The notes beneath the pieces were generated by a model, which worked only from the letters and a program-made list of their open reading frames with translations, was not told the DNA's origin and searched no databases. The position numbers and the translations under genes are program-made. From positions 1,798,001 to 1,862,000 of the forward strand of contig JBCAQO010000005.1 in NCBI GenBank assembly GCA_039111635.1: 64,000 nt of DNA, written 5' to 3'. This document shows, in pieces, positions 1 through 64,000 of the stretch; position 1 is the stretch's first letter; every line of letters begins with the position of its first letter. The DNA is from Heterobasidion occidentale. Taxonomy: Eukaryota; Basidiomycota; Agaricomycetes; Russulales; Bondarzewiaceae.

Positions 1-669
1 GGTATTCATGGCTTCCATAGAAGGTTTGCCCTGGACAGCTCTAATGACTTGCCTATGCCAGCAAGGTCGACGGCAGCTCCCTGACAAGAGTTATCCGAGA
101 GTATGGGGATATGAACTCAAATATAGAATCTCAGATCACTCACGTCTGTATGCCGGTCACTATCCAAACAGCGTCTTCGCTGGTCTTCTTGAACGCATAT
201 GTTTTTCGTCCCGCTTCGAACGCGGGCTGACCGATAAGATGTATCAAAAGCGCATCTCGTCACGGTTTGCGCGCGTACGCCGACCACAGATTGGCATCAG
301 ATCAGAGGTCTGGACGAAATCGCGTTGTCAACCATATGATGATCATATAACGTCGTGAGTTGAACGTACAATTAGAAGCATGATTAGACTAATACCCCAG
401 AAAAATAGATTCGTATCTCACTGAAGCAGAAGACGTTGAACGCATCTCGTTGAAGCGTTGCACGCTGTATCGCTGCTGTATCGCTTTCCAAGAGGTGGTC
501 CCGACTCCTAAAGGGTCGCGAGAAAGGTGTGACTGCTAGTGACGTTATTGACCTCGCCGTGACCGGGGGAACCAGAAACCGCCCCGTCCAGCTCTTCCTC
601 CCGACCACCAGGGAGAGGTTTCATAGTCTGTCTTCCCTCGTACGGAATGCTATAAAGCCATTAGCAACG
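1..669. other. No supported gene
   Basis: I see no conserved domain or convincing splice structure here. Open frames at 8-358 (+) and 384-608 (-) have no recognisable motif. The last ~100 bases are presumably the promoter of the nitrilase gene that starts at 670. Confidence 0.5.
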
Positions 670-1880
670 ATGGCATCCACATACCCACGTTTGAGAATAG
701 CAGTTGTCCAGTTCGCCCCACGAGTCAGTACTTAGCGCATTCGATCGGATCCCAACTGGTCGAGAATGTCGACGCGTGCGCCCCATACGTTTTCAGATAG
801 GACATGTCGAGGAAAATATTGCACGGGCCCATGCGATATGCGCCAAGTGAGCTCTTGAATCGAGCTTTTCTGTGACGGAGCTGATTGCGTCGTCGTTTTA
901 GTATACAACCTCGTTCGCTCGATCTTCTGGTCCTTCCGGAAATGATCTTCAGCGGTCTGTACACTTCGTCTTGCGGAACAATACAGGCGTTGAGCTGCGG
1001 TGCACTCATCCCCAGGATATGTTTTTCGCGACGCTGCTTCGATATCGCCTTTCTTGGAGCATCCCCACACCGGACCCACCTCGAGATTCTGTGCTGAGAT
1101 GGCAGAAAAGCTGCACTGCTATGTTGTCGCTGGCTACCCAGAACGCTTAGAACAGAGTGAGATCACGAAGAGAAGCGATTCCGATGGTCATATCATCGAC
1201 GCGATCGGTGCCAACAGTGCTGTCGTACACGGCCCTGACGGTAAACGAATCGGTGGCTATCGTAAAACAAACTTGTTTGAGACGGATCAAACATGGGCCA
1301 AACCAGGTTCATCCCGAAGCTCTGACTGTGAGATTGAGACTTATGCTTGCTCGCGGTTCGTAGGCACCGGGTTCGTGACCTTCAACCTCCCTGCCCCACT
1401 CACACCGTGAGTCTTGGAATATGCATGGACCTCAACCCACAACCCCCCGCTGTTTGGACGCTTGAAGACGGTCCATACGAGATCGCGGACTACTGCCGGG
1501 CGAATGGCACCGATTTGCTGATCTTGCTCAATGCCTGGCTGGATTCCGGCGTTGACGAGGACACAGCTGAAGACTGGCATACTCTCAACTACTGGGCCTC
1601 CCGTTTGCGGCCTCTCTGGGCGCATACCGGAGACGGTGGGAATCAATCTCCCCACCATCGAACCCAGACGTACCGTCGCCATTGTGTGCAATAGATGCGG
1701 AGAGGAGAACGGTACGAGCTGCGCTATCGCATTCGTCTACGTACTACTAACAGTGCATGGAAAGGCAAGAAATTCGCAGGGAGTTCCGCGCTTTTTGCAT
1801 TGTACCAAGGTCGAGGCAGGCCTATTCTACTGCAAGTGATGGAGCGAACTCAAGAAGGAGTCGGAAATTGGACGGTGTGA
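670..1880 (+). CDS. NTA1: Nitrilase-superfamily protein, N-terminal amidase (NTA1)-like, with two frame breaks
   Basis: Carbon-nitrogen hydrolase resembling fungal NTA1, which deamidates N-terminal Asn/Gln so that a protein enters the Arg/N-degron pathway; this is a family inference. The Glu-Lys-Cys triad is visible: Glu in LVLPEMIFSG, Lys in YRKTNLFETD, Cys in GICMDLNPQ. The start MASTYPRLRIAVVQFAPR is a typical N-terminus. Exons I can place are 670-723, 797-846, 902-954, 1016-1306, 1364 to about 1711 and 1765-1880; the last intron has a clear ctaac branch site. The long fifth exon is not open. The frame meets TGA at 1408-1410 but GICMDLNPQ continues in the -1 frame, and a +1 shift between about 1610 and 1670 restores the frame of IVCNRCGEENG. 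Both could be assembly errors, or the gene could be a decayed copy. Confidence 0.8.
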
Positions 1881-2554
1881 GGAGATCGGAGATAGAGTGA
1901 TGTTGTATATTTGCACCCTGTGAACAATTTCTTAACCTTACTTCTATGCCTAACTTCTTGTGCGGCTGACGTGCTAGCAAAGATATATCAGGCGGTCATC
2001 TTTGTAAACTGAACGAGGATGTGAGGCAAGGGAGAGGAGCAGCGGTACCCGCACAAGCGCGAAGTTCTAGCTCGGTCTGCATTTCAGACTGGTCGGAGAC
2101 CTCATCGTTGCATTCCTTCTGTTGAGTCTTGTAGAAAGGCGACGATAAGTATGCCGTGGTTTCTCCGACAAATCGTGCCGAAAGATCTGTACTTGGCTGA
2201 GGAGTTTCGGGTGTTTGAACTATGCCGCAGTCGCACGCGAGCCCACAAATACATCAGCAGGCGATACGGCGACCTTCGTATTCCAAATTGTCAGATACAA
2301 GACGCTGGGTCCAAAATGCAGACACCAGCCCCGAACGAACCGTTTGTGCTCTTGATCTGACCATATCGTCGCACGAGCACCCACACCGCTACGTCGGGTT
2401 GTCTGCTTCAAGGGCTATTGAAGCCGTGTTGCGGCACCGACGACTCTGCTATGGGAGAATGCAATTCCTATATTTCCGTCTGATTTCATGTACCGACATG
2501 CGCATTACGCGGTGACGGCATTTTCTCCTTGCAGCACGGGCAGACCAGCCAGCT
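1881..2554. other. Intergenic between convergent genes
   Basis: This separates the 3' ends of the nitrilase (+) and MDE1 (-). On the minus strand, 2510-2554 still encodes an MDE1-like tail ([12 protein letters not shown]) out of frame with the annotated stop. Nothing else is recognisable. Confidence 0.5.
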
Positions 2555-3595
2555 TCATCTGACCGCAATCTCGAACAGGTAATCGAGGCACTAGAGCGGG
2601 TTCCCAGAAATCAGCGTCGCACGGGGCGTCGATAAGCAGAAACTGTATTGACCTCGGTCTGCGTCTTGGCCTTTTCCCAGTCGTTGCCTAAGTTTGAAAG
2701 CCGAGAGCGGTTAGCGTGGGCGTTGCACGAGAGTGTCGCGCGGAGGGCGTACCCCACACATACACGCCGTGACGGCGGACGAGGACTCCTGCGGCAGCGG
2801 GGTATTTGATCATGGCTTCGGCCATGCTGTCCTTGAGATCCTCCTCGTTTGGAGTGTTCTCGATGATGGGGACTTCGAGCGTGTCGAGGTACGACAGCGC
2901 TTGTCCAGTGCCGCCGATCCGGACGCCCTTGATCATCTGTAGCAACCCACTTTATTTGTGATTCTGACCTCGAAGACAAGCACTCGCCTCCTATCAAACG
3001 TCATCCAAAGAAACGCGGTTATGAGTATCCGACCGCGATGCACAGCGCGAAGCAGGACCACTGACCTGATGAGAAATCTTGAACACGGGTCCTGTCCAGA
3101 GAAGCGTGGCGAGCACGGCGTTTTGAGAGTGCGTGTGGATGCAGCTGCCCGCAGATCGCAAGTCAAAGGCGTTCCAGAAAAGCGGTGTGCAGGCGGACTC
3201 CTTGAGCGTCGCGGTGGGCCTGCGGAGGAACCGCCGATCGTTGTCGGGCGTTAGTGACTGCGGGTATGGAAGGACGAAGATGTGGATCGGCTGGATCCGT
3301 TCTTTCTGCACTCCGGAGGGCGCGATGTACACTTTATCGCTGGTGCGCACGTCCATTGTCAGCGGTCAATGGCAGCGGGGATGTGAGCAGGGACACTCAC
3401 CCGACTCGGATGCTGATACCGCCGCCGGTTCCCGTCACCCATCCGAGGTTGTAGAAACCTTTACAGAGCTCGGGGATGAGGTTCGCGGGCTGGAGGATCG
3501 ATCAGGATCAGCTCTCCGGAAGTCGAAAGAAGGGCTCTTGCATGCAGGGGGTCGCTGGAGGTGATCAAAGCATCGTCCTGATTTTGAGCAGACAT
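2555..3595 (-). CDS. MDE1: Methylthioribulose-1-phosphate dehydratase
   Basis: Class II aldolase-family zinc enzyme of the cytosolic methionine salvage pathway (MtnB/Mde1); it dehydrates 5-methylthioribulose-1-phosphate. Six exons: 3595-3542, 3489-3401, 3339-3066, 2936-2753, 2687-2653 and 2590-2555, giving 223 codons. Signatures in order are [41 protein letters not shown], the metal-binding [28 protein letters not shown], and RRHGVYVWG with the third metal His. Intron 1 (3541-3490) appears to use a GC donor (cat|gcaaga) with a normal AG acceptor; this is the only splice that yields the family sequence. The stop after EIAVR comes about 15 residues early, and the usual C-terminal tail follows in the -1 frame, so one base may be missing near 2556. 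It is divergent from USB1. Confidence 0.9.
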
Positions 3596-4367
3596 CCTGA
3601 GGCCAGATGTTCGAGGCGAATATGTACAGATAAACAAGCAGACGCGTTGGCGAAGTCCGAAGCGCTTCAAGTTGCTTTGGCGAATTTTCACGGGCAATCG
3701 CGATCGGAGACCCCTGGAACTCGAGAACGGCTTTCCACCTCTTTCTACTGCACCAAAATGAATTCGATCTCTAAATATCAAAGCTTCAACTCTGCATGCA
3801 TCATGGCTCTAGAGAGTAAAGCCAGTCAGAGCTATTCCCGTATCCGTCTATGTTCGAACTTGGAGCCATAGCCGACAGCGCGGTCGCTGCGTTCCAAGTC
3901 CTATGATCCACTTCAGAAACGGATGAACCGAGGACTGCCAACACTCTGCCAACCTCCTTCTATCGAAACGAGATCGAACAGGACCTCTGCGTATCAGTGT
4001 CAGTGATCCACCCCACAATGACAGAGCTCGATGTAGAGCAGTTAAAATAGGTCAGCAATAACCGCATGGGGGATCCTGATTCTGATGTGTGTCACCGCAG
4101 TGCAGCAGTCTACGGTATCATACTAGGCGTATATAGGCCATCTCGCCATCCTCATTCCGAAGCTTGAGTCGCCAGTGCTCCCGCGCACCGTCGCACCGTC
4201 GACGCTGATACATTGCTCGTGAGACCAGACAGCTCCTCCGCCGAGTTTGGCCTGTTGTCACTCAGGGGTCAGATACTCAGTCCCGCAGAGGCATCGTCAC
4301 TACGCCATCAGAACAAGACCTTTCTTCCGTCGCCCCTCGCTCGAATGAACGGGCTGCACGCTGCAGT
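3596..4367. promoter_or_regulatory. Intergenic / divergent promoter region of MDE1 and USB1
   Basis: This region lies between the MDE1 start (-) and the gap that hides the 5' end of USB1 (+). A TATATA stretch at 4130-4135 on the plus strand is a plausible core promoter for USB1. A frame open into the gap from 4213 has no USB1-like sequence and I do not call it coding. Confidence 0.4.
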
Positions 4368-4467
4368 NNNNNNNNNNNNNNNNNNNNNNNNNNNNNNNNN
4401 NNNNNNNNNNNNNNNNNNNNNNNNNNNNNNNNNNNNNNNNNNNNNNNNNNNNNNNNNNNNNNNNNNN
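4368..4467. other. Assembly gap (100 N)
   Basis: Exactly 100 unknown bases, the usual placeholder for a scaffold gap of unknown length. The first HxS motif and the N-terminus of USB1 should lie here. Confidence 0.98.
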
Positions 4468-4962
4468 CGCTCGCAGCGCTCACAAACGACGAGCACACGC
4501 GCACGTTCCTCTGCATGGAAGTCGGCGCCGGCCACCTCGAGGTCCGTCCTTACGCACCCCTCCCTACCTGACGTCCACATACCACCTCTCACCCAGCTCC
4601 GCGCCCTCTCGGACGCGCTCTCGCCCCTCCTCCGCGCGCTCCGCCAAAAAGAGTACTACGACGCGCCGCGCTTCCACGCCTCGATCGCATGGGCGCTGCT
4701 CGATCCGCCGACCAAACCCCCGCGTCCTCTCTCCCCAAACACCCCTCGCACGCCCTCCGCCTCGCAGCCCCCACAACTCGCACCGGACTCCGCGGCCCCC
4801 CCTCCCCCGTTTCCCACCATCCCCTGCTTCCCGCCGACCCTCGTCCCCTCCCTGAGCGCCGCGTTCGGCACGGAGCTCGCCGCGCGCGCGGGCGTGTTCC
4901 ACGTCGGCGAGGTGAAGGTGCGCATCGGGAAAGACGTGTTCGGGTGGCCGCTGAGCGGGTAA
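4468..4962 (+). CDS. USB1: U6 snRNA phosphodiesterase, 3' part
   Basis: 2H-family 3'-5' exonuclease that trims U6 snRNA and leaves a 2',3'-cyclic phosphate. Only the C-terminal half is present. The exon leaving the gap encodes LTNDEHTRTFLCMEVGAGHLE up to 4541, an intron spans 4542-4596, and the last exon runs 4597-4962. The second catalytic HxS motif is seen in RFHASIAWALL, and the C-terminus (VGEVKVRIGKDVFGWPL) is typical of the family. The first HxS motif is missing because of the gap. A proline-rich insertion follows the second motif (PPTKPPRPLSPNTPRTPS), as often happens in basidiomycete orthologues. The stretch is strongly GC-rich. Confidence 0.85.
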   Translation, partial: RSQRSQTTSTRARSSAWKSAPATSRSVLTHPSLPDVHIPPLTQLRALSDALSPLLRALRQKEYYDAPRFHASIAWALLDPPTKPPRPLSPNTPRTPSASQPPQLAPDSAAPPPPFPTIPCFPPTLVPSLSAAFGTELAARAGVFHVGEVKVRIGKDVFGWPLSG

Positions 4963-5453
4963 CAAAAAAACCCCGCATCCTCGGCCGCGCATCGCAACGG
5001 CTGCTGGCCGGCCTGCGTGCGCCCGCCTGGCCTCGATCGGATCCCGATCCTCGCACCGCTGCGTTTCGTGTTCACGGACGCTGCGCACGGTCGCCAAACG
5101 TAACACAGACAAGATGCGCAGCACGTTCTGCAGCGAGGACGACGCGTGATAATAATGACAATAATAATCAAACACGATAGATAGATATCGTATCCCCGGG
5201 GTCGGGGCAGACGCTCGGCGTCTCCCGCCCGAGGGTGAACATTATACAAGAAGGAGCAACGACTATGCTGTGTAAGTATGCTATATGCTATATGCTATAA
5301 AGACAGACTGCGCCGGGGGCAGGCAGTGACAGTGGTACCGGTGATGGTGATGGATACAAGTACGGGGAGGGGCAGCCACGTATGGTGAGTGGCGCGCACG
5401 GCCGGCCCATCGTTCCTTCGAGGGAGGAGGGTGTTTTTTGAGTCTAGTCTAGT
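4963..5453. other. Intergenic between convergent genes
   Basis: Between the 3' ends of USB1 (+) and the DPBB gene (-). Apart from a short TATGCTA repeat I see nothing. Confidence 0.5.
5277..5297. repeat. Tandem repeat, 7-base unit x3
   Basis: Three copies of TATGCTA in a row, followed by a partial copy. Confidence 0.8.
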
Positions 5454-5974
5454 CTAGTTGTAGCTCCAGGTGACCTGGACGACGCCGACGCTCTCGTCCG
5501 CGAAGGTCGTGAAGAGCGCGGGCGACATGTCTACGTAAAAACCCGATCAAAAAATAGGTCAGGATCCAGCTGCACACCGACGACAGATCGAGCGGAGGGA
5601 GGGACGGCGCGCGACGCTCACCGAGATCGCCCGAGGAGCACCCGGGGCACTTGTCCACGACCTGCGCGCTGTGCGTCTTCCCGTTCGCGGAGACGGCGAT
5701 CGTCTTGCCGCAGTGCGCGCCGCTGCCGTAGTCCGCGGACGCGAGCGCGACGATGTAGTCGCTGTCCGTGTTCGTCCAGCCGCACGCGCCGAGGCCGACG
5801 GCGAAGTACGTGCCCTGAACCGTCGAGGCGCGTCGAGGTCAGCGCGTGCGAATTGAAGTAGGAGAAGAGGGGACTCACGCGGCCGGAGTTGCGCTTCTCG
5901 ACGGGCCCTGCGAGGGCGCAGAGGACGCTCGCGAAGAGCGCGACGAAGAGGACGGCGAGGGATGCGCGGAACAT
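5454..5974 (-). CDS. Small secreted RlpA-like double-psi beta-barrel protein
   Basis: 121-residue secreted protein of the expansin/barwin-like DPBB fold, comparable to the fungal proteins often named riboflavin aldehyde-forming enzyme-like. Exons 5974-5879, 5814-5622 and 5530-5454; the reading frame closes exactly. The start is chosen because MFRASLAVLFVALFASVLCA is a good signal peptide, followed by a Lys-Arg pair that could be a processing site (GPVEKR). The DPBB core shows GTYFAVGLGACGWTNTDSDY, SADYGSGAHCGKTI and VVDKCPGCSSGDLDMSPALF, with the final TWSYN. The catalytic Asp (VDKC) and paired cysteines are present. No enzymatic function is established for most such proteins; cell-wall association is plausible. 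The stop codon lies inside a short CTAGT tandem repeat (about 5442-5458). Confidence 0.88.
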
Positions 5975-6108
5975 GGTATGAATAGTAGGATGCAAAGAAG
6001 GTCTGGAGTCAAAGACTGAAGTGATCGTGTAAAGGCGGCGAGGGCGAGCAAGTGCAGTCAGAGGGGCTCAAGGGGATAGTGGATCGCTGGATCGCCAGCG
6101 TCGAGAGG

Positions 6109-6116
6109 CTTATATA
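6109..6116 (-). promoter_or_regulatory. TATA box of the DPBB gene
   Basis: TATATAAG on the minus strand, about 135 bases upstream of the ATG at 5974. Its position fits a core promoter of a strongly expressed secreted-protein gene. Confidence 0.55.
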
Positions 6117-7197
6117 CCCCTGCGTGAAACGAGGGCGACGCGGGGTGGCGCGTAGCTGCAGTAGCCAAGGCACCAAAAACAAACTTCACGCAGCAGGACC
6201 TCCATTTGCGCGACAAGGCATCGAGGGAAGAAAAAAAACAAGGTCATCGCGAGACGACGGGCCTGGACGGTTTCTCGGAGGGCGCCATCGACCTGCCTTC
6301 AGATTGATCCACGACCGCGCCCTTCATTCCAGGGATGCGAGCGACGGAGCGGGGGCTCGGACCACCGCCTCCTGTGCGAGCGGCCTTGGGAGATCGGGCA
6401 AATCTCCATTCCAGGGGATCGCGGGAGAGTGCGGGCCCAGACCGGCCTTGCAAATACAGTACCGAACGAGGACGGGGCTATTGCTTACGCACTGATCGAA
6501 GGTGTGTGGAGGGGTGTGGAGTATGTAGCAAAGGCTGGCGAAGCTCTCATCCGGGGCCGCGATGCCGAGGCGGGGCTAAGGCTCCGCGGCACTGGATTCA
6601 TGAGCGCCCACCACAAAAGATGAGGTTTCAGAATCAAACCGCAATCGAGAGACCGCCCAGTTCACCGTGTTCCAATTATTTGGACACAAGAACAGAGGAC
6701 ACCATGTAGATATGTTGGAGAACCGAAGTAAACTGACACCGAAAAAAACACAGGCGACTGGAGTGCGCGCAGCTGCATCGCACTGCGAGGTGGTTGGCTG
6801 CTGCACTGCCGCTGCTGCGGCTTTCTTTGCAAATGCTCCCTTTTTTCGAGGGTCTTGCTCAAACGCTGATGGTGGCACACGGACGCGAAAGAGGGTGCCA
6901 CGCGCTGACAGGAGGCCTGGAACATGAGACCGGGGTTGTTCACCGGCGTTCCTTTCAGACATCGCGCACAAGTCGGTTCAAGAGACAAAGAAAAAAGGGA
7001 ACGGGATGACCGCATGCGAGCCTCGAGCTTGACGCAGTGTCGTGCCCAGCTCAGTCTGTTGTCAGCAGAAACATTATTATTCAAGCACAATTCCCCCGGT
7101 GAACTTACACGCGCCTTGTCTTCGTCGTCCCTCGTACTCAATACCTACCGAGTCAAACGATGTCGATCCGACTCAAGAACAGCCCCCTCGGCCTCGG
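6117..7197. other. No supported gene
   Basis: Upstream of the DPBB gene and downstream of ureG. Several open frames overlap on both strands, but none shows a domain, splice-supported structure or repeats of note. Confidence 0.5.
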
Positions 7198-8440
7198 TCA
7201 CGCCTTTTCACCGACCGCTCCAGCCGCCCCGGGGCTCCCTGCCGTCCGCCACGCCGCCAAGACAAGCTGTACTATATCATCGACACCCTTGTTTTCCTTC
7301 ACGCTCGCGAACACCGTCGGGCCGTCCCCGCGCATGAGCTTCGAGTCGCGGTCCATGACCTCGAGCGAGGCGTTGACGTATGGGGCAATGTCGATCTAAC
7401 AAGTCGCGGGCGTGATGATCAGGCCCCACGCCGCACGAATGGGAGAGCTGCGGGGGGGTGATGCGAACGTACCTTGTTGATGACCAGCAGATCCGACTGC
7501 GAGATGCCGGGTCCGCCTTTCCTCGGGATCTTGTCGCCGCCCTGCATGGAACAACTGCAGTGAGCACAAGCGCGATTCACGCACGCCCCCCGCATTCCAC
7601 AAGACGAGGCAAGACGCGACGACTCACAGATACATCGATGACGTAGATGATGTAGTCCGCAAGCTCCCTCGAATAGTTCGCGGCTAGGTTATCGCCCCCG
7701 CTCTCGACCAGCATGATCTGGCACCCAAACTTCGCCTGCAGCGCCTCGAGCGCGCCCATGTTCGCGGAGATATCCTCCCGGATGGCCGCGTGGGGGCAGC
7801 CGCCCGTTTCGATCGCCAGGATTCGCTCGGCAGGGAGCGCGCGGTTCTTGATCAGGAACTCTTGGTCCTCGCGCGTGAAGATGTCGTTGGTGACCGTGGC
7901 TGAAAAGTTTGGGACCGTGTCAGGGCGATGCCGTGCACGGCATGGACGGATTATACGGGAGCCGCACCGAGGTTGTACTCCTGGCGCAGGCGTTGACACA
8001 GCGCGAGAGTGAGCGCCGTTTTCCCTGATCCCACAGGCCTGTGAGATGAGATATACATAAATTCTCGTTAAATTGGTTCCTCAAGGGGCTGCAGCAGCCT
8101 AGCAGGGCACGCACCCGCCGATCCCGACCGTGAACCCTCGCTCCTCAAAGTTCCTCAACGAGTAATCCGGCATGTCGCGCTCCGCAAACTTGCCTGATAT
8201 CGCAAACACCATTTATGAGCCGTCCAGATCCAAGCAAAAAGAGCGCAAGGGAGTGCGAGCTCGTAGACACGCACCTGGATGCTCTAGATGTTCATGCGTA
8301 TGCCCATGCTCTCCGATGCCAAGGTCGTGGTCATGCGAATGTGAGGGCCCGCCGTCGTGCGAATGCTGGTGGTGGTTTTTAGTGCTGTTCGAGGCGGCGG
8401 TCGCAGAGAGACTGTTGATGAACGGGACGTTAGCGGACAT
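7198..8440 (-). CDS. ureG: Urease accessory GTPase UreG
   Basis: SIMIBI-class GTPase that drives Ni2+ insertion into urease with the UreD/F partners. Six exons: 8440-8275, 8193-8115, 8038-7968, 7899-7628, 7541-7473 and 7395-7198, giving 284 residues with all phases consistent. Visible elements: P-loop [33 protein letters not shown], the metal-site motif [56 protein letters not shown] (G4) and SLEVMDRDS. The N-terminal ~55 residues are histidine-rich ([19 protein letters not shown] and [14 protein letters not shown]), a nickel-binding extension common in eukaryotic and some bacterial UreG. The start ATG at 8440 is the first in frame that leads into this extension. Confidence 0.95.
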
Positions 8441-10694
8441 CGTGGAGGGATTATTAGGGCGAAGAGCTCGGGCGGACGCTCCTGAGTTATTCTTAGACAG
8501 GGCGGGGAAGATAAGGGTGCTTATACACACGGCGGCGGGGAGATAAGCCTTATCACTCGCTGTCACCGCCTCTTATCGCGCGATGCAAAACATCACACCT
8601 GCCAGCTTGTCGTCTCATCAATGTCTGGAGCTGGAGGCGCCTCTTGACGGAAAACGACTGTGTTCTGTGAGGTCTGCACAGGAGAATTTCCGCGACAGGA
8701 CACCATTCATCACATTGACGTGCCTTTACGATATCCTGGTCTTCGAGCTGATCAGCACACCTCGCAGCGTTCACACCTTCCTTTAGGCTTTTGTATAAGA
8801 ATGTCCGAATGCCGTCGAGTGCATTCCAAGAGTCCGGTCTCAGCGTCGCTCGACGTCCGTGACTCAGAACTCTTGGTCTGATATCGTGACGGGGCTTCCA
8901 TGTGGTAAGTACGAATGCCGACGGTACGTCATGCGCGCATCTTCGACGACGTGCTTTCTTTAACCTCCATCGACTGACACGATGAGCTCCACGTTCTATG
9001 GCTATTGCTGTTTATTCCAGGGCTAATTCGAGGCTTCGAGTGATCATGTCATGCAGCACTAGGATTCAGTTCGTCAGGGCAAGACCCCTCGTACATATGA
9101 GTCGACTCTCCCGCCATACATCAAAAGCCGAAACACCCACCTACTCTCCTAGCCTCCTGATTTAATAGCCCTCGTATACCCTTTCTTGTATCTCATCAGC
9201 GGATCCGCCCGTCCTCAGCCTCTGCGATAGACATCTTCATTCCTTCGATTGCCAGCTTTCATCGTGCCGCATATGACCGAGCGGCTCAACTACGACAGCT
9301 CCACCCCTGTGTCCTCGTTCACAGCCCTCTGAAACAACTGCTCGAAGGCGTACACCGATCACGCAGGTATCGCCCATCCACAGGCCGTCACTAACATGGA
9401 CATCGGGCGGCGATGCCAAGTGGCGTCGATACGACGACGCCTGCCCACGCCTGCGTATCTCGATCGATCCACCTCGCCTCGTTCACATCTTTCTCACCGG
9501 CAACCTGCGAGGACCGTGGCCACGAACAGTTGATATATCGGGCGCTGGTAGTGCGATGGCCAAGGCGCCAAACCCTACTTGAGAATGACTAGAGCTCATT
9601 CGTCTCCCTCATGTCTTGCGCATCGCCGATCGCCCGTCATCGACGCTATCCGAGGGACACCCGCGTCGTGCTCACACCGCTTCTCCAGCAACAGATCTCC
9701 CAACGTCGATTTGGATGGTAAGCCCCGCCAGGCGCGCGTCCACTTATTCACCTCGACCGTATCGCACGTGACGGCGCGGTGCAGTACACCGTGCGATCCA
9801 AATAGACATGCACACACGAAACAATACGATGAAGCAGTCACCGTAGTAGAGCACCGCGTGCAGCACCGCTCAGATGCGGGAGACAGCCATCGGCGCGCCC
9901 CCTCTAGATCTGAATGTGTCGCGGCCATCGTACTTACCCATCATGCATGATACATGATACATGATACCATCTAGGTGTCAGATCCCACCACCTCACAGCC
10001 ATTGAACTGTCCGCTCGACCTGATGCTTGTGAGCCCTCATCTCGGCCTCTCGCGACTTACAAGCTCCTCCAGTTCCCATCTTCGTAGTATGTGTCCTCGT
10101 GGTAAGTAAACTCCGAACCGCTCTTGAAGCACCGGCCGGTCGTCGATCTCCAGCACCGCAGCGGCGCCGCGAGACGCGCATGGCACCGCGCCTTCCATAC
10201 TTGACCCTATCCATCTCTCCATTCCTGAGTTACATGTCCCCCATGCGCCGCGTACTAGTGCACAGGCCCAGGGGCACGCCACGCCACGCGCCGCGCTCGA
10301 GAACTAGAATGAGAACGAGCAGGAACGGCGCAGGAACCTGGGACCGAAGATCAGATCACGGAGGGCCAAATCCATCGTATACTCGTATACGCGCACGCGC
10401 GCGCCTCGGGGTCGCACCCGACACACGTTCTACTACTCGTACACCCATAGACCAGCTACAGCGCTCCCCCCCTCTCGCCCATTTGCCCCTCCCCTCCTGC
10501 GCCGCCTGATGCGGCGCGAACCTCTCTCACGATGCTTAATCCCCAGTACGAGTACACACAAACACAAGCGCGCGGGTCCTCCTCCCGTCCCGTCCGCATC
10601 CATCCATCCGCGTCTAGTAGCAATGAGAGCCTCCCGATTCACAGTCGTCCCATGTCGCTTGGCCGGTTCAATTAGTCAGTTCGTACAACCAGTC
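8441..10694. other. Long stretch without a supported gene
   Basis: About 2.2 kb between ureG and the 3' end of the large P450. Frames such as 8583-8786 (+), 9596-9928 (-) and 10099-10509 (+) have no domain that I recognise and no consistent splice signals. It contains a 7-base tandem repeat at 9947. Confidence 0.45.
9947..9967. repeat. Tandem repeat, ATGATAC x3
   Basis: Three perfect copies of a 7-base unit, just downstream of a TCATGCATGA palindrome. Confidence 0.8.
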
Positions 10695-13600
10695 CTAGTC
10701 TTCGTCCTCCCGCACGCGCCGGATGCGCAGCGGCATCTGGTTCCCCGAGCCCGGGGCGGATTTGACGAACGGTCGGGTGACGACGCTGTGCGACGAAGGG
10801 CGCGCGCGGCGAAGGGGAGCGCGACGACGGCAGACGATGCAGTGGAAAAACATACGACAGAAAAAGTCAGACACGAGCGAGCGAGCGAGCGAGAAAAAGA
10901 ATCAAAGAAAGACGACGCACTTGACGCGTTTCTCGATCACGACGTCCTCGTCCATCGAAAACTCGAGGTCGCGCAGCAGCACATACAAAAACACCTTGAT
11001 CCTGCCGCGAATCGGACCCCGCCCCAAAACAGATAACACAAAACAAAAGATAAGTCGCAGACCAACGCAACGCGGAAGGGGGTGCAGGAACGAAGGGGGG
11101 GAAAGAACGCACTCTGATAACGCGAACTTGTACCCGATGCACGCGCGGTGCCCGTCGAGGAACGTGAGCGTGTGCGCGTACAGGCCCTGGAGCTCGCTCG
11201 CCGCCTTGGGCAGCTCTATCCACCTGTCCGGCCTGGCGCCCGCAATCCATCGCGAGTTCAGCGCCAACGACAACAAAAAGAAAAGAGACCCGACCCCCGT
11301 CAGCGCTCCAAAAAACAAAAGACAGCGCAGAAAAGACACGACGCACCGGAACTCCTTCGCGTCCTCGCCCCACACCTCCTTGCTCCGGTTCACGGCCTGG
11401 ATCGGTATCGTGATAATATCGCCCCGATGCAACCGCACCCCGCGCTCGATCGTCCACTCCTCCCCATCCCCTCGCGCCCGCTCCTCCCCATCCCCATCCC
11501 CCTCCTCCTCGACCTCCTCATCCTCATCGCCTCCGCCCAGCCCCCTCCACCGCCCCGCCCACCTCAAAACCCTCCCTAGCCGCGCGCGCACCCGCCGCGC
11601 CAGCAACGCCGGGACGCCCACCAGCAAAGACACAAGCGCCGCCCCAACGCCCCGCGGCACGCGCACGCGCACGCCGCGCGACACGGGCACGACCGTCTCG
11701 CGCGCCGGGCCGGCATACATGCGCATCGTGCTCCCGACGGGCGCGTGCAGGCGCAGCGCCTCCTTCACGGCGCGGTCGAGCGCGGGGAGGCGCTCGATCG
11801 CGGCGAGCAGCGCCGGGTCCGGGTCGGACTGGGACGCGGACGCGGACAGGGGGTCGAGGAGCGGCGCGGCGCGGGCCCCGCGTGTCGTGGACGGCGGGGG
11901 CGCAGACGACGGGCCGAGCGCCCTCAGCGCGCTCCGGAGCCTGCGCTGCTCGTCGGGGGCGCGCGCGAGCGCGTAGAGCGTCCATGTGAGCGCGGAGGCG
12001 GTCGTCTCGTGCCCCGCGGCGAGGAACGTCGATATTTGCGAGAGGACCTCGGAGAGGGACAGCTGCTGGGCCGGGGTGGACGCCATGTTGGAGCGGACTG
12101 CACGGTGGGGGTCAGCGGCGGAGCGGGCACACGGGAAGGAGACGGGGGGGAGGGAGAAGAATGAGGAAGGGTGGTTGTACGCACTCAGCACGCTCAGGAT
12201 ATCCCGCCCGAGCATCGTCCGATCGCCCTCGATCTGATCTGCCGTCTTCCTGCCAATACCATCGTCGGCGCCCGCATATCCATTCGCCTCGCCCTCGCTC
12301 GTCCCGCCCCGCTTCTCGCCGCTCGAAACCCGCGGCTCGACGCCCCACACCGCCGGCGCCGCCGACGCGGGGGCCGAGGGGGGCGCGAGCGCCGCGAGCT
12401 CCGCCTCCACGAACGCGCGGCGCTCCTGGATAAGCTGGAGCCCGATGCGGCGCATCGTCGCGTGGGCGTCGCGCATCGTCTCGTTGTTCCGGCGCTGTCG
12501 GCGACGACGCGGGATCGGCGAGCGAGGTGCACGCCAAAATGGACCGCGCGTGCGTGGACGAGAATAGGTCGCGCGGGGCGTGCGTGCGTGCGAGGGATCG
12601 GGGGCAAGGGCGGGGAAGGGGCGGGGAGGACGGGCAGCAAAAATAGGAGCACCACCGAAAGAAGAAGAAAAGAAGGAATGGAAGGCGCGGGGTCAGTATA
12701 GGGCGACATCTAGCGGAACGACATTGAACATGGAAGGCCAGACAGGCACCACGAACACGACCCGTCCCAAACAGCCCGCGAGTACACAAAAACGCGCCAG
12801 AGATCGTCCAAAAACCGCCCCGGGACACAACGACGACGCAACGCAACGAGATGATAAAGGCGGCCGCGACTCACGAATCGCCGCAGCAGCGGGAACCACA
12901 CTTGCAGCACGGTCATCACCCTGAACCGGCGCGCGGTCGAGAAGATGACGCCAAAAGCCGCGGCGAGCTCCGAGTCGCCGTCCGAGCCGCCGTCCGCATC
13001 CGAGCCCGCGGCGGTGGTGGTCGCACGGTTGTCGGCGGCGGCGACGAGGCGCTTGGTCGCGCTGGCGAGCGACGCGAAGCGGTAGCCAAAGCCTGCAGTG
13101 CAAGGACTGACGTTAGAGGAGGACAGGGTCACGGGACCGCGACGCACCTGCTTCGCCGATGACGTCGAGCGTCGCGCGACCGAGCCACGACAGGACGTCC
13201 ACCGTCGGCCGCGTCTCGGCCGTCTCCCGCTTCGGCTTCTCGCCGTCCTTCCCTGCGCCGCGATCCGCTCCTCGCCGACGTCTGAGTCCGCGCGTCTCTT
13301 TATTCTTTTCCGCGCATCCATTCATGGGCCCATTTAGGGGTGCGAGTGCGTGCCGCACGGGGTCCAGCGAACGCAGGATCGCGAACGAGTCGACGGAGGA
13401 GCGGGTTTGGACTTTGGCCGCGTGCGGGGATGTCGGAGGCGAGATGGGTGAGGACGGAAAGGAGAGCGAGGGGGGCGGGGAGGAAGGTATAGCTAAGGGG
13501 GACGACGAGGGAGGGGGTGGCGGAGGCGCGTCCTGTGGCAGACCGGGGGAGAGGTGTAGATGTGCCGAGGCGGGGTCGTCGGCGATGTGGAGGAATATGT

Positions 13601-14592
13601 CGCGAAGCTGTGTGTCAGCGTAGACATGGGTGTCGATGTGAATGAAAACCCATGATACGGATGCGGACACAGGCAAGGGGCGTGTGCGGGACCAGGGCGG
13701 CGGAGAGGAATCCAGAGGTCAGGCCATGTGGACAGCGTGGGTGAGTGTGGGAACGATCGGAGGAATTCAGACGACGAGAGAGAAGAGAGAAGCGAACAAA
13801 GGAGACACGGAGAGTGAAAGGGGCCAAGGAGGCACGTCAAAAGGACGGGAAGGGCGACGGCCAGGAGAAGCGAAGGAAACGAGACGGGATGGAAAATACA
13901 GCGATTTGGAGGAATGGGAGGCAGCGGGACGGGCGCGCACCTGCGAGGCTTTGCTCCAGAAAATAGGGACGAGGGTGCGGACGTGAGGCGCGGTGAACGC
14001 TTGGTTCTGTACAGTGCATACGTCATTCAGCCCTCGAGGACGTCTGCAACGGGACGCGCACTCACCAATATCTTGCGCTGTCAGCCGCGCGTGTCCAGCC
14101 CATTTGAGATCCAAACGATGAGCACCCGGCCTTCCCGACACGCAACGTGGGCGCACGCACCTGTCTCCGATGGACGTCGCCCTCGACGGTCAGCAGCCCG
14201 TCCTGGCCCGCGGCCATCGCGGCCAAGCTCTCCCTGACGAACTCGGGCTTCGGAAACTCGTACGCCCTGCCCAGGATCCACGCGAGCGCGGCGGGGTCCG
14301 TGGTGAGCAGGCGCCTGCCGCCGACGAAGCCGCGGTAGACGAAGGTGGAGCCGTGGTGGGCGACCCACTGGGCGATGACATCTGTGTTCTCCTGGTCTGC
14401 GATGGCTGCGAGGTTGCCGAGGAGGAAGGAGGGGGCCCTGGGCCCTGGGAGGAGACGGAGGGGTGAGCGCGCATCGTGGACGAGGAGGGCGAGGAGGGGG
14501 TGGAGGAGGTAGAGGAGGAGGGCGAGGGCGAGGGCGAGGGCGAGGAGGAGAGCGGGTGCCGGGCCGGGGAGGGGGAGGAGAGGGAGGGACAT
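10695..14592 (-). CDS. Cytochrome P450, unusually large
   Basis: Membrane-anchored haem monooxygenase. Ten exons: 14592-14161, 14077-14066 (12 bases), 14006-13941, 13607-13148, 13092-12875, 12494-12185, 12097-11347, 11232-11113, 11001-10921 and 10785-10695. They sum to 847 codons (846 residues) with every phase matching, against about 500-550 usual for the family. An N-terminal hydrophobic anchor rich in Leu/Ala is followed by a proline hinge (LRLLPGPRAPSFLLGNL). The 12-base exon supplies RKIL of the C-helix motif HRRQRKILNQAFTAPHV. The I-helix has FLAAGHETTASALTW (about residue 525), K-helix VKEALRLHAPV, PERF-like PDRWIE, and the haem loop FLDGHRACIGYKFAL (Cys about residue 780). Extra length comes from Pro/Ser-rich and acidic low-complexity insertions. 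The substrate cannot be inferred. Confidence 0.92.
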
Positions 14593-17500
14593 GGGAGGAG
14601 GGCCAGCCGGGGCCTGAAGGGAGGACTCGATATGTACTGTGTGGGACTGAGCAGCAGCAGGGACGCTTGAGATGACGAGGAAGAGGCCAGCTCTGCACCG
14701 TGCCTCAGCCCGTTCCCCCTCTCTCTTACAGTAGAACACCCACTCTCCCGTCCCCGCCAAGCCGCGCCCTCGGTTCCCGACAACACCGACAGATCGATCC
14801 ATCACAGATTGCCCCTTCGGCATAGCCCTCCGTTGCACTCGTCCCTTTCGCCGCTTCCGCTGCACAACTACATACATAGCTTGTGTCCACACCGCACCGT
14901 CCTGCGAACCCGCGCGCGTGAATCGACACCCGCCGCGCCCTTCACTTCCGCGCGCACTCTCGCGTTGGCCTTCCGCTGGGTCCCTGTGCGTCTTGCGTTG
15001 TCCATCAGGGCACGCGCGGGTGCAGATTGGCAGCTGCAGATGCAGATCAGCTCTCTTGGCTCGCTTGGCTATGCGTCTCCAGCCCGATCTTCCCGCACGC
15101 CAGCGAACGCCTCGCGCGCCGGCGCCCCCGTCTCCTCGCGCGCTGCAACTCCAAATCTTCCATCGCCCCCCCTGTCTTCCCCGCCACAGTGGCACGCAGT
15201 ACTCAGCTGTCACGCCCGCGCGCCACATCGGCCATCGGCCCGTCGTCCCCCTGTCAATGCCGTTCCCGGCCAACTCTCCTCCTCTAATTCTAATCGCCGT
15301 CCTGCCCGCCGCGTTCGACCCACTCGCATACGGTGATGATTCGCCCGATATTATCATCATTCACTCAACGCGCGCAACTATCAACGCGGCGATCAAGAAC
15401 GACCGGGCGACGCTCGTACGCCTCTCTGTCCTCCCTTTTCGCCCTCTCGACTCATCCTTGTTCCAAGGCTTCAGCTTGCTTTTTTCGCGACCCGCATAAA
15501 GCTCGGGCATATGCGCTCGACCCCGATCGAAGCTCCAGCTCCAGCGCGTTCTCTATCCCCTGACTCGTCCAGATCTCGTATCTTGCAGGGCTTGCACACT
15601 TATCTCGACCCCACGAACTGATGCCATCGGGACACGTTGTGCCTTTCGGGTCTTCCCTCGGGCATCCCGGTTGCGTCGCGCACAGGACCACGTTCAGACG
15701 CGCGCGCTGGACGTGAACGTTAAACGCTAACCTCATTTTCTTCAGAACCCCTTCGTCAGCCCGCGCCATCGCCCTCACGCGCTCGGCTCGGGAGTGGGTC
15801 GGTCGGTCGAGCCTACACAGACTTTTCCAGACTTGAACGTCTGAGTTTGGCCTCACTTGCCCTGCTCACACGCCCCAGATCCCCCGTGTATGTGTGCGCG
15901 CGACAAGTCGACGACGTCATTATTCGCGCGCGTTGACATCTCGCGTGATGGTCGGACACCTCAAGAGAGAACCATCATCATCATCATCATCATACTACTA
16001 CTACAAGGGATCAGGCTAGCGACATCTGTTCGCCGCATCGAGTCGGGGTGGGGTCAGTCGACAGCCGCGCTGGGCTCTGCTGGGCTGGGTGCCTCGGATC
16101 TGTTTTGCGTCAAAGGCGCGTCAAAGGCTCAAGGCTTTCGCGTTTGTGGCCACGGTGCGCAGGTGTGACACATGTTTGGATCTAGGGCGTGCACGATGCA
16201 GCGGCACGCTTTCTTACGCCGCCGAGGGCTCTGCGCGACACGACTGCGAACGCGAAGATGCAGCAGGGGAATCGAGCGCGTCGACGAAAAGCGTCAGATC
16301 AGGCGAGACGGCGCTGGGCTGTTGGCAGCTGGCACGGCACCCCCCGCCGGGCACTGGGCACGTAGCACTCGTGCATACGTGTACCATCAGGACGTGCGGC
16401 GCTCGCGGCGGTGGCCGCTGTCGCTGTCGCTGTCCGTCCAGAGCGCCAGCGTGTGCCCCAGGAGAGCGCATGCACGGGTGTATAGAGGCGTATAGTCCTG
16501 AATGGCTGCTCCACCCACGGCATATCGTCTTCGACGGCAGCGCGAACGTTCCGACTCGGTCGTTCTGCTCCACAAAGGCTCATCCGTCATAACTCTTCTG
16601 TTACCCCACCTCTGCACCGCCTCTCCCGGCCGGCTTCTTCAAGACGTGATCTCAACAGCGCCCGTTTCTCTCGCCAACAGCTGCCAACAGCCCAACAAGC
16701 TTCCTGGTCGTCGTCGTCAAGTCCGCCGAGGCCGCCCGAAGACGGTGCGTCGTGATGTCACCGCCCCCCGCAGCGGCACGCGCGCGCATCCGCATCGACA
16801 CAAGAGCAGCGACGAACACGATTCGGAGCTTCCGAGCGGTCCGAGCGGCTCGTCGCCACGTCTGCGCTTCCTTCGACCGCAATCGCAGCGCACATGATGT
16901 CTGCGCCTGATGGCCGACCGCACAAGAACGCAGAACGTGGACGCGCATCGCAGGACCTTGGCCCGCCGTTGATCGCGCACCCCGATCGCGCTCTCGTCGT
17001 AGCATGCACCGCCCCGCGCGGATGCTCCACCCATGCGCCTTCGTACAGTCTTCGTACACCAGCGGAAGCTACTAGCCGGCGGCAGCTGCACTTGGCTCCC
17101 CGGCTTCCCCGCTCCGATTCATCGCGCGCGCGCGCGCTGATCGCTCGAAGTGCGCTTATGGAGACTTGTGGGCACTTGGTCGACGGTCGACAAGGCCAAG
17201 GCACTGGGGAAGGGCCCCCCGGCGGCCTGTTTGGCGCGGCGGGAGGGGGGGGCTCGGGGAAGCCCGAGAAAGAAGGACCCGATGCGCGACGTGCAGGCCA
17301 GAAAAGCGTGCGCTAGACGTGCGGGGCTGGGCGTCCTCGCGCGCAGTCGTACCGGGGTCGTTCCCGCTAGCCCGAGGAGGAAACACACAGGACAGGACGC
17401 GACGCGCACCAGTCACGTGTTGGGTTCGCGGTCGCCGAGATCGCCGAGTTGGGTCTGCGGCTTTTCGGCCCCGCGATGGCTCGTGATCGAACCCCCACAG

Positions 17501-19079
17501 TGACCGCCTATGCCTCAGGACAGATGGGATACTAGGTGGACCGCTGGCCACGATAGACACCTTGGACAACAACCACCGAAGGGCCCGAGGGGCTCGTTCA
17601 GATCTGCCCAATGGCCCCTGAGCGCATCGTGCCCGAAAGGCTCGTGCGGAACATATCAGGATGGGCATCGGCCAACAGCGTGCCGCACAAGGACATCGCG
17701 GATGTTTTGAAGGGTGAGCATCCTCTCCGACCCTATACTTGCGCTCGCGACGTCATGCAGACTCACCTCGACCGGCTCGAAGTGTCGTTCAGCCGGCTTC
17801 TGTACCGCAAGTTCGCAACTCGGCACCGGCACTGGCACCGCAAGCACGTCCAGCTTGTTCTCGTGATCCCTCCCTTTGTCTATATCTAGAGAATGCCTGT
17901 CTTGCTCGAGGCTGCACAAATGCGGTCACGGAACCTGGTCTTTCCCGCATGCATATCTGTCGTTGTGTGAAGGCAGGACGGCGTTTGCTGCCCCATGACT
18001 GACATGGGCCAAGTTTTCGAACGTGTGCCACCGGAGTCGGTCTTCCCCCTAGACATAAACGCCGACTCCGTGTCCGGCGAGGCCCTGTGGCGCTGTCGCA
18101 TAATATTCCATCGAGAACTGCGAAGTCTTATCCGCTCTGACATATAGGACATATGACCACCGCGGGCACTGGTCTGACCTTTGTTCAGCGAATTTTGATC
18201 ACTCGATTTCACTCCAATGTCGCACAGCATGTCGAAGCTCGTGGTGAACTCTCAATGGCGATAGACCTCATCTGGGGTCATGGGTCGTTGCTTGCATAAC
18301 CCCAAGGTCAGGCATCGAGGCCCCTTTCGGGTCAAGTTCGTTGCATCAGGAAGGGACCTTTGATAGGATACGGCCGGGTCCTGATCTACAGCGGTTTGCA
18401 GACGAGTCGAGTTTCTTTTCGCTTGCTTCCTACAAACGACGATCGTGACCGGTCAACACTCGTACAAACCGGAGCTTGGGACGATTGTCGAGAAAAGGCG
18501 GCCAAAGGAGGTGCGTTCGTTCCTTGTTTCTCCCTCTCATGTGAGCAGTGCTCTGTATATTCTGTATGATCTCGATAGAGTCTTCGAGAATGGGATCCCA
18601 TCTATGACACCCTTTTTGACATCGCTAGGCATGAGGTGGGATGGTCCTCTTAGTTTCTCATGTCAGCCTGCTTCAAGTAGATGGCGACCCAAATTCGGGA
18701 GCATCTGTTCTCCCTCCTCGCTGCGCGTGGGGTGATTACGGGACTATACTTCAGGACGTCATTTCGATCCGATTTCTCCGACTCATCAAGATGCCGGATC
18801 TGCAAACATAGTACGGTGCTGTTTCCGCTTTGAATGGAAGACTTGCGCGTGGTCAGATGCGGAGTATGTCGACACGTCTTGATGACCTACAGAGCAATTG
18901 ACGTGTACTTTTCAAGAATAGACTCAGGTTCCTTTGGCCTCAGCAGAGTGCTCGTGTGGAGGAGAACAGCCTACTTATATGAGTAGTCCCCTCACAGTGG
19001 ACTGTCACTCAATCGACCCATTGACGTCCTCGGTGCTCCCGAACTTGTGTACTCTCTTCGAACCTTCCTTGCTTGAAAC
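14593..19079. other. 4.5 kb without a supported gene
   Basis: GC-rich sequence between the two P450 genes. Many long frames are open on both strands because AT-rich stop codons are rare here, but none has a domain, initiator context or intron signals I can defend. A fragment on the plus strand around 17611-17889 looks weakly protein-like but is unrecognised. The last ~100 bases hold the promoter of the P450 at 19080; a TTATATGAG element lies near 18975. Confidence 0.4.
15974..16004. repeat. Trinucleotide microsatellite (ATC)n then (ACT)n
   Basis: An ATC run of about 20 bases followed directly by an ACT run of about 11 bases. Confidence 0.85.
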
Positions 19080-21264
19080 ATGCTTGAGATGGTCGAGTTT
19101 CCAATTCTGCTTGTGCCGCTCACCTGTCTCTGTGTATACTTATACATCTTTTATAATTCTCGCCTCTCGATCCCGCCTGGTCCAAAGCCCCTGCCTCTTC
19201 TCGGAAACATCCTCTCTATACCATCGCACAGACCATGGGAGACATATGCCTCATGGGCTCACAAGTATAAGAGTGAGTAATTACCCTTCCTCTGATTGTT
19301 TCTACTGGACGCACTGACATCGTATCCCATCAATGTGCGTGCATAGCCGACGTAGTGTCTGTTCAGATACTCGGCCACCTGACCCTTGTCGTCAACACTA
19401 TCGAGGCGGCCAAAGAAATGTTCGAACGTCGCTCGGGCATTTACTCTGACCGCCCTCGGATACCTATGATATACTTGTGCGTTCAACATCCTTTTCCTGC
19501 ATATATATGCATCTAAACTCTTTTTCAGGATGGAATGGGACTTCAACGTTGCCTTGATGCCCTACTCGGAGAGATGGCGCATGAGGCGCAAGATGCTTCA
19601 CCAATTTCTCCACTCTGAGGCCGCCACGCAGTATCGTCCACTGCAGAAAAAGTGCGCAGTCAAGCTTGTGAAGCTGCTACACGCGAGCCCTGAAAGCTTC
19701 GCGGACCATGTGAAATAGTGAGCACTGCAACGCATTTTGTGGGTATGCCATGATCAAACCTTGATGCTTTTGAATTGGGTATCGACTAGTTTCGCAGGGT
19801 CCATTGTGATGTCAATAGCTTATGCACACGACATAGCTGAGTCGGGTGATCGGTATGTCGATATCGCCGAGAGAGCATTTGAGAAGATGTCAGGCGCTAT
19901 GTTTCCGGGCGCAGCAGTGGTCAACGCGCTTCCGATATGTACGTGATCATCTCTGTCCTCAATCGCACTCTTCTTGAGGACACGAATCGCAGTGAGGCAT
20001 CTTCCGAAATGGTTCCCGGGCGCGGGATTCAAGACCTACGCGGAGGAGTGTGCTATGTTGACACGAGAAATGAGACACGTCCCCTTTGAGGCTGTGAAAC
20101 GGAGCATGGTGAGGCATCATGAATGCATGACTATCTGGTTGATATACCCACACACCTTGTTTTCAGGTTGATGGCACAGCTCGCCCCTCAATGACAGCGA
20201 GCTTGTTGGAGATGCATGAGGCAAAGGGAGGCGATGAAACTGAGGCGGTAGCTATCATGGATGCTGCAGCACTGGCATACGCCGGTAAGTCAATAACACC
20301 GTCTACGCCAAGGGTGATCGTGACAAGTTTTTTGCTCTGTATAGGCGGAACAGAGACGGTTCGTCTTGTAGTTATCACTACTCATATCAACACTGACACC
20401 CATTTTTTCTAGACAGTGTCATCAATCAACTTTGCAATTCTCGCACTCGTCCTGCACCCTGAAGTTCAGCGTCGTGCGCAAGCCGAGATCGACAGCGTTG
20501 TCGGTCGCGAGCGCCTTCCAGATTTTGAAGATCCACTTCCGTACATCGAGGCTCTGTGCCGAGAGGCTTCGCGTTGGGGCGTCGTTACACCTCTAGGTGG
20601 AGTGCGTTCCGCTTATAGAGATGATGTGTACCGAGGCTGGAACATTCCGAAAGGTGTGGCAGACTGAACTACTGATATGCGTCTCGACCTTTCGTGCTGA
20701 CCGTGGCACATCTAGGGACAGTGATATATTTCAACGCATGGTGGGTCGATTGTCGAGCTTCCGCTTAGGAAAAAATCGATGCTGTTACTCCTCCAGGGCT
20801 ATGTTACACGATCCCGTGAAATATCCCGATCCAGATTCGTTCAAGCCGGAGCGGTTCTTCAGAGACGACGGAACCTTGAACGACGACGATGTGCAAGCTG
20901 CATTCGGATTTGGCAGACGGTAAGTACGATTCAAGATGGTGACATGATGGCAGGCAAACTGTTCTTTCCTATTGTCAGGGTGTGCTCAGGACAATACCTC
21001 GCTAGAGCCTCTATCTGGATGATGGTCGCATGCACACTGGCGTTGTTCGACATCGAGCCGGCGAAGGATGAAGCAGGACACGAAATCCCAATCCGCGTTG
21101 ATTATACTAATGGTGCAATCAGGTGAGTGTCTTGCTTTCTCGTATCCGCAAGTTTGTTCAAGCCGACGCGCCGCTGGTCGATATCCTTCAGTCATCCGTT
21201 GCCCTTCAAGTGTCGTATACGTCCTAGGGACAAGAAGGCTAAGGAATTGATTGAGGGGCTCTAA
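19080..21264 (+). CDS. Cytochrome P450 monooxygenase, OrdA/CYP5144-like
   Basis: Twelve exons: 19080-19272, 19347-19476, 19529-19717, 19790-19938, 19993-20108, 20167-20284, 20345-20358 (14 bases), 20413-20653, 20716-20740 (25 bases), 20797-20919, 20979-21122 and 21192-21264. They give 504 residues with all phases consistent. A hydrophobic N-terminal anchor is followed by SIPPGPKPLPLLGNIL. The C-helix shows YSERWRMRRKMLHQFL. The I-helix AGGTETTVSS is assembled from three exons, with the 14-base microexon encoding its core. The K-helix is ALCREASRWGVVTPLG, the PERF region FKPERFF, and the haem motif FGFGRRVCSGQYLA. The fold matches the large basidiomycete expansion related to fungal O-methylsterigmatocystin oxidoreductases. 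Substrate unknown; detoxification or secondary metabolism is likely by family. Confidence 0.93.
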
Positions 21265-22033
21265 GCGATGTATGATGTGCAGATATCGTTGAGAGATATC
21301 TGTGTCGAATTGCCTCGAGGACACACCTCTCCGGACACTCGAGTTGAAAGTGCATAATGAAACCGATTGCTCAAAACGTCCGAAGCTTTGCCTATCATAA
21401 AGATGAGAAGGTTTTGTTCTTGAGATTGTGGATTCCTGTCGCATTGCAGCTAGACGGCATTGGCACATTCGGCTGTTTGGTCGAGCCCTCCATCCTCATC
21501 GGCTGTGGGCGACTTTCGAGACGTGGATAGACACTCACTTCTGGTACATCGTGATTGTCGTGGTCATGCACGTCAAGAGGATCCCACTTGCCTTTGCTGC
21601 AGTCTTTTTTTATACGACTGCGAATCATCGATCAGGACAGATAACTCACGTTCACCTTTTTGAGTATCAAGATAGTTCTTTGTACGACGAATTCAGTGTA
21701 CTGAGAAGTTCAGCTTCGTCAGAGTCATTGGCTGCCATGCGAGTGAAAGACGACGGTACGAAAGATATGAAATCTGTCTTTGACATTCTGGTCTCATCAT
21801 CATTCGCGACTACTTGTCCTGCCGTCATCTTGCCGATACTGTTATCGCGCTCTAGGATGCAGCTCACAATCGGTGACAGCCATCCCTTGCCCTTCTATTT
21901 TCCCATTCAGCCTCGAAGTGAGCACGCTGCAAGGCTAATACTAGCTACAGCGCCTACAAATGCATGATTGAGTGGATTAGACCGAGTTATGATTCTGTTC
22001 CAGAAACAAATGCGAGGATATTGGAATACTAGC
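21265..22033. other. Intergenic between convergent genes
   Basis: Between the P450 (+) and RRP6 (-). A 179-codon plus-strand frame at 21428-21967 has no domain or family resemblance and lies in the 3' flank of both genes; I do not call it a gene. Confidence 0.5.
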
Positions 22034-24964
22034 TCATCTGAACGTGCGAGATGTGTTTCCGCTCTTGACCTGACTCCTGTCCCTTGGTGGTGCAGGGAAG
22101 TTACCGTACTCCAGCACGCCTCCTGATGATCTCGGTAAACAAATGAAATGGTCGACAATGTTTGAAGCATACCTTTGGTCTTCTGTCTCTTTCTCTGCAC
22201 CTTCTGATTAGGTTTCGCTTCTGGCTCATCGTCGAGAATATTGGGCGTAGTTGCATAATCGAAGAGCTCTATCACTCCGTCTTCTACCTTGGTCTTCTTG
22301 GTTTCTTGGTCCGTCCTGTCTGGCATAGGAGACTCATCCGTATCAAGCTTCTTCGTGCGCTTGCGTTTCTTCTGTCTTTGGCCTACGATAATGATAGAGT
22401 CATCTACTGCTGGTTGTGCAGCTTGCCGTTGAGAGGCAGGGATAAATGCAATTTCTTCGGCAGCTCCTTGCACGTCAACTGGCACTGGAGATGAGGTAAC
22501 GCCAATGGATTTAGGAGGCGTCTCTGAGCTTGTTGGGATACGAGCACCACTAGCGATGATCTAGAAAGTAAGTCTGATTAATTTGGGGACCTTATTTCTC
22601 CGATGATCTACGTACGTTAGGTAGAGCAGGCACAATGACCAATGAAGTATGAATCTTTTTGAGGATGCTTTGGAAACCCGCCCGCGTCGCACGAGACGGC
22701 ACGATGGCTGATGTCGACGACACACTGTCGCCCAGTAGGGAGCTTCGAGCTGTTGAATAATGATTGGAGAAAGCCGCTATTGGACCAGTCGACTGCGAAA
22801 GGCCAAAGAGCGTGGATGTGACTGCCGTCAGTGGTAGTGCTGTATTCTGGGCCCATAACCTGGGTGCTGGGGTCGTGTCAAGATGGCTCGATGATGACTC
22901 TTCTGGAGGCGACGCATTCATCGTATTATCCTGCAATCTAGTGGTAGGTACGAGTGTTTGCTGATCTCCGAGACCACGCTTGACAGCGGCTCTGATCATA
23001 TCGAGGAGCTCCTTGGATCGCTTTCGGATAAGTGGAGGGAGAGACTGGAAGCTAGCCAGCAAGGCAGCCATATCCGCAGGCGGTCGGTCAGCAAGCTGGA
23101 ATAGATAATGATTGGACAAAACATATCTGTCCGGACAACATAGATGAGAAGACGCGGATTGAAAAAGCAAGAGGAACACTAAGACGCTTACCTCCAACTC
23201 TCATCTTCCTCCCTCGCAGTCTTGTCTCTCCATGCATGCACCGCCTTGTAAACCTCTTTTCTCATCCCATTAGGTCCATCTGCTGTTAAAGCCACCTTGT
23301 TCCATTTGCGTGCCATTGTATCCCATCCACTTGAACCGGTGCCGCCATCCTCATCATAAAACTCTTTCTCATACACCCGAAGAGCAGTCTCAGCCGAGCG
23401 TGAAAGAACTTCGCGAACCAAGGACTCAGTCAACTCTACCGAGGGAAGCTGAGGTGCCACGGTGCTCGCTGCCGAAGGAGATTGAGCACGCGATTGCTCT
23501 CGTGAAAGTGCACGGTCGAGGAGCGCGTTTCGAAGATTATCGTAGATGTACAGCAGGAAATGGGTGTCTGACCGAGCATATGCAAGCATTTCCTCTGGGA
23601 GAGGTCTAGGCGAAGAGTTCATCAGCTCGTCGTCTTAGATATAGATGGAAACATGGGTACCTGATGCGCCAGTCGGCCAACTGATATCGCTTGTCAGGTG
23701 TGAAGTCACAATACATCTCGAGGAGAGAAGCAAGGCCGTGCCTTGGAAAATCTAGGACCTTTGACGCGTGGAAAGTATCGAACATATTTACGATATACAA
23801 ATTGAAATCTTGTTGTAGCCAGACGATATCACTCTCAGCTCCGTGGAAAACCTAAGGAACAATCGGTCTGCTTTATTCTCAGCGAGTCTGATATGCCACG
23901 CACGTACTTTGATAATATTAGGGTCTGTAAAGACTTCGTTCAACTCTTCCATCTCCTCTCTTAACTCTAGGGTATCTACGACCCAATCTTCCTCCCTCGT
24001 ACTGATTTGCATCAAACATACAAAACCACTATACGTCCGAAAGCTGTGGTGCTCGAGATCAATAGCAATTTCTCTCGCGTTTTTGAGTTTTCCGAGCATT
24101 GAGGTAAAGTCGGTCAGTGATGAAACCCAAGTAAATGGTGTCTCAGAGAATGACCGCGGGGAGATTGGAGGTTGAGGTTGAAACATGCGCGCGGGGTAGG
24201 ACAGGTGTGTGATTTCGTAGCGGTATGGGTGTGGAAGTCTGAAGATTGAAACGCATGGGAGAGGCTCAGAGTGGACAGAAGAAAGGAAACTTACTGCAAG
24301 GCTGCAAGATCATCGCCATTGGGTTGGAAGTTGTACCCGAGTGGAACCTGCGCATTAAATTTGTGTCGCAGTGATGAACTCCACTGCGTCCCGTTCGTGT
24401 TGTCAGTTTTCCGCTTGAACTTGAGCTGCGGTTTTGGGAGATAAAAGGCGTGCTGAATTACAGGGTCCAATCTCCCAGAAGGTACCGATTTTTTGGGCTT
24501 CTGCTGTGAAGGTAGTGATGGTTTATTAATTGCGATGGCAGGAGCTTTCATTTTTCCACTAAATTTGTCTAAGCAGATATCCTAGCGCAGAGTCAATAGC
24601 TTTCAACGCAAATAAATTGGACGTCACTCACAGCATGCTCCAAAAGTTGGTCCATAGCCTCCACGATGATAGACTCAAACCGATCTACATAGTCGTCCTG
24701 ATCTTCGAGTTTCGCTTTCCCCTTCCCTTTCAAGCTCTGGGCATCATCGGTCTTCGAAGCCAACGCAAGAAGCCGATTCGCGATGAAAGAAAGGCGTCCC
24801 GAGCACGCATCCAGTTCAGTAGCAACTCCTCTGTCGATCGAGCGGTGAAAAGCGAGGTCCGAAGGTAAACCCGCTGCGTGTTTGGTAGCCTTCAAAGCCG
24901 CTGCTTGGAAACGTTCGTTGTATCCATTGAATGTCTCTGGTGTTATGGTTGTCGATGATGACAT
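22034..24964 (-). CDS. RRP6: Exosome-associated 3'-5' exoribonuclease Rrp6
   Basis: Nuclear exosome cofactor (EXOSC10 orthologue) that trims and degrades rRNA, snoRNA and aberrant transcripts. Eight exons: 24964-24632, 24581-24295, 24238-23908, 23851-23661, 23605-23192, 23126-22616, 22560-22173 and 22122-22034, giving 847 residues, all phases consistent. Order of domains: PMC2NT-type N-terminus (about 1-110), a linker, then the DEDDy exonuclease with [18 protein letters not shown] (Asp, Glu), [13 protein letters not shown], and [16 protein letters not shown] (Tyr and Asp). An HRDC domain begins near [15 protein letters not shown]. The C-terminal tail is basic ([11 protein letters not shown]), fitting nuclear import and Mtr4/Rrp47 partner regions. 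The start is the MSSSTT methionine; an in-frame ATG lies nine codons upstream. Divergent from the kinase-like gene. Confidence 0.95.
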
Positions 24965-25412
24965 GGTTGAATTTCGCGAGGTATGCGACATTGCGACTGG
25001 CTGACCAGCCTTGTGAAAATGTTGGCCAAAGATGCGCCGCTCGAAACGGTATGTTTCCCTCACGGTCACGTAACGCCGAGAACTTCTGGAATGACTGCGG
25101 CAGATGTCTCGAGCAAGTCCTGTGTCTGACGACAAAAACTTTCGACATACATTCGGATTGTCCTCCGTGTTCGATGATAGGCTCGATCTTCAGTGTCCTA
25201 CTGCTCACTGACCTAGTTTGCTTGAAACCTCGAGGTAGGACACTTTTCAGAACCATTATACTGAAAGAGGCATCATGATAGGAGCGTATCTTCCGAGCGA
25301 TCGACAAGACAACCTAATTGGCACAACTATTTGACTGCCATGATGTCGTGATTTTTCAGGCGACTCCTCTCGACGAGATCAATCCCTCTCTTTTTTTCCC
25401 CTCCCCATAGCC
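24965..25412. promoter_or_regulatory. Shared promoter region of RRP6 and the kinase-like gene
   Basis: 448 bases between two divergent starts. The last 35 bases before 25413 are a C/T-rich run (ctctttttttcccctcccc) typical of fungal 5' leader regions. No TATA box is clear. Confidence 0.45.
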
Positions 25413-26687
25413 ATGTCCAGAGTATTTCCTGAAGAAGACATCACAACATCGCCCACTGCTTCAAGTTCAAATCTGAATACCTTGAAGGATACGGGCAGAT
25501 TTTCAGAGCCTGATGACGTCGCCTCCGCGGACCAGGATTCTTCAACATTTGGATATCCATTGCAACGGATGGTGCCCGTAGAGTCCTGGGATATATCGAC
25601 CGAGGATTTGTCGTCAGAATACGATCACGATGCGTATCACCAGATGTCTCGCCCTCAGTCCGATTCCTCGTCTACATCGACTTTCCACCATGTGTCCGTT
25701 ATGTTATTGAGGCTCATCTCACGGTGAGAGCGCTGACGTTCCTACAGTGACTTCGAGGCCGTGATTGACGAATACATAAAGCAATGTCCAACTGAAGATG
25801 GTCGGGATTTGGTGAGTGGCTCTCGTAGATCTTACTTATCTCGATTGTTTTGATTTTCGTACCCAGCCATTTGTTAGTTCTCCGATAAACAATCCTCACC
25901 ATTCAAGTTACTCCCTTACCCTGAGGAGGATTCCCACGACTAGCCCAGAGCATCTCATTGTCCAATATCTCAGCTCCGACGAAATACGGCAGGATCCATG
26001 GAACCCCGCTCCACGAGTACTCTACAAGACCGAACGAGACGGAAATCATATACTGTGCTTCGAACGTTTGTCAGAGTACGACCAACCACCTTTTCAAAAT
26101 ATTGCGAATGTCATTGATTTTATTCGGCAAACACTCGAGGTATTTCCCATGTATCGTTTCAAATGACGGCAGCACTTAATGCCGTGAGTAGGGTCTATCG
26201 TTCCTTCACAAACACAAAATAACACACCTTGGCTACAACGATCCTCGTGGCTTCATGATGGATATTGGTCATTCTTCGCCACATAATTTTGATCGCACGC
26301 GCTTTCGCGTTCGCTATTACCGCGTCAACTTCGCGCAAGCTCAAAAACTCAATGGAGATGTATCGATACGAAGTGGCCCATTTCTCGAAGATGTTCGAGA
26401 ATGTGGCATGATGTTTCAAACCGTACTGGCGAACGTGAGTCTCCACCTGTGCTCTGATACATACAATCTGTAACAAAATTCAGGTACCCAAAATTGATTT
26501 GAAGCTGAAGTCCCTTTCCAAAGCCATGACCGGCGGTGAGTTCGGTGCGGAAGATTCCCGTAAATTGTTTAATGCTCTGTTCCAATCTGTCGACTACTCG
26601 ATGTACGACGTCCCCTGTTTACTCCAGCACGGACGTCTTCATGACTGTTGTCCTGTTTTTCACGATCTCTTTAATCTATCTAGCTGA
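25413..26687 (+). CDS. Protein kinase-like protein, probably catalytically degenerate
   Basis: Five exons: 25413-25693, 25748-25811, 25867-26139, 26192-26434 and 26484-26687, giving 354 residues. It matches a basidiomycete kinase-fold family: EGLSFLHKHKITHLGYNDPR corresponds to the region around the catalytic loop, and RTRFRVRYYRVNFAQAQKL to the stretch after it. The HRD catalytic motif reads HLG here, so the catalytic Asp is absent at that position (relatives have HLD). I cannot find a DFG or a VAIK lysine. The first ~100 residues are Ser/Asp/Glu-rich and probably disordered. The function is unknown; a scaffold or regulatory role is a guess from the degeneracy. It shares its upstream region with RRP6. 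Confidence 0.75.
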
Positions 26688-26912
26688 GTCCGTCAATTCA
26701 TATACACGCGTTACAGTGGTTATAACAATTATCAACGACAAGCTTTCAAAATTTAACACATACTGTTGTGTCTCGCGCAAGGGAAGTCGTGGGCCTTTAA
26801 AGATTGTCAACGAGGTGCCTTTTCGCGTGCGCCTCTGGCTATGTGCTTTTGTAATAAAAGAGTCAACGCTGGAAGATTAATTCACCGAGGCCCGGGATAT
26901 GTAGGGACTCTT
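26688..26912. other. Short intergenic spacer
   Basis: Spacer between the convergent kinase-like (+) and PEBP (-) genes; no feature seen. Confidence 0.4.
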
Positions 26913-27742
26913 TTAGACATCGGAGGTTGATGGATCTGGTCCCACACGCATGAACGTGCCACCCAACGGATGTCCCAACCCAACGTCATCAGCGAACAGA
27001 CTGATATTGAAGAGGCTGATAGGTGTCGATGAATTCACAAAAGTTTGTTGATCGAACGTCGCTGGCTGATGAAACAGCAAGAAAACGTATCTGCCCAGAA
27101 GGTGATGCCGTTAGTTGAAAAAAAGATAATGTTAGATGTGACAACAGACCGGTGTGATCGGAACCAGCAGGCGGAGTGGGTTGCAAAAATTGCGACAATG
27201 CCGGAGTGGAGTTAGTCAATGGTGCAATTCCATCTGGGCCCACAGGTCCCAGCGAGAAGTCGCCGCCCAGGAAGTGGCGAATTTGTGCATTCGTAGGGCT
27301 CTGCGGCGTTGGCGCATCTGGGTCAACCATGGCTACGACGAATCGACCTTTAGGTATCTCAAGGCTACCGTGAGAGAGAACGCCAAACGTCGGAGGTCCC
27401 GCAGTCCCTGTAGCGTATTCAAGATATCGGGAAAAGGCAGGCTGAATAATTGTATCCTTACTGTTGCGGGGTAATGAAATTCTGCATGCAAATTGATGGC
27501 AGGACTGCTCGTTTCCGGGAACGTTACTTCCAGGAGCACACTTGGATTGAAAGTCAGGCTCGCATTCGACGGTATCTATGGCATACGTGGAGATCAGTAT
27601 AGCTTGTGACATATTTACCGCTTAAGTCTCATACGTTTGCAGCATCAAATGCGCTCTTGACTGCGCTCAGACTCGTGTCACCACGACTGGTAGCGAAGAC
27701 CTGCACAACGACGAGTGATAGGACGAAAATGGGCTTCATCAT
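26913..27742 (-). CDS. Secreted phosphatidylethanolamine-binding (PEBP)-like protein
   Basis: PEBP/YbhB/TFS1-fold protein of a secreted fungal type. The start MMKPIFVLSLVVVQVFATSRG is a signal peptide. Exon 1 runs 27742-27635, exon 2 starts at 27575 (SNASLTFNPSVLLEVTFPE) and ends at 27462, exon 3 starts at 27407 (TAGPPTFGVLS), and the last exon ends at 26913. The PEBP hallmark MVDPDAPTPQSPTNAQIRHF and the following RYVFLLFHQP are present. A one-base frame change is needed in exon 2 near 27480 to connect INLHA to SLPRN, so either a base is missing or the copy is defective. The donor of the last intron, near 27146, is uncertain by a few bases. Ligand and role are not known; relatives occur in secretomes of wood- and litter-decay fungi. 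Confidence 0.78.
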
Positions 27743-28660
27743 GTCCTCGATGCTGGGGATTTCGAATGCCTCCACGAGTGTCTTATATACATGACTTCCG
27801 AGCTTCTTCGAAAGTACACACGGTGTGAAGCTCTTGGTTGCGAGGGAATCAGGCGGACCGGCCCCAATCGGCAATAAGACAGTAGGAATGGCCGTTAGCT
27901 GAGTGCTGACTGTGTTGAACGACGACTTCATTTACTTGCCACGGACAGGAGCTCCAAAAGCAAGCTTGCGGAGCTCGGAACCAAGTTGGGTATATGAGAG
28001 TTAGTTAATGGGTGCGGCAGAGCGAATCGCAGCTGTAGAGCCGTCCAGTGTCCCGTGGTGTGAGAGGGGGGTCCGGGGAAGATGGCTTGGCGTAACTCAG
28101 AGGACAGTTTGTAAGACGCGATGGGAATTTGAAGCCTTCTCTTGCCGGAGCAGCCTGCAGATACTCGCATCGTTGTAATCTCAGAGCCCAGGGGATTCAA
28201 GATTAGCTCAAGCCTTAATGACTCTATAAAAAGTATCGCTCGTGGTACACCGGGTGATTGAAAACTGGTGCTCGAACCTCAGCAGTCCTGAGAAGATATA
28301 TCATTGGTGGTATTCGTCAATGATCTTATGACCTTACCTAGGTGCTACACTAAAATACTCAAGAGGGTCATGCTCCAAAGCAATGCGATATTGAATGTGA
28401 GCGATCCGAGTCCAAGAGCGGTCTGCAAGGCATACACTAGGCTCGGACACAGCCGGTCATTCCCAATTCCGCTGCTCCGCTTAAGCTCCGAGCCAGCTCG
28501 GCTTTCCCGGCCGTAACGACTCCGACGAAAACGCGCCGTGGCCTTTCAATGCCCGCTTGGCCTATTCCGCTTGGTAAGCACGAGGCTAGGCATACACGTG
28601 TAACTTACATGTGTCTGTGGGAAAGACGTGGGAAAAAGTCTTCTCTGCAGTTCCTGGAGA
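27743..28660. other. Promoter of the PEBP gene and unannotated flank of the Helitron
   Basis: No gene recognised. The sequence is moderately GC-rich up to 28660 and turns AT-rich inside the Helitron. Confidence 0.4.
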
Positions 28661-28686
28661 CGAGCTCCGACCCGTCGCTTCGCGAC
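28661..28686 (-). repeat. Helitron 3' terminal hairpin
   Basis: A perfect 5-bp stem with a 3-base loop at 28674-28686, followed on the minus strand by 13 bases ending in CTCG at 28661. Position, order and the GC-rich stem match the family's termination signal. Confidence 0.65.
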
Positions 28687-29085
28687 TCTTACGCAGTGCT
28701 GATTATTAGTTTTGTGGGGTTAGGGCTTATTTCGATATTTTGGAGTTTGCCATAAGTAGTTAGATGCCTGCCCTAAATTAAATGTCCAGTGTGACCATCA
28801 TGATTGAGAGCAAGCATATTCTACATTATAGAGCAATTTTGTGAACAAACAGATAACAAATGAGGAGAAATGGTAAAGTAAAGTTTAGACTTGAGGCCTT
28901 GAGGGTGTTCTTCTAAGAAAGCACATGAGCAATTGAATTTTGAATAATTTGGCACATACCATTGAGAACTTTTAGAACTCTGTTGAGGAGTTTTGAGATT
29001 TTGAGGGAAGAGGTTGCATCTGAATAAGAAATTGCTGGTTAATCATTGAAACACATAGTTTAAGAAAGCATGAACTTGCCAAACA

Positions 29086-31419
29086 TTAAATCAGGTTTGC
29101 CAAGACTTCAGGATAGACAATGTTTATAGTCTTTGTGTCCTCGCATTCCTCAGGGAATAAAACCTTGATTCTCTCACTGGATGTGCAGCGTGATAATGCG
29201 ACATAGAGTTGGCCATGTGAAAACACCGAACTGCGTAGGTCGATACCAACATTTGAAACTGATTGACCTTGGGCTTTGTTAATTGTCATAGCAAATGCAA
29301 GCCGAATGGGAAATTGACGGCGGGAAAGAGGAACAGGCATGTCTTCTGCTGATGGTTCAATAGTGAGTCTAGGAATAAACGCAGTCTCCCCAGCATGCTT
29401 TCCACCCAAGATTCGGCATTGTAAAACCCGAGGCCTAATGTCTGTAAGGATCATCCGTGTGCCATTGCAAAGACCACTTGGCTGGTCGATGTTTCGTAAA
29501 AGCATCAGAGGGCAGCCAGGTTTGAGTTTGAGGTGTGCAAGTGGCAACCCTGACACATTGAGAGAGTTGAGGTATTCTATAGGGTAATCCTGTGTGACTC
29601 CAACCACCTTATCCACCGACATCAATGTAGACTCTTCTCCAGGGAACCTTGTCAAAGTGTCATGGTTGATCTGATCCACTACATCATTGGTTGTTGAGAG
29701 AATAGTGCGCTCTTGAAAATAACCATCTGGGTTTGGTCCCACTTGGATGTCTGGGTAAAGATGGTGGATCAATGACTCCAATGTGTTTTGCTCCAACCGC
29801 AAATTTTGTGGAAGAGATATTGACTTGTCTTCTGGAAGATTATGACCTGCGCCGACCTCTAAAAGCCAGTTTGCGAATCCTTGACTTTCTGGAGTTTGAT
29901 CCAAACGCATGTTTTGGGTTAGATGATATAAATGGATTGAACTCCACAAATGCGATCGGCGAAGGGAAGCATTAATGATCTGTTCCCTGGATCCTCTGGG
30001 AACAACCAGAAGGACCTGTCGGAAGTCTCCACCAAATAAAATGGTAATTCCTCCAAAGGGCAGGGCCTTCTCCATCAAATCTTGCAGTGTACGGTCCAAA
30101 GCCTCGATGGCATGCCGATGCTGCATTGGCGCTTCGTCCCAAATAATGATACCGGTCTGGCGAAGTACATCATGAAGGTCTGAATTTTTCTGAATTCTGC
30201 AAGTGGAAGCTTCATATATGGGGATTGGAATGTGAAAACGTGAGTGAGCAGTACGGCCACCATCTAGAAGTAGAGAGGCAATCCCAGATGAAGCAACACA
30301 TAAGGCCACTTTGCCCATAGAACGGGTGGCAGCTGCAATAGTGTTGCAGACATATGTTTTTCCACATCCACTGGCGCTGTGAAGAAAAAAGGTGTGACCA
30401 TGGTCATAAGTGACCGATTGCATGATGCCATTAAAAGCAGCCGCTTGTTCCTCGTTGAACCGTTCTCTCCGTTCCTCAACCTCTAAAGCCAGTTCTGGCA
30501 TGTCGTAATTTAGCTGCTCCTGAAGCAAAAGATTGTTTTCTACCATCACCCAGTCCTTTTGAGGAAGTGGCATTGGTGGAAAGCTTGCAAGATCCTTGCG
30601 GGATTCTAGGAGGATTTTCTGTAAAAGAAATAGGCCATAATCATAAATGTCCTCCTGGGAAGGGTCCTCGTAGTTTAGGGCCTGCAATAGCATGCGAACA
30701 TCATCACATAGAGTATTACGGTGTGTATTCCATAGCTCTTCTGGAGCTGTGGGAAGGCAGAATAAGAGCAGGGTTGCAAATAGTCGACGTAGCTGACGTC
30801 CTGTCTGCATTTCGCCTGCTTCGGTTAGACATTGGTTCCACTCATTGTCATCTTCCAATAGGCCACGGGCAAGACATGCTGCCTTATAAGTGGGGTGCTC
30901 TATGCCATCAAAAGTCCTAAGGTCGCTCCATCCTTGGGCACCTTTAACCACTGTCAAGAGCATCCGGAGGTAAAAGCGCTCGCCTGCAGAAGGTGGAACA
31001 AAATACACTCGACCAATTGCAAACCCAAACTTCCGTATGCTCCATTTCCGCTTGGATGTGTCCCAGACAAACTTTTGAGGAAAATCCTGATAAGTAGTGG
31101 CTTGCGCAACTGGATTATCTTGGTTTGCCTGAAACCACTCTGTCAACTGGGTCTTTTTTGATGCCGGCCGGTCTAGCACTACTGCAGCATCATCCTCAGG
31201 ATTAAAGAAAACCTGCTGATCATCCTGTAGATGCACAGGTAGCCGATAAACTGTGGGAAGCTCTAGATGCATGCCAAATTCGAAGATGTGCCAGCATGCC
31301 TCAATAGGGCCTATGTACCGTGCGTCCACATATTCCTTGATCTCGTCCACACCTCCTACAACTTCTAGGGTTTTAGCGCGATTATGCCCTTTGTAGATGT
31401 ATTTATGGATATACTTCAC
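29086..31419 (-). pseudogene. Helitron Rep-helicase: Rep tail and PIF1-like helicase part
   Basis: 777 codons. The first residues, KYIHKYIYKGHNRA, hold the catalytic tyrosines of the HUH Rep domain. Then comes a PIF1-family SF1B helicase: Walker A LHSASGCGKTYVCNTI, Walker B GIIIWDEAPMQHRHAIEAL, GGDFRQVLLVVPRG, LTQNMRL, and the C-terminal motif AFAMTINKAQGQSVSNVGIDL with GQLYVALSRCTS. The frame opens with a GTG and is really the continuation of the upstream Rep frame; a single base is missing in an A-run near 31440. The helicase part itself is open to its natural stop (PEVLANLI). Confidence 0.92.
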
Positions 31420-32036
31420 CGCCTTGACAGAAGCACAGATTTTTCAACATTGATGTGACAGTCGTACTTTGCCAGGAGATAAGGACTATAGGGAACAACA
31501 TCTCGGTTATCCATGACAGTGCCCGATGAGACACAGGTGTGTCCATTATTTGGCCTAGCATATTGTGGGTATCCATCTTCGCCATATAGTGTTTCAGGAA
31601 CAAACTCCTTGCGGTAATGCTTGGAACATTTACCATTGACCATGCAAAGAGCATGAGGCCTTTCTGGGCCACAGGGACCATGGATCATAAATTTTGTGAC
31701 AGCATTGTAGAGCATGGGATGAGCATCTTGATCTGGAAGTTGAGCAGATACTATTCTGTCCACATGTTCAGCGTTACGGATCTTGTGGTTATCATCGAGA
31801 AAGATCAGCAAATGCATGTGAGGGAGGCCGCGTTTCTGGAATTCAATTGTATAGACCATGCCGGCTAGTGTCCCAAACAGGCCATTCTTGATCTCTTCCA
31901 GCAAGGCATTTTTCTTCTGATTGAAGACACGTGCTACAATATCTGGCCTATCCGCAGCTGTTTGTCGCTTTGGTGGATTATTTGGATCGTTGTTCACAGG
32001 ACCATTTATGTTAGGTCGGAGACCTATCACGTGCAC
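31416..32036 (-). pseudogene. Helitron Rep-helicase: HUH nuclease part
   Basis: Rep endonuclease fragment that shows the HUH motif in FQKRGLPHMHLLIFL, preceded by QTAADRPDIVARVFNQKK, and the conserved GPCGPERPHALCMVNGKCSKHYRKEF. It has no ATG: the first codon of the open frame is GTG and similarity to Rep begins around residue 10 or later, so the N-terminus was lost at the junction with the LTR. The frame stops at 31416 because of a one-base shift; the catalytic tyrosine region continues in the helicase frame. Confidence 0.88.
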
Positions 32037-32039
32037 CGA

Positions 32040-32842
32040 TGCACGAAGGGGTCCCTAGGCTAAACCTCCACTGGTTCGTATAGTCGTAGACTCCAATGGA
32101 TGAAGACGATGGATCGTCTTTGGGCTCTTTCGAGGAACTCGGGGTCGCTGTCGGCTTTGTTCTCGAAGAGATTGAGAAGGTGATCTTCGAGGTCTTCTCG
32201 ATGATGAGGAGGAACCGGATGATCTTCTCCTGTCCAACAGATGACACGAGGGGGTGTCCAACTGAGAACGCGGTAGGCAGCTAGCCCGGTGTAGAAGCGG
32301 ATGAGTAGAGGGAGGGGAGGGAAGGGAGACGAGTCCAGTGCTTCGTCAGACCGTGCAAAGAGTTTCTCAGATCTGACAGAGATCACGAAGCGTGGGCTAA
32401 GAAGGTAGCCAGACGCCGGGTGCAGTGCAGAGATCGAGTGTATTACAGGTGAACGAGCTGAGCTTCTTAGAAGCTCATCTCGGCTATTTACGTACAGAAG
32501 TGTCTAGGGCAGGATCAAGATCTGGTCCGTGCGCTTCTCAGGTACCGAAGTCAATGATCGAGATCCGTAAGCTAGCATGCCTCATCGACCTGCCATGTAT
32601 CCAAATATAGTAATCCGATCACTAATGTCCATCCACATCTTCGATCGATCAAGAACCAGGAACGGGGGTCAGGAACCAATGTCTGTCCACATCAAGAATC
32701 AGGAACTAGAAGTCAGCGTTCATGCATCAGCATGTAAATGGTAGGGAGTCATGGAAAGCGGTCCGAGTCTGCAACAAGTCCGAAGCACTTGACCAGCCCA
32801 TCCATTCACGTGCGAAGCACGTGTTAGGACGCGGTCCTAACA
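32040..32842 (-). repeat. 3' LTR of the Ty3/Gypsy element
   Basis: The LTR begins at 32842 on the minus strand with TGTTAGGACC, right after the purine tract AGAGAGGGGGTAG (32854-32843). Its first 37 bases form two hairpins: GTTAGGAC-CGC-GTCCTAAC and CACGTGC-TTC-GCACGTG. The low-coordinate end is placed near 32040, where Helitron Rep similarity starts, but the exact CA end and target duplication could not be fixed. ACTATATTTGG near 32610 may be the LTR TATA box. A short internal direct repeat (CCACATC...ATCAAGAA.CAGGAA) lies at about 32632-32712. Confidence 0.72.
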
Positions 32843-32853
32843 CTACCCCCTCT

Positions 32854-34524
32854 CTATACAAGTCTTCGGCGCTTGGCGGGTGCACCGATGGTGGGGGCAG
32901 GTCTCCTCAGGTGGACTTCGTCGAAGGTGGGGATGTTTCGAGCGGGGTATCCGGTCCAGTTCGCGGTGTCGATTAAATGATCCAACGCCTGCTTGTGGTA
33001 TCCGTATTCTTCAGCCGTCCTATCCATCTGTAGACGAAGGGCCGGGACTGCATGCGATGCCTGTCATAGTCTTGAAGAAAGCCGCGCGCCGTAACGTCCG
33101 TTCTCTGGCGAATGCCCGTGATTGGACATCCCACGACGAGATGGCCGGCGCGTCCACATTCCCAGCAGTTACGAGTGGCGGGGTCGGTGGGTGGAGAAGG
33201 CGGGAGAGTAGGCGGGTTAGGCCAGATGTTTTCGGAGTCCAGTGCGTCTGCAGGCCATCCTTCTTCAGTTGCGACAGGAACGTCCGGCGACTGGGGGAGG
33301 CTTCGTCGACAATGATAGGAGCGGTGATGTTGTCGCCGAGTAGGGGGGGGATGGGGGACACAGCAGGGGGTGACGGGGGTGGTACCGGTAGCGGCCGAAG
33401 TACCTGGCGATCCGGACGACTTGTTCGGGGTCGTAAGGGGGACTGGTGGGTCGCGTGAATTCGGCGGTCTCCTCGTCGGTGGGCTGAAAGGGGTTTACCG
33501 CCGGGAGATCGGACTCGGCATTGACCGGGGGATCGACTGTCATGGGTTCCTCAGCGTCGATCTGGTGAAACCCCTGTTCCTGCATATCCGGTTTGGTCAT
33601 AACCCAGGGCCTAACGTTATCCTCCGGGGTACATCCGCCAGGCCAGTAGCACGCAATGGGGTGAACCCCTCGACTGTTAAGCGGGAAGGAGTGGGTCGGC
33701 AGTAGCCCTTTAGGGACATACTCTTCGATCTCCAGACGTGCTCCATTATGTCCTGCGAATCGGAACCAGCGGATCGTGTTTTCCTTGTAGCGGATTCGAG
33801 CCAGTACGTCGAGCCAGGCGGGTATGGAGTGCGCCTGTATGAGGATGGAGCTGGTGGTAAATATCCCTCCCAGTCGGAAATTGACCATGTCGTTGCGGAT
33901 GGCGGGGAGATTGATCAACCCTTTCATGCGGTAGGAGGTGACGGTGAGGTTGGCGAGGAGGATGGCTTGGGTCTGATTGAGTGGTCCAGAGAAAACCTGA
34001 TAGGCTTGCGCCCAGACTGCCTGCTGTAAATAGAAAAGGAATGCACGAGGGTTCCTCAAGCCAGGCTGGTTCAGAATGATAGGGGCTTCATCCTCGGCGA
34101 GTGTGAGGTGGTAGATGCTATTATTCGTCGTTAGGTCCTGGTAGAGACGGATGTCGTGAAGGGGATTGGGTATGGCGCGGATTCGGATGCGAGGGTTTTC
34201 GTTGTGAATGGCGAAAGCCAACGGAGGAACGGCGATGTGGGGGTTTGGCATTTCAGCCGGGAAACGGGGAATAACAAACTCAGTAAGGGGATCCGCGACC
34301 GGGACGCCTTCCGAGGGGATGTCATCCTCGCTGTCGTAATCCGAGTCAGTGTCGTCAACGAGCGTAGGCGTGGTAGTGGGCGGGGAGATGGTGCGAAGGA
34401 TGAAGGGGTTGGGGGAGGAGGTGTTGGAGGCGTGAGGGGAAGTGGTAGCGGAAGACATTCTGATGTTGCTAAGAATATAGCGGGGGGAGTTGTGTAAGAA
34501 GAGGTGAGTGGGGGCAAAGGACAT
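32854..34524 (-). CDS. Extra Gag-like gene with CCHC zinc knuckle (ORF3) between integrase and 3' LTR
   Basis: A 419-codon frame starts at 34524 (MSFAPTHLFLHNSPRY; a second Met in better context is 22 codons on) and stops at 33265. The N-terminus is Ser/Thr/Pro-rich and acidic (DDTDSDYDSEDDIPSEG). The middle is a folded-looking, Gag-capsid-like helical stretch (FLFYLQQAVWAQAYQVFSG, NLPAIRNDMVNFRLGG). After a C-run near 33345 the coding potential moves to other frames. It continues through NCWECGRAGHLVVGCP, a perfect CX2CX4HX4C nucleic-acid-binding knuckle at 33167-33126, and then RTAEEYGYHKQALDHLID, to a basic end PAKRRRLV with a stop at 32854, eleven bases before the LTR. At least three one-base shifts are needed to join the parts. 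The protein is not one I recognise; the element already has a normal Gag, so this is a second one or an accessory nucleocapsid-like protein. Confidence 0.62.
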
Positions 34525-34577
34525 TCGAGTTATAGCTGGGATGCTGAGGAATGTCTCTGTTCGATACAGGGTGTCTT

Positions 34578-34960
34578 TTATACGACGGAGGAGACGCCAA
34601 TGGTGGCAGCCGCGTGAACGGATCCGAGGACAAGGGCGATGGCGATGGAGACGGCGGTGAGAGCAAGAGTCGCGACGACGGTATAAACGGCTACTGTAGA
34701 CAGAGTGGGGTCGAAAGGGGTCATCGACGTTTGCCTGGCCATGCCAATCCTCGGTTGGTCTGCTTTTGTAGCTCCTGGTATGCTTGAGTCCGCCAATTAG
34801 AGTTGTCCGATCGCTTCTGCTGTGGCTTTGATCGAGACGAATCTATATTGGGCTTCTTTAGCTGCGCTTCTCGATCGTTGATCGCCGGTGGTGGCACTTT
34901 TGATCGAGGAACCAGGGGCGGCCTCTTTAGCTGCGTCATTCGTTTGTTGATCTCTTCCAT
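34578..34960 (-). other. Two small open frames between integrase and ORF3
   Basis: 34960-34721 encodes 79 residues rich in Lys/Arg/Gln (MEEINKRMTQLKRPPLVPRS...), starting just past the pol stop. 34796-34578 encodes 72 residues with one strongly hydrophobic segment (VAVYTVVATLALTAVSIAIA) that could span a membrane. They overlap in different frames and either could be a leader of ORF3 or meaningless. I see no homology. Confidence 0.3.
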
Positions 34961-34974
34961 GATCTGGGGGATAG

Positions 34975-37110
34975 CTAATCCTGTAGCGAGAAGCTTCTTT
35001 CCGATCGGATGCTTCTCGAGCTCTTTCTGATTTGATCTTCTTCGGCTACTCTGTTGAGTTCTAATTCGATCACCAGGGCCAGAATGGAGGCTTCCATTCC
35101 TTTGACTGCCCGAGGGTGCCGGCGGTAGAAATCCTTTATGGCTTCTTGTGCGTTAGTGACGTTTGCCGCGGCTTCCCAAGAGTTGTCCGATTCCGGGTAG
35201 CCTTTCCATTTGATCAGGTACTGCAGGATCTTCCATCGTCCGAAGCGCCTAGCTCCGACAATGGCTTCGACTTCGAATTCTTCTTGCCCTTCGATCAGGT
35301 CCGGAGCCGGTTTAGGGTAGTTCGGGCCATAGACTTCGTTTTCCTTGTAGGGCGTGAGTCGACTAGCATGGAAGACGTCGTGAATGCGCTTCCAGCTGTT
35401 GGGCAGTTTCAACCTGAAGTTGACATTTCCTATGGTGTCAGTGATTTCAAATGGCCCAAAGCGTTTGGGTCTCAGTTTCTCTGATGGGTGATCGGTGTGG
35501 ATGTTCTTCCCATCAAGCCATACTTGATCTCCTTTCTTGAAAGGTGGCAGGTCCGTTCCGAAACGGTCGTGCTGGATCCTCATGGCTTCGGCTGCAATTT
35601 CGAGGCTGGCTTGTGCTTCCTTCCTAGCACGTTGCAGAGCTTCGAGGCGAGCGTCGGCGGTGGGGACATTCGTGTTTCCGATGATGGCTGGGTAAGCCCG
35701 TGGTTGATATCCGTGGAGAAGTTCAAATGGTGACTTCTGCGTGGCTGAGTGCTGATGGGTGTTGTGGGCATATTCCGCATAAGGGATTAATCCGGCCCAA
35801 TCGTCTTGTGAAGAGCTGCAGAAAGCTCTGAGGTATTGTTCTAATTCCTGATTCATTCGTTCAGTAGCACCGTCTGTCTGTGGGTGATAGGCTGTGCTTA
35901 AAGCAGATTTGATTCCTAATTCTTTGAGCAGGGCTTGCGCTACTTTTGAAGCGAATTGAGTTCCTCTATCAGATATGATTTTATCTGGCAGCCCATAGCG
36001 TCTCCAGGTGTTTTCTAACAAGATTTTGGCCGTTCCATCAGAGTCGATAGTCTTTAGGCATGGTGTTATTACTGCCGTTTTGGTGAATCGATCGGTTACT
36101 ACGTGTAGTGAGTCGTATCCGTTTGATTCTGGTAGATCTGTAATAAAATCCATGGTTATTGTTCCGAAGGGTCGATCTGGGATTTCTGTCGGTTGTAGGG
36201 GTACCATGGTAGGATGTGTGTCGTTCTTGGTGGATTGACAGATGGCGCATCCTTCCACATATTGGTGAACTGTGTTTGATATTCCTGGCCAAGTAAATTC
36301 TTGTCCGACTAAGGCTAGAGTTCCTCTTTGTCCTGGATGTCCTGCTGCTAGATTGTCATGGTTTAGTTTGATGATATCTTGACGAAGTTGTTCGTTTCGA
36401 GGAACGTATATCTTTCCTCGATGAAGGACCAATCCTTCTTCTTTGTTCCATTCTTGTAAACCTTTCTTCATGTTTCGAGGTCCTAAGGTTTTAATCTTGG
36501 CTAAGGTTTCTAATAGCCATTCGTCTTTCCTGTTTTCTTCAATGATTCGTTTCCGGAGGTCTTCATCTATTATGGTAACGCCTCCTCTTCCAGTTGCCCT
36601 AATGTGAAGTATTTGATGAGGGTCCCAACTGTTGTCTGTATTAATGGCATTGATTTCTGCAAAAGGTCTTCGGATCTTTTCTGTGTTATTGAAAAGTTTG
36701 GGCTCCAAGAGCGTTTCGCCTGAATTGTCAAATTCCACCCCCTTTTTATGGTCTGGACGCCGTGACAGACCGTCGGATTTATTAGTGACTCCTGCCTTGT
36801 GCGTCAACTTGTAGTCGAAACGCGAGAGGTAGAGTGACCATCGTGCTTGTCGACGGTTTAATTTCTGGCTTGAACGGAACCATTCGAGGTTCTTGTGGTC
36901 CGTCCAAACGTCTACCGGGTGGTCGGCGCCCTCCAGATAGTGTCGCCAAGCTTCAAAAGCTCGAACGACCGCCAGCAACTCTTTATCATAGATTGGGTAG
37001 TTGCGTTCCGTTGGTGAGAGCGACTTGGAAATATAAGCACATGGTGCCATTTTCCATCTTTGGCGACTTGTGATAAAACTGCTCCGGTGGCGAAGTCGGA
37101 AGCGTCGCAT
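34975..37110 (-). CDS. Retrotransposon Pol: RNase H, integrase and chromodomain
   Basis: 711 codons. RNase H: ERNYPIYDKELLAVVRAFEA and VDVWTDHKNLEWF. Integrase zinc finger: NHDNLAAGHPGQRG with VEGCAICQSTK. DDE core: FGTITMDFITDLPES (D1), DKIISDRGTQFASKVAQAL (D2) and TDGATERMNQELEQYLRAF (E). Then the GPY/F-like region KLRPKRFGPFEITDTIGNV and a C-terminal chromodomain (AIVGARRFGRWKILQYLIKW, KGYPESDNSWEAA), which identifies a chromovirus-type Ty3/Gypsy element and would target integration to modified chromatin. The frame begins inside RNase H; the link to the reverse transcriptase needs a one-base shift around 37050. Confidence 0.95.
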   Translation of the reverse strand: MRRFRLRHRSSFITSRQRWKMAPCAYISKSLSPTERNYPIYDKELLAVVRAFEAWRHYLEGADHPVDVWTDHKNLEWFRSSQKLNRRQARWSLYLSRFDYKLTHKAGVTNKSDGLSRRPDHKKGVEFDNSGETLLEPKLFNNTEKIRRPFAEINAINTDNSWDPHQILHIRATGRGGVTIIDEDLRKRIIEENRKDEWLLETLAKIKTLGPRNMKKGLQEWNKEEGLVLHRGKIYVPRNEQLRQDIIKLNHDNLAAGHPGQRGTLALVGQEFTWPGISNTVHQYVEGCAICQSTKNDTHPTMVPLQPTEIPDRPFGTITMDFITDLPESNGYDSLHVVTDRFTKTAVITPCLKTIDSDGTAKILLENTWRRYGLPDKIISDRGTQFASKVAQALLKELGIKSALSTAYHPQTDGATERMNQELEQYLRAFCSSSQDDWAGLIPYAEYAHNTHQHSATQKSPFELLHGYQPRAYPAIIGNTNVPTADARLEALQRARKEAQASLEIAAEAMRIQHDRFGTDLPPFKKGDQVWLDGKNIHTDHPSEKLRPKRFGPFEITDTIGNVNFRLKLPNSWKRIHDVFHASRLTPYKENEVYGPNYPKPAPDLIEGQEEFEVEAIVGARRFGRWKILQYLIKWKGYPESDNSWEAAANVTNAQEAIKDFYRRHPRAVKGMEASILALVIELELNRVAEEDQIRKSSRSIRSERSFSLQD

Positions 37111-37904
37111 TCAATGCGAAACGGGTTCCTTGTGTCTGGCATAACGAGCACCGGAGATTCTGTAAATATTCGTTTTAGCGTTTGAAACGCTTCTTCGCAT
37201 GCTGGTGTCCAATCCCAGGTGCGTTCCTTCTGTGTTAGCTCAAATAGCGGTCGTGCTATTTTTGAGTAGTCTTTGATAAACCTGCGATAAAAGTTGCAAA
37301 ACCCTAAAAATGATTGCACTTCTTTGACTTTTCCCGGAGTTGGCCAGTCCATAATGCCGGCCACTTTAATCGGGTCCATTTCCAGATGTCCGTGTGATAT
37401 AACATATCCAAGGTAGTCGATTTTCTTTTTGTGGAAGTGGCATTTCGAGGGTTGTAGGTACAGATCGTTGTCCTGTAAGATCTGTAAAACCTTTCGAACT
37501 GTCTTGATGTGATCGTCCATCGTTTTAGAGAATACTAGGATGTCGTCCATATAGATTGCCACTAATCCGGCGTAGATGAGGTCTTTGAAGAGGGCGTTCA
37601 TCATAGTTTGGAATGTTGCCGGCGAGTTGGTTAATCCAAAGAACATCACCAGAGGTTCATACATTCCTAAATTGGTGACGAACGCGGCTAGTTTCTCGCT
37701 TCCTTCCTTCATGCGTACGTTGTTATATCCTGTATCGACATCCATTAGTGAAAAGTATACGGCTTCGGCTAGAAGGTCCAGTAATTCTTGAATGATCGGC
37801 AAAGGGTACTTGTTCTTGATTGTTATTTCATTGAGTTTGCGATAATCCATTACTGGTCGTAGTTTCCCGTTCTTTTTCTTGATGAAGAAGAATGGGGATG
37901 CCAT
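36912..37904 (-). CDS. Retrotransposon Pol: reverse transcriptase
   Basis: 330 codons with RT fingers/palm motifs: SPFFFIKKKNGKLRPVMDYR, LMDVDTGYNNVRM, FFGLTNSPATFQTMMNALF, catalytic AIYMDDILVFSKT (YMDD-type), LGYVISHGHLEMDP, GFCNFYRRFIKDYSKIA, and the start of RNase H (FRIECDASDFATGAVLSQVA). After about 37050 the frame is wrong, and the remaining RNase H continues in the overlapping integrase frame. Upstream, the join with the protease frame near 37930 is also out of phase. Confidence 0.93.
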   Translation of the reverse strand: MASPFFFIKKKNGKLRPVMDYRKLNEITIKNKYPLPIIQELLDLLAEAVYFSLMDVDTGYNNVRMKEGSEKLAAFVTNLGMYEPLVMFFGLTNSPATFQTMMNALFKDLIYAGLVAIYMDDILVFSKTMDDHIKTVRKVLQILQDNDLYLQPSKCHFHKKKIDYLGYVISHGHLEMDPIKVAGIMDWPTPGKVKEVQSFLGFCNFYRRFIKDYSKIARPLFELTQKERTWDWTPACEEAFQTLKRIFTESPVLVMPDTRNPFRIECDASDFATGAVLSQVAKDGKWHHVLIFPSRSHQRNATTQSMIKSCWRSFELLKLGDTIWRAPTTR

Positions 37905-37947
37905 GTGCGATTTGGATTCTCTGATGAATCCTTCTGGAGGTTTTCGT

Positions 37948-39111
37948 CTATGAATTTCTTGAGTTCCACTTGCTCTCCAGGCTAAGACTGTATAGCTTGG
38001 GTTTGAGCGAGTGATCCATTCCTTCCTTGATCTCTATTTTGTGATCCCAAGGTCGAGAGAGCGGTAGCTGTCCCTTTGGTCGACCTTCGAAAACCTTCCT
38101 ATAATTCCAGTATTCCTTCGGCACTATTTCTTCGAAGGATAGTTCGGGTTTCCCTTTGGCGGCTTCTTCTGCCAGTCTTTGTGAGTTGGTGTGCTTTGTT
38201 TGTTTTCCTGTCGGTGCTTTGACAGGTTTGCTTCCTTGAGCCGGTGTATTGGCATATGGAAGTTCCGTGGTTTCGACGCGATGTATGTCGACACCTTCTT
38301 CGGAGTCGTTGTATAATTCCAGTGCCTGTAATGTTCCCGTATCCAGGCATCTAACAAGATAGACTCCATCTTCTTCAAGATCCTTGGAGGGAAGTGCCGG
38401 AAGTCCGTCACCGTCCTCCGGAACGTCTTCTTCAGCCCATGTCGGAACCTTATAATTTTTGGTTCGGGCCTTCAGACATTCAGCATTCAACCTTCGAGTT
38501 GTGAACTCCGGACTTGTAGGTATTGTCCGCGGATGTGGTACTGTGGTGTTTCCCACTTTCCGGCCTAGTACTGCTTTTCCCGGCTTTTGCACTGGTATTG
38601 AGTAGTCGCCCGTTTGCGGTACTGTTTCCATGCGCCGTATGCTTGGTTTAGGACGTCCTGGTTTTCTTGTAGCTCTTTTAGCTTTTACCGGTCCTCCTTT
38701 TATTTGGCAGGAGGGCGGGCATCTGGTAAAGTGTAGCCCGTAGGCATGCCAGTCGACTTCTGGGTTATGTTCTAATAACCAGTCGGTTCCTAAAATGACG
38801 TCTTCTTTTCCTATTTCCGCAATATAGAATCTTGCTGATTCTGTATGCGACCCCCCTTTTTCGCCTAGAACCTGTAGTTTGAGGTTGGCGAATCGTGTAA
38901 TAGGTCCTCCCTTGAACTCGGTGTTCTGGACCGTACTGACTGGGATAGGGGTGGGGGTTTTGTGTGTAGTGATTCGATGTGCTTCTACGAAGCGAGGGTG
39001 CATGAAGATTCCGGTGGCTCCACTGTCCACTAGTGCCTGTGTAGCAGCTTTTCTATTCTTGCCTATGAGCATCGTTTCGAGTCGGAGGGATGGTGCACCA
39101 TGTGATTTCAT
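37948..39111 (-). CDS. Retrotransposon Pol: aspartic protease region
   Basis: 387 codons. The retropepsin motif is ATQALVDSGATGIFMHPRFV; IGKEDVILGTDWLLEHNPEVDW is the typical C-terminal part of the protease. A Lys/Arg/Pro-rich linker follows and then the conserved segment before the RT (VPKEYWNYRKVFEGRPKGQL and WDHKIEIKEG). The frame ends by a shift just before the RT. The first Met (39111) need not be the real start; translation could continue from Gag by frameshifting or readthrough. Confidence 0.9.
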   Translation of the reverse strand: MKSHGAPSLRLETMLIGKNRKAATQALVDSGATGIFMHPRFVEAHRITTHKTPTPIPVSTVQNTEFKGGPITRFANLKLQVLGEKGGSHTESARFYIAEIGKEDVILGTDWLLEHNPEVDWHAYGLHFTRCPPSCQIKGGPVKAKRATRKPGRPKPSIRRMETVPQTGDYSIPVQKPGKAVLGRKVGNTTVPHPRTIPTSPEFTTRRLNAECLKARTKNYKVPTWAEEDVPEDGDGLPALPSKDLEEDGVYLVRCLDTGTLQALELYNDSEEGVDIHRVETTELPYANTPAQGSKPVKAPTGKQTKHTNSQRLAEEAAKGKPELSFEEIVPKEYWNYRKVFEGRPKGQLPLSRPWDHKIEIKEGMDHSLKPKLYSLSLESKWNSRNS

Positions 39112-39232
39112 TTCCGAAGATACAATACATCTGGATGTCCATGCTCTTGGTCAGCATCTTTACTGGCCAGAGGAGCGTACCGATTTCCTGCAAGAATCCT
39201 TCTCTCCACATCCGCTGCCGATGGGAGAGGCC

Positions 39233-40470
39233 TTAAAAATTCTTCGAGTCGCTAAAGGCTCGAACTTCCTCGATTTCTTCCATGCTGAGTCCCATCATCA
39301 TCTGGCGGATGTGGTTGACTCTGTTTTTTCCTTCTTCGATGTCTTCATCGTCGAATTGTCCTTCGTCCATTTCTGCTTCGCGCACAGGTCTGCGACGAGG
39401 GGGCTGGAATCTTCTCTTGGGTCGAGAAGGACAGTTGCGCGCCATGTGCCCGGGTTTCTTGCAAAAGAAGCACTTTCCTTCTTTGGCAAGTCGATCTCTC
39501 TCCGCTGGGGTAAGCTTCTTGAAGCGAGTTCGGACAGCATCGGCCTCCATTTCCGCTGCGTCTACGTCCATAGGTTCGTATTGGGGCTCCCTATCGTGCC
39601 GTGGGGGTGCCCTTTCGTCGTAAAACGTACGCGGAGTGTAGATTTGGAATTTTCCTTTTCGGAGGTCGTATGCTCGGTCCCTTGCGATGCGCATCCTTTC
39701 GTGTTTCTTGGCCTTCTCGACTAGTTCTTCCCATGTCCCGTCTGTAGAGGGATCTTCATAAATTCCTTTTGCCAGCTCCCACTTGAGTCCTCGCAGGAAG
39801 TGGGTTTTCTTGGTTTCTCCGTCTACACCAGCAAGTGCCGCGAGCTGTTTCAAAACAGCTGAAGGTAGGTGTTAAACGATTCCTTTCCTTGATTGACTCG
39901 GGCCAGTTTGTCGCGAGCATCGGCTTCCTTGTTGAACTCCTCGAAGTCGGTGGCTATCTTTTTGCGGACAGATGTGAAGCCGACCGTGTCTGCCAAGTGT
40001 ATCTGTTCCAATCCTTCAGCGTGTTCCTGGCCTGAGTAAAGTTCTTGCCCATATCCCTGCTGAGCCTTCCTTCATGTACGATAGAGCGTAAGCGATTTTT
40101 GCGAATTCGTTCGCATAATCCTTCTTCCTAGCCAGGAACATCAGATCGATTTCGTGGAGGAATTGCTCGGTTCGTTTTCTGTTTCCACTGAAGGTGGTGG
40201 GTTTGGACATAGCTGGTCCCTTGGACTCATTACTTCCAGTATCTGCCGACATTGTATCGGGCGGGGCTCTGGATCGTCAGGTGGTTCCGGATTTCCACTT
40301 GGTGCTTCAAAATTACTCCGGTTCGGGGACAAACTCCGGTGTTGTGGCTCGGAAGTCTTCTTGGGGAGTGTTTCTTGTAAGGGGGATGCAGCGGGCGTGT
40401 TTCTTCTAGAGATTCGACTTCCACTGGCTGTGCTCTGGGTAGAGTATGTATGTGCGTCTTGGCGAGTCAC
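39233..40470 (-). pseudogene. Retrotransposon Gag, broken
   Basis: Three frames carry the parts. 40470-40141 encodes a Ser/Pro-rich N-terminus (PPDDPEPRPIQ). 40252-40016 encodes KPTTFSGNRKRTEQFLHEID and FAKIAYALSYMKEGSAGIWA. 39853-39233 encodes the capsid end (ETKKTHFLRGLKWELAKGIY) and the knuckle CFFCKKPGHMARNCPSRPKRR, with a clean CX2CX4HX4C. In between, ATDFEEFNKEADARDKLARV is readable in another frame near 39950. Single-base shifts separate them. A 148-codon frame at 40976-40530, reaching the gap, may be a further Gag leader or a 5' untranslated region. Confidence 0.8.
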
Positions 40471-41003
40471 GATGCCTATTTGCGGTGATTAGGCTTGTCG
40501 AAGGTCTTCTTGCGACGTAGTCCTCGACCTTAACAAGGTGAGGTCGGGGCGCTCCTGGGACTGTTTTTTCTGCCCAAGTGCGTATTCGTATCTGCTTTCT
40601 CCTCGTTTTGTGAAGAATCGGTGAGGATGCCCGCGTTAGTAGAAGTGTTTCTTCTTTCGTGTAATAAAGTTGTCTTTTGTCGACGTCTTCGGGTAAGCTC
40701 CCAGTTAGACTTCTGCTGGTCTGTTCTGTAGCCGGGAGGAATCCCGCTGCGGACTTCGTCCGTTGTTCTTATTCTTGAAGAAGAAGGGTACTCCTGTCTT
40801 CTTCCGGCCTGTAGTGCTTCTGTAAGTCTGGGTCCTTTGATAATTTCGTTGATGGAAATATCAATTGGTCGATGAGCTGGATGATCTCGGAGAATAGTGT
40901 GCCGAGATGAAGGTTCGGAGATGATAAGTGTTTGTGGCGAACTCTCCTCTTCTGACAATAAAAACGATCCCTTCAATTCTAGTTCGGACTGGCGGGGAGT
41001 TAG

Positions 41004-41103
41004 NNNNNNNNNNNNNNNNNNNNNNNNNNNNNNNNNNNNNNNNNNNNNNNNNNNNNNNNNNNNNNNNNNNNNNNNNNNNNNNNNNNNNNNNNNNNNNNNN
41101 NNN
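41004..41103. other. Assembly gap (100 N)
   Basis: Placeholder gap. It separates the 5' side of the Ty3/Gypsy element from a DEAH helicase that starts in mid-gene, so it must hide the 5' LTR and the 5' part of the helicase, or mark a misjoin. Confidence 0.98.
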
Positions 41104-43282
<2,179 letters not shown>

Positions 43283-43600
43283 CTCGCCGTGCACTCGTCT
43301 TGCGTTGCAAATGAGCAATACAGTGGTGTAAGCTGCCAATGCATGAACACATTCTGTTCACACCGACGTTATTCTTCTACCCTTGTTCGTTCCCACCTGC
43401 CTACAACTCACAGCCGGCGAAGTGCTGATTGAACATCGGGATTCAGTCATCCCGTGTGATGATTAGCTTCTCTTCCATTGAACTGCTTCTTCGGCATGAG
43501 ACGGTTTTAGTGAGGGATATATGAATGTCTGATTCCAACTGCGGGTTTAGAACGACCCGAGGCTCTGACCGTCCTTCTGCCATCTACCCCGTTCATATCC
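43283..43600. other. Intergenic, promoter of the epoxide hydrolase
   Basis: 318 bases between two tandem genes; no clear motif beyond a possible CT-rich leader. Confidence 0.4.
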
Positions 43601-45133
43601 ATGGCCAAAGCCTACAAGATCGCTGTTACTGACGAAGATCTTGCGTTGCTCAAGCGAAAGCTGGAGTTATCTCGGTTTCCGGACGAACTCGAACAGGCAG
43701 GCTGGGACTATGGTGCTCCCTTGACAGACATCAAACGGCTAGCAGCCAGGTGGAGGGAGGGTTATGACTGGAGGAAGTATGAGGCAGACTTGAATGTGCT
43801 CCCTATGTTCACGAGAGATATCGTCGTTGACGATCATGGCTCTATCAACGTTCACTATGTGCACCAACAAAGCATGGTCGAGGGTGCCATACCTCTCCTA
43901 TTCGTCCACGGATGTGCGTAACAGCAATTGCCCTCTTATCCTTTTTGTTGACGTGTACTGTACTTCAGGGCCCGGGAGCTTCATCGAAGTTCGAAAGATC
44001 CTTCCACTTCTAACAGCGTCGTCGCCTGATCACCCAAGCTTCCATGTAGTCGCCCTTAGCTTACCAGGCTATGCGTTTTCAGAGGCACCACGGAAAAAGG
44101 ATTCTCGGGCCCTCAGTATGCGGAGGTATGTCTTGGTTCGCGCAGACTGCTTGCTGCCGATTTATGATTGTGTAGCTGGGGCATAAGTTGATGCTTGCCC
44201 TTGGATACGAAGAGTATGTCACTCAAGGTGGGGATTGGGGGCACTTCGTGAGTTCGCCTGCAATACCTATCCACGTATACTAGTCCTGACCGACCAGCAT
44301 AGATAACTCAGATTATGGCGTTTACATATGGGCCCAAGAGCATCAAAGCTTGGCATACCAATCTCCCTTCGTAAGTCGACGGCCTCAGTATTCTATTGCT
44401 TGCTCAATTATGCACTCTATGTCCTCAGGGCATTGTCACCACCACGTCTATTTTCTAATCCTCGTGCTTTCCTATCTCATCTGTTTTCTCGCTACACGCC
44501 CCAGGAGCGCTTAGGTCTCCAACGTGTTGCATGGTTTCTATCAGATGGACAGGGATATATGCAACAGCAGTCGACGCAGCCGCAAACGCTTGGATATTCG
44601 CTCTCTGATTCTCCGATCGGCCTCCTAGCCTGGATATACGAAAAACTAGTGACTTGGACAGATGCTTACCAGTGGGAGGATGACGAAGGTAAGAATACAG
44701 CACTTCCTCCAAACAATGCAAACAATGATGTGTTTGGCCAGTGCTCACATGGGTCTCTATCTACTGGTTCTCCCGTGCTGGGCCGACCGCGGCGATCCGC
44801 ATTTATTATGAGGTCGTCAAAACCGGAGGATTTCTGGCCCCGCCTCGTCCTACGATCCCTATGGGTGTTTCTTATTTCCCAAAGGAGCTTTTTCCAGCGC
44901 CCCGAACGTCAGTCGTCCTTTCTCCCTCTGAAATTCGTCTGATCAAAAACCACACCGTCCTTGTGAACAGATGGCTGCGCATCATCGGGAACCCCGTCTT
45001 TGTAGCTTCGCATTCTGAAGGCGGCCATTTCGCCGCATATGAGAGGCCGAATGAACTAGTGGGTGACCTGCGCAAGATGTATGCGCGTGGCGGGCCGGCA
45101 TATGGCGCTGTTCAGGGCAAAGATGGTTATTGA
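43601..45133 (+). CDS. Epoxide hydrolase, microsomal/juvenile-hormone type (EHN domain)
   Basis: Alpha/beta-hydrolase that opens epoxides to diols; it is a typical partner of P450s in detoxification. Exons: 43601-43913, 43969-44125, 44176-44247, 44303-44370, 44429-44688, 44742-44907 and 44971-45133. The N-terminal EHN domain reads [20 protein letters not shown] and [20 protein letters not shown]. Core: oxyanion-hole HGWPGSF, nucleophile Asp in [10 protein letters not shown], and catalytic His in [12 protein letters not shown]. The cap region contains [20 protein letters not shown] and [17 protein letters not shown]. In exon 2 a base is missing after the A-run at about 44097: the frame reads KKDSRAL whereas the family sequence (GFSGPQYAE) lies in the next frame; adding one base makes all exon phases agree. 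The usual N-terminal membrane anchor is not seen. Confidence 0.9.
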
Positions 45134-45512
45134 ACGCCCTTAACTCTTGAGAAGCGCGAGTAATCATCGGACTGCAGTCTGGATGACGTAGGTTCTTCAT
45201 TTTCGACTTGAGAGCCGATTGTACGAGTAGGCGACAGCGTTCACTCCACCAAGGACAGGGCTTGAGCTTCAGATCTTAACGTATCATCAAATGACAAGAA
45301 TTTGCTTCTGACCCATCATTGAATTCATCAAACGCCCCAACCACACACTACAACAATGTCACAACAAAAATTAGATGCAAAGATACGAGGCCCGCCAGAT
45401 GCCGAAAGGTATGAACAAGGATAATATTGATAAGAATCAAGGGTAAGGAAGAAAGTCCACGCAAATAAAATTCGAACCAATGTTGAAAAATCACAGGTGT
45501 CAAAGGAGATAC
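45134..45512. other. Intergenic between convergent genes
   Basis: Between the 3' ends of the epoxide hydrolase and the Cep57-like gene; AT-richer, nothing recognised. Confidence 0.5.
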
Positions 45513-48500
45513 TCAAACAAATGCTGTATGTTTTTTACTCCGCCCTATGCCAGATGGTCCGGCCTGGGGCTGGCGCTTAAGCGCCTTTTCGGGGATGACA
45601 GAGTCGGCTACCGGCTTGTCTTCAAACGTCAGCAGATCGTAAAGTGATGCGATTTGGTCTCCCTGGAGAACACGATGAGCTTTTGAGAAAATTGGAGAAG
45701 AGGTGAGAATAAGCACAAACCTTCTGTTCAAGAATGTCAATGACTTCGCGCAGATGCTCCGCTAGCACGTTCCGTTTGACCACGTTCGATGCAGGGTCCA
45801 TGAGCTTGTACTGGTCAGCGAGCTCGGTATAGATCCTGTGAATTTAAATGACATTCAAAACCATAAAAAATGCTAACAAGACCGTGACGTACCCCTTATA
45901 ATGCGTAAAGTCATCTTCCAGTTCTCGGAGGACCCGAACCAGAACCGTCTGTGGAGGCAGTCGGTCTCGAGGCGTACCCCGTTTGAGGAATTCCAAGTTG
46001 TAGGCATCGGTGTCTGACGCCTTGCCCTTATCGCGTCTCACGTTTGGCTCAGGTCCTTCCACCCAACCATTGTTGTCATTTCCCCCCTCCTCCTCGTCGA
46101 CGTGTGCTCTCACATCACGTCCTCGACTCGCAGGATACCATAATGGCTTCTGGGCGCCATTGCCATCCAGAGGAGAATGAGGGCGCTGTCGCCGCCGACA
46201 CACCCTGCACGTTTTCTCGTTATGCGTAGGTGCGGAGAAGAACATGCGCTCGAGGCGAGCACCTCGAATCTCAGGAAAGGGCGTGGACTCAGGTGCGTCA
46301 GAGGATGAAGGTGGAGGAATGTTCCGACCGCGTCGCCGGTGTTCATCCTTGGTCGGTGGAGGTATGTGTGACTGGTCGGCATCCAATGCGGCATTGGCGT
46401 AAATGCCGGCCGCGTGGGCAGGCGTGGGCGCGGGAGGACGAGACTCGGCTGGTATCTGAGGGGGGCTGGAGAAGGGTCGACGAAGACGCTGAGACGCATG
46501 ACTGGTCGTCGGTGAGGCTGCTCGAGCTTGCTGGGGCCCAGCCCCTTCGTCTTCAGTGGACGTCGAGAAATGCCTGCTACTCCGCGCTGCGCTGCGATCG
46601 GATCCGGACATGGAACCAGCCACGGAAGGTGAGCGCGAAGGAACTGGCGAGTTGGCGGCAGAGCGAGAGCGGGAATAAGAGTTAGAGAGGCGGGATGCTG
46701 ATCGCAGTGAACGTTCAGAGCGGCGTTCCTCCATTTCCATTGATATGCGCTCGAGCTCATCAGAGTTGACATAGCGTCGAGTGCTGGTGCCAATGAGCTG
46801 AGAGGTGCCTGCCGTGGCTTGATCGGTTCGCATGGTTCTATCGGGGAGAGCAGTGCGAGGGGGAGCAGGCGAAACAGAAATCCGTGATGATTCAGCAGTA
46901 TCTTCTCGTGCCTCCTCACGCGTCTCCTGTTCCTGCTCGGAATCGTCTGCCTCTCCACCCTCAGTTTGCTGGTCCGCCTCTTGTGTCTCGTATGGTGCCT
47001 GCATCTGACGGTGGGGTTCCGAATCCATAGCTTGGCTACGTTCCTGTCGGTTTCTTCGTTCGCGAAGCCCCTCTTCCACGACCCCCTTCAACACCTCGAC
47101 CTCGCCAGCAACCTTTTCAACCTCAGTGCGCAGGCGGTCGACCTCACGGACCTTCTCACGAAGCGTGTACGAGTCTGCCTCGCGCAGCGATCGCAGTTCA
47201 TCCAGCAGACTTTGGTGGGATGCAAGTTCGTTGGTCAGCCGCGACATGTGTGAGCGCAGTGTTGAGATGAGAGATTCCAGAGCTGGAGGAGGAATCGGAG
47301 TGAGTTGCTGAGATGACAGTTCAATGGAGAATCTGGCGTACCCTTTTTCTCTTCGACTGCTTCTTTATATCTTCTGTGATCTTCCTCTCCATCGTCATTC
47401 ATTCGCCCCTTGCCTTTCTTGAAGGCATTTGTCTCGCGCTGCTGGCGGGCAATGATGTTCTCGCGTCGTTGAACACGTTCCCGTTCCCGAGCAACTTCTT
47501 GCCTAGAAGTGTCGAGTTCACGTTCAAATTCGCGCATGCGCTTTCTGGACGTGTTGTTCTCCGCTTCCAGGTGAGCGAGCTTTTGTTGTACTTGATTTAG
47601 CGCCGTAAGCAGATGGGCTATGAAAGGCGGAGTGAGAGGATATTCATTTTGGCTTGGTCGGGATCAGCCTACCCTTGTCCCCATCGATGTCTTCATCATC
47701 TGGATAGCCATAGTACCGCACGCCAGCCTTGGCCGGACTCTCGACTGCATTCGTCAAGCCAGTGACGTCAGGTAACTGGACGATCCCGGACTGTTTCATC
47801 GGTTTGGAACTGATGAAGGGGGATCGGGAAGAACCTGTCCACAAATCAAATTAATCGGCTATGAGTTCGCAATGAGAAAGTGATCATAATGAGCCCAAAC
47901 CTGAGGGTGGCTTGACTCTCGTATTCACGGCGTTCTGCACAAGCGCACCATCTTCCTGATTCTGTTCTGGATACTGCCACCGGCTTTGCTCGGTTTCGAG
48001 CTCGCGCGCTAGGCCTCGGGCGAGCTTAGTGAACCTGGAGTTGTTGGAAGAGGGCGTTGGTGGCCGGACGTTGATTTCAGGACCGGAAGCACGAGCAGGG
48101 AGAGGGCGTGTCTTTTTCGGTTTAGGTGTGGGTTCATTCTGGTAGTCTTTCCCTCGGGAAGACAGCGAGGGCGGTGGCAAATGGTGTTCCTCTACGGCGG
48201 ATACATTTGAGCCCCGTGAGCGGTGCGAACGCGTGTGGGACGGAACAGGAGACGAGGAGCGGAAAGAGAGTTGAGGAGAGCGCGGACGTTTGGGTGAGAA
48301 CGATAGGTGCGACAGAGCGTCCGAGAGCTTGGGGCGGAAGGAGGTATTCGGGTCGGGCGTATCAGGCTCGGAGCTAGAGGTCGCAGAAGAGTGTGGAGAG
48401 CGCGGGGAGCGGAATCGAGCGGCTGTGGCACGGGCTTGTTGAGAGGCGAGAACGCGATCGAGGTCAGCGGGGCTATCAGCGACGAGGCGGTTATGCGGCG

Positions 48501-49060
48501 CCATGTGTGACTGTGCAGGCAGTGCTTTAGCACTCGAAGTCAGATACGTACGAGCCAGGAGAGCTTACGATCTGGCGAGAATGTATGGTATCATTTTCCA
48601 TGAGGCTGAACTTGCTATCAATGTTGGCGACGAGGTCCTGGAGAGGGCGATCAGGATCGTACTCTGCCCCGCTGAGGCTGATATCACGGCGCATTCCCCT
48701 GCCGCCGAGACCGGCGCTAATTGTAAGTGCGCTAGCATGGTGAGCAGCGGTGGACATTGTTTCCCCGCCGTACGGATTGATACCCTCTTCGTCGTCACCA
48801 GTGCGATAAGACCAGGCGTGCATATGGCTGAGGCCTTCCTCTGGATCGAAATCTTCCCGAGAGTGATCAAAGGAGGCAAAGCCAGAGAATTGTGCAGTTG
48901 GGCCAGGATGGTGCCGGGGATATTCAATGGAGTAGTCGTCATGGGCGGAGGAGAGGTGGAGGGAGAGATCTGTGTGCTGGAGATTGTGTTCGAGCTGGAT
49001 GCGATGTTGCTCCTGCTCGTCGCCAGCAATGCTGAAGTCGAGGCGAGGGGTTCCCCTCAT
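45513..49060 (-). CDS. Cep57/Ppc89-like spindle pole body coiled-coil protein
   Basis: Seven exons: 49060-48569, 48510-47901, 47834-47673, 47617-47342, 47282-45893, 45835-45721 and 45662-45513, giving 1064 residues with all phases consistent. The first ~450 residues are disordered, rich in Ser/Pro/Arg (PPTPSSNNSRFTKLARGLAR). Central coiled coils follow (ALNQVQQKLAHLEAENNTSR, ELDTSRQEVARERERVQRRE, LREKVREVDRLRTEVEKV). A cysteine pair CRVCRRRQR sits in a basic patch. The C-terminus is the conserved Cep57 microtubule-binding/Ppc89 domain: VLRELEDDFTHYKGIYTELA, DQYKLMDPASNVVKRNVLAE, HLREVIDILEQKGDQIASLY. This predicts a structural spindle-pole role in anchoring microtubules. It is divergent from BMS1, with starts 180 bases apart. 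Confidence 0.88.
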
Positions 49061-49239
49061 TGTGTGTATCGCTTGGGAGTGGGCGGGCGTGCGAGCGGGG
49101 AAGTGGCCAAGGGAGTGAGTGCCGCAACACCGTCAGAGTTCGAAACCCTGAATAAGCGCCCCTTCAGACGCGCCGGTCACGTGGCCGCGCACCTTTTCAC
49201 TCTTCATTTTGTCGTGCATCTCAGCCACCTTGCTTCAGC
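49061..49239. promoter_or_regulatory. Bidirectional promoter, spindle pole gene / BMS1
   Basis: Only 179 bases separate the two ATGs, so the genes must share regulatory sequence. No TATA box is visible. Confidence 0.6.
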
Positions 49240-50635
49240 ATGGAAGATAGACCTCACAAAACGCATCGGCCCCCTCAGTCTGGCCAAAAGGCGGACAAAA
49301 AGGGCAAGGGAAAGGAAAAGCAGCATGGCTTCAACGAGAAGGTCCGTTCACTCTGACCCCGGTGGGCTCCTAGCTCACGGCCTCCCCTAGGCATTTGCAC
49401 CTAGGTCCGGTCGCAGAGCAGAACGTCAAGGACGTCGGGCAGCCGAAAAAGACCAAACCCGTCTCCATGTCCCCCTTGTCGACCGCACCCCCGACGATCT
49501 GCCGCCCCCCGTCATCGTGGCTATCGTAGGCCCGCCTGGCGTCGGCAAAAGCACTTTGGTCAAGAGCCTAGTTCGCCGGTACACCAAGCAAACACTGTCT
49601 GAAATACGAGGACCTGTCACAGTCGTCAGCGGTAAAAAGAGACGTCTCACCTTCATAGAGTGCAACAACGACCTCAACTCCATGATCGACATCGGTAAGA
49701 TTGCTGACCTTGTCCTCCTCATGATCGACGGGTCATTTGGGTTTGAGATGGTATGCCTCACCTTACCATTCAACTTCGCAATGTGCTGAGTATCTTATAG
49801 GAAACCTTCGAATTCCTCAATGTTCTCCAAGCTCACGGCTTCCCCAAAGTTATCGGCGTTCTCACCCATCTAGACCTCATAAAAAAGGCAGCGACTCTCC
49901 GAGACACCAAAAAGGCCTTAAAAAAACGTTTCTGGACGGAAATCTACCAGGGCGCTAAATTATTCTATCTATCCGGCGTGCTAAACGGCCGATATCCAGA
50001 CACCGAAATCCTCAATCTCTCCCGTTTCGTCAGCGTCATGAAGTTCCGCCCTCTCGTCTTCCGAAACGCCCACCCGTATCTCCTCGCCGACCGCTTCGAA
50101 GATCTTACTCCTCGCGAGGATGTGCGACTCTCCAAGGGCAAATGCGATCGCACCGTCACTATGTACGGGTATTTGAGGGGTACAAACTTGCGCGCGGGAC
50201 GAAGGTGCATATTCCAGGCGTTGGCGATCTCGATATGAAGGGCGTGACAATGCTGGGGGATCCGTGCCCGCTCCCAGACGCAGATTCGGAGAAGAGGAGG
50301 AAGCTGAGCGAGAAGAAGAAGCTTTTGGTTCATGCGCCAATGAGCGATGTGGGCGGGGTCATGTACGATAAGGATGCGGTTTGGGTAAACGTACCCGGCA
50401 GCTTCACAAGAGGAAATACCGATGGTGAGTGCTCACATTGAGACATATGTTCGAAGTGACCGGATTCATCAAGTGTCCAGTTCCACAGGGGGAGGGGGAG
50501 CAGATGGTGATGGACCTCCAAGATGTAGATGAGACGCTCGAGGATGTTGTTGCGCGGAGCCATATTCGGCTTCTTGGTTCCTCTTCGCGGAATTTGATTG
50601 TAGATCCTTCATCGAGTCGTTCGGTGGAAGACGTC

Positions 50636-50696
<61 letters not shown>

Positions 50697-52947
50697 GCGA
50701 CGACGAGAGCGAGGACGAGAGCGAGGACGAGGATGCAGCAGGGACTGAGCATGGGTCAGAGGGAGAGATGGATGAGTGGGAAGTGAGCGATGATGAAGAA
50801 GGCCCGCATACAGGTGATCATGGACGCTCAATACGTCGAACGGTACATCGGTCGACCGAGAGGCTGATGGGTGTCCGGGAGCGTGAACGTGGCGAAGTTG
50901 CGTATGCCGACAGCGATTCGGACCTAGGCGAAGAAGAGGATGACGAGGGTGCTGGTGGGAGCCGAGTTCGGTTCGCGGAAGATCCAGTGGACGCTGACAT
51001 TCCAAGTGAGGAAGAAGATGAAGCCGATGTAGAGATGGACGAGGACGAGGACATCCCGAAGTGGAAGCTGAACTTAGCGGAGCGCGCGGCGACGTCTTTC
51101 GAGCTGACATCGCGGCGGAAGAAGCGGAAGGACTGGACAAAACTGATTTACTCGAGCGCCCTGACACCTACACAGATATTACAGGAGGGCTCGCACACAC
51201 TAGTAGAGGATGACGAGGGTGGAGACGAGGACGACTTCTTCAGGTGAAGAAGAGCACGGATACAGCGGAGGAGGTACTCGATATGACCAAGGAGCCGACT
51301 GATCCTGAGGAGTTCAAGAAATGGGAAAGCACCGATATGTTGGATTCGATACGACATCTGTTTATCACAAGCCACGATCAAGGCGAGAAAGATGGACCTG
51401 ACGGCGAAGAAGAGCACGAGGACGCGGAAGATGGCGGCAGCGAAGAGGAGGGCGATGAAGTTGATGGAGAGATGCCTCTGGACTCAGAGTCAGCTCGCGC
51501 AGCTTCTTTGGCTGCCAAGAAGGAGGCTCTCAAACGGAAATTCGACGAACAATACGACGATCCAGAGACGTCGAAGCAGGACTTCTACGATGAGAAGAAG
51601 GACGAAATTGCTCGTCAACAAACGCTCAATCGTGAAGAGTTTCAAGACGTTGACGCGGAAACGCGTGCCCTTGTCGAGGGATACCGTCCTGGGTCGTACG
51701 TCCGAATCGAATTGGCGAATGTCCCGTGCGAGATGGTCGAGCACTTTGATCCTCGGAGGCCGCTTATCATCGGTGGGCTACTCCCTGCCGAGGAGCGGTT
51801 TGGGTTTATTCAGGTTCGCATCAAGCGTCACCGATGGTATGCGCGCACGCTCAAGACCAATGATCCGCTCATCTTCAGCCTGGGATGGCGCCGGTTCCAG
51901 TCAATCCCTATATATTCCCTGGACGACCATTCTATCCGGATGCGCATGCTCAAGTACACACCAGAGCATATGCATTGCTATGCCACATTTTATGGCCCCG
52001 TCGCGCTCCCTAACACCGGCTTCTGCGCATTCAACTCCCTGGGCCCAGACTCGGCTGCATTCCGGATTTCTGCCACAGGAGTCGTTTTGGATATTGACCG
52101 CTCGACGAAGATAGTGAAGAAGCTCAAACTTACTGGTGCACCATACAAGATTTTCAAGAACACCGCGTTCGTGAAGGACATGTTCACGTCCGCTCTCGAG
52201 GTCGCCAAGTTCGAGGGCGCAAACATCAGAACTGTGTCGGGCATTCGCGGACAAGTTAAGAAAGCACTACCGAAGCCTGATGGGGCATTCCGAGCGACGT
52301 TCGAGGATAAAGTCCTAATGAGTGGTATGTCTATGTCTTTGATTTACTGATGTTCGAGTGGTTTGCCTGATATCTTTCGCTCAGATCTTATCTTCCTTCG
52401 TGCTTGGTATTCAATTCAACCACGCAAGTTCTATAATCCTGTCACGTCGTTGCTCTTGTCGAACGACTCAGGCTGGGCTGGCATGCGTCTGACTGGCCAG
52501 GTACGGAGAGAGCAGGGCCTCAATGCTCCGCAGCCAGTAAATTCTACATATAAGCCAATCACACGACCAGGGCGGCATTTCAACACACTCAAGGTTCCTC
52601 GCAAGCTCCAGGCCTCCCTCCCGTATGCTTCAAAGCCGAAGCTCATGAAACCTCAGCGGAAAGAGACGTACCTTCAGAAGCGCGCAGTCGTGCTCGAGCC
52701 TGAAGAGAAGAAAGCAATCGCGGTGATGCAGCAGATCCGGGCGATTCGCAAGGATCAAGTGGCGCGGAGAAGAGAGAAGCAGAACGCGAGGAAGGAGGAC
52801 AGACGGAAGAAGCTTGAGAAGGACGAGGCGAGGAAGAGCGAGAAGAAGAGAGAGGAGAGGAAGGAACACATGCGGATCGCGGGGATTAAGAGTAAACGAG
52901 AAACCGAGAGGGAGGAGGGAGGGAGTAGGAAGCGAAGGAAGACATGA
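49240..52947 (+). CDS. BMS1: Ribosome biogenesis GTPase Bms1
   Basis: Nucleolar GTPase of the small-subunit processome that works with Rcl1. Exons: 49240-49341, 49391-49750, 49801-50424, 50481-52324 and 52385-52947. N-terminus [37 protein letters not shown]-loop [31 protein letters not shown] (G4); [17 protein letters not shown]; an acidic centre with about 20 consecutive Asp; then the C-terminal AARP2CN/DUF663 core ([44 protein letters not shown]-like [20 protein letters not shown]). The Lys/Arg-rich tail is nucleolar-targeting. One base is missing near 50200 (NLRAG to TKVHIPGVG) and another at about 51243 (DEDDFF to KKSTDTAEE). With these, all exon phases fit and the protein is about 1164 residues. 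As BMS1 is essential in yeast, these breaks are best read as sequence errors. Confidence 0.93.
50636..50695 (+). repeat. GACGAT microsatellite coding poly-Asp in BMS1
   Basis: Ten hexamer units (GACGAT) give 20 aspartates in frame inside the acidic linker of Bms1. Such tracts vary in length between strains. Confidence 0.92.
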
Positions 52948-53329
52948 TCACTTTCAGCCGTTCGTAGCTTGTTTGTTGACATGGCTTTCTGTTACCTATT
53001 TGTTTGTGGTCCCTCCACGCTGACGATTACCTTAAATTTGAATCTAGCACACTCGATTCTTAGTCCCCACTTGGGACTCTGTTTCCTCTGTTGATGTACG
53101 TTGATGTCGATCGTGGCACTGGTTGCTTGAAAGAATGAGCAGTCAAAGGTAAACAAGTTACAAAACCTAGCCCCATGAGAAAGAAAGTCTTATGCGAAAA
53201 CGGACAACAGGTTTGATATTCTGCCAACAAGATCGGCGCTGGTCTGCGCTGGTGCAGCCGGCACTTTCCCCGTGCCATAACTGAGATGCATGATGTTATG
53301 TAATCATCCTTTCTACGACGACGACGACG
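52948..53329. other. Intergenic, promoter of SPP2
   Basis: 382 bases between tandem genes. No motif is clear; a run of CGACGACGACGA precedes the SPP2 start. Confidence 0.45.
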
Positions 53330-54469
53330 ATGTCCAAGGTATCCTTCACCATTCGTCGTCCAGCACCTCCACCTCGCTCGATAATCAGACACTCAAGCGA
53401 GGAAATTACAGACTCGAACGTGGCAATTATAGACTCGAGCGATGAGGAGGAGGAGGAGCCTCAAGGGCCGCTCGTCATTCCCGCACTTCAAAACCGTGAT
53501 TGGCGCGAGATGGCTCGGAAACGCCGAGCTGGTTTATCTTATGTTCCACCAAGTGGCCAGGTGGGAATTGGAAAGGATGGAAGCGTTGGAGGTTTAGGCA
53601 CCAGAGACACCATCAATTCCGGTGAGCAGCTAGAAGGGCTGCAGGCGCCTCGCAAACGGCCAAAGACAGAGTCGGACGAAAACGACGCAGGACCTAAAGA
53701 TCATCTACCACAGGAGGGTGTGGCAGAAGCGAAAGATGCCGCAGAAGTAAAGGAGGAAGAGACAGATGAAGAGCGTGCCATTCGCGCGGTGCTTGCAAGC
53801 GCTCGAGGCGAAACTCGCGAGGGTGGACTTCATATCGACATCATTCCTGCAGGAGGAAACGAGTGGGGACGTAGGCCAACCGAAGACGACGCGTTTAAGC
53901 AGGACGTTGACGTCCTGCCCGATGAAGCAACGCTAGACGATTACGAGCGCGTTCCCGTTGAGCAGTTCGGCGCAGCGCTGTTGCGCGGGATGGGTTGGAA
54001 GGAAGGAACGGCGGCGAGCAAGAAGAAGAATGGGCCCGTCGAACCATGGCTCCCGCAGGCTCGACCAGCGCTGTTGGGTATCGGTGCCAAGGAGCGCGAG
54101 GCTTTGGACGATGGAAGCATGCGGAAGGCAAAGGGCCGACCGGATAAGAGGTACGTGCCTGTTATCAGACAGGGGAGGGACGACGGGAGAGCCTCGTCAT
54201 CTCGGTCACAGCCCCCTTCTGGCACGAATTCGCATCGGTCGTCTCGGTCACAGTCGCCCAGTCGGAGAAGCAGAAAAGAGAGCGACTACGAGCATGATCG
54301 TGACCGTCCTGGGGACCGGAAACGCGAGCCGGAGCGGGATCGTGGAAGCGAAAGAAGAGGTGAGCAACACGAGCGCGACGTCTACCAGAAGGATCGACGT
54401 AGGAACGGGAGACACGAGGAGTATCGCGGCGATAGGGACAAGCACAGAGAGCGTTCACGTCGAAATTGA
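53330..54469 (+). CDS. SPP2: Spliceosome G-patch protein Spp2 / GPKOW-like
   Basis: Single exon, 379 residues. The G-patch segment YERVPVEQFGAALLRGMGWKEG recruits and stimulates the DEAH helicase Prp2 at the catalytic activation of the spliceosome. It is followed by the short conserved RPALLGIGAKEREAL. The N-terminus MSKVSFTIRRPAPPPRSI is typical of the family. The centre is acidic (SSDEEEEEPQGP), and the C-terminal ~100 residues are an RS/RD/RE-rich tail (SRSQSPSRRSRKESDYEHDRD) of the kind found in splicing factors. No intron and no frame break, unlike most genes here. Confidence 0.9.
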   Translation: MSKVSFTIRRPAPPPRSIIRHSSEEITDSNVAIIDSSDEEEEEPQGPLVIPALQNRDWREMARKRRAGLSYVPPSGQVGIGKDGSVGGLGTRDTINSGEQLEGLQAPRKRPKTESDENDAGPKDHLPQEGVAEAKDAAEVKEEETDEERAIRAVLASARGETREGGLHIDIIPAGGNEWGRRPTEDDAFKQDVDVLPDEATLDDYERVPVEQFGAALLRGMGWKEGTAASKKKNGPVEPWLPQARPALLGIGAKEREALDDGSMRKAKGRPDKRYVPVIRQGRDDGRASSSRSQPPSGTNSHRSSRSQSPSRRSRKESDYEHDRDRPGDRKREPERDRGSERRGEQHERDVYQKDRRRNGRHEEYRGDRDKHRERSRRN

Positions 54470-55310
54470 TAGGGAGTCTCTCATGGCTTCTTTATGCCAG
54501 CCTATCTGCCTTTCACCGTGGTGCGAAGTCCTGCCGGGAATGATTCAACCTGTGAGGGCTGGTTGTGCATTGCTGCCGTGCGGGAGACGGTGGACGAGCT
54601 GAAGGCTACCACAACGCTCGTTCAGAGATCGATGTACGTTTCTGCGATTTTATTGTATTATGACAGTGCCAACGGATAGACACATGCAAATGACGTGCAT
54701 GCCGCAGTTGGATAGAGCCTAAGGATGGATGTGCCCCACATTTGTTAACGTACGCTTTCCCTTCCGAATATCCCTGATCACCCTCGAGCGGTCGTATTCC
54801 TCCGTCTCAGTATCTATGAAACGGCACATACAAGCACGAGTTCGTGTCTGGTACGTTTTCCTTAGGCGCTGTGTCTCGAAGCTCATAGTATAAAGGGGAT
54901 GCCGCACGCCTCATGGAATGCGGCCATATTGATGCTATGCTAATAGTGAGTGGACCGGCTTACCAGTTATCACAGTGAAACAAGACAAATCTGATACGGT
55001 ACGGACTGATTGCTTGAGAACACTAGAGGGAAGAGATTCAGCTCTGAAGGATCTTTGAGCCTTCAATATCGTCTTGGCAGGTGATTTTAACGAGAAATAC
55101 CTATTCAGGATGGGACTTCACATTTTCACAGCTGATACCGACCGACTGATGCATACCATACTAATAGTTATAAAGAGCAGATAAATAACAGCTCCCCCAG
55201 ATACGCAACGCTCGTGAAAGTCGTGTAAGGTCGGGTCGTTATAACATGAAAGGTCGTACAAAGCACGGAACCTCGAGATCTCAATGATCAATAACCGAAG
55301 CTCCCGTCAC
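54470..55310. other. Intergenic between convergent genes
   Basis: About 840 bases between SPP2 (+) and the DUF4203 gene (-). Short frames on both strands have no recognisable content; 55160-55200 is AT-rich and may hold polyadenylation signals. Confidence 0.5.
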
Positions 55311-57216
55311 CTATTTATGCTGCATACTGTCGCCTGCCTTCTGCCTCACATCATGCCAAAAAGAATCCCACTGACTGCTTTGTACTACTGCCGTTTCCTT
55401 CGCACGAGTCGGAGAAACCCTAGAGCTTGAAATCAGCATGCCTTGAGGCTTGGACACATTCTGTTGAGCTACTGCAATGCGATCAAGAGCGTGTATAAGC
55501 GAAGGTGTCATTGGGACTGCTCCGGGCGGTGTATCTTGCCCCTTCATGGAACCGGCGCGCATGAGGAATGGCGGACTCCAGCCTGGAGTGTCGCGTGAAC
55601 GCTTCGCGGCAGACACGGTCACGTCTTCCTCATCATCGGAATAATCAAGTCTACCATTTTTCTTGATGTAGCTCGGCGATGCAGTGTCCTCTGACGAAAG
55701 AGCCTTATTCTCGTTGTGTCTGGCAAAAGTATGGGATGTTGAAGCATCGGTGAGTGTTTTGGACATGCTCGAATGAGTGGATAGACGACGTTTTGGAGGG
55801 GAGGCAGAGAGTGCGTCGTCGATTTTCGTGCTAGCGTCGTCGTCCGAGTCTGAATCGAAGTCTGACGTGGTCCCGGTAACAGGGCGGAATTTCACAGCTT
55901 CACGCCTGCGTTGTGCGATACCCTCTGTGCTCGCGCGCGCCATGATCCGCGCGAGAGGCCAGTGAGAGTGCTTTCTCAGAACACCGGGTCGCTGGTTGTA
56001 CGCTAAAGAAGGTTCAACCGGGGCCTTCTCGAGGGCGGGTCCACGTTGATGAGCCATAGTGGGGATGCGAGAATTTGGCAATGAGGGTTGAAGGTGCTTG
56101 GAGTCATCACCTGGGGTGGAGAAGAGGATCGAAGAGGATGGGGACGAGCGATGTGAAGGTCTGAAAAGACGGTCCCAGAAGGAGGAGAGCGGTTGGAAGG
56201 TCCCAGAGCGGTCGGAGGAGTTTGGTAGAGCAGTGGTATAGTCCGCTAGGTACGAGTCCCATTTCTTGGTAGAAAGTATATGAGTTCTCACGTGTAAGCT
56301 GCGGGAAAGGGACATATACCTGGTCTGGGTTTGCTCCATAGATTCTCCTCAATGTCCAATCAGCAAGACAGCCCAGGATCAGTATCAGCCAGAATCCAGC
56401 GCTCAGCCCATGCTCTGCGCTTGTGCCCCAATTATTGCCATCACTAATCCAGAGGCGTTCCCAGGTGTTTCCCCAGGCAGGGATCTGCGCGAGAAGGGCG
56501 ATAGACACGATTGATAACCGAATGCGCCGGAGGCACTCGCAGAAAGACGAAGAGAAGCGTGTCGTGTGCGATCGAAGGGAAGGATCGTGAGCACAACGAG
56601 GAGAGGTAGAAGAAGCGCGAATAGAATGCGACGAGTAAGAAGGGACGGGTGAAGCGCAATACTCAAGGCAAGTGCGAGGGATGTGCTACAATTGATTGAG
56701 AGAGTTAATGAAAACCTAAACTAAGAGCTGGACAACATACCCCCCAGTAATTCCTCCCAAGGCAAGAGAAAGGATGCTGAATCGGCCTCCGAGGATGGCG
56801 ACAGGAAGGGAGGAACAGAGCCAAACCGCGACGAAAGACTTGGACGTAAGAGACGGCGCGATGAGGTGTTGTTTGGAATGAGCAACGAAAGGAAAGTTGA
56901 AAGGTGAACTGTGAACCGTTGTAGTGAAAGTCCATACGGGAAGGTGTGAATAGGACATACGGCCGAAGACATATCCTATCGCGAGACCACCGATGCCCCC
57001 TTCAGGTAAAAGTGCGAAACCTTCTTCTGTTTGACATCGAAAGACGCAGGCATCTGAAGGACATCGTTGCGAGGTGCAAACGATCGTGTGCGGTCGAGTG
57101 TGAGGAAAGCACCTGCGAAGGTGAGGAGGAAGGAGAGAAAAAGTAGGGGAAGGGTGTAGGCGAGGATATATGCCGTCGAAGGAAGGAGGTTTTGTGAGCG
57201 TTACGGTGCTGTTCAT
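55311..57216 (-). CDS. DUF4203 / TM7S3-TM198-like multi-pass membrane protein, frame-broken
   Basis: Predicted multi-pass membrane protein of a basidiomycete DUF4203 family; function unknown. N-terminus MNSTVTLTKPPS, then in another frame LAYTLPLLFLSFLLTFAGAF and LTLDRTRSFAPRNDVL, then EGGIGGLAIGYVFG, VHLSTFLSLLIPNN, KSFVAVWLCSSLPVAILGGR, SIALHPSLLTRRILFALLLP, IALLAQIPAWGNTWERLW and FWLILILGCLADWTL. After an intron that removes about 56258-56311, KWDSYLADYTTALPNSSDRS begins a ~300-residue cytosolic, Ser/Pro-rich tail that is open to 55311 and includes an acidic patch (DSDSDDDAST). Single-base shifts are needed near 57180, 57010, 56870 and 56520 to read the membrane half. The start is divergent from the CoA-transferase. 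Confidence 0.7.
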
Positions 57217-57444
57217 GTCGTGTCGTTACTGTTGTAGAAGAAAAGACGGTCAGTGCGAGACTGAGAGGACCGACGTCGTCGACGCCTTGCGAGGCCTTGA
57301 AGATGCAAGCGGTGAAACCCGGAGATGGCGCTGGTAGGGCTTCGCTCAGCTGAGCAACCCCACGGTTGCTCGGTAACGTTATTATGGCACCCCATATTCA
57401 AGACATTCCCCCGTGTCTTTCTCCGTCTTCAAGCACACTTACCC
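57217..57444. promoter_or_regulatory. Bidirectional promoter, DUF4203 gene / CoA-transferase
   Basis: 228 bases between the two divergent starts. No TATA element is clear. Confidence 0.45.
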
Positions 57445-59217
57445 ATGCTCTCCATCCTAGCATATCGCGCTCTCCTTACTCGGACGGCCGTTCATTCGAG
57501 ACGCCTCATTCATCGCGATGTCGAGCAGGGTATGCCGCCCCCACTACGCGGTACACGCATCCTTGATCTCACAAGGGTCCTTGCCGGGCCCACTGCGACA
57601 ATGCTACTCGCCGATCTTGGAGCAGACGTCATCAAGGTCGAGGAAGTCATTCGTGGCGATGATACCCGTTGAGTTTCGAGTTCTCTGACATGCAATGGTG
57701 CTCACTCATGACTGTTCTAGGCTCATGGAACCCACCATCTGCTCCTCTTTCACCTGATGCCCCAACCGAGTCGTCTCATTTACCACCAGAGTCTGCTTAT
57801 TTCTTGCTGCTAACAGGAACAAGCGTTCCATCACTGTCAACTTTAAGGCTCCGGAAGGCTTCGACATCATACGCAAACTTATCGCGCAGTCGGATGTACT
57901 TGTTGAGAACTATATCCCAGGGAAGCTGTCTTCCATGGGGCTTGGATACGAGGATTGCAAAAAGATAAATGAGAGACTCATTTATACCTCGATCACTGGT
58001 GTGTTGTAGATTTATAATCCGAGTTGTCGCCTCTGAACCTCGCCTTCCGGGCTTGAAGGATACGGCCAGACTGGTCCATATAGAAAAGCTGCTGGCTACG
58101 ACGTGGTCATTGAAGGAGAGGCGGGTCTTATGCACATGTATGTCCTTTGCTATATATTAACGGAAGTTCTTACGGCATTTGCTATGTGAACAGCACCGGT
58201 GAACCTGATCGTGCACCTTCCAAGGTCGGCGTTGTGGACTGATATTGCGACGGGCCTTTATGCGCACGGGGCTATTATGGCTGCGCTGCTTTCTCGCCAG
58301 CAGACGGGTCGTGGCGTCTGGATCGATTGTAACTTGTTTGATTCACAGGTAAGCATACAGGAAGCGTGACTGAACTTCACGTATATGTTCGGGCTCACAG
58401 TGATTCAAGGTTGCCGGATTGGCAAACATTGCATTCGAATTACCTTGTTGCCGGCCAAGAGGCCGGAAGGCATGGGACGTCCCATCCCATCCATCGTGCC
58501 CTACCAAGTATTTGCTTGCAAGGACGGATACATCATGATAGGTGCTGGAAATGACCGCCAGGTGTGTTTTTTTGTGCCATATCATCGAATTTTAACATGA
58601 CTTGATCCATTGTTCCTAGTTTGGAAAGCTCGTCGACAAGGTCTTCGACCAGCCAGAATTGAGCACTGACCCGCGGTTTGCTAACAATGCTGCGCGAGTT
58701 GCTAATCGTGGTGCTCTCATCGCTATCATTACGGACAATCTCATGAAGGAGACAAGAGAACACTGGTTAACGAAGTTCACCGGGCTTGGGTATGATGCAT
58801 ATCACCTTGATCTTACAGATTTAGCCGTGTATTAACAGGGTTGGCAGGATACCTTTGGTCCTATCAACAATATCAAGCAGACATTTGAGCATCCTCAAGG
58901 TAAGGCCCGCAACATGGTAGTGGAAATAGAAGTAAGCTTGAGTCTGCCATTCTACTACACAAAAGATGAAATAACAGTGTGACAATCATAGCATCCACGG
59001 GCCGGTAAAATCAGAGTGGTAGCACCTGCAGTCATGTATAATGGTAGAAGAATGCCTGTGCAAAGGCCTCCTCCATGGCTTTCACAGCATACTAGTGAGG
59101 TTAGTTTTGTGTCATGTCATGATCATAGCTCCTAGGTTTATACTTCAACAGATTCTTGCAGAACTTGGTTATAGTCAGAAAGATATCACAGAGTTAAGAG
59201 AAAAAAGAGTAGTATAG
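57445..59217 (+). CDS. Class III (CaiB/SUGCT-type) CoA-transferase, with several frame breaks
   Basis: Family III CoA-transferase, nearest by eye to mitochondrial succinate-hydroxymethylglutarate CoA-transferase. The start [20 protein letters not shown] looks like a mitochondrial presequence. Hallmark [20 protein letters not shown] and [20 protein letters not shown]. Exons: 57445-57667, 57721-57998, 58059-58137, 58194-58348, 58410-58561, 58620-58789, 58848-58931, 58992-59099 and 59152-59217. Splice sites are canonical and the C-terminus is intact ([40 protein letters not shown]). Breaks: a missing base near 57808; a +1 shift near 58240; +1 shifts near 58433 and 58485; a missing base in a T-run near 58853. 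Either sequencing error or an early pseudogene; the preserved splice sites favour error. Confidence 0.82.
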
Positions 59218-60322
59218 AGGTAGTCTGAATTTGCACATATTTGTTTAATTGACTTGTGAAAATTATGATCCTCCAGAGATTACATTATTGAAGTGCTTCT
59301 TAATCTTGGGGCCCTTTTTGATCCATTTGACCATTCTTCAAATTCTTCTCCCTTACTTAGGCCACAAATATCTAAGAAAATAGCTTTATGTGCTTTGCAT
59401 CTTTTATAGAAATTATGATGTGATCTGATATATATTTATTGCTTAATAAGTATATGCTTGATGCCCATGGTTCCCAAAACAGATGAGTTAGTATAAGGTG
59501 TTACTCTACTCTTACAGAAAGGTCACCATTTTATTTGCACATATTTGGTTGCATGCCTAAGTTTTTGTGTTGTGTCTGCAGTGAGTCTGCTTGCTTTGTT
59601 AGCCCTCACTTTGTTATCCCTGTTCCCATGCATGCGATGCAAGCATACTGATTGTCTCTCTAAGCCTTTATCTAGTAATGCGGGCAGGGTGAGTATTCTG
59701 CAGACTCTCCCTACTGGAGGCGAGAGTCTCTGGTGGCTATCACCAATGCATGCACAGCCCCACCATCAAGGCTTAATATCGAGTGTGCATTCTCTTTCAT
59801 AACACATATCCACATTGTTCTAGTTGTATCCTTTTTTGATTTAGGTCTGTGCCTATACATGCAGCCATGCCTTGAGTTTCTCTGTATGCTGCATGCCTGG
59901 CTACAGTACAGGGCTATGCCTTTTTGTATGCAAACTCTGGTGTTCCTATATATGCTGCATGCAAAAGTATGGCACAGAGTTATGCTATTTGGTAAGCAAG
60001 CTCAAGGCTGCTCTTGGTGTTTGAATTTATTAATTGTACACAGCACTACTATGTTGCTCTTACATAAAATTAGAGCATAATCCTGCTGTTTTCCCTTTGT
60101 TGTTATTTATCTTGGACCATCTTGAGGCTCCTATTCTTCCTCAGAGCCTGGCCCTGTGCCATCATATCTAGAGGCAGAACCAATTCTCATCCCCCGTATT
60201 CCATTTCACTGTTGTGAACCACTTATTCAATAACCCAAGAGTAACAGGTTCTTCCCTAGGTTGCACACTAGACAGAGTGATTATGGAAGTCTTGACTGTA
60301 TTAAGAGGATAATACAGGAGGT
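59218..60322. other. AT-rich stretch without a supported gene
   Basis: Markedly more AT-rich than the host genes on either side of the window. Plus-strand frames at 59545-59802 and 59733-60080 have no domain. Two imperfect copies of a ~65-base segment (TGCATGC...TATG...) lie at about 59891-60022. It may be a decayed transposon into which the LTR element inserted. Confidence 0.4.
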
Positions 60323-61466
60323 TGTTAGGACCACGTCCTGACACGTGCTTTGCACGTGAGTTGATGGGCTGGTCAAGTGCTTCGGACGTTGATGAGCATG
60401 CACCCGCGCTAGGGTCCGAGGGAGGTATTTGGGAAGCTTTGGGGAGATACCGAACAGCGCTAGACAAATACCGAAGACGCCGACTCGCACCGAACACGGT
60501 CGGTCCCTACCCGACCGACCGCAAGCCACCGAAGGACGTTCGGCAGCACTTGGGTCAGTTCGCTTACACTTCACATACTTACCGTAACCGCACAGGAGTG
60601 TTACAATAGGTGTTTACGAGATCGGAGCCAGTATTCCGGGTCGGCCGATGTGCTCCGTGAGTCGGTCGCTCCTTATCGCTTATCTTCCCGACTTCCACAT
60701 GGTCGGTCAAATGTGATCTTGCACCATTACTTGGCCACCCTGGTCGTACGTTACTTCCTTCCTATTTTCATTGGTTCTTCAACGCCTGTTCCTGCTACCT
60801 ACGCTCGGGCGACGGATCCCGAACGGTCGGGATTTCGCCATCGCTGATTAACTTTTACCTTATCACCTTCGGAACCCATATGGACATCTCACCTACCTTC
60901 TTATCTTCTCTGTTCGCTAGGGCTTGGCGCCCAGTCGACATCTACTCTCATTTCTTGTTCAATATCTTACTTAGGGGCTCTGTTTACTATAAAAACCTAC
61001 ATACAACTCTGGAATAAACCAGCTTTCGCACCCCACAGTTCAGAGCTCATCCGCACTCGTCGCAACCATCGAAATCGTCTTCGTCGACTTCCGAAAACTT
61101 GTCATCCTCGTCGTTCGGCCTCATTCGCGTTCGTACTCGTCTCTTCGCTCGTAACCCCCGTCCTCCCTCGTATATTGTCAGAGTCCCGTGTGGCTCTTGA
61201 AGCACGTAGTTGTCGGTCGCGACACTACCTTCTCGTTACCGACCGAATCCCCGACACAACCGACCGAACGTTCGGTCGGTGTTCGGTGCAGTCCCGAAAC
61301 CGTTCGGGCGCTATAATCTCACACTCCCCGTTGCTTCTCAGTACGCCTTCAATTTCTAAAGTCATCACTAACAATTCCTTGTGTATTAGATACTAGCTCC
61401 AGCACCCCTGCATTAGAGGTTGTTTTAGTGTTGTGCTCAGCACTTAGAGCCACCTCTAGCGTATCA
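60323..61466 (+). repeat. 5' LTR of the second retroelement
   Basis: It begins TGTTAGGACC at 60323 and probably ends ...GTATCA at 61466, three bases before a TGG-starting primer-binding site. Promoter and end signals fit: TATAAAAA at 60988 and AATAAA at 61013. The terminal block folds into two hairpins: GTTAGGAC-CAC-GTCCTGAC (one non-pairing base) and CACGTGC-TTT-GCACGTG. The copy at the other end of the element lies outside the window, so the length cannot be confirmed. Confidence 0.7.
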
Positions 61467-61469
61467 TTT

Positions 61470-61488
61470 TGGAGCCCACCGCGAGGGG
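61470..61488 (+). other. Putative primer-binding site
   Basis: TGGAGCCCACCGCGAGGGG directly follows the LTR. It begins with TGG, the complement of a tRNA CCA end, and its complement has the shape of an acceptor/T-arm 3' strand. I cannot name the tRNA. Confidence 0.5.
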
Positions 61489-61971
61489 TTAGTATTCAAA
61501 ATTACCTCAAGGAATCTACGTCGCTCGTCCCGACCAACAGCGGAGCGCGAAGAACGACAAACAGTTATCGATAGCTTCAATACTCAGGAAACATCTGCCG
61601 ACCGAAGTTTGTTCGGAGACGCCGATATAGTCCCGGAGCATCTAGCCCACCATCACTATCTTGATCTTGAATCCTCGCCATCGCTCTCGCCGCCACCCGA
61701 CTCCACTTTCTTCTTAACCCCACCGTCGTCGCCGAACCGATCGCTACTCCCGCCGATTTCCCCCATCCTCGACCTTGCGCTCTTAGAACAATCACCTCTG
61801 TCTCCTATACCATCTCTCCACGACTCCATCTCGCCGTTAATCCCACGCAGCCCCGTCTTCTGGACGCCGACCATCCGACCAACTTCGCTAGAACGCTCCT
61901 TCGAACCAGCGACTCCATCCCCGATCACCTTAGCAAACAATACCTTCTCCCCCACCTTTGACTTTCTCACT

Positions 61972-63717
61972 ATGGCAACCCCATCCATGCCCGCTCGTGG
62001 AGATCGAACGGCCCCGACCTTTGACCCCCATCAACCCCGCGAATTGAGACGATATTTTGCCGATCTGGACTTCCACTTCGTTCGGTCTGCGGTAGAAGAC
62101 GAGCAGGAAAGGAAGAAACACGCTTGCCGATTCCTGGACGTCGACACCTGTGAGCTTTGGGAATCGCTCACCACTTTCACCGACGCCACGAAGACATTCA
62201 AGGAGTTCTGCGAAGAAGTCTACAGACTGTACCCCGGATCAGAGGAAGAGCGCAAATGGTCGGTATCGGATATGGACAAGCTAGTCGGCGAAACGAGCAG
62301 GGTCGGCATCTTGTCTCTCAGCGAACTCGGCGACTATCATCGGCGATTTCTGGCGATCACGGTATTCCTCCTCAGCAAGGCACGAATCTCGGTCGCCGAA
62401 CAAGGACGCGCCTTCGCTAGAGGATTCCAACCGGAGCTATGGGCAAGAATCTCTCAACGTCTACAACTCAAGTTCCCCGATCATTTCCCAGACGACCCGT
62501 ACAACCTCCAGGACATCCACGATGCGGCCCGATTCGTCTTGCACGGCACCACGTCCGCCTACAGCACTACGTCTACCGACATCTCTCGGGCAGCCCCCGC
62601 CGTGCCGCCCACCAACGCGATCAAGGCCGAAGACCTGGCGACCATGTTCGAACGACTCACCGACACATTCGTCAAGGCCATTACAGCTCAAGGGACGTCC
62701 AGGCCAGCCGATCGACCATCCCGACAACCAGGACAAGGCGGCGACAACTGCATGTTCTGCGGCAGTCCCGAACACTTCATGCGCGCCTGTCCCGAGGTCA
62801 CCGAATACATTCGGATCGGCAAATGCAAGCGGAATATCGAAGGGAAGGTTGTATTGTCAAGTGGGGCATTCGTACCCAGAGAAATCACGGGTAGTAATCT
62901 GAAGGACCGAGTTGACGAATGGCACCGCAGGAATCCAGGCCAGTTGGCGACTGGGCAGATGATGTTTACGGTAAACGCGGCGCCGACTCACCCGATGACG
63001 ATAGCCTCCCGTCGCGATTCACCCTCATTGCTGGAGGTCACCCCGACTTACCAACTCACCGACGTCCAGCGAATCGCAAGCCTCGAACGCGAACTATTCA
63101 CACTCCGAACGCGGGGCGCGAGGGCACGCGAAATGGCGCAGACGGGACGTTCGGCATCTACCCCTTCACCGGCCCCCGAACGACGAGCAAGGACCGAAAC
63201 TCCCGAACCCGAGCCCCGACCGACATCCCCGACTCAGCGACCGCCCCCGGTACCAGCCAAGGACGATGCTCCAATCCACCCATACGCCAAAGCCCAGGAC
63301 GCCACCTATGCACCACCGCACGAGCGCAACATGGGAGCCCCGGCGAAGATACCCTCGGCAAAGAAGGACGCTCCGGCCTACAAAACTACGGCGCCGATCT
63401 ACGACGAGAAGGTAGCAGCCGAGGTCTACGACAGGGCGATGGCCACTCAGGTGACGCTTACCCAGCGCGCGAACTACTCTCCCTCTCCGCCGAAGTCCGT
63501 TCGCAGGTCAGGGAAGCCACGTCAGCACGCCGATCGCCTACCAAAGACGCCAGCAATGTTCGGACCTTCTACCAAGATGCCGATCTACCCTATGCCATCG
63601 ACGATCTCGAACCACCGACTCGACCGACCGTCTCCTCCTTCGTCAATGTCCTGCACCAGCCTGAAACACCTCCACCTGGCGCGATCATCATCCCCGACAC
63701 GTATGAAACATATCTGA
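61972..63717 (+). CDS. Retrotransposon Gag
   Basis: The frame is open from well upstream (past 61609), but no ATG occurs before 61972, where MATPSMPARGDRTAPTFDP starts the conserved part. Capsid-like region: QPRELRRYFADLDFHFVRSA, CELWESLTTFTDATKTFKEF and FLAITVFLLSKARISVAEQG. The zinc knuckle is CMFCGSPEHFMRAC (CX2CX4HX4C). A Pro/Glu-rich linker follows (PEPEPRPTSPTQRPPPVPAK). After about 63470 (a CGCGCG run) the frame departs from the expected Gag-Pol continuation (SQVREATSARRSPTKDAS is in the next frame), so the true product is probably a Gag-Pol fusion interrupted by a small indel. Confidence 0.87.
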   Translation: MATPSMPARGDRTAPTFDPHQPRELRRYFADLDFHFVRSAVEDEQERKKHACRFLDVDTCELWESLTTFTDATKTFKEFCEEVYRLYPGSEEERKWSVSDMDKLVGETSRVGILSLSELGDYHRRFLAITVFLLSKARISVAEQGRAFARGFQPELWARISQRLQLKFPDHFPDDPYNLQDIHDAARFVLHGTTSAYSTTSTDISRAAPAVPPTNAIKAEDLATMFERLTDTFVKAITAQGTSRPADRPSRQPGQGGDNCMFCGSPEHFMRACPEVTEYIRIGKCKRNIEGKVVLSSGAFVPREITGSNLKDRVDEWHRRNPGQLATGQMMFTVNAAPTHPMTIASRRDSPSLLEVTPTYQLTDVQRIASLERELFTLRTRGARAREMAQTGRSASTPSPAPERRARTETPEPEPRPTSPTQRPPPVPAKDDAPIHPYAKAQDATYAPPHERNMGAPAKIPSAKKDAPAYKTTAPIYDEKVAAEVYDRAMATQVTLTQRANYSPSPPKSVRRSGKPRQHADRLPKTPAMFGPSTKMPIYPMPSTISNHRLDRPSPPSSMSCTSLKHLHLARSSSPTRMKHI

Positions 63718-64000
63718 AGAGTCTACAGCCCGGTCAGGTTCCTCTGCCGTTGATAGTCGCTAAAGAATCTTCTGCCCTAAGGTCCATTGTTCCCCTCGTC
63801 GATCACCAACAGGAAGTCGAATGCGTCATTGATCCGGGTTCACAAGTCATCGCCATGTCGGAAGGCATTTGCAATGAACTGGCGCTCATCTACGACCCCG
63901 AAATTGTCCTCAATATGCAGTCGGCGAATGGCGAAATCGACCGATCCTTGGGCCTGGCACGCAACGTGCCATTCCTCATCGGCGACATCACCCTGTACCT
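63478..64000 (+). CDS. Start of Pol: aspartic protease, cut by the window end
   Basis: Reading in the frame after the 63470 break gives VREATSARRSPTKDASNVRT, PPPGAIIIPDTYETYLKSLQ and the active site ECVIDPGSQVIAMS at about 63831. The motif is D-P-G-S rather than the usual D-S/T-G, as seen in a lineage of basidiomycete Gypsy elements with this Gag type. LALIYDPEIVLNMQSANGEI and FLIGDITLYL follow. The gene continues beyond 64000. Confidence 0.8.

What the first reader, a model, noticed from the sequence alone, without database searches (positions are those of the whole stretch)
32854..34524. A second, CCHC-bearing Gag-like gene after the integrase in a Ty3/Gypsy chromovirus
Seen: the element already encodes an ordinary Gag (knuckle CFFCKKPGHMARNC) upstream of Pol. 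Downstream of the chromodomain, on the same strand, a further ~550-codon region encodes an acidic N-terminus, a helical capsid-like middle, another perfect CX2CX4HX4C knuckle (CWECGRAGHLVVGC, 33167-33126) and a basic end (PAKRRRLV), and stops 11 bases before the LTR. Known: fungal chromoviruses normally end after integrase/chromodomain; a 3' gene there is where env or accessory genes sit in other lineages. Inference: an accessory nucleocapsid or captured Gag that could alter packaging, nuclear import or copy-number control. I do not recognise the protein.
Basis: partly seen in the sequence, partly recalled or inferred. Interest (0 to 1): 0.8.

Follow-up and report, generated by a model that had tools for sequence, protein, structure and literature searches.

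The report
Third gene in a fungal retrotransposon
A family of jumping elements in what is probably a fungal genome carries, besides its two usual genes, a third gene for an unknown zinc-knuckle protein that selection has kept working, perhaps to handle the element's RNA or DNA in the nucleus.

Summary
After the chromodomain, a Ty3/Gypsy chromovirus carries a sense-strand third gene (ORF3, 34524-32854, minus) ending 11 bp before the 3' LTR. The window copy has three frameshifts, but intact 553-557-codon versions with the knuckle occur in 10 of 30 fetched loci; 100 places in the genome match. ORF3 is integral: 7 of 8 copies with both LTRs readable have matching 5-bp target duplications, and 50 of 60 same-family Pol copies were shown to have ORF3 nearby (10 unchecked). 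It is under purifying selection (pN/pS 0.15; Gag 0.10). Heterobasidion irregulare encodes relatives with the same architecture. A sister subfamily (78% Pol identity, 3 copies) lacks it. 'Second Gag' is not supported: only the zinc knuckle aligns with Gag, though no usable fold was obtained. No transmembrane segment. A TATAAAA box precedes the ATG in 31 of 31 copies; the C-terminus is a KRRRLV-type basic tail. Best reading: a separately expressed, nuclear, nucleic-acid-binding accessory protein, comparable in layout to Grande gene23 (motif-based inference). Extra 3' ORFs are known in Ty3 elements; this protein family was not described in what I could search. New variant of a known kind.

The parts
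32854..34524 (-). ORF3 (third gene), broken in this copy by three single-base frameshifts; 553-557 codons in intact copies
33550..34302 (-). Conserved core of ORF3 (about residues 75-325), no known domain; pN/pS 0.09 (codons 71-200) and 0.13 (201-330)
33126..33167 (-). CCHC zinc knuckle CWECGRAGHLVVGC; in another frame than the ATG in this copy, in frame in intact copies; kept in three Heterobasidion irregulare proteins
32857..33063 (-). Conserved C-terminal part ending in the basic tail KRRRLV (NLS-like by recollection)
34576..34582 (-). TATAAAA box 58 bp before the ORF3 ATG; candidate internal promoter
32843..32853 (-). Polypurine tract AGAGGGGGTAG between the ORF3 stop and the 3' LTR
32009..32842 (-). 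3' LTR (834 bp, TGTTAGGAC...CCTAACA), 99.2% identical to the LTR of copy L016
34975..37904 (-). Pol: RT, RNase H, integrase, chromodomain; in more than one frame in this copy, and its C-terminal tail ends earlier than in other copies
37948..39111 (-). Aspartic protease region
39233..39853 (-). C-terminal part of the ordinary Gag, with knuckle CFFCKKPGHMARNC
41004..41103 (.). Assembly gap (100 N) where the 5' LTR of this copy is probably hidden

Best explanation
ORF3 is an integral third gene of this chromovirus. Shown: it sits between Pol and the 3' LTR inside paired LTRs, is open in many copies, is under purifying selection and has relatives of the same architecture in Heterobasidion irregulare. 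Inferred from motifs: it is made as a separate protein from its own internal promoter (TATAAAA box about 58 bp before the ATG), is soluble, binds single-stranded nucleic acid through one zinc knuckle, and is carried into the nucleus by its C-terminal basic tail. There it would act as an accessory nucleoprotein for the element, most likely helping its RNA or cDNA complex through the nuclear step (nuclear entry of the cDNA-integrase complex, or handling of the genomic RNA).
For: Integral: 13 copies had both ends compared; 8 had both LTRs readable, 7 of 8 with matching 5-bp target duplications and 7 of 8 with 0-3 LTR substitutions. 43 of 63 Pol copies have an ORF3 hit downstream; 4 more fetched copies (one with ORF3 inverted) and 3 more by a second query have it: 50 of 60 same-family copies. 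Open: 10 of 30 loci intact with knuckle, plus 5 of 5 chosen for length. Selection: pN/pS 0.153 over 10 intact copies (0.202 with an eleventh, L033); in 6 copies with both intact, ORF3 0.143, Pol tail 0.287. Separate expression: TATAAAA at -56 to -59 in 26 of 26 loci and within 100 bp in 5 of 5 more; a stop in the ORF3 frame within 195 bases before the ATG in 13 of 31. Nucleic-acid binding: knuckle kept in 3 Heterobasidion proteins; weak profile match to a Gag-Pol knuckle chain, 2e1x, E 0.0011. Soluble: highest 19-residue hydropathy 0.89-1.27 in three proteins. Basic tail: KRRRLV exact in 5 of the 9 aligned rows that reach the end, similar in the other 4.
Against: No fold or domain for the core. 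The knuckle scores below the Pfam cut-off (3 of 14 members at E up to 1, best 0.096), and chaperonin chains score at E about 0.01 with the same profile. One Heterobasidion protein has a degenerate knuckle and another lacks it. The TATA box could be kept by shared descent; no transcript was seen. In 18 of 31 copies the ORF3 frame stays open for 195 bases upstream, so a Pol-linked product is not excluded there. A sister subfamily lacks ORF3, so chromoviruses can do without it.
Confidence: 0.4

Rival explanations
1. ORF3 is a captured or duplicated Gag: core = divergent capsid domain, knuckle = nucleocapsid, giving mixed particles or altered packaging.
For: P/S/T-rich N-terminus, conserved middle, proline-rich linker, knuckle, basic end is a Gag-like order. 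Gag and ORF3 tail distances correlate at r 0.95 over 15 copies.
Against: Profile comparison with the element's Gag aligns only the knuckle; no retroelement capsid family found. The correlation comes from two outlier copies and falls to 0.04 without them. The AlphaFold2 models start the core with three strands, but at pLDDT 35-36 this says little.
Confidence: 0.2
2. ORF3 is a nuclear regulator of the element's expression (LTR transactivator or RNA-export factor, comparable to Tas or Rev of complex retroviruses, a comparison from recollection).
For: 3' position, candidate internal promoter, basic tail and knuckle.
Against: No established DNA-binding or activation domain found; no data on transcription.
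Confidence: 0.2
3. ORF3 limits copy number, as truncated Gag p22 does in Ty1 (recalled).
For: A separate nucleic-acid-binding protein in a family with many similar, young copies could serve self-limitation.
Against: No Gag homology beyond the knuckle through which it could poison particles; 100 matching places suggest no strong limit.
Confidence: 0.1
4. ORF3 is the C-terminal part of Pol, made by frameshifting or readthrough.
For: The ORF3 frame is open for the 195 bases before the ATG in 18 of 31 copies; the sister subfamily has a long Pol tail there.
Against: A stop lies in that stretch in 13 of 31 copies, including intact ones; the N-terminus at the ATG is shared with Heterobasidion proteins and has pN/pS 0.15.
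Confidence: 0.06
5. Env-like gene, nested second element, or chance open frame.
For: The position is that of env genes.
Against: No transmembrane segment by hydropathy; inside the element's own LTRs at a near-constant distance from Pol; purifying selection.
Confidence: 0.02

Closest known systems
Grande gene23 (maize Ty3/Gypsy, accessory gene between pol and 3' LTR)
   Same: 3' internal position, nuclear protein, own promoter (passages of PMC7264820; own promoter from the title of Gomez-Orte et al. 2013 in its reference list)
   Different: antisense to gag-pol, plant element; ORF3 here is sense and bears a zinc knuckle. Sequences not compared.
Boty/BcGypsy1 brtn (Botrytis Ty3/Gypsy)
   Same: fungal Ty3 element with an extra gene between pol and 3' LTR (passages of PMC7264820, and PMC8365987)
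   Different: brtn is antisense; the passages seen mention no knuckle. Sequences not compared.
[quoted passage not shown]
   Same: extra ORF in fungal Gypsy families (section 5 with the Figure 3 legend)
   Different: the figure is not held, so which families and where the ORF lies could not be seen
Rotifer LTR retrotransposon ORF3s (PMC5408684)
   Same: varied third ORFs besides gag and pol (passages including the abstract)
   Different: GDSL lipase, DEDDy exonuclease, env, CC and TM types; the terms 'zinc knuckle' and 'CCHC' do not occur in the text
Heterobasidion irregulare hypothetical proteins HETIRDRAFT_423610, _327052, _164543, _418337, _455599, _452968
   Same: homologous to ORF3, 39-47% identical; _327052, _164543 and _418337 carry knuckle and KRRRLV
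   Different: _423610 has a degenerate knuckle, _455599 lacks it, _452968 is a 125-residue piece; their genomic setting could not be read here
Retroviral/Ty3 Gag nucleocapsid
   Same: one CX2CX4HX4C knuckle
   Different: no similarity found elsewhere

Membership tests
Ty3/Gypsy chromovirus (the element) | RT, RNase H, integrase and chromodomain in this order; paired LTRs TG..CA | tested here: met
   domains in the window; paired LTRs in 8 of 13 compared copies
Ty3/Gypsy chromovirus (the element) | self-priming of reverse transcription (feature of the Tf1 kind, recalled) | tested here: inconclusive
   LTR motif AGCTCGTTCA in 12 of 20 5' stretches, 31 bp after a TATA-like word in 10 of them, is complementary to TGAACGAGCT at the primer site; sequence only
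Third gene (aORF) of an LTR retrotransposon | lies between the LTRs, present in most copies, conserved like other element genes | tested here: met
   10 of 60 same-family copies not checked
Gag | capsid domain homologous to Retrotrans_gag or another retroelement capsid family | tested here: not met
   by sequence and profile only; fold not resolved
Gag | CCHC zinc knuckle | tested here: met
   pattern; weak profile match; below the Pfam cut-off
Env-like protein | transmembrane segment | tested here: not met
   hydropathy scan of three proteins; signal peptide not tested separately
Accessory nuclear protein with own promoter (Grande gene23 type) | own transcript and nuclear localisation | not testable with these tools
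   TATA box and basic tail are motifs only

The most novel reading that the evidence does not exclude
A complex fungal retroelement: besides Gag and Pol it expresses, from its own internal promoter, a dedicated nuclear zinc-knuckle protein of a new family that steers its RNA or cDNA in the nucleus. The 3' slot is exchangeable between related subfamilies, the sister subfamily carrying a different, repeat-bearing Pol tail there.
Probability: 0.35. Interest if true: 0.68.

Novelty: new variant of a known kind. Interest (0 to 1): 0.52.

Why it matters
LTR retrotransposons usually manage with Gag and Pol. A third gene kept under purifying selection in a young, high-copy family, with relatives in Heterobasidion irregulare, shows that some chromoviruses profit from an accessory function. 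Because a close sister (78% Pol identity) lacks it, the pair gives a natural comparison of what the extra gene does. It also suggests an origin for several 'hypothetical proteins' of Heterobasidion.

Tried and rejected
Structure: both AlphaFold2 jobs (9 rows each) gave mean pLDDT 36.0 and 35.1; Foldseek against PDB with the second model gave 185 matches at E <= 10, none at E <= 0.001; read as no information. Chaperonin matches (E about 0.01) were taken as chance; the second nucleocapsid match there (E 0.0049) is hardly better, so the knuckle argument rests on the pattern and its conservation. Single weak Pfam hits of single members (HTH_57, PFV_capsid, DUF7577, HscB_4_cys, E 0.05-0.6, one member of 14 each) were taken as chance.

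Co-evolution of Gag and ORF3: r up to 0.98 between leader, Gag and ORF3 tail over 15 copies, caused by two outlier copies (L068, L070) and gone without them; rejected.

Homology to the 5' leader frame or to one sister Pol extension: none. Apparent short ORF3 forms of 413 and 421 codons: the two loci fetched proved to be frameshifted ordinary copies. Four same-family copies without ORF3 were fetched and all contain it, one inverted. Ten further same-family Pol copies without a listed ORF3 were not checked; one of them (C4:59940) has an ORF3 hit nearby on the other strand.

Rows dropped: 2 of 65 Pol rows (second pieces of copies already counted) before the count of 63; L033 from the main pN/pS (value with it given); 5 of 13 copies from the LTR count because one LTR was cut off, altered or not in the fetched stretch; 4 of 30 loci from the TATA count because the match did not begin at the ATG.

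Limits: the genome search scores only the best candidates, so counts are lower bounds; protein searches scored 7991 candidates only.

No listing or passage seen described this protein; most subscription papers are not in the library.

Full report
What is there. The window lies in an unnamed 45-Mb, 159-contig genome. The only named protein relatives of ORF3 are from Heterobasidion irregulare, which suggests a basidiomycete host, perhaps near Russulales (inference; the order is recalled). On the minus strand between about 41 and 32 kb lies a Ty3/Gypsy chromovirus: Gag knuckle (39853-39233), protease (39111-37948), RT to chromodomain (37904-34975). After Pol, ORF3 runs from an ATG at 34524 to a stop ending at 32854, then an 11-base polypurine tract and the 3' LTR, 32842-32009. 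No direct repeat marks a 5' LTR in 28000-44000; it probably lies in the assembly gap 41004-41103.

State of the window copy. It is damaged. Pol lies in more than one frame. ORF3 shows three single-base frameshifts against an intact relative that is 97.8% identical, and the knuckle is in another frame than the ATG. Intact natural copies exist elsewhere in the genome.

ORF3 belongs to the element. Of 63 Pol copies (after dropping two second pieces), 43 have an ORF3 hit downstream on the same strand, 453-755 bases away in 42 and 1407 in one. Of the 20 without, 4 were fetched and all hold ORF3 DNA, one inverted relative to Pol; 3 more have it by a second query (matched by coordinates); 3 are a sister subfamily at 78% identity and lack it; 10 were not checked. 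So 50 of 60 same-family copies were shown to have it and none was shown to lack it. Of 20 5' stretches fetched, 13 were compared with their 3' ends: 8 had both LTRs readable. Of these 8, 7 have identical 5-bp flanks, and 7 have 0-3 LTR substitutions over about 830 bases, the eighth 24. L016 has no LTR substitution but no matching flanks. These are young insertions of whole elements including ORF3.

ORF3 is open and selected. Among the 30 loci brought in (L009-L038, the best matches), 11 have an ATG frame of at least 550 codons, 10 of them with the knuckle (L033 has none). Five further copies, chosen because one search listed 557-codon frames, are all intact with knuckle. Over 10 intact copies (45 pairs, L033 dropped) pN/pS is 0.153; by part 0.15 (codons 1-70), 0.09 (71-200), 0.13 (201-330), 0.39 (331-450, proline-rich linker), 0.15 (451-end); with L033 it is 0.202 overall. 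The Pol tail has 0.233 in 12 copies. In the 6 copies where both are intact, ORF3 has 0.143 and the Pol tail 0.287; Gag in 8 copies has 0.096 and the protease region in 7 copies 0.103. Choosing intact copies favours low values somewhat, in my judgement not down to 0.15.

Relatives. Three database searches returned 14 proteins in all: 6 from H. irregulare and 8 from unnamed contigs; two searches scored a capped list. In the alignment the complete members share one order: an N-terminal MS....SP.YI motif, a conserved core, a proline-rich linker with SPPYDPEQ or a variant of it, the knuckle CWECGRxGHxxxxC, then a conserved C-terminal part (LRLQMDxVAEEYGYHKQA, WTGYPxRSIPT) and a KRRRLV-type end. Three H. 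irregulare proteins keep the full knuckle; P0002 has a degenerate one and P0003 lacks it. KRRRLV is exact in 5 of the 9 rows that reach the end.

What it is not. Not env: no segment reaches transmembrane hydropathy in three proteins (highest 1.27; the usual threshold of about 1.6 is recalled). Not a nested element: it lies inside the element's own LTRs, at a near-constant distance from Pol. Not shown to be Gag: profile comparison with the element's own Gag gives only the knuckle, and Pfam gives no retroelement capsid family, the knuckle itself staying below the cut-off. A capsid fold cannot be excluded, as the AlphaFold2 models failed.

How it may work. A TATAAAA box lies 56-59 bases before the ATG in 26 of 26 loci with the ATG at the expected place (4 of 30 loci were dropped) and within 100 bases in 5 of 5 more. 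In 13 of 31 copies the ORF3 frame has a stop within the 195 bases before the ATG, in 9 of them directly before it, so there the protein must start on its own; in the other 18 the frame stays open. The tail KRRRLV resembles monopartite nuclear localisation signals (recalled). The knuckle profile matches a Gag-Pol knuckle chain (2e1x, E 0.0011) and nucleocapsid chains more weakly; chaperonins reach E about 0.01 with the same profile. Together this suggests a separately expressed nuclear nucleic-acid-binding accessory protein. Promoter, nuclear import and binding are inferences from motifs.

The slot is variable. The sister subfamily (L059-L061) has a homologous chromodomain and then a Pol tail with about four 31-residue repeats (my reading of the translation) and an acidic extension, with no ORF3 likeness by DNA or by profile for the one protein compared. 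Within the ORF3 family the ORF3 core is the most divergent of eight segments (mean distance 0.136 over 15 copies, against 0.037 for protease and 0.061 for the LTR). Once two outliers are removed, distances of different segments correlate weakly (at most 0.66, between the two Gag parts), which points to frequent recombination between copies.

What is known. [quoted passage not shown] PMC2864245 (passages; section 5) marks additional ORFs of unknown function in fungal Gypsy elements in a figure I could not see. Rotifer elements carry varied ORF3s (PMC5408684, passages). PMC3248453 (passages) treats gag and pol as the usual two ORFs. Passages of PMC2774666, PMC8365987 and PMC5689174 added nothing closer. 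A sense-strand zinc-knuckle ORF3 was not described in any listing or passage I saw. Hence: new variant of a known kind.

Noticed in passing
29086-32036: Minus-strand frames that read like a Helitron (Rep and PIF1-like helicase, recalled, not tested) abut the 3' LTR at 32009; frames beyond the gap at 41104 read like a DEAH-type helicase (recalled), so the two flanks do not look like one split gene.
   Followed up: no
60323-60387: 65-bp fragment 92% identical to the start of this element's LTR.
   Followed up: no
L041 (minus) and nine other 5' stretches, about 1.3 kb between LTR and Gag: Two further overlapping frames between the 5' LTR and Gag: one of 176-179 codons open in 10 of 10 copies looked at, one of 394 codons open in 6 of 10; no Pfam match in L041. 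Possibly a spliced Gag N-terminus or another gene.
   Followed up: partly
L039-L058, LTR: Self-priming signature: AGCTCGTTCA in the LTR of 12 of 20 stretches, complementary to the primer site just after the LTR; the same motif can be read in the sister LTR of L059.
   Followed up: partly
L059, L060, L061: Sister chromovirus with about four 31-residue repeats (KKLL.AGLT) and an acidic extension after the chromodomain.
   Followed up: partly
G000:C2:169916-171121: A degenerate ORF3 that is 57% identical to Heterobasidion protein P0010 over its N-terminal two thirds, where other copies have about 39-46%: perhaps the relic of a second lineage.
   Followed up: no
L072 (G000:C12:206000-211000) and L064: Copies in which ORF3 and an LTR stand head to head with an inverted part of another copy.
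   Followed up: no
4368-4467 and 41004-41103: Two 100-N assembly gaps in the window.
   Followed up: no
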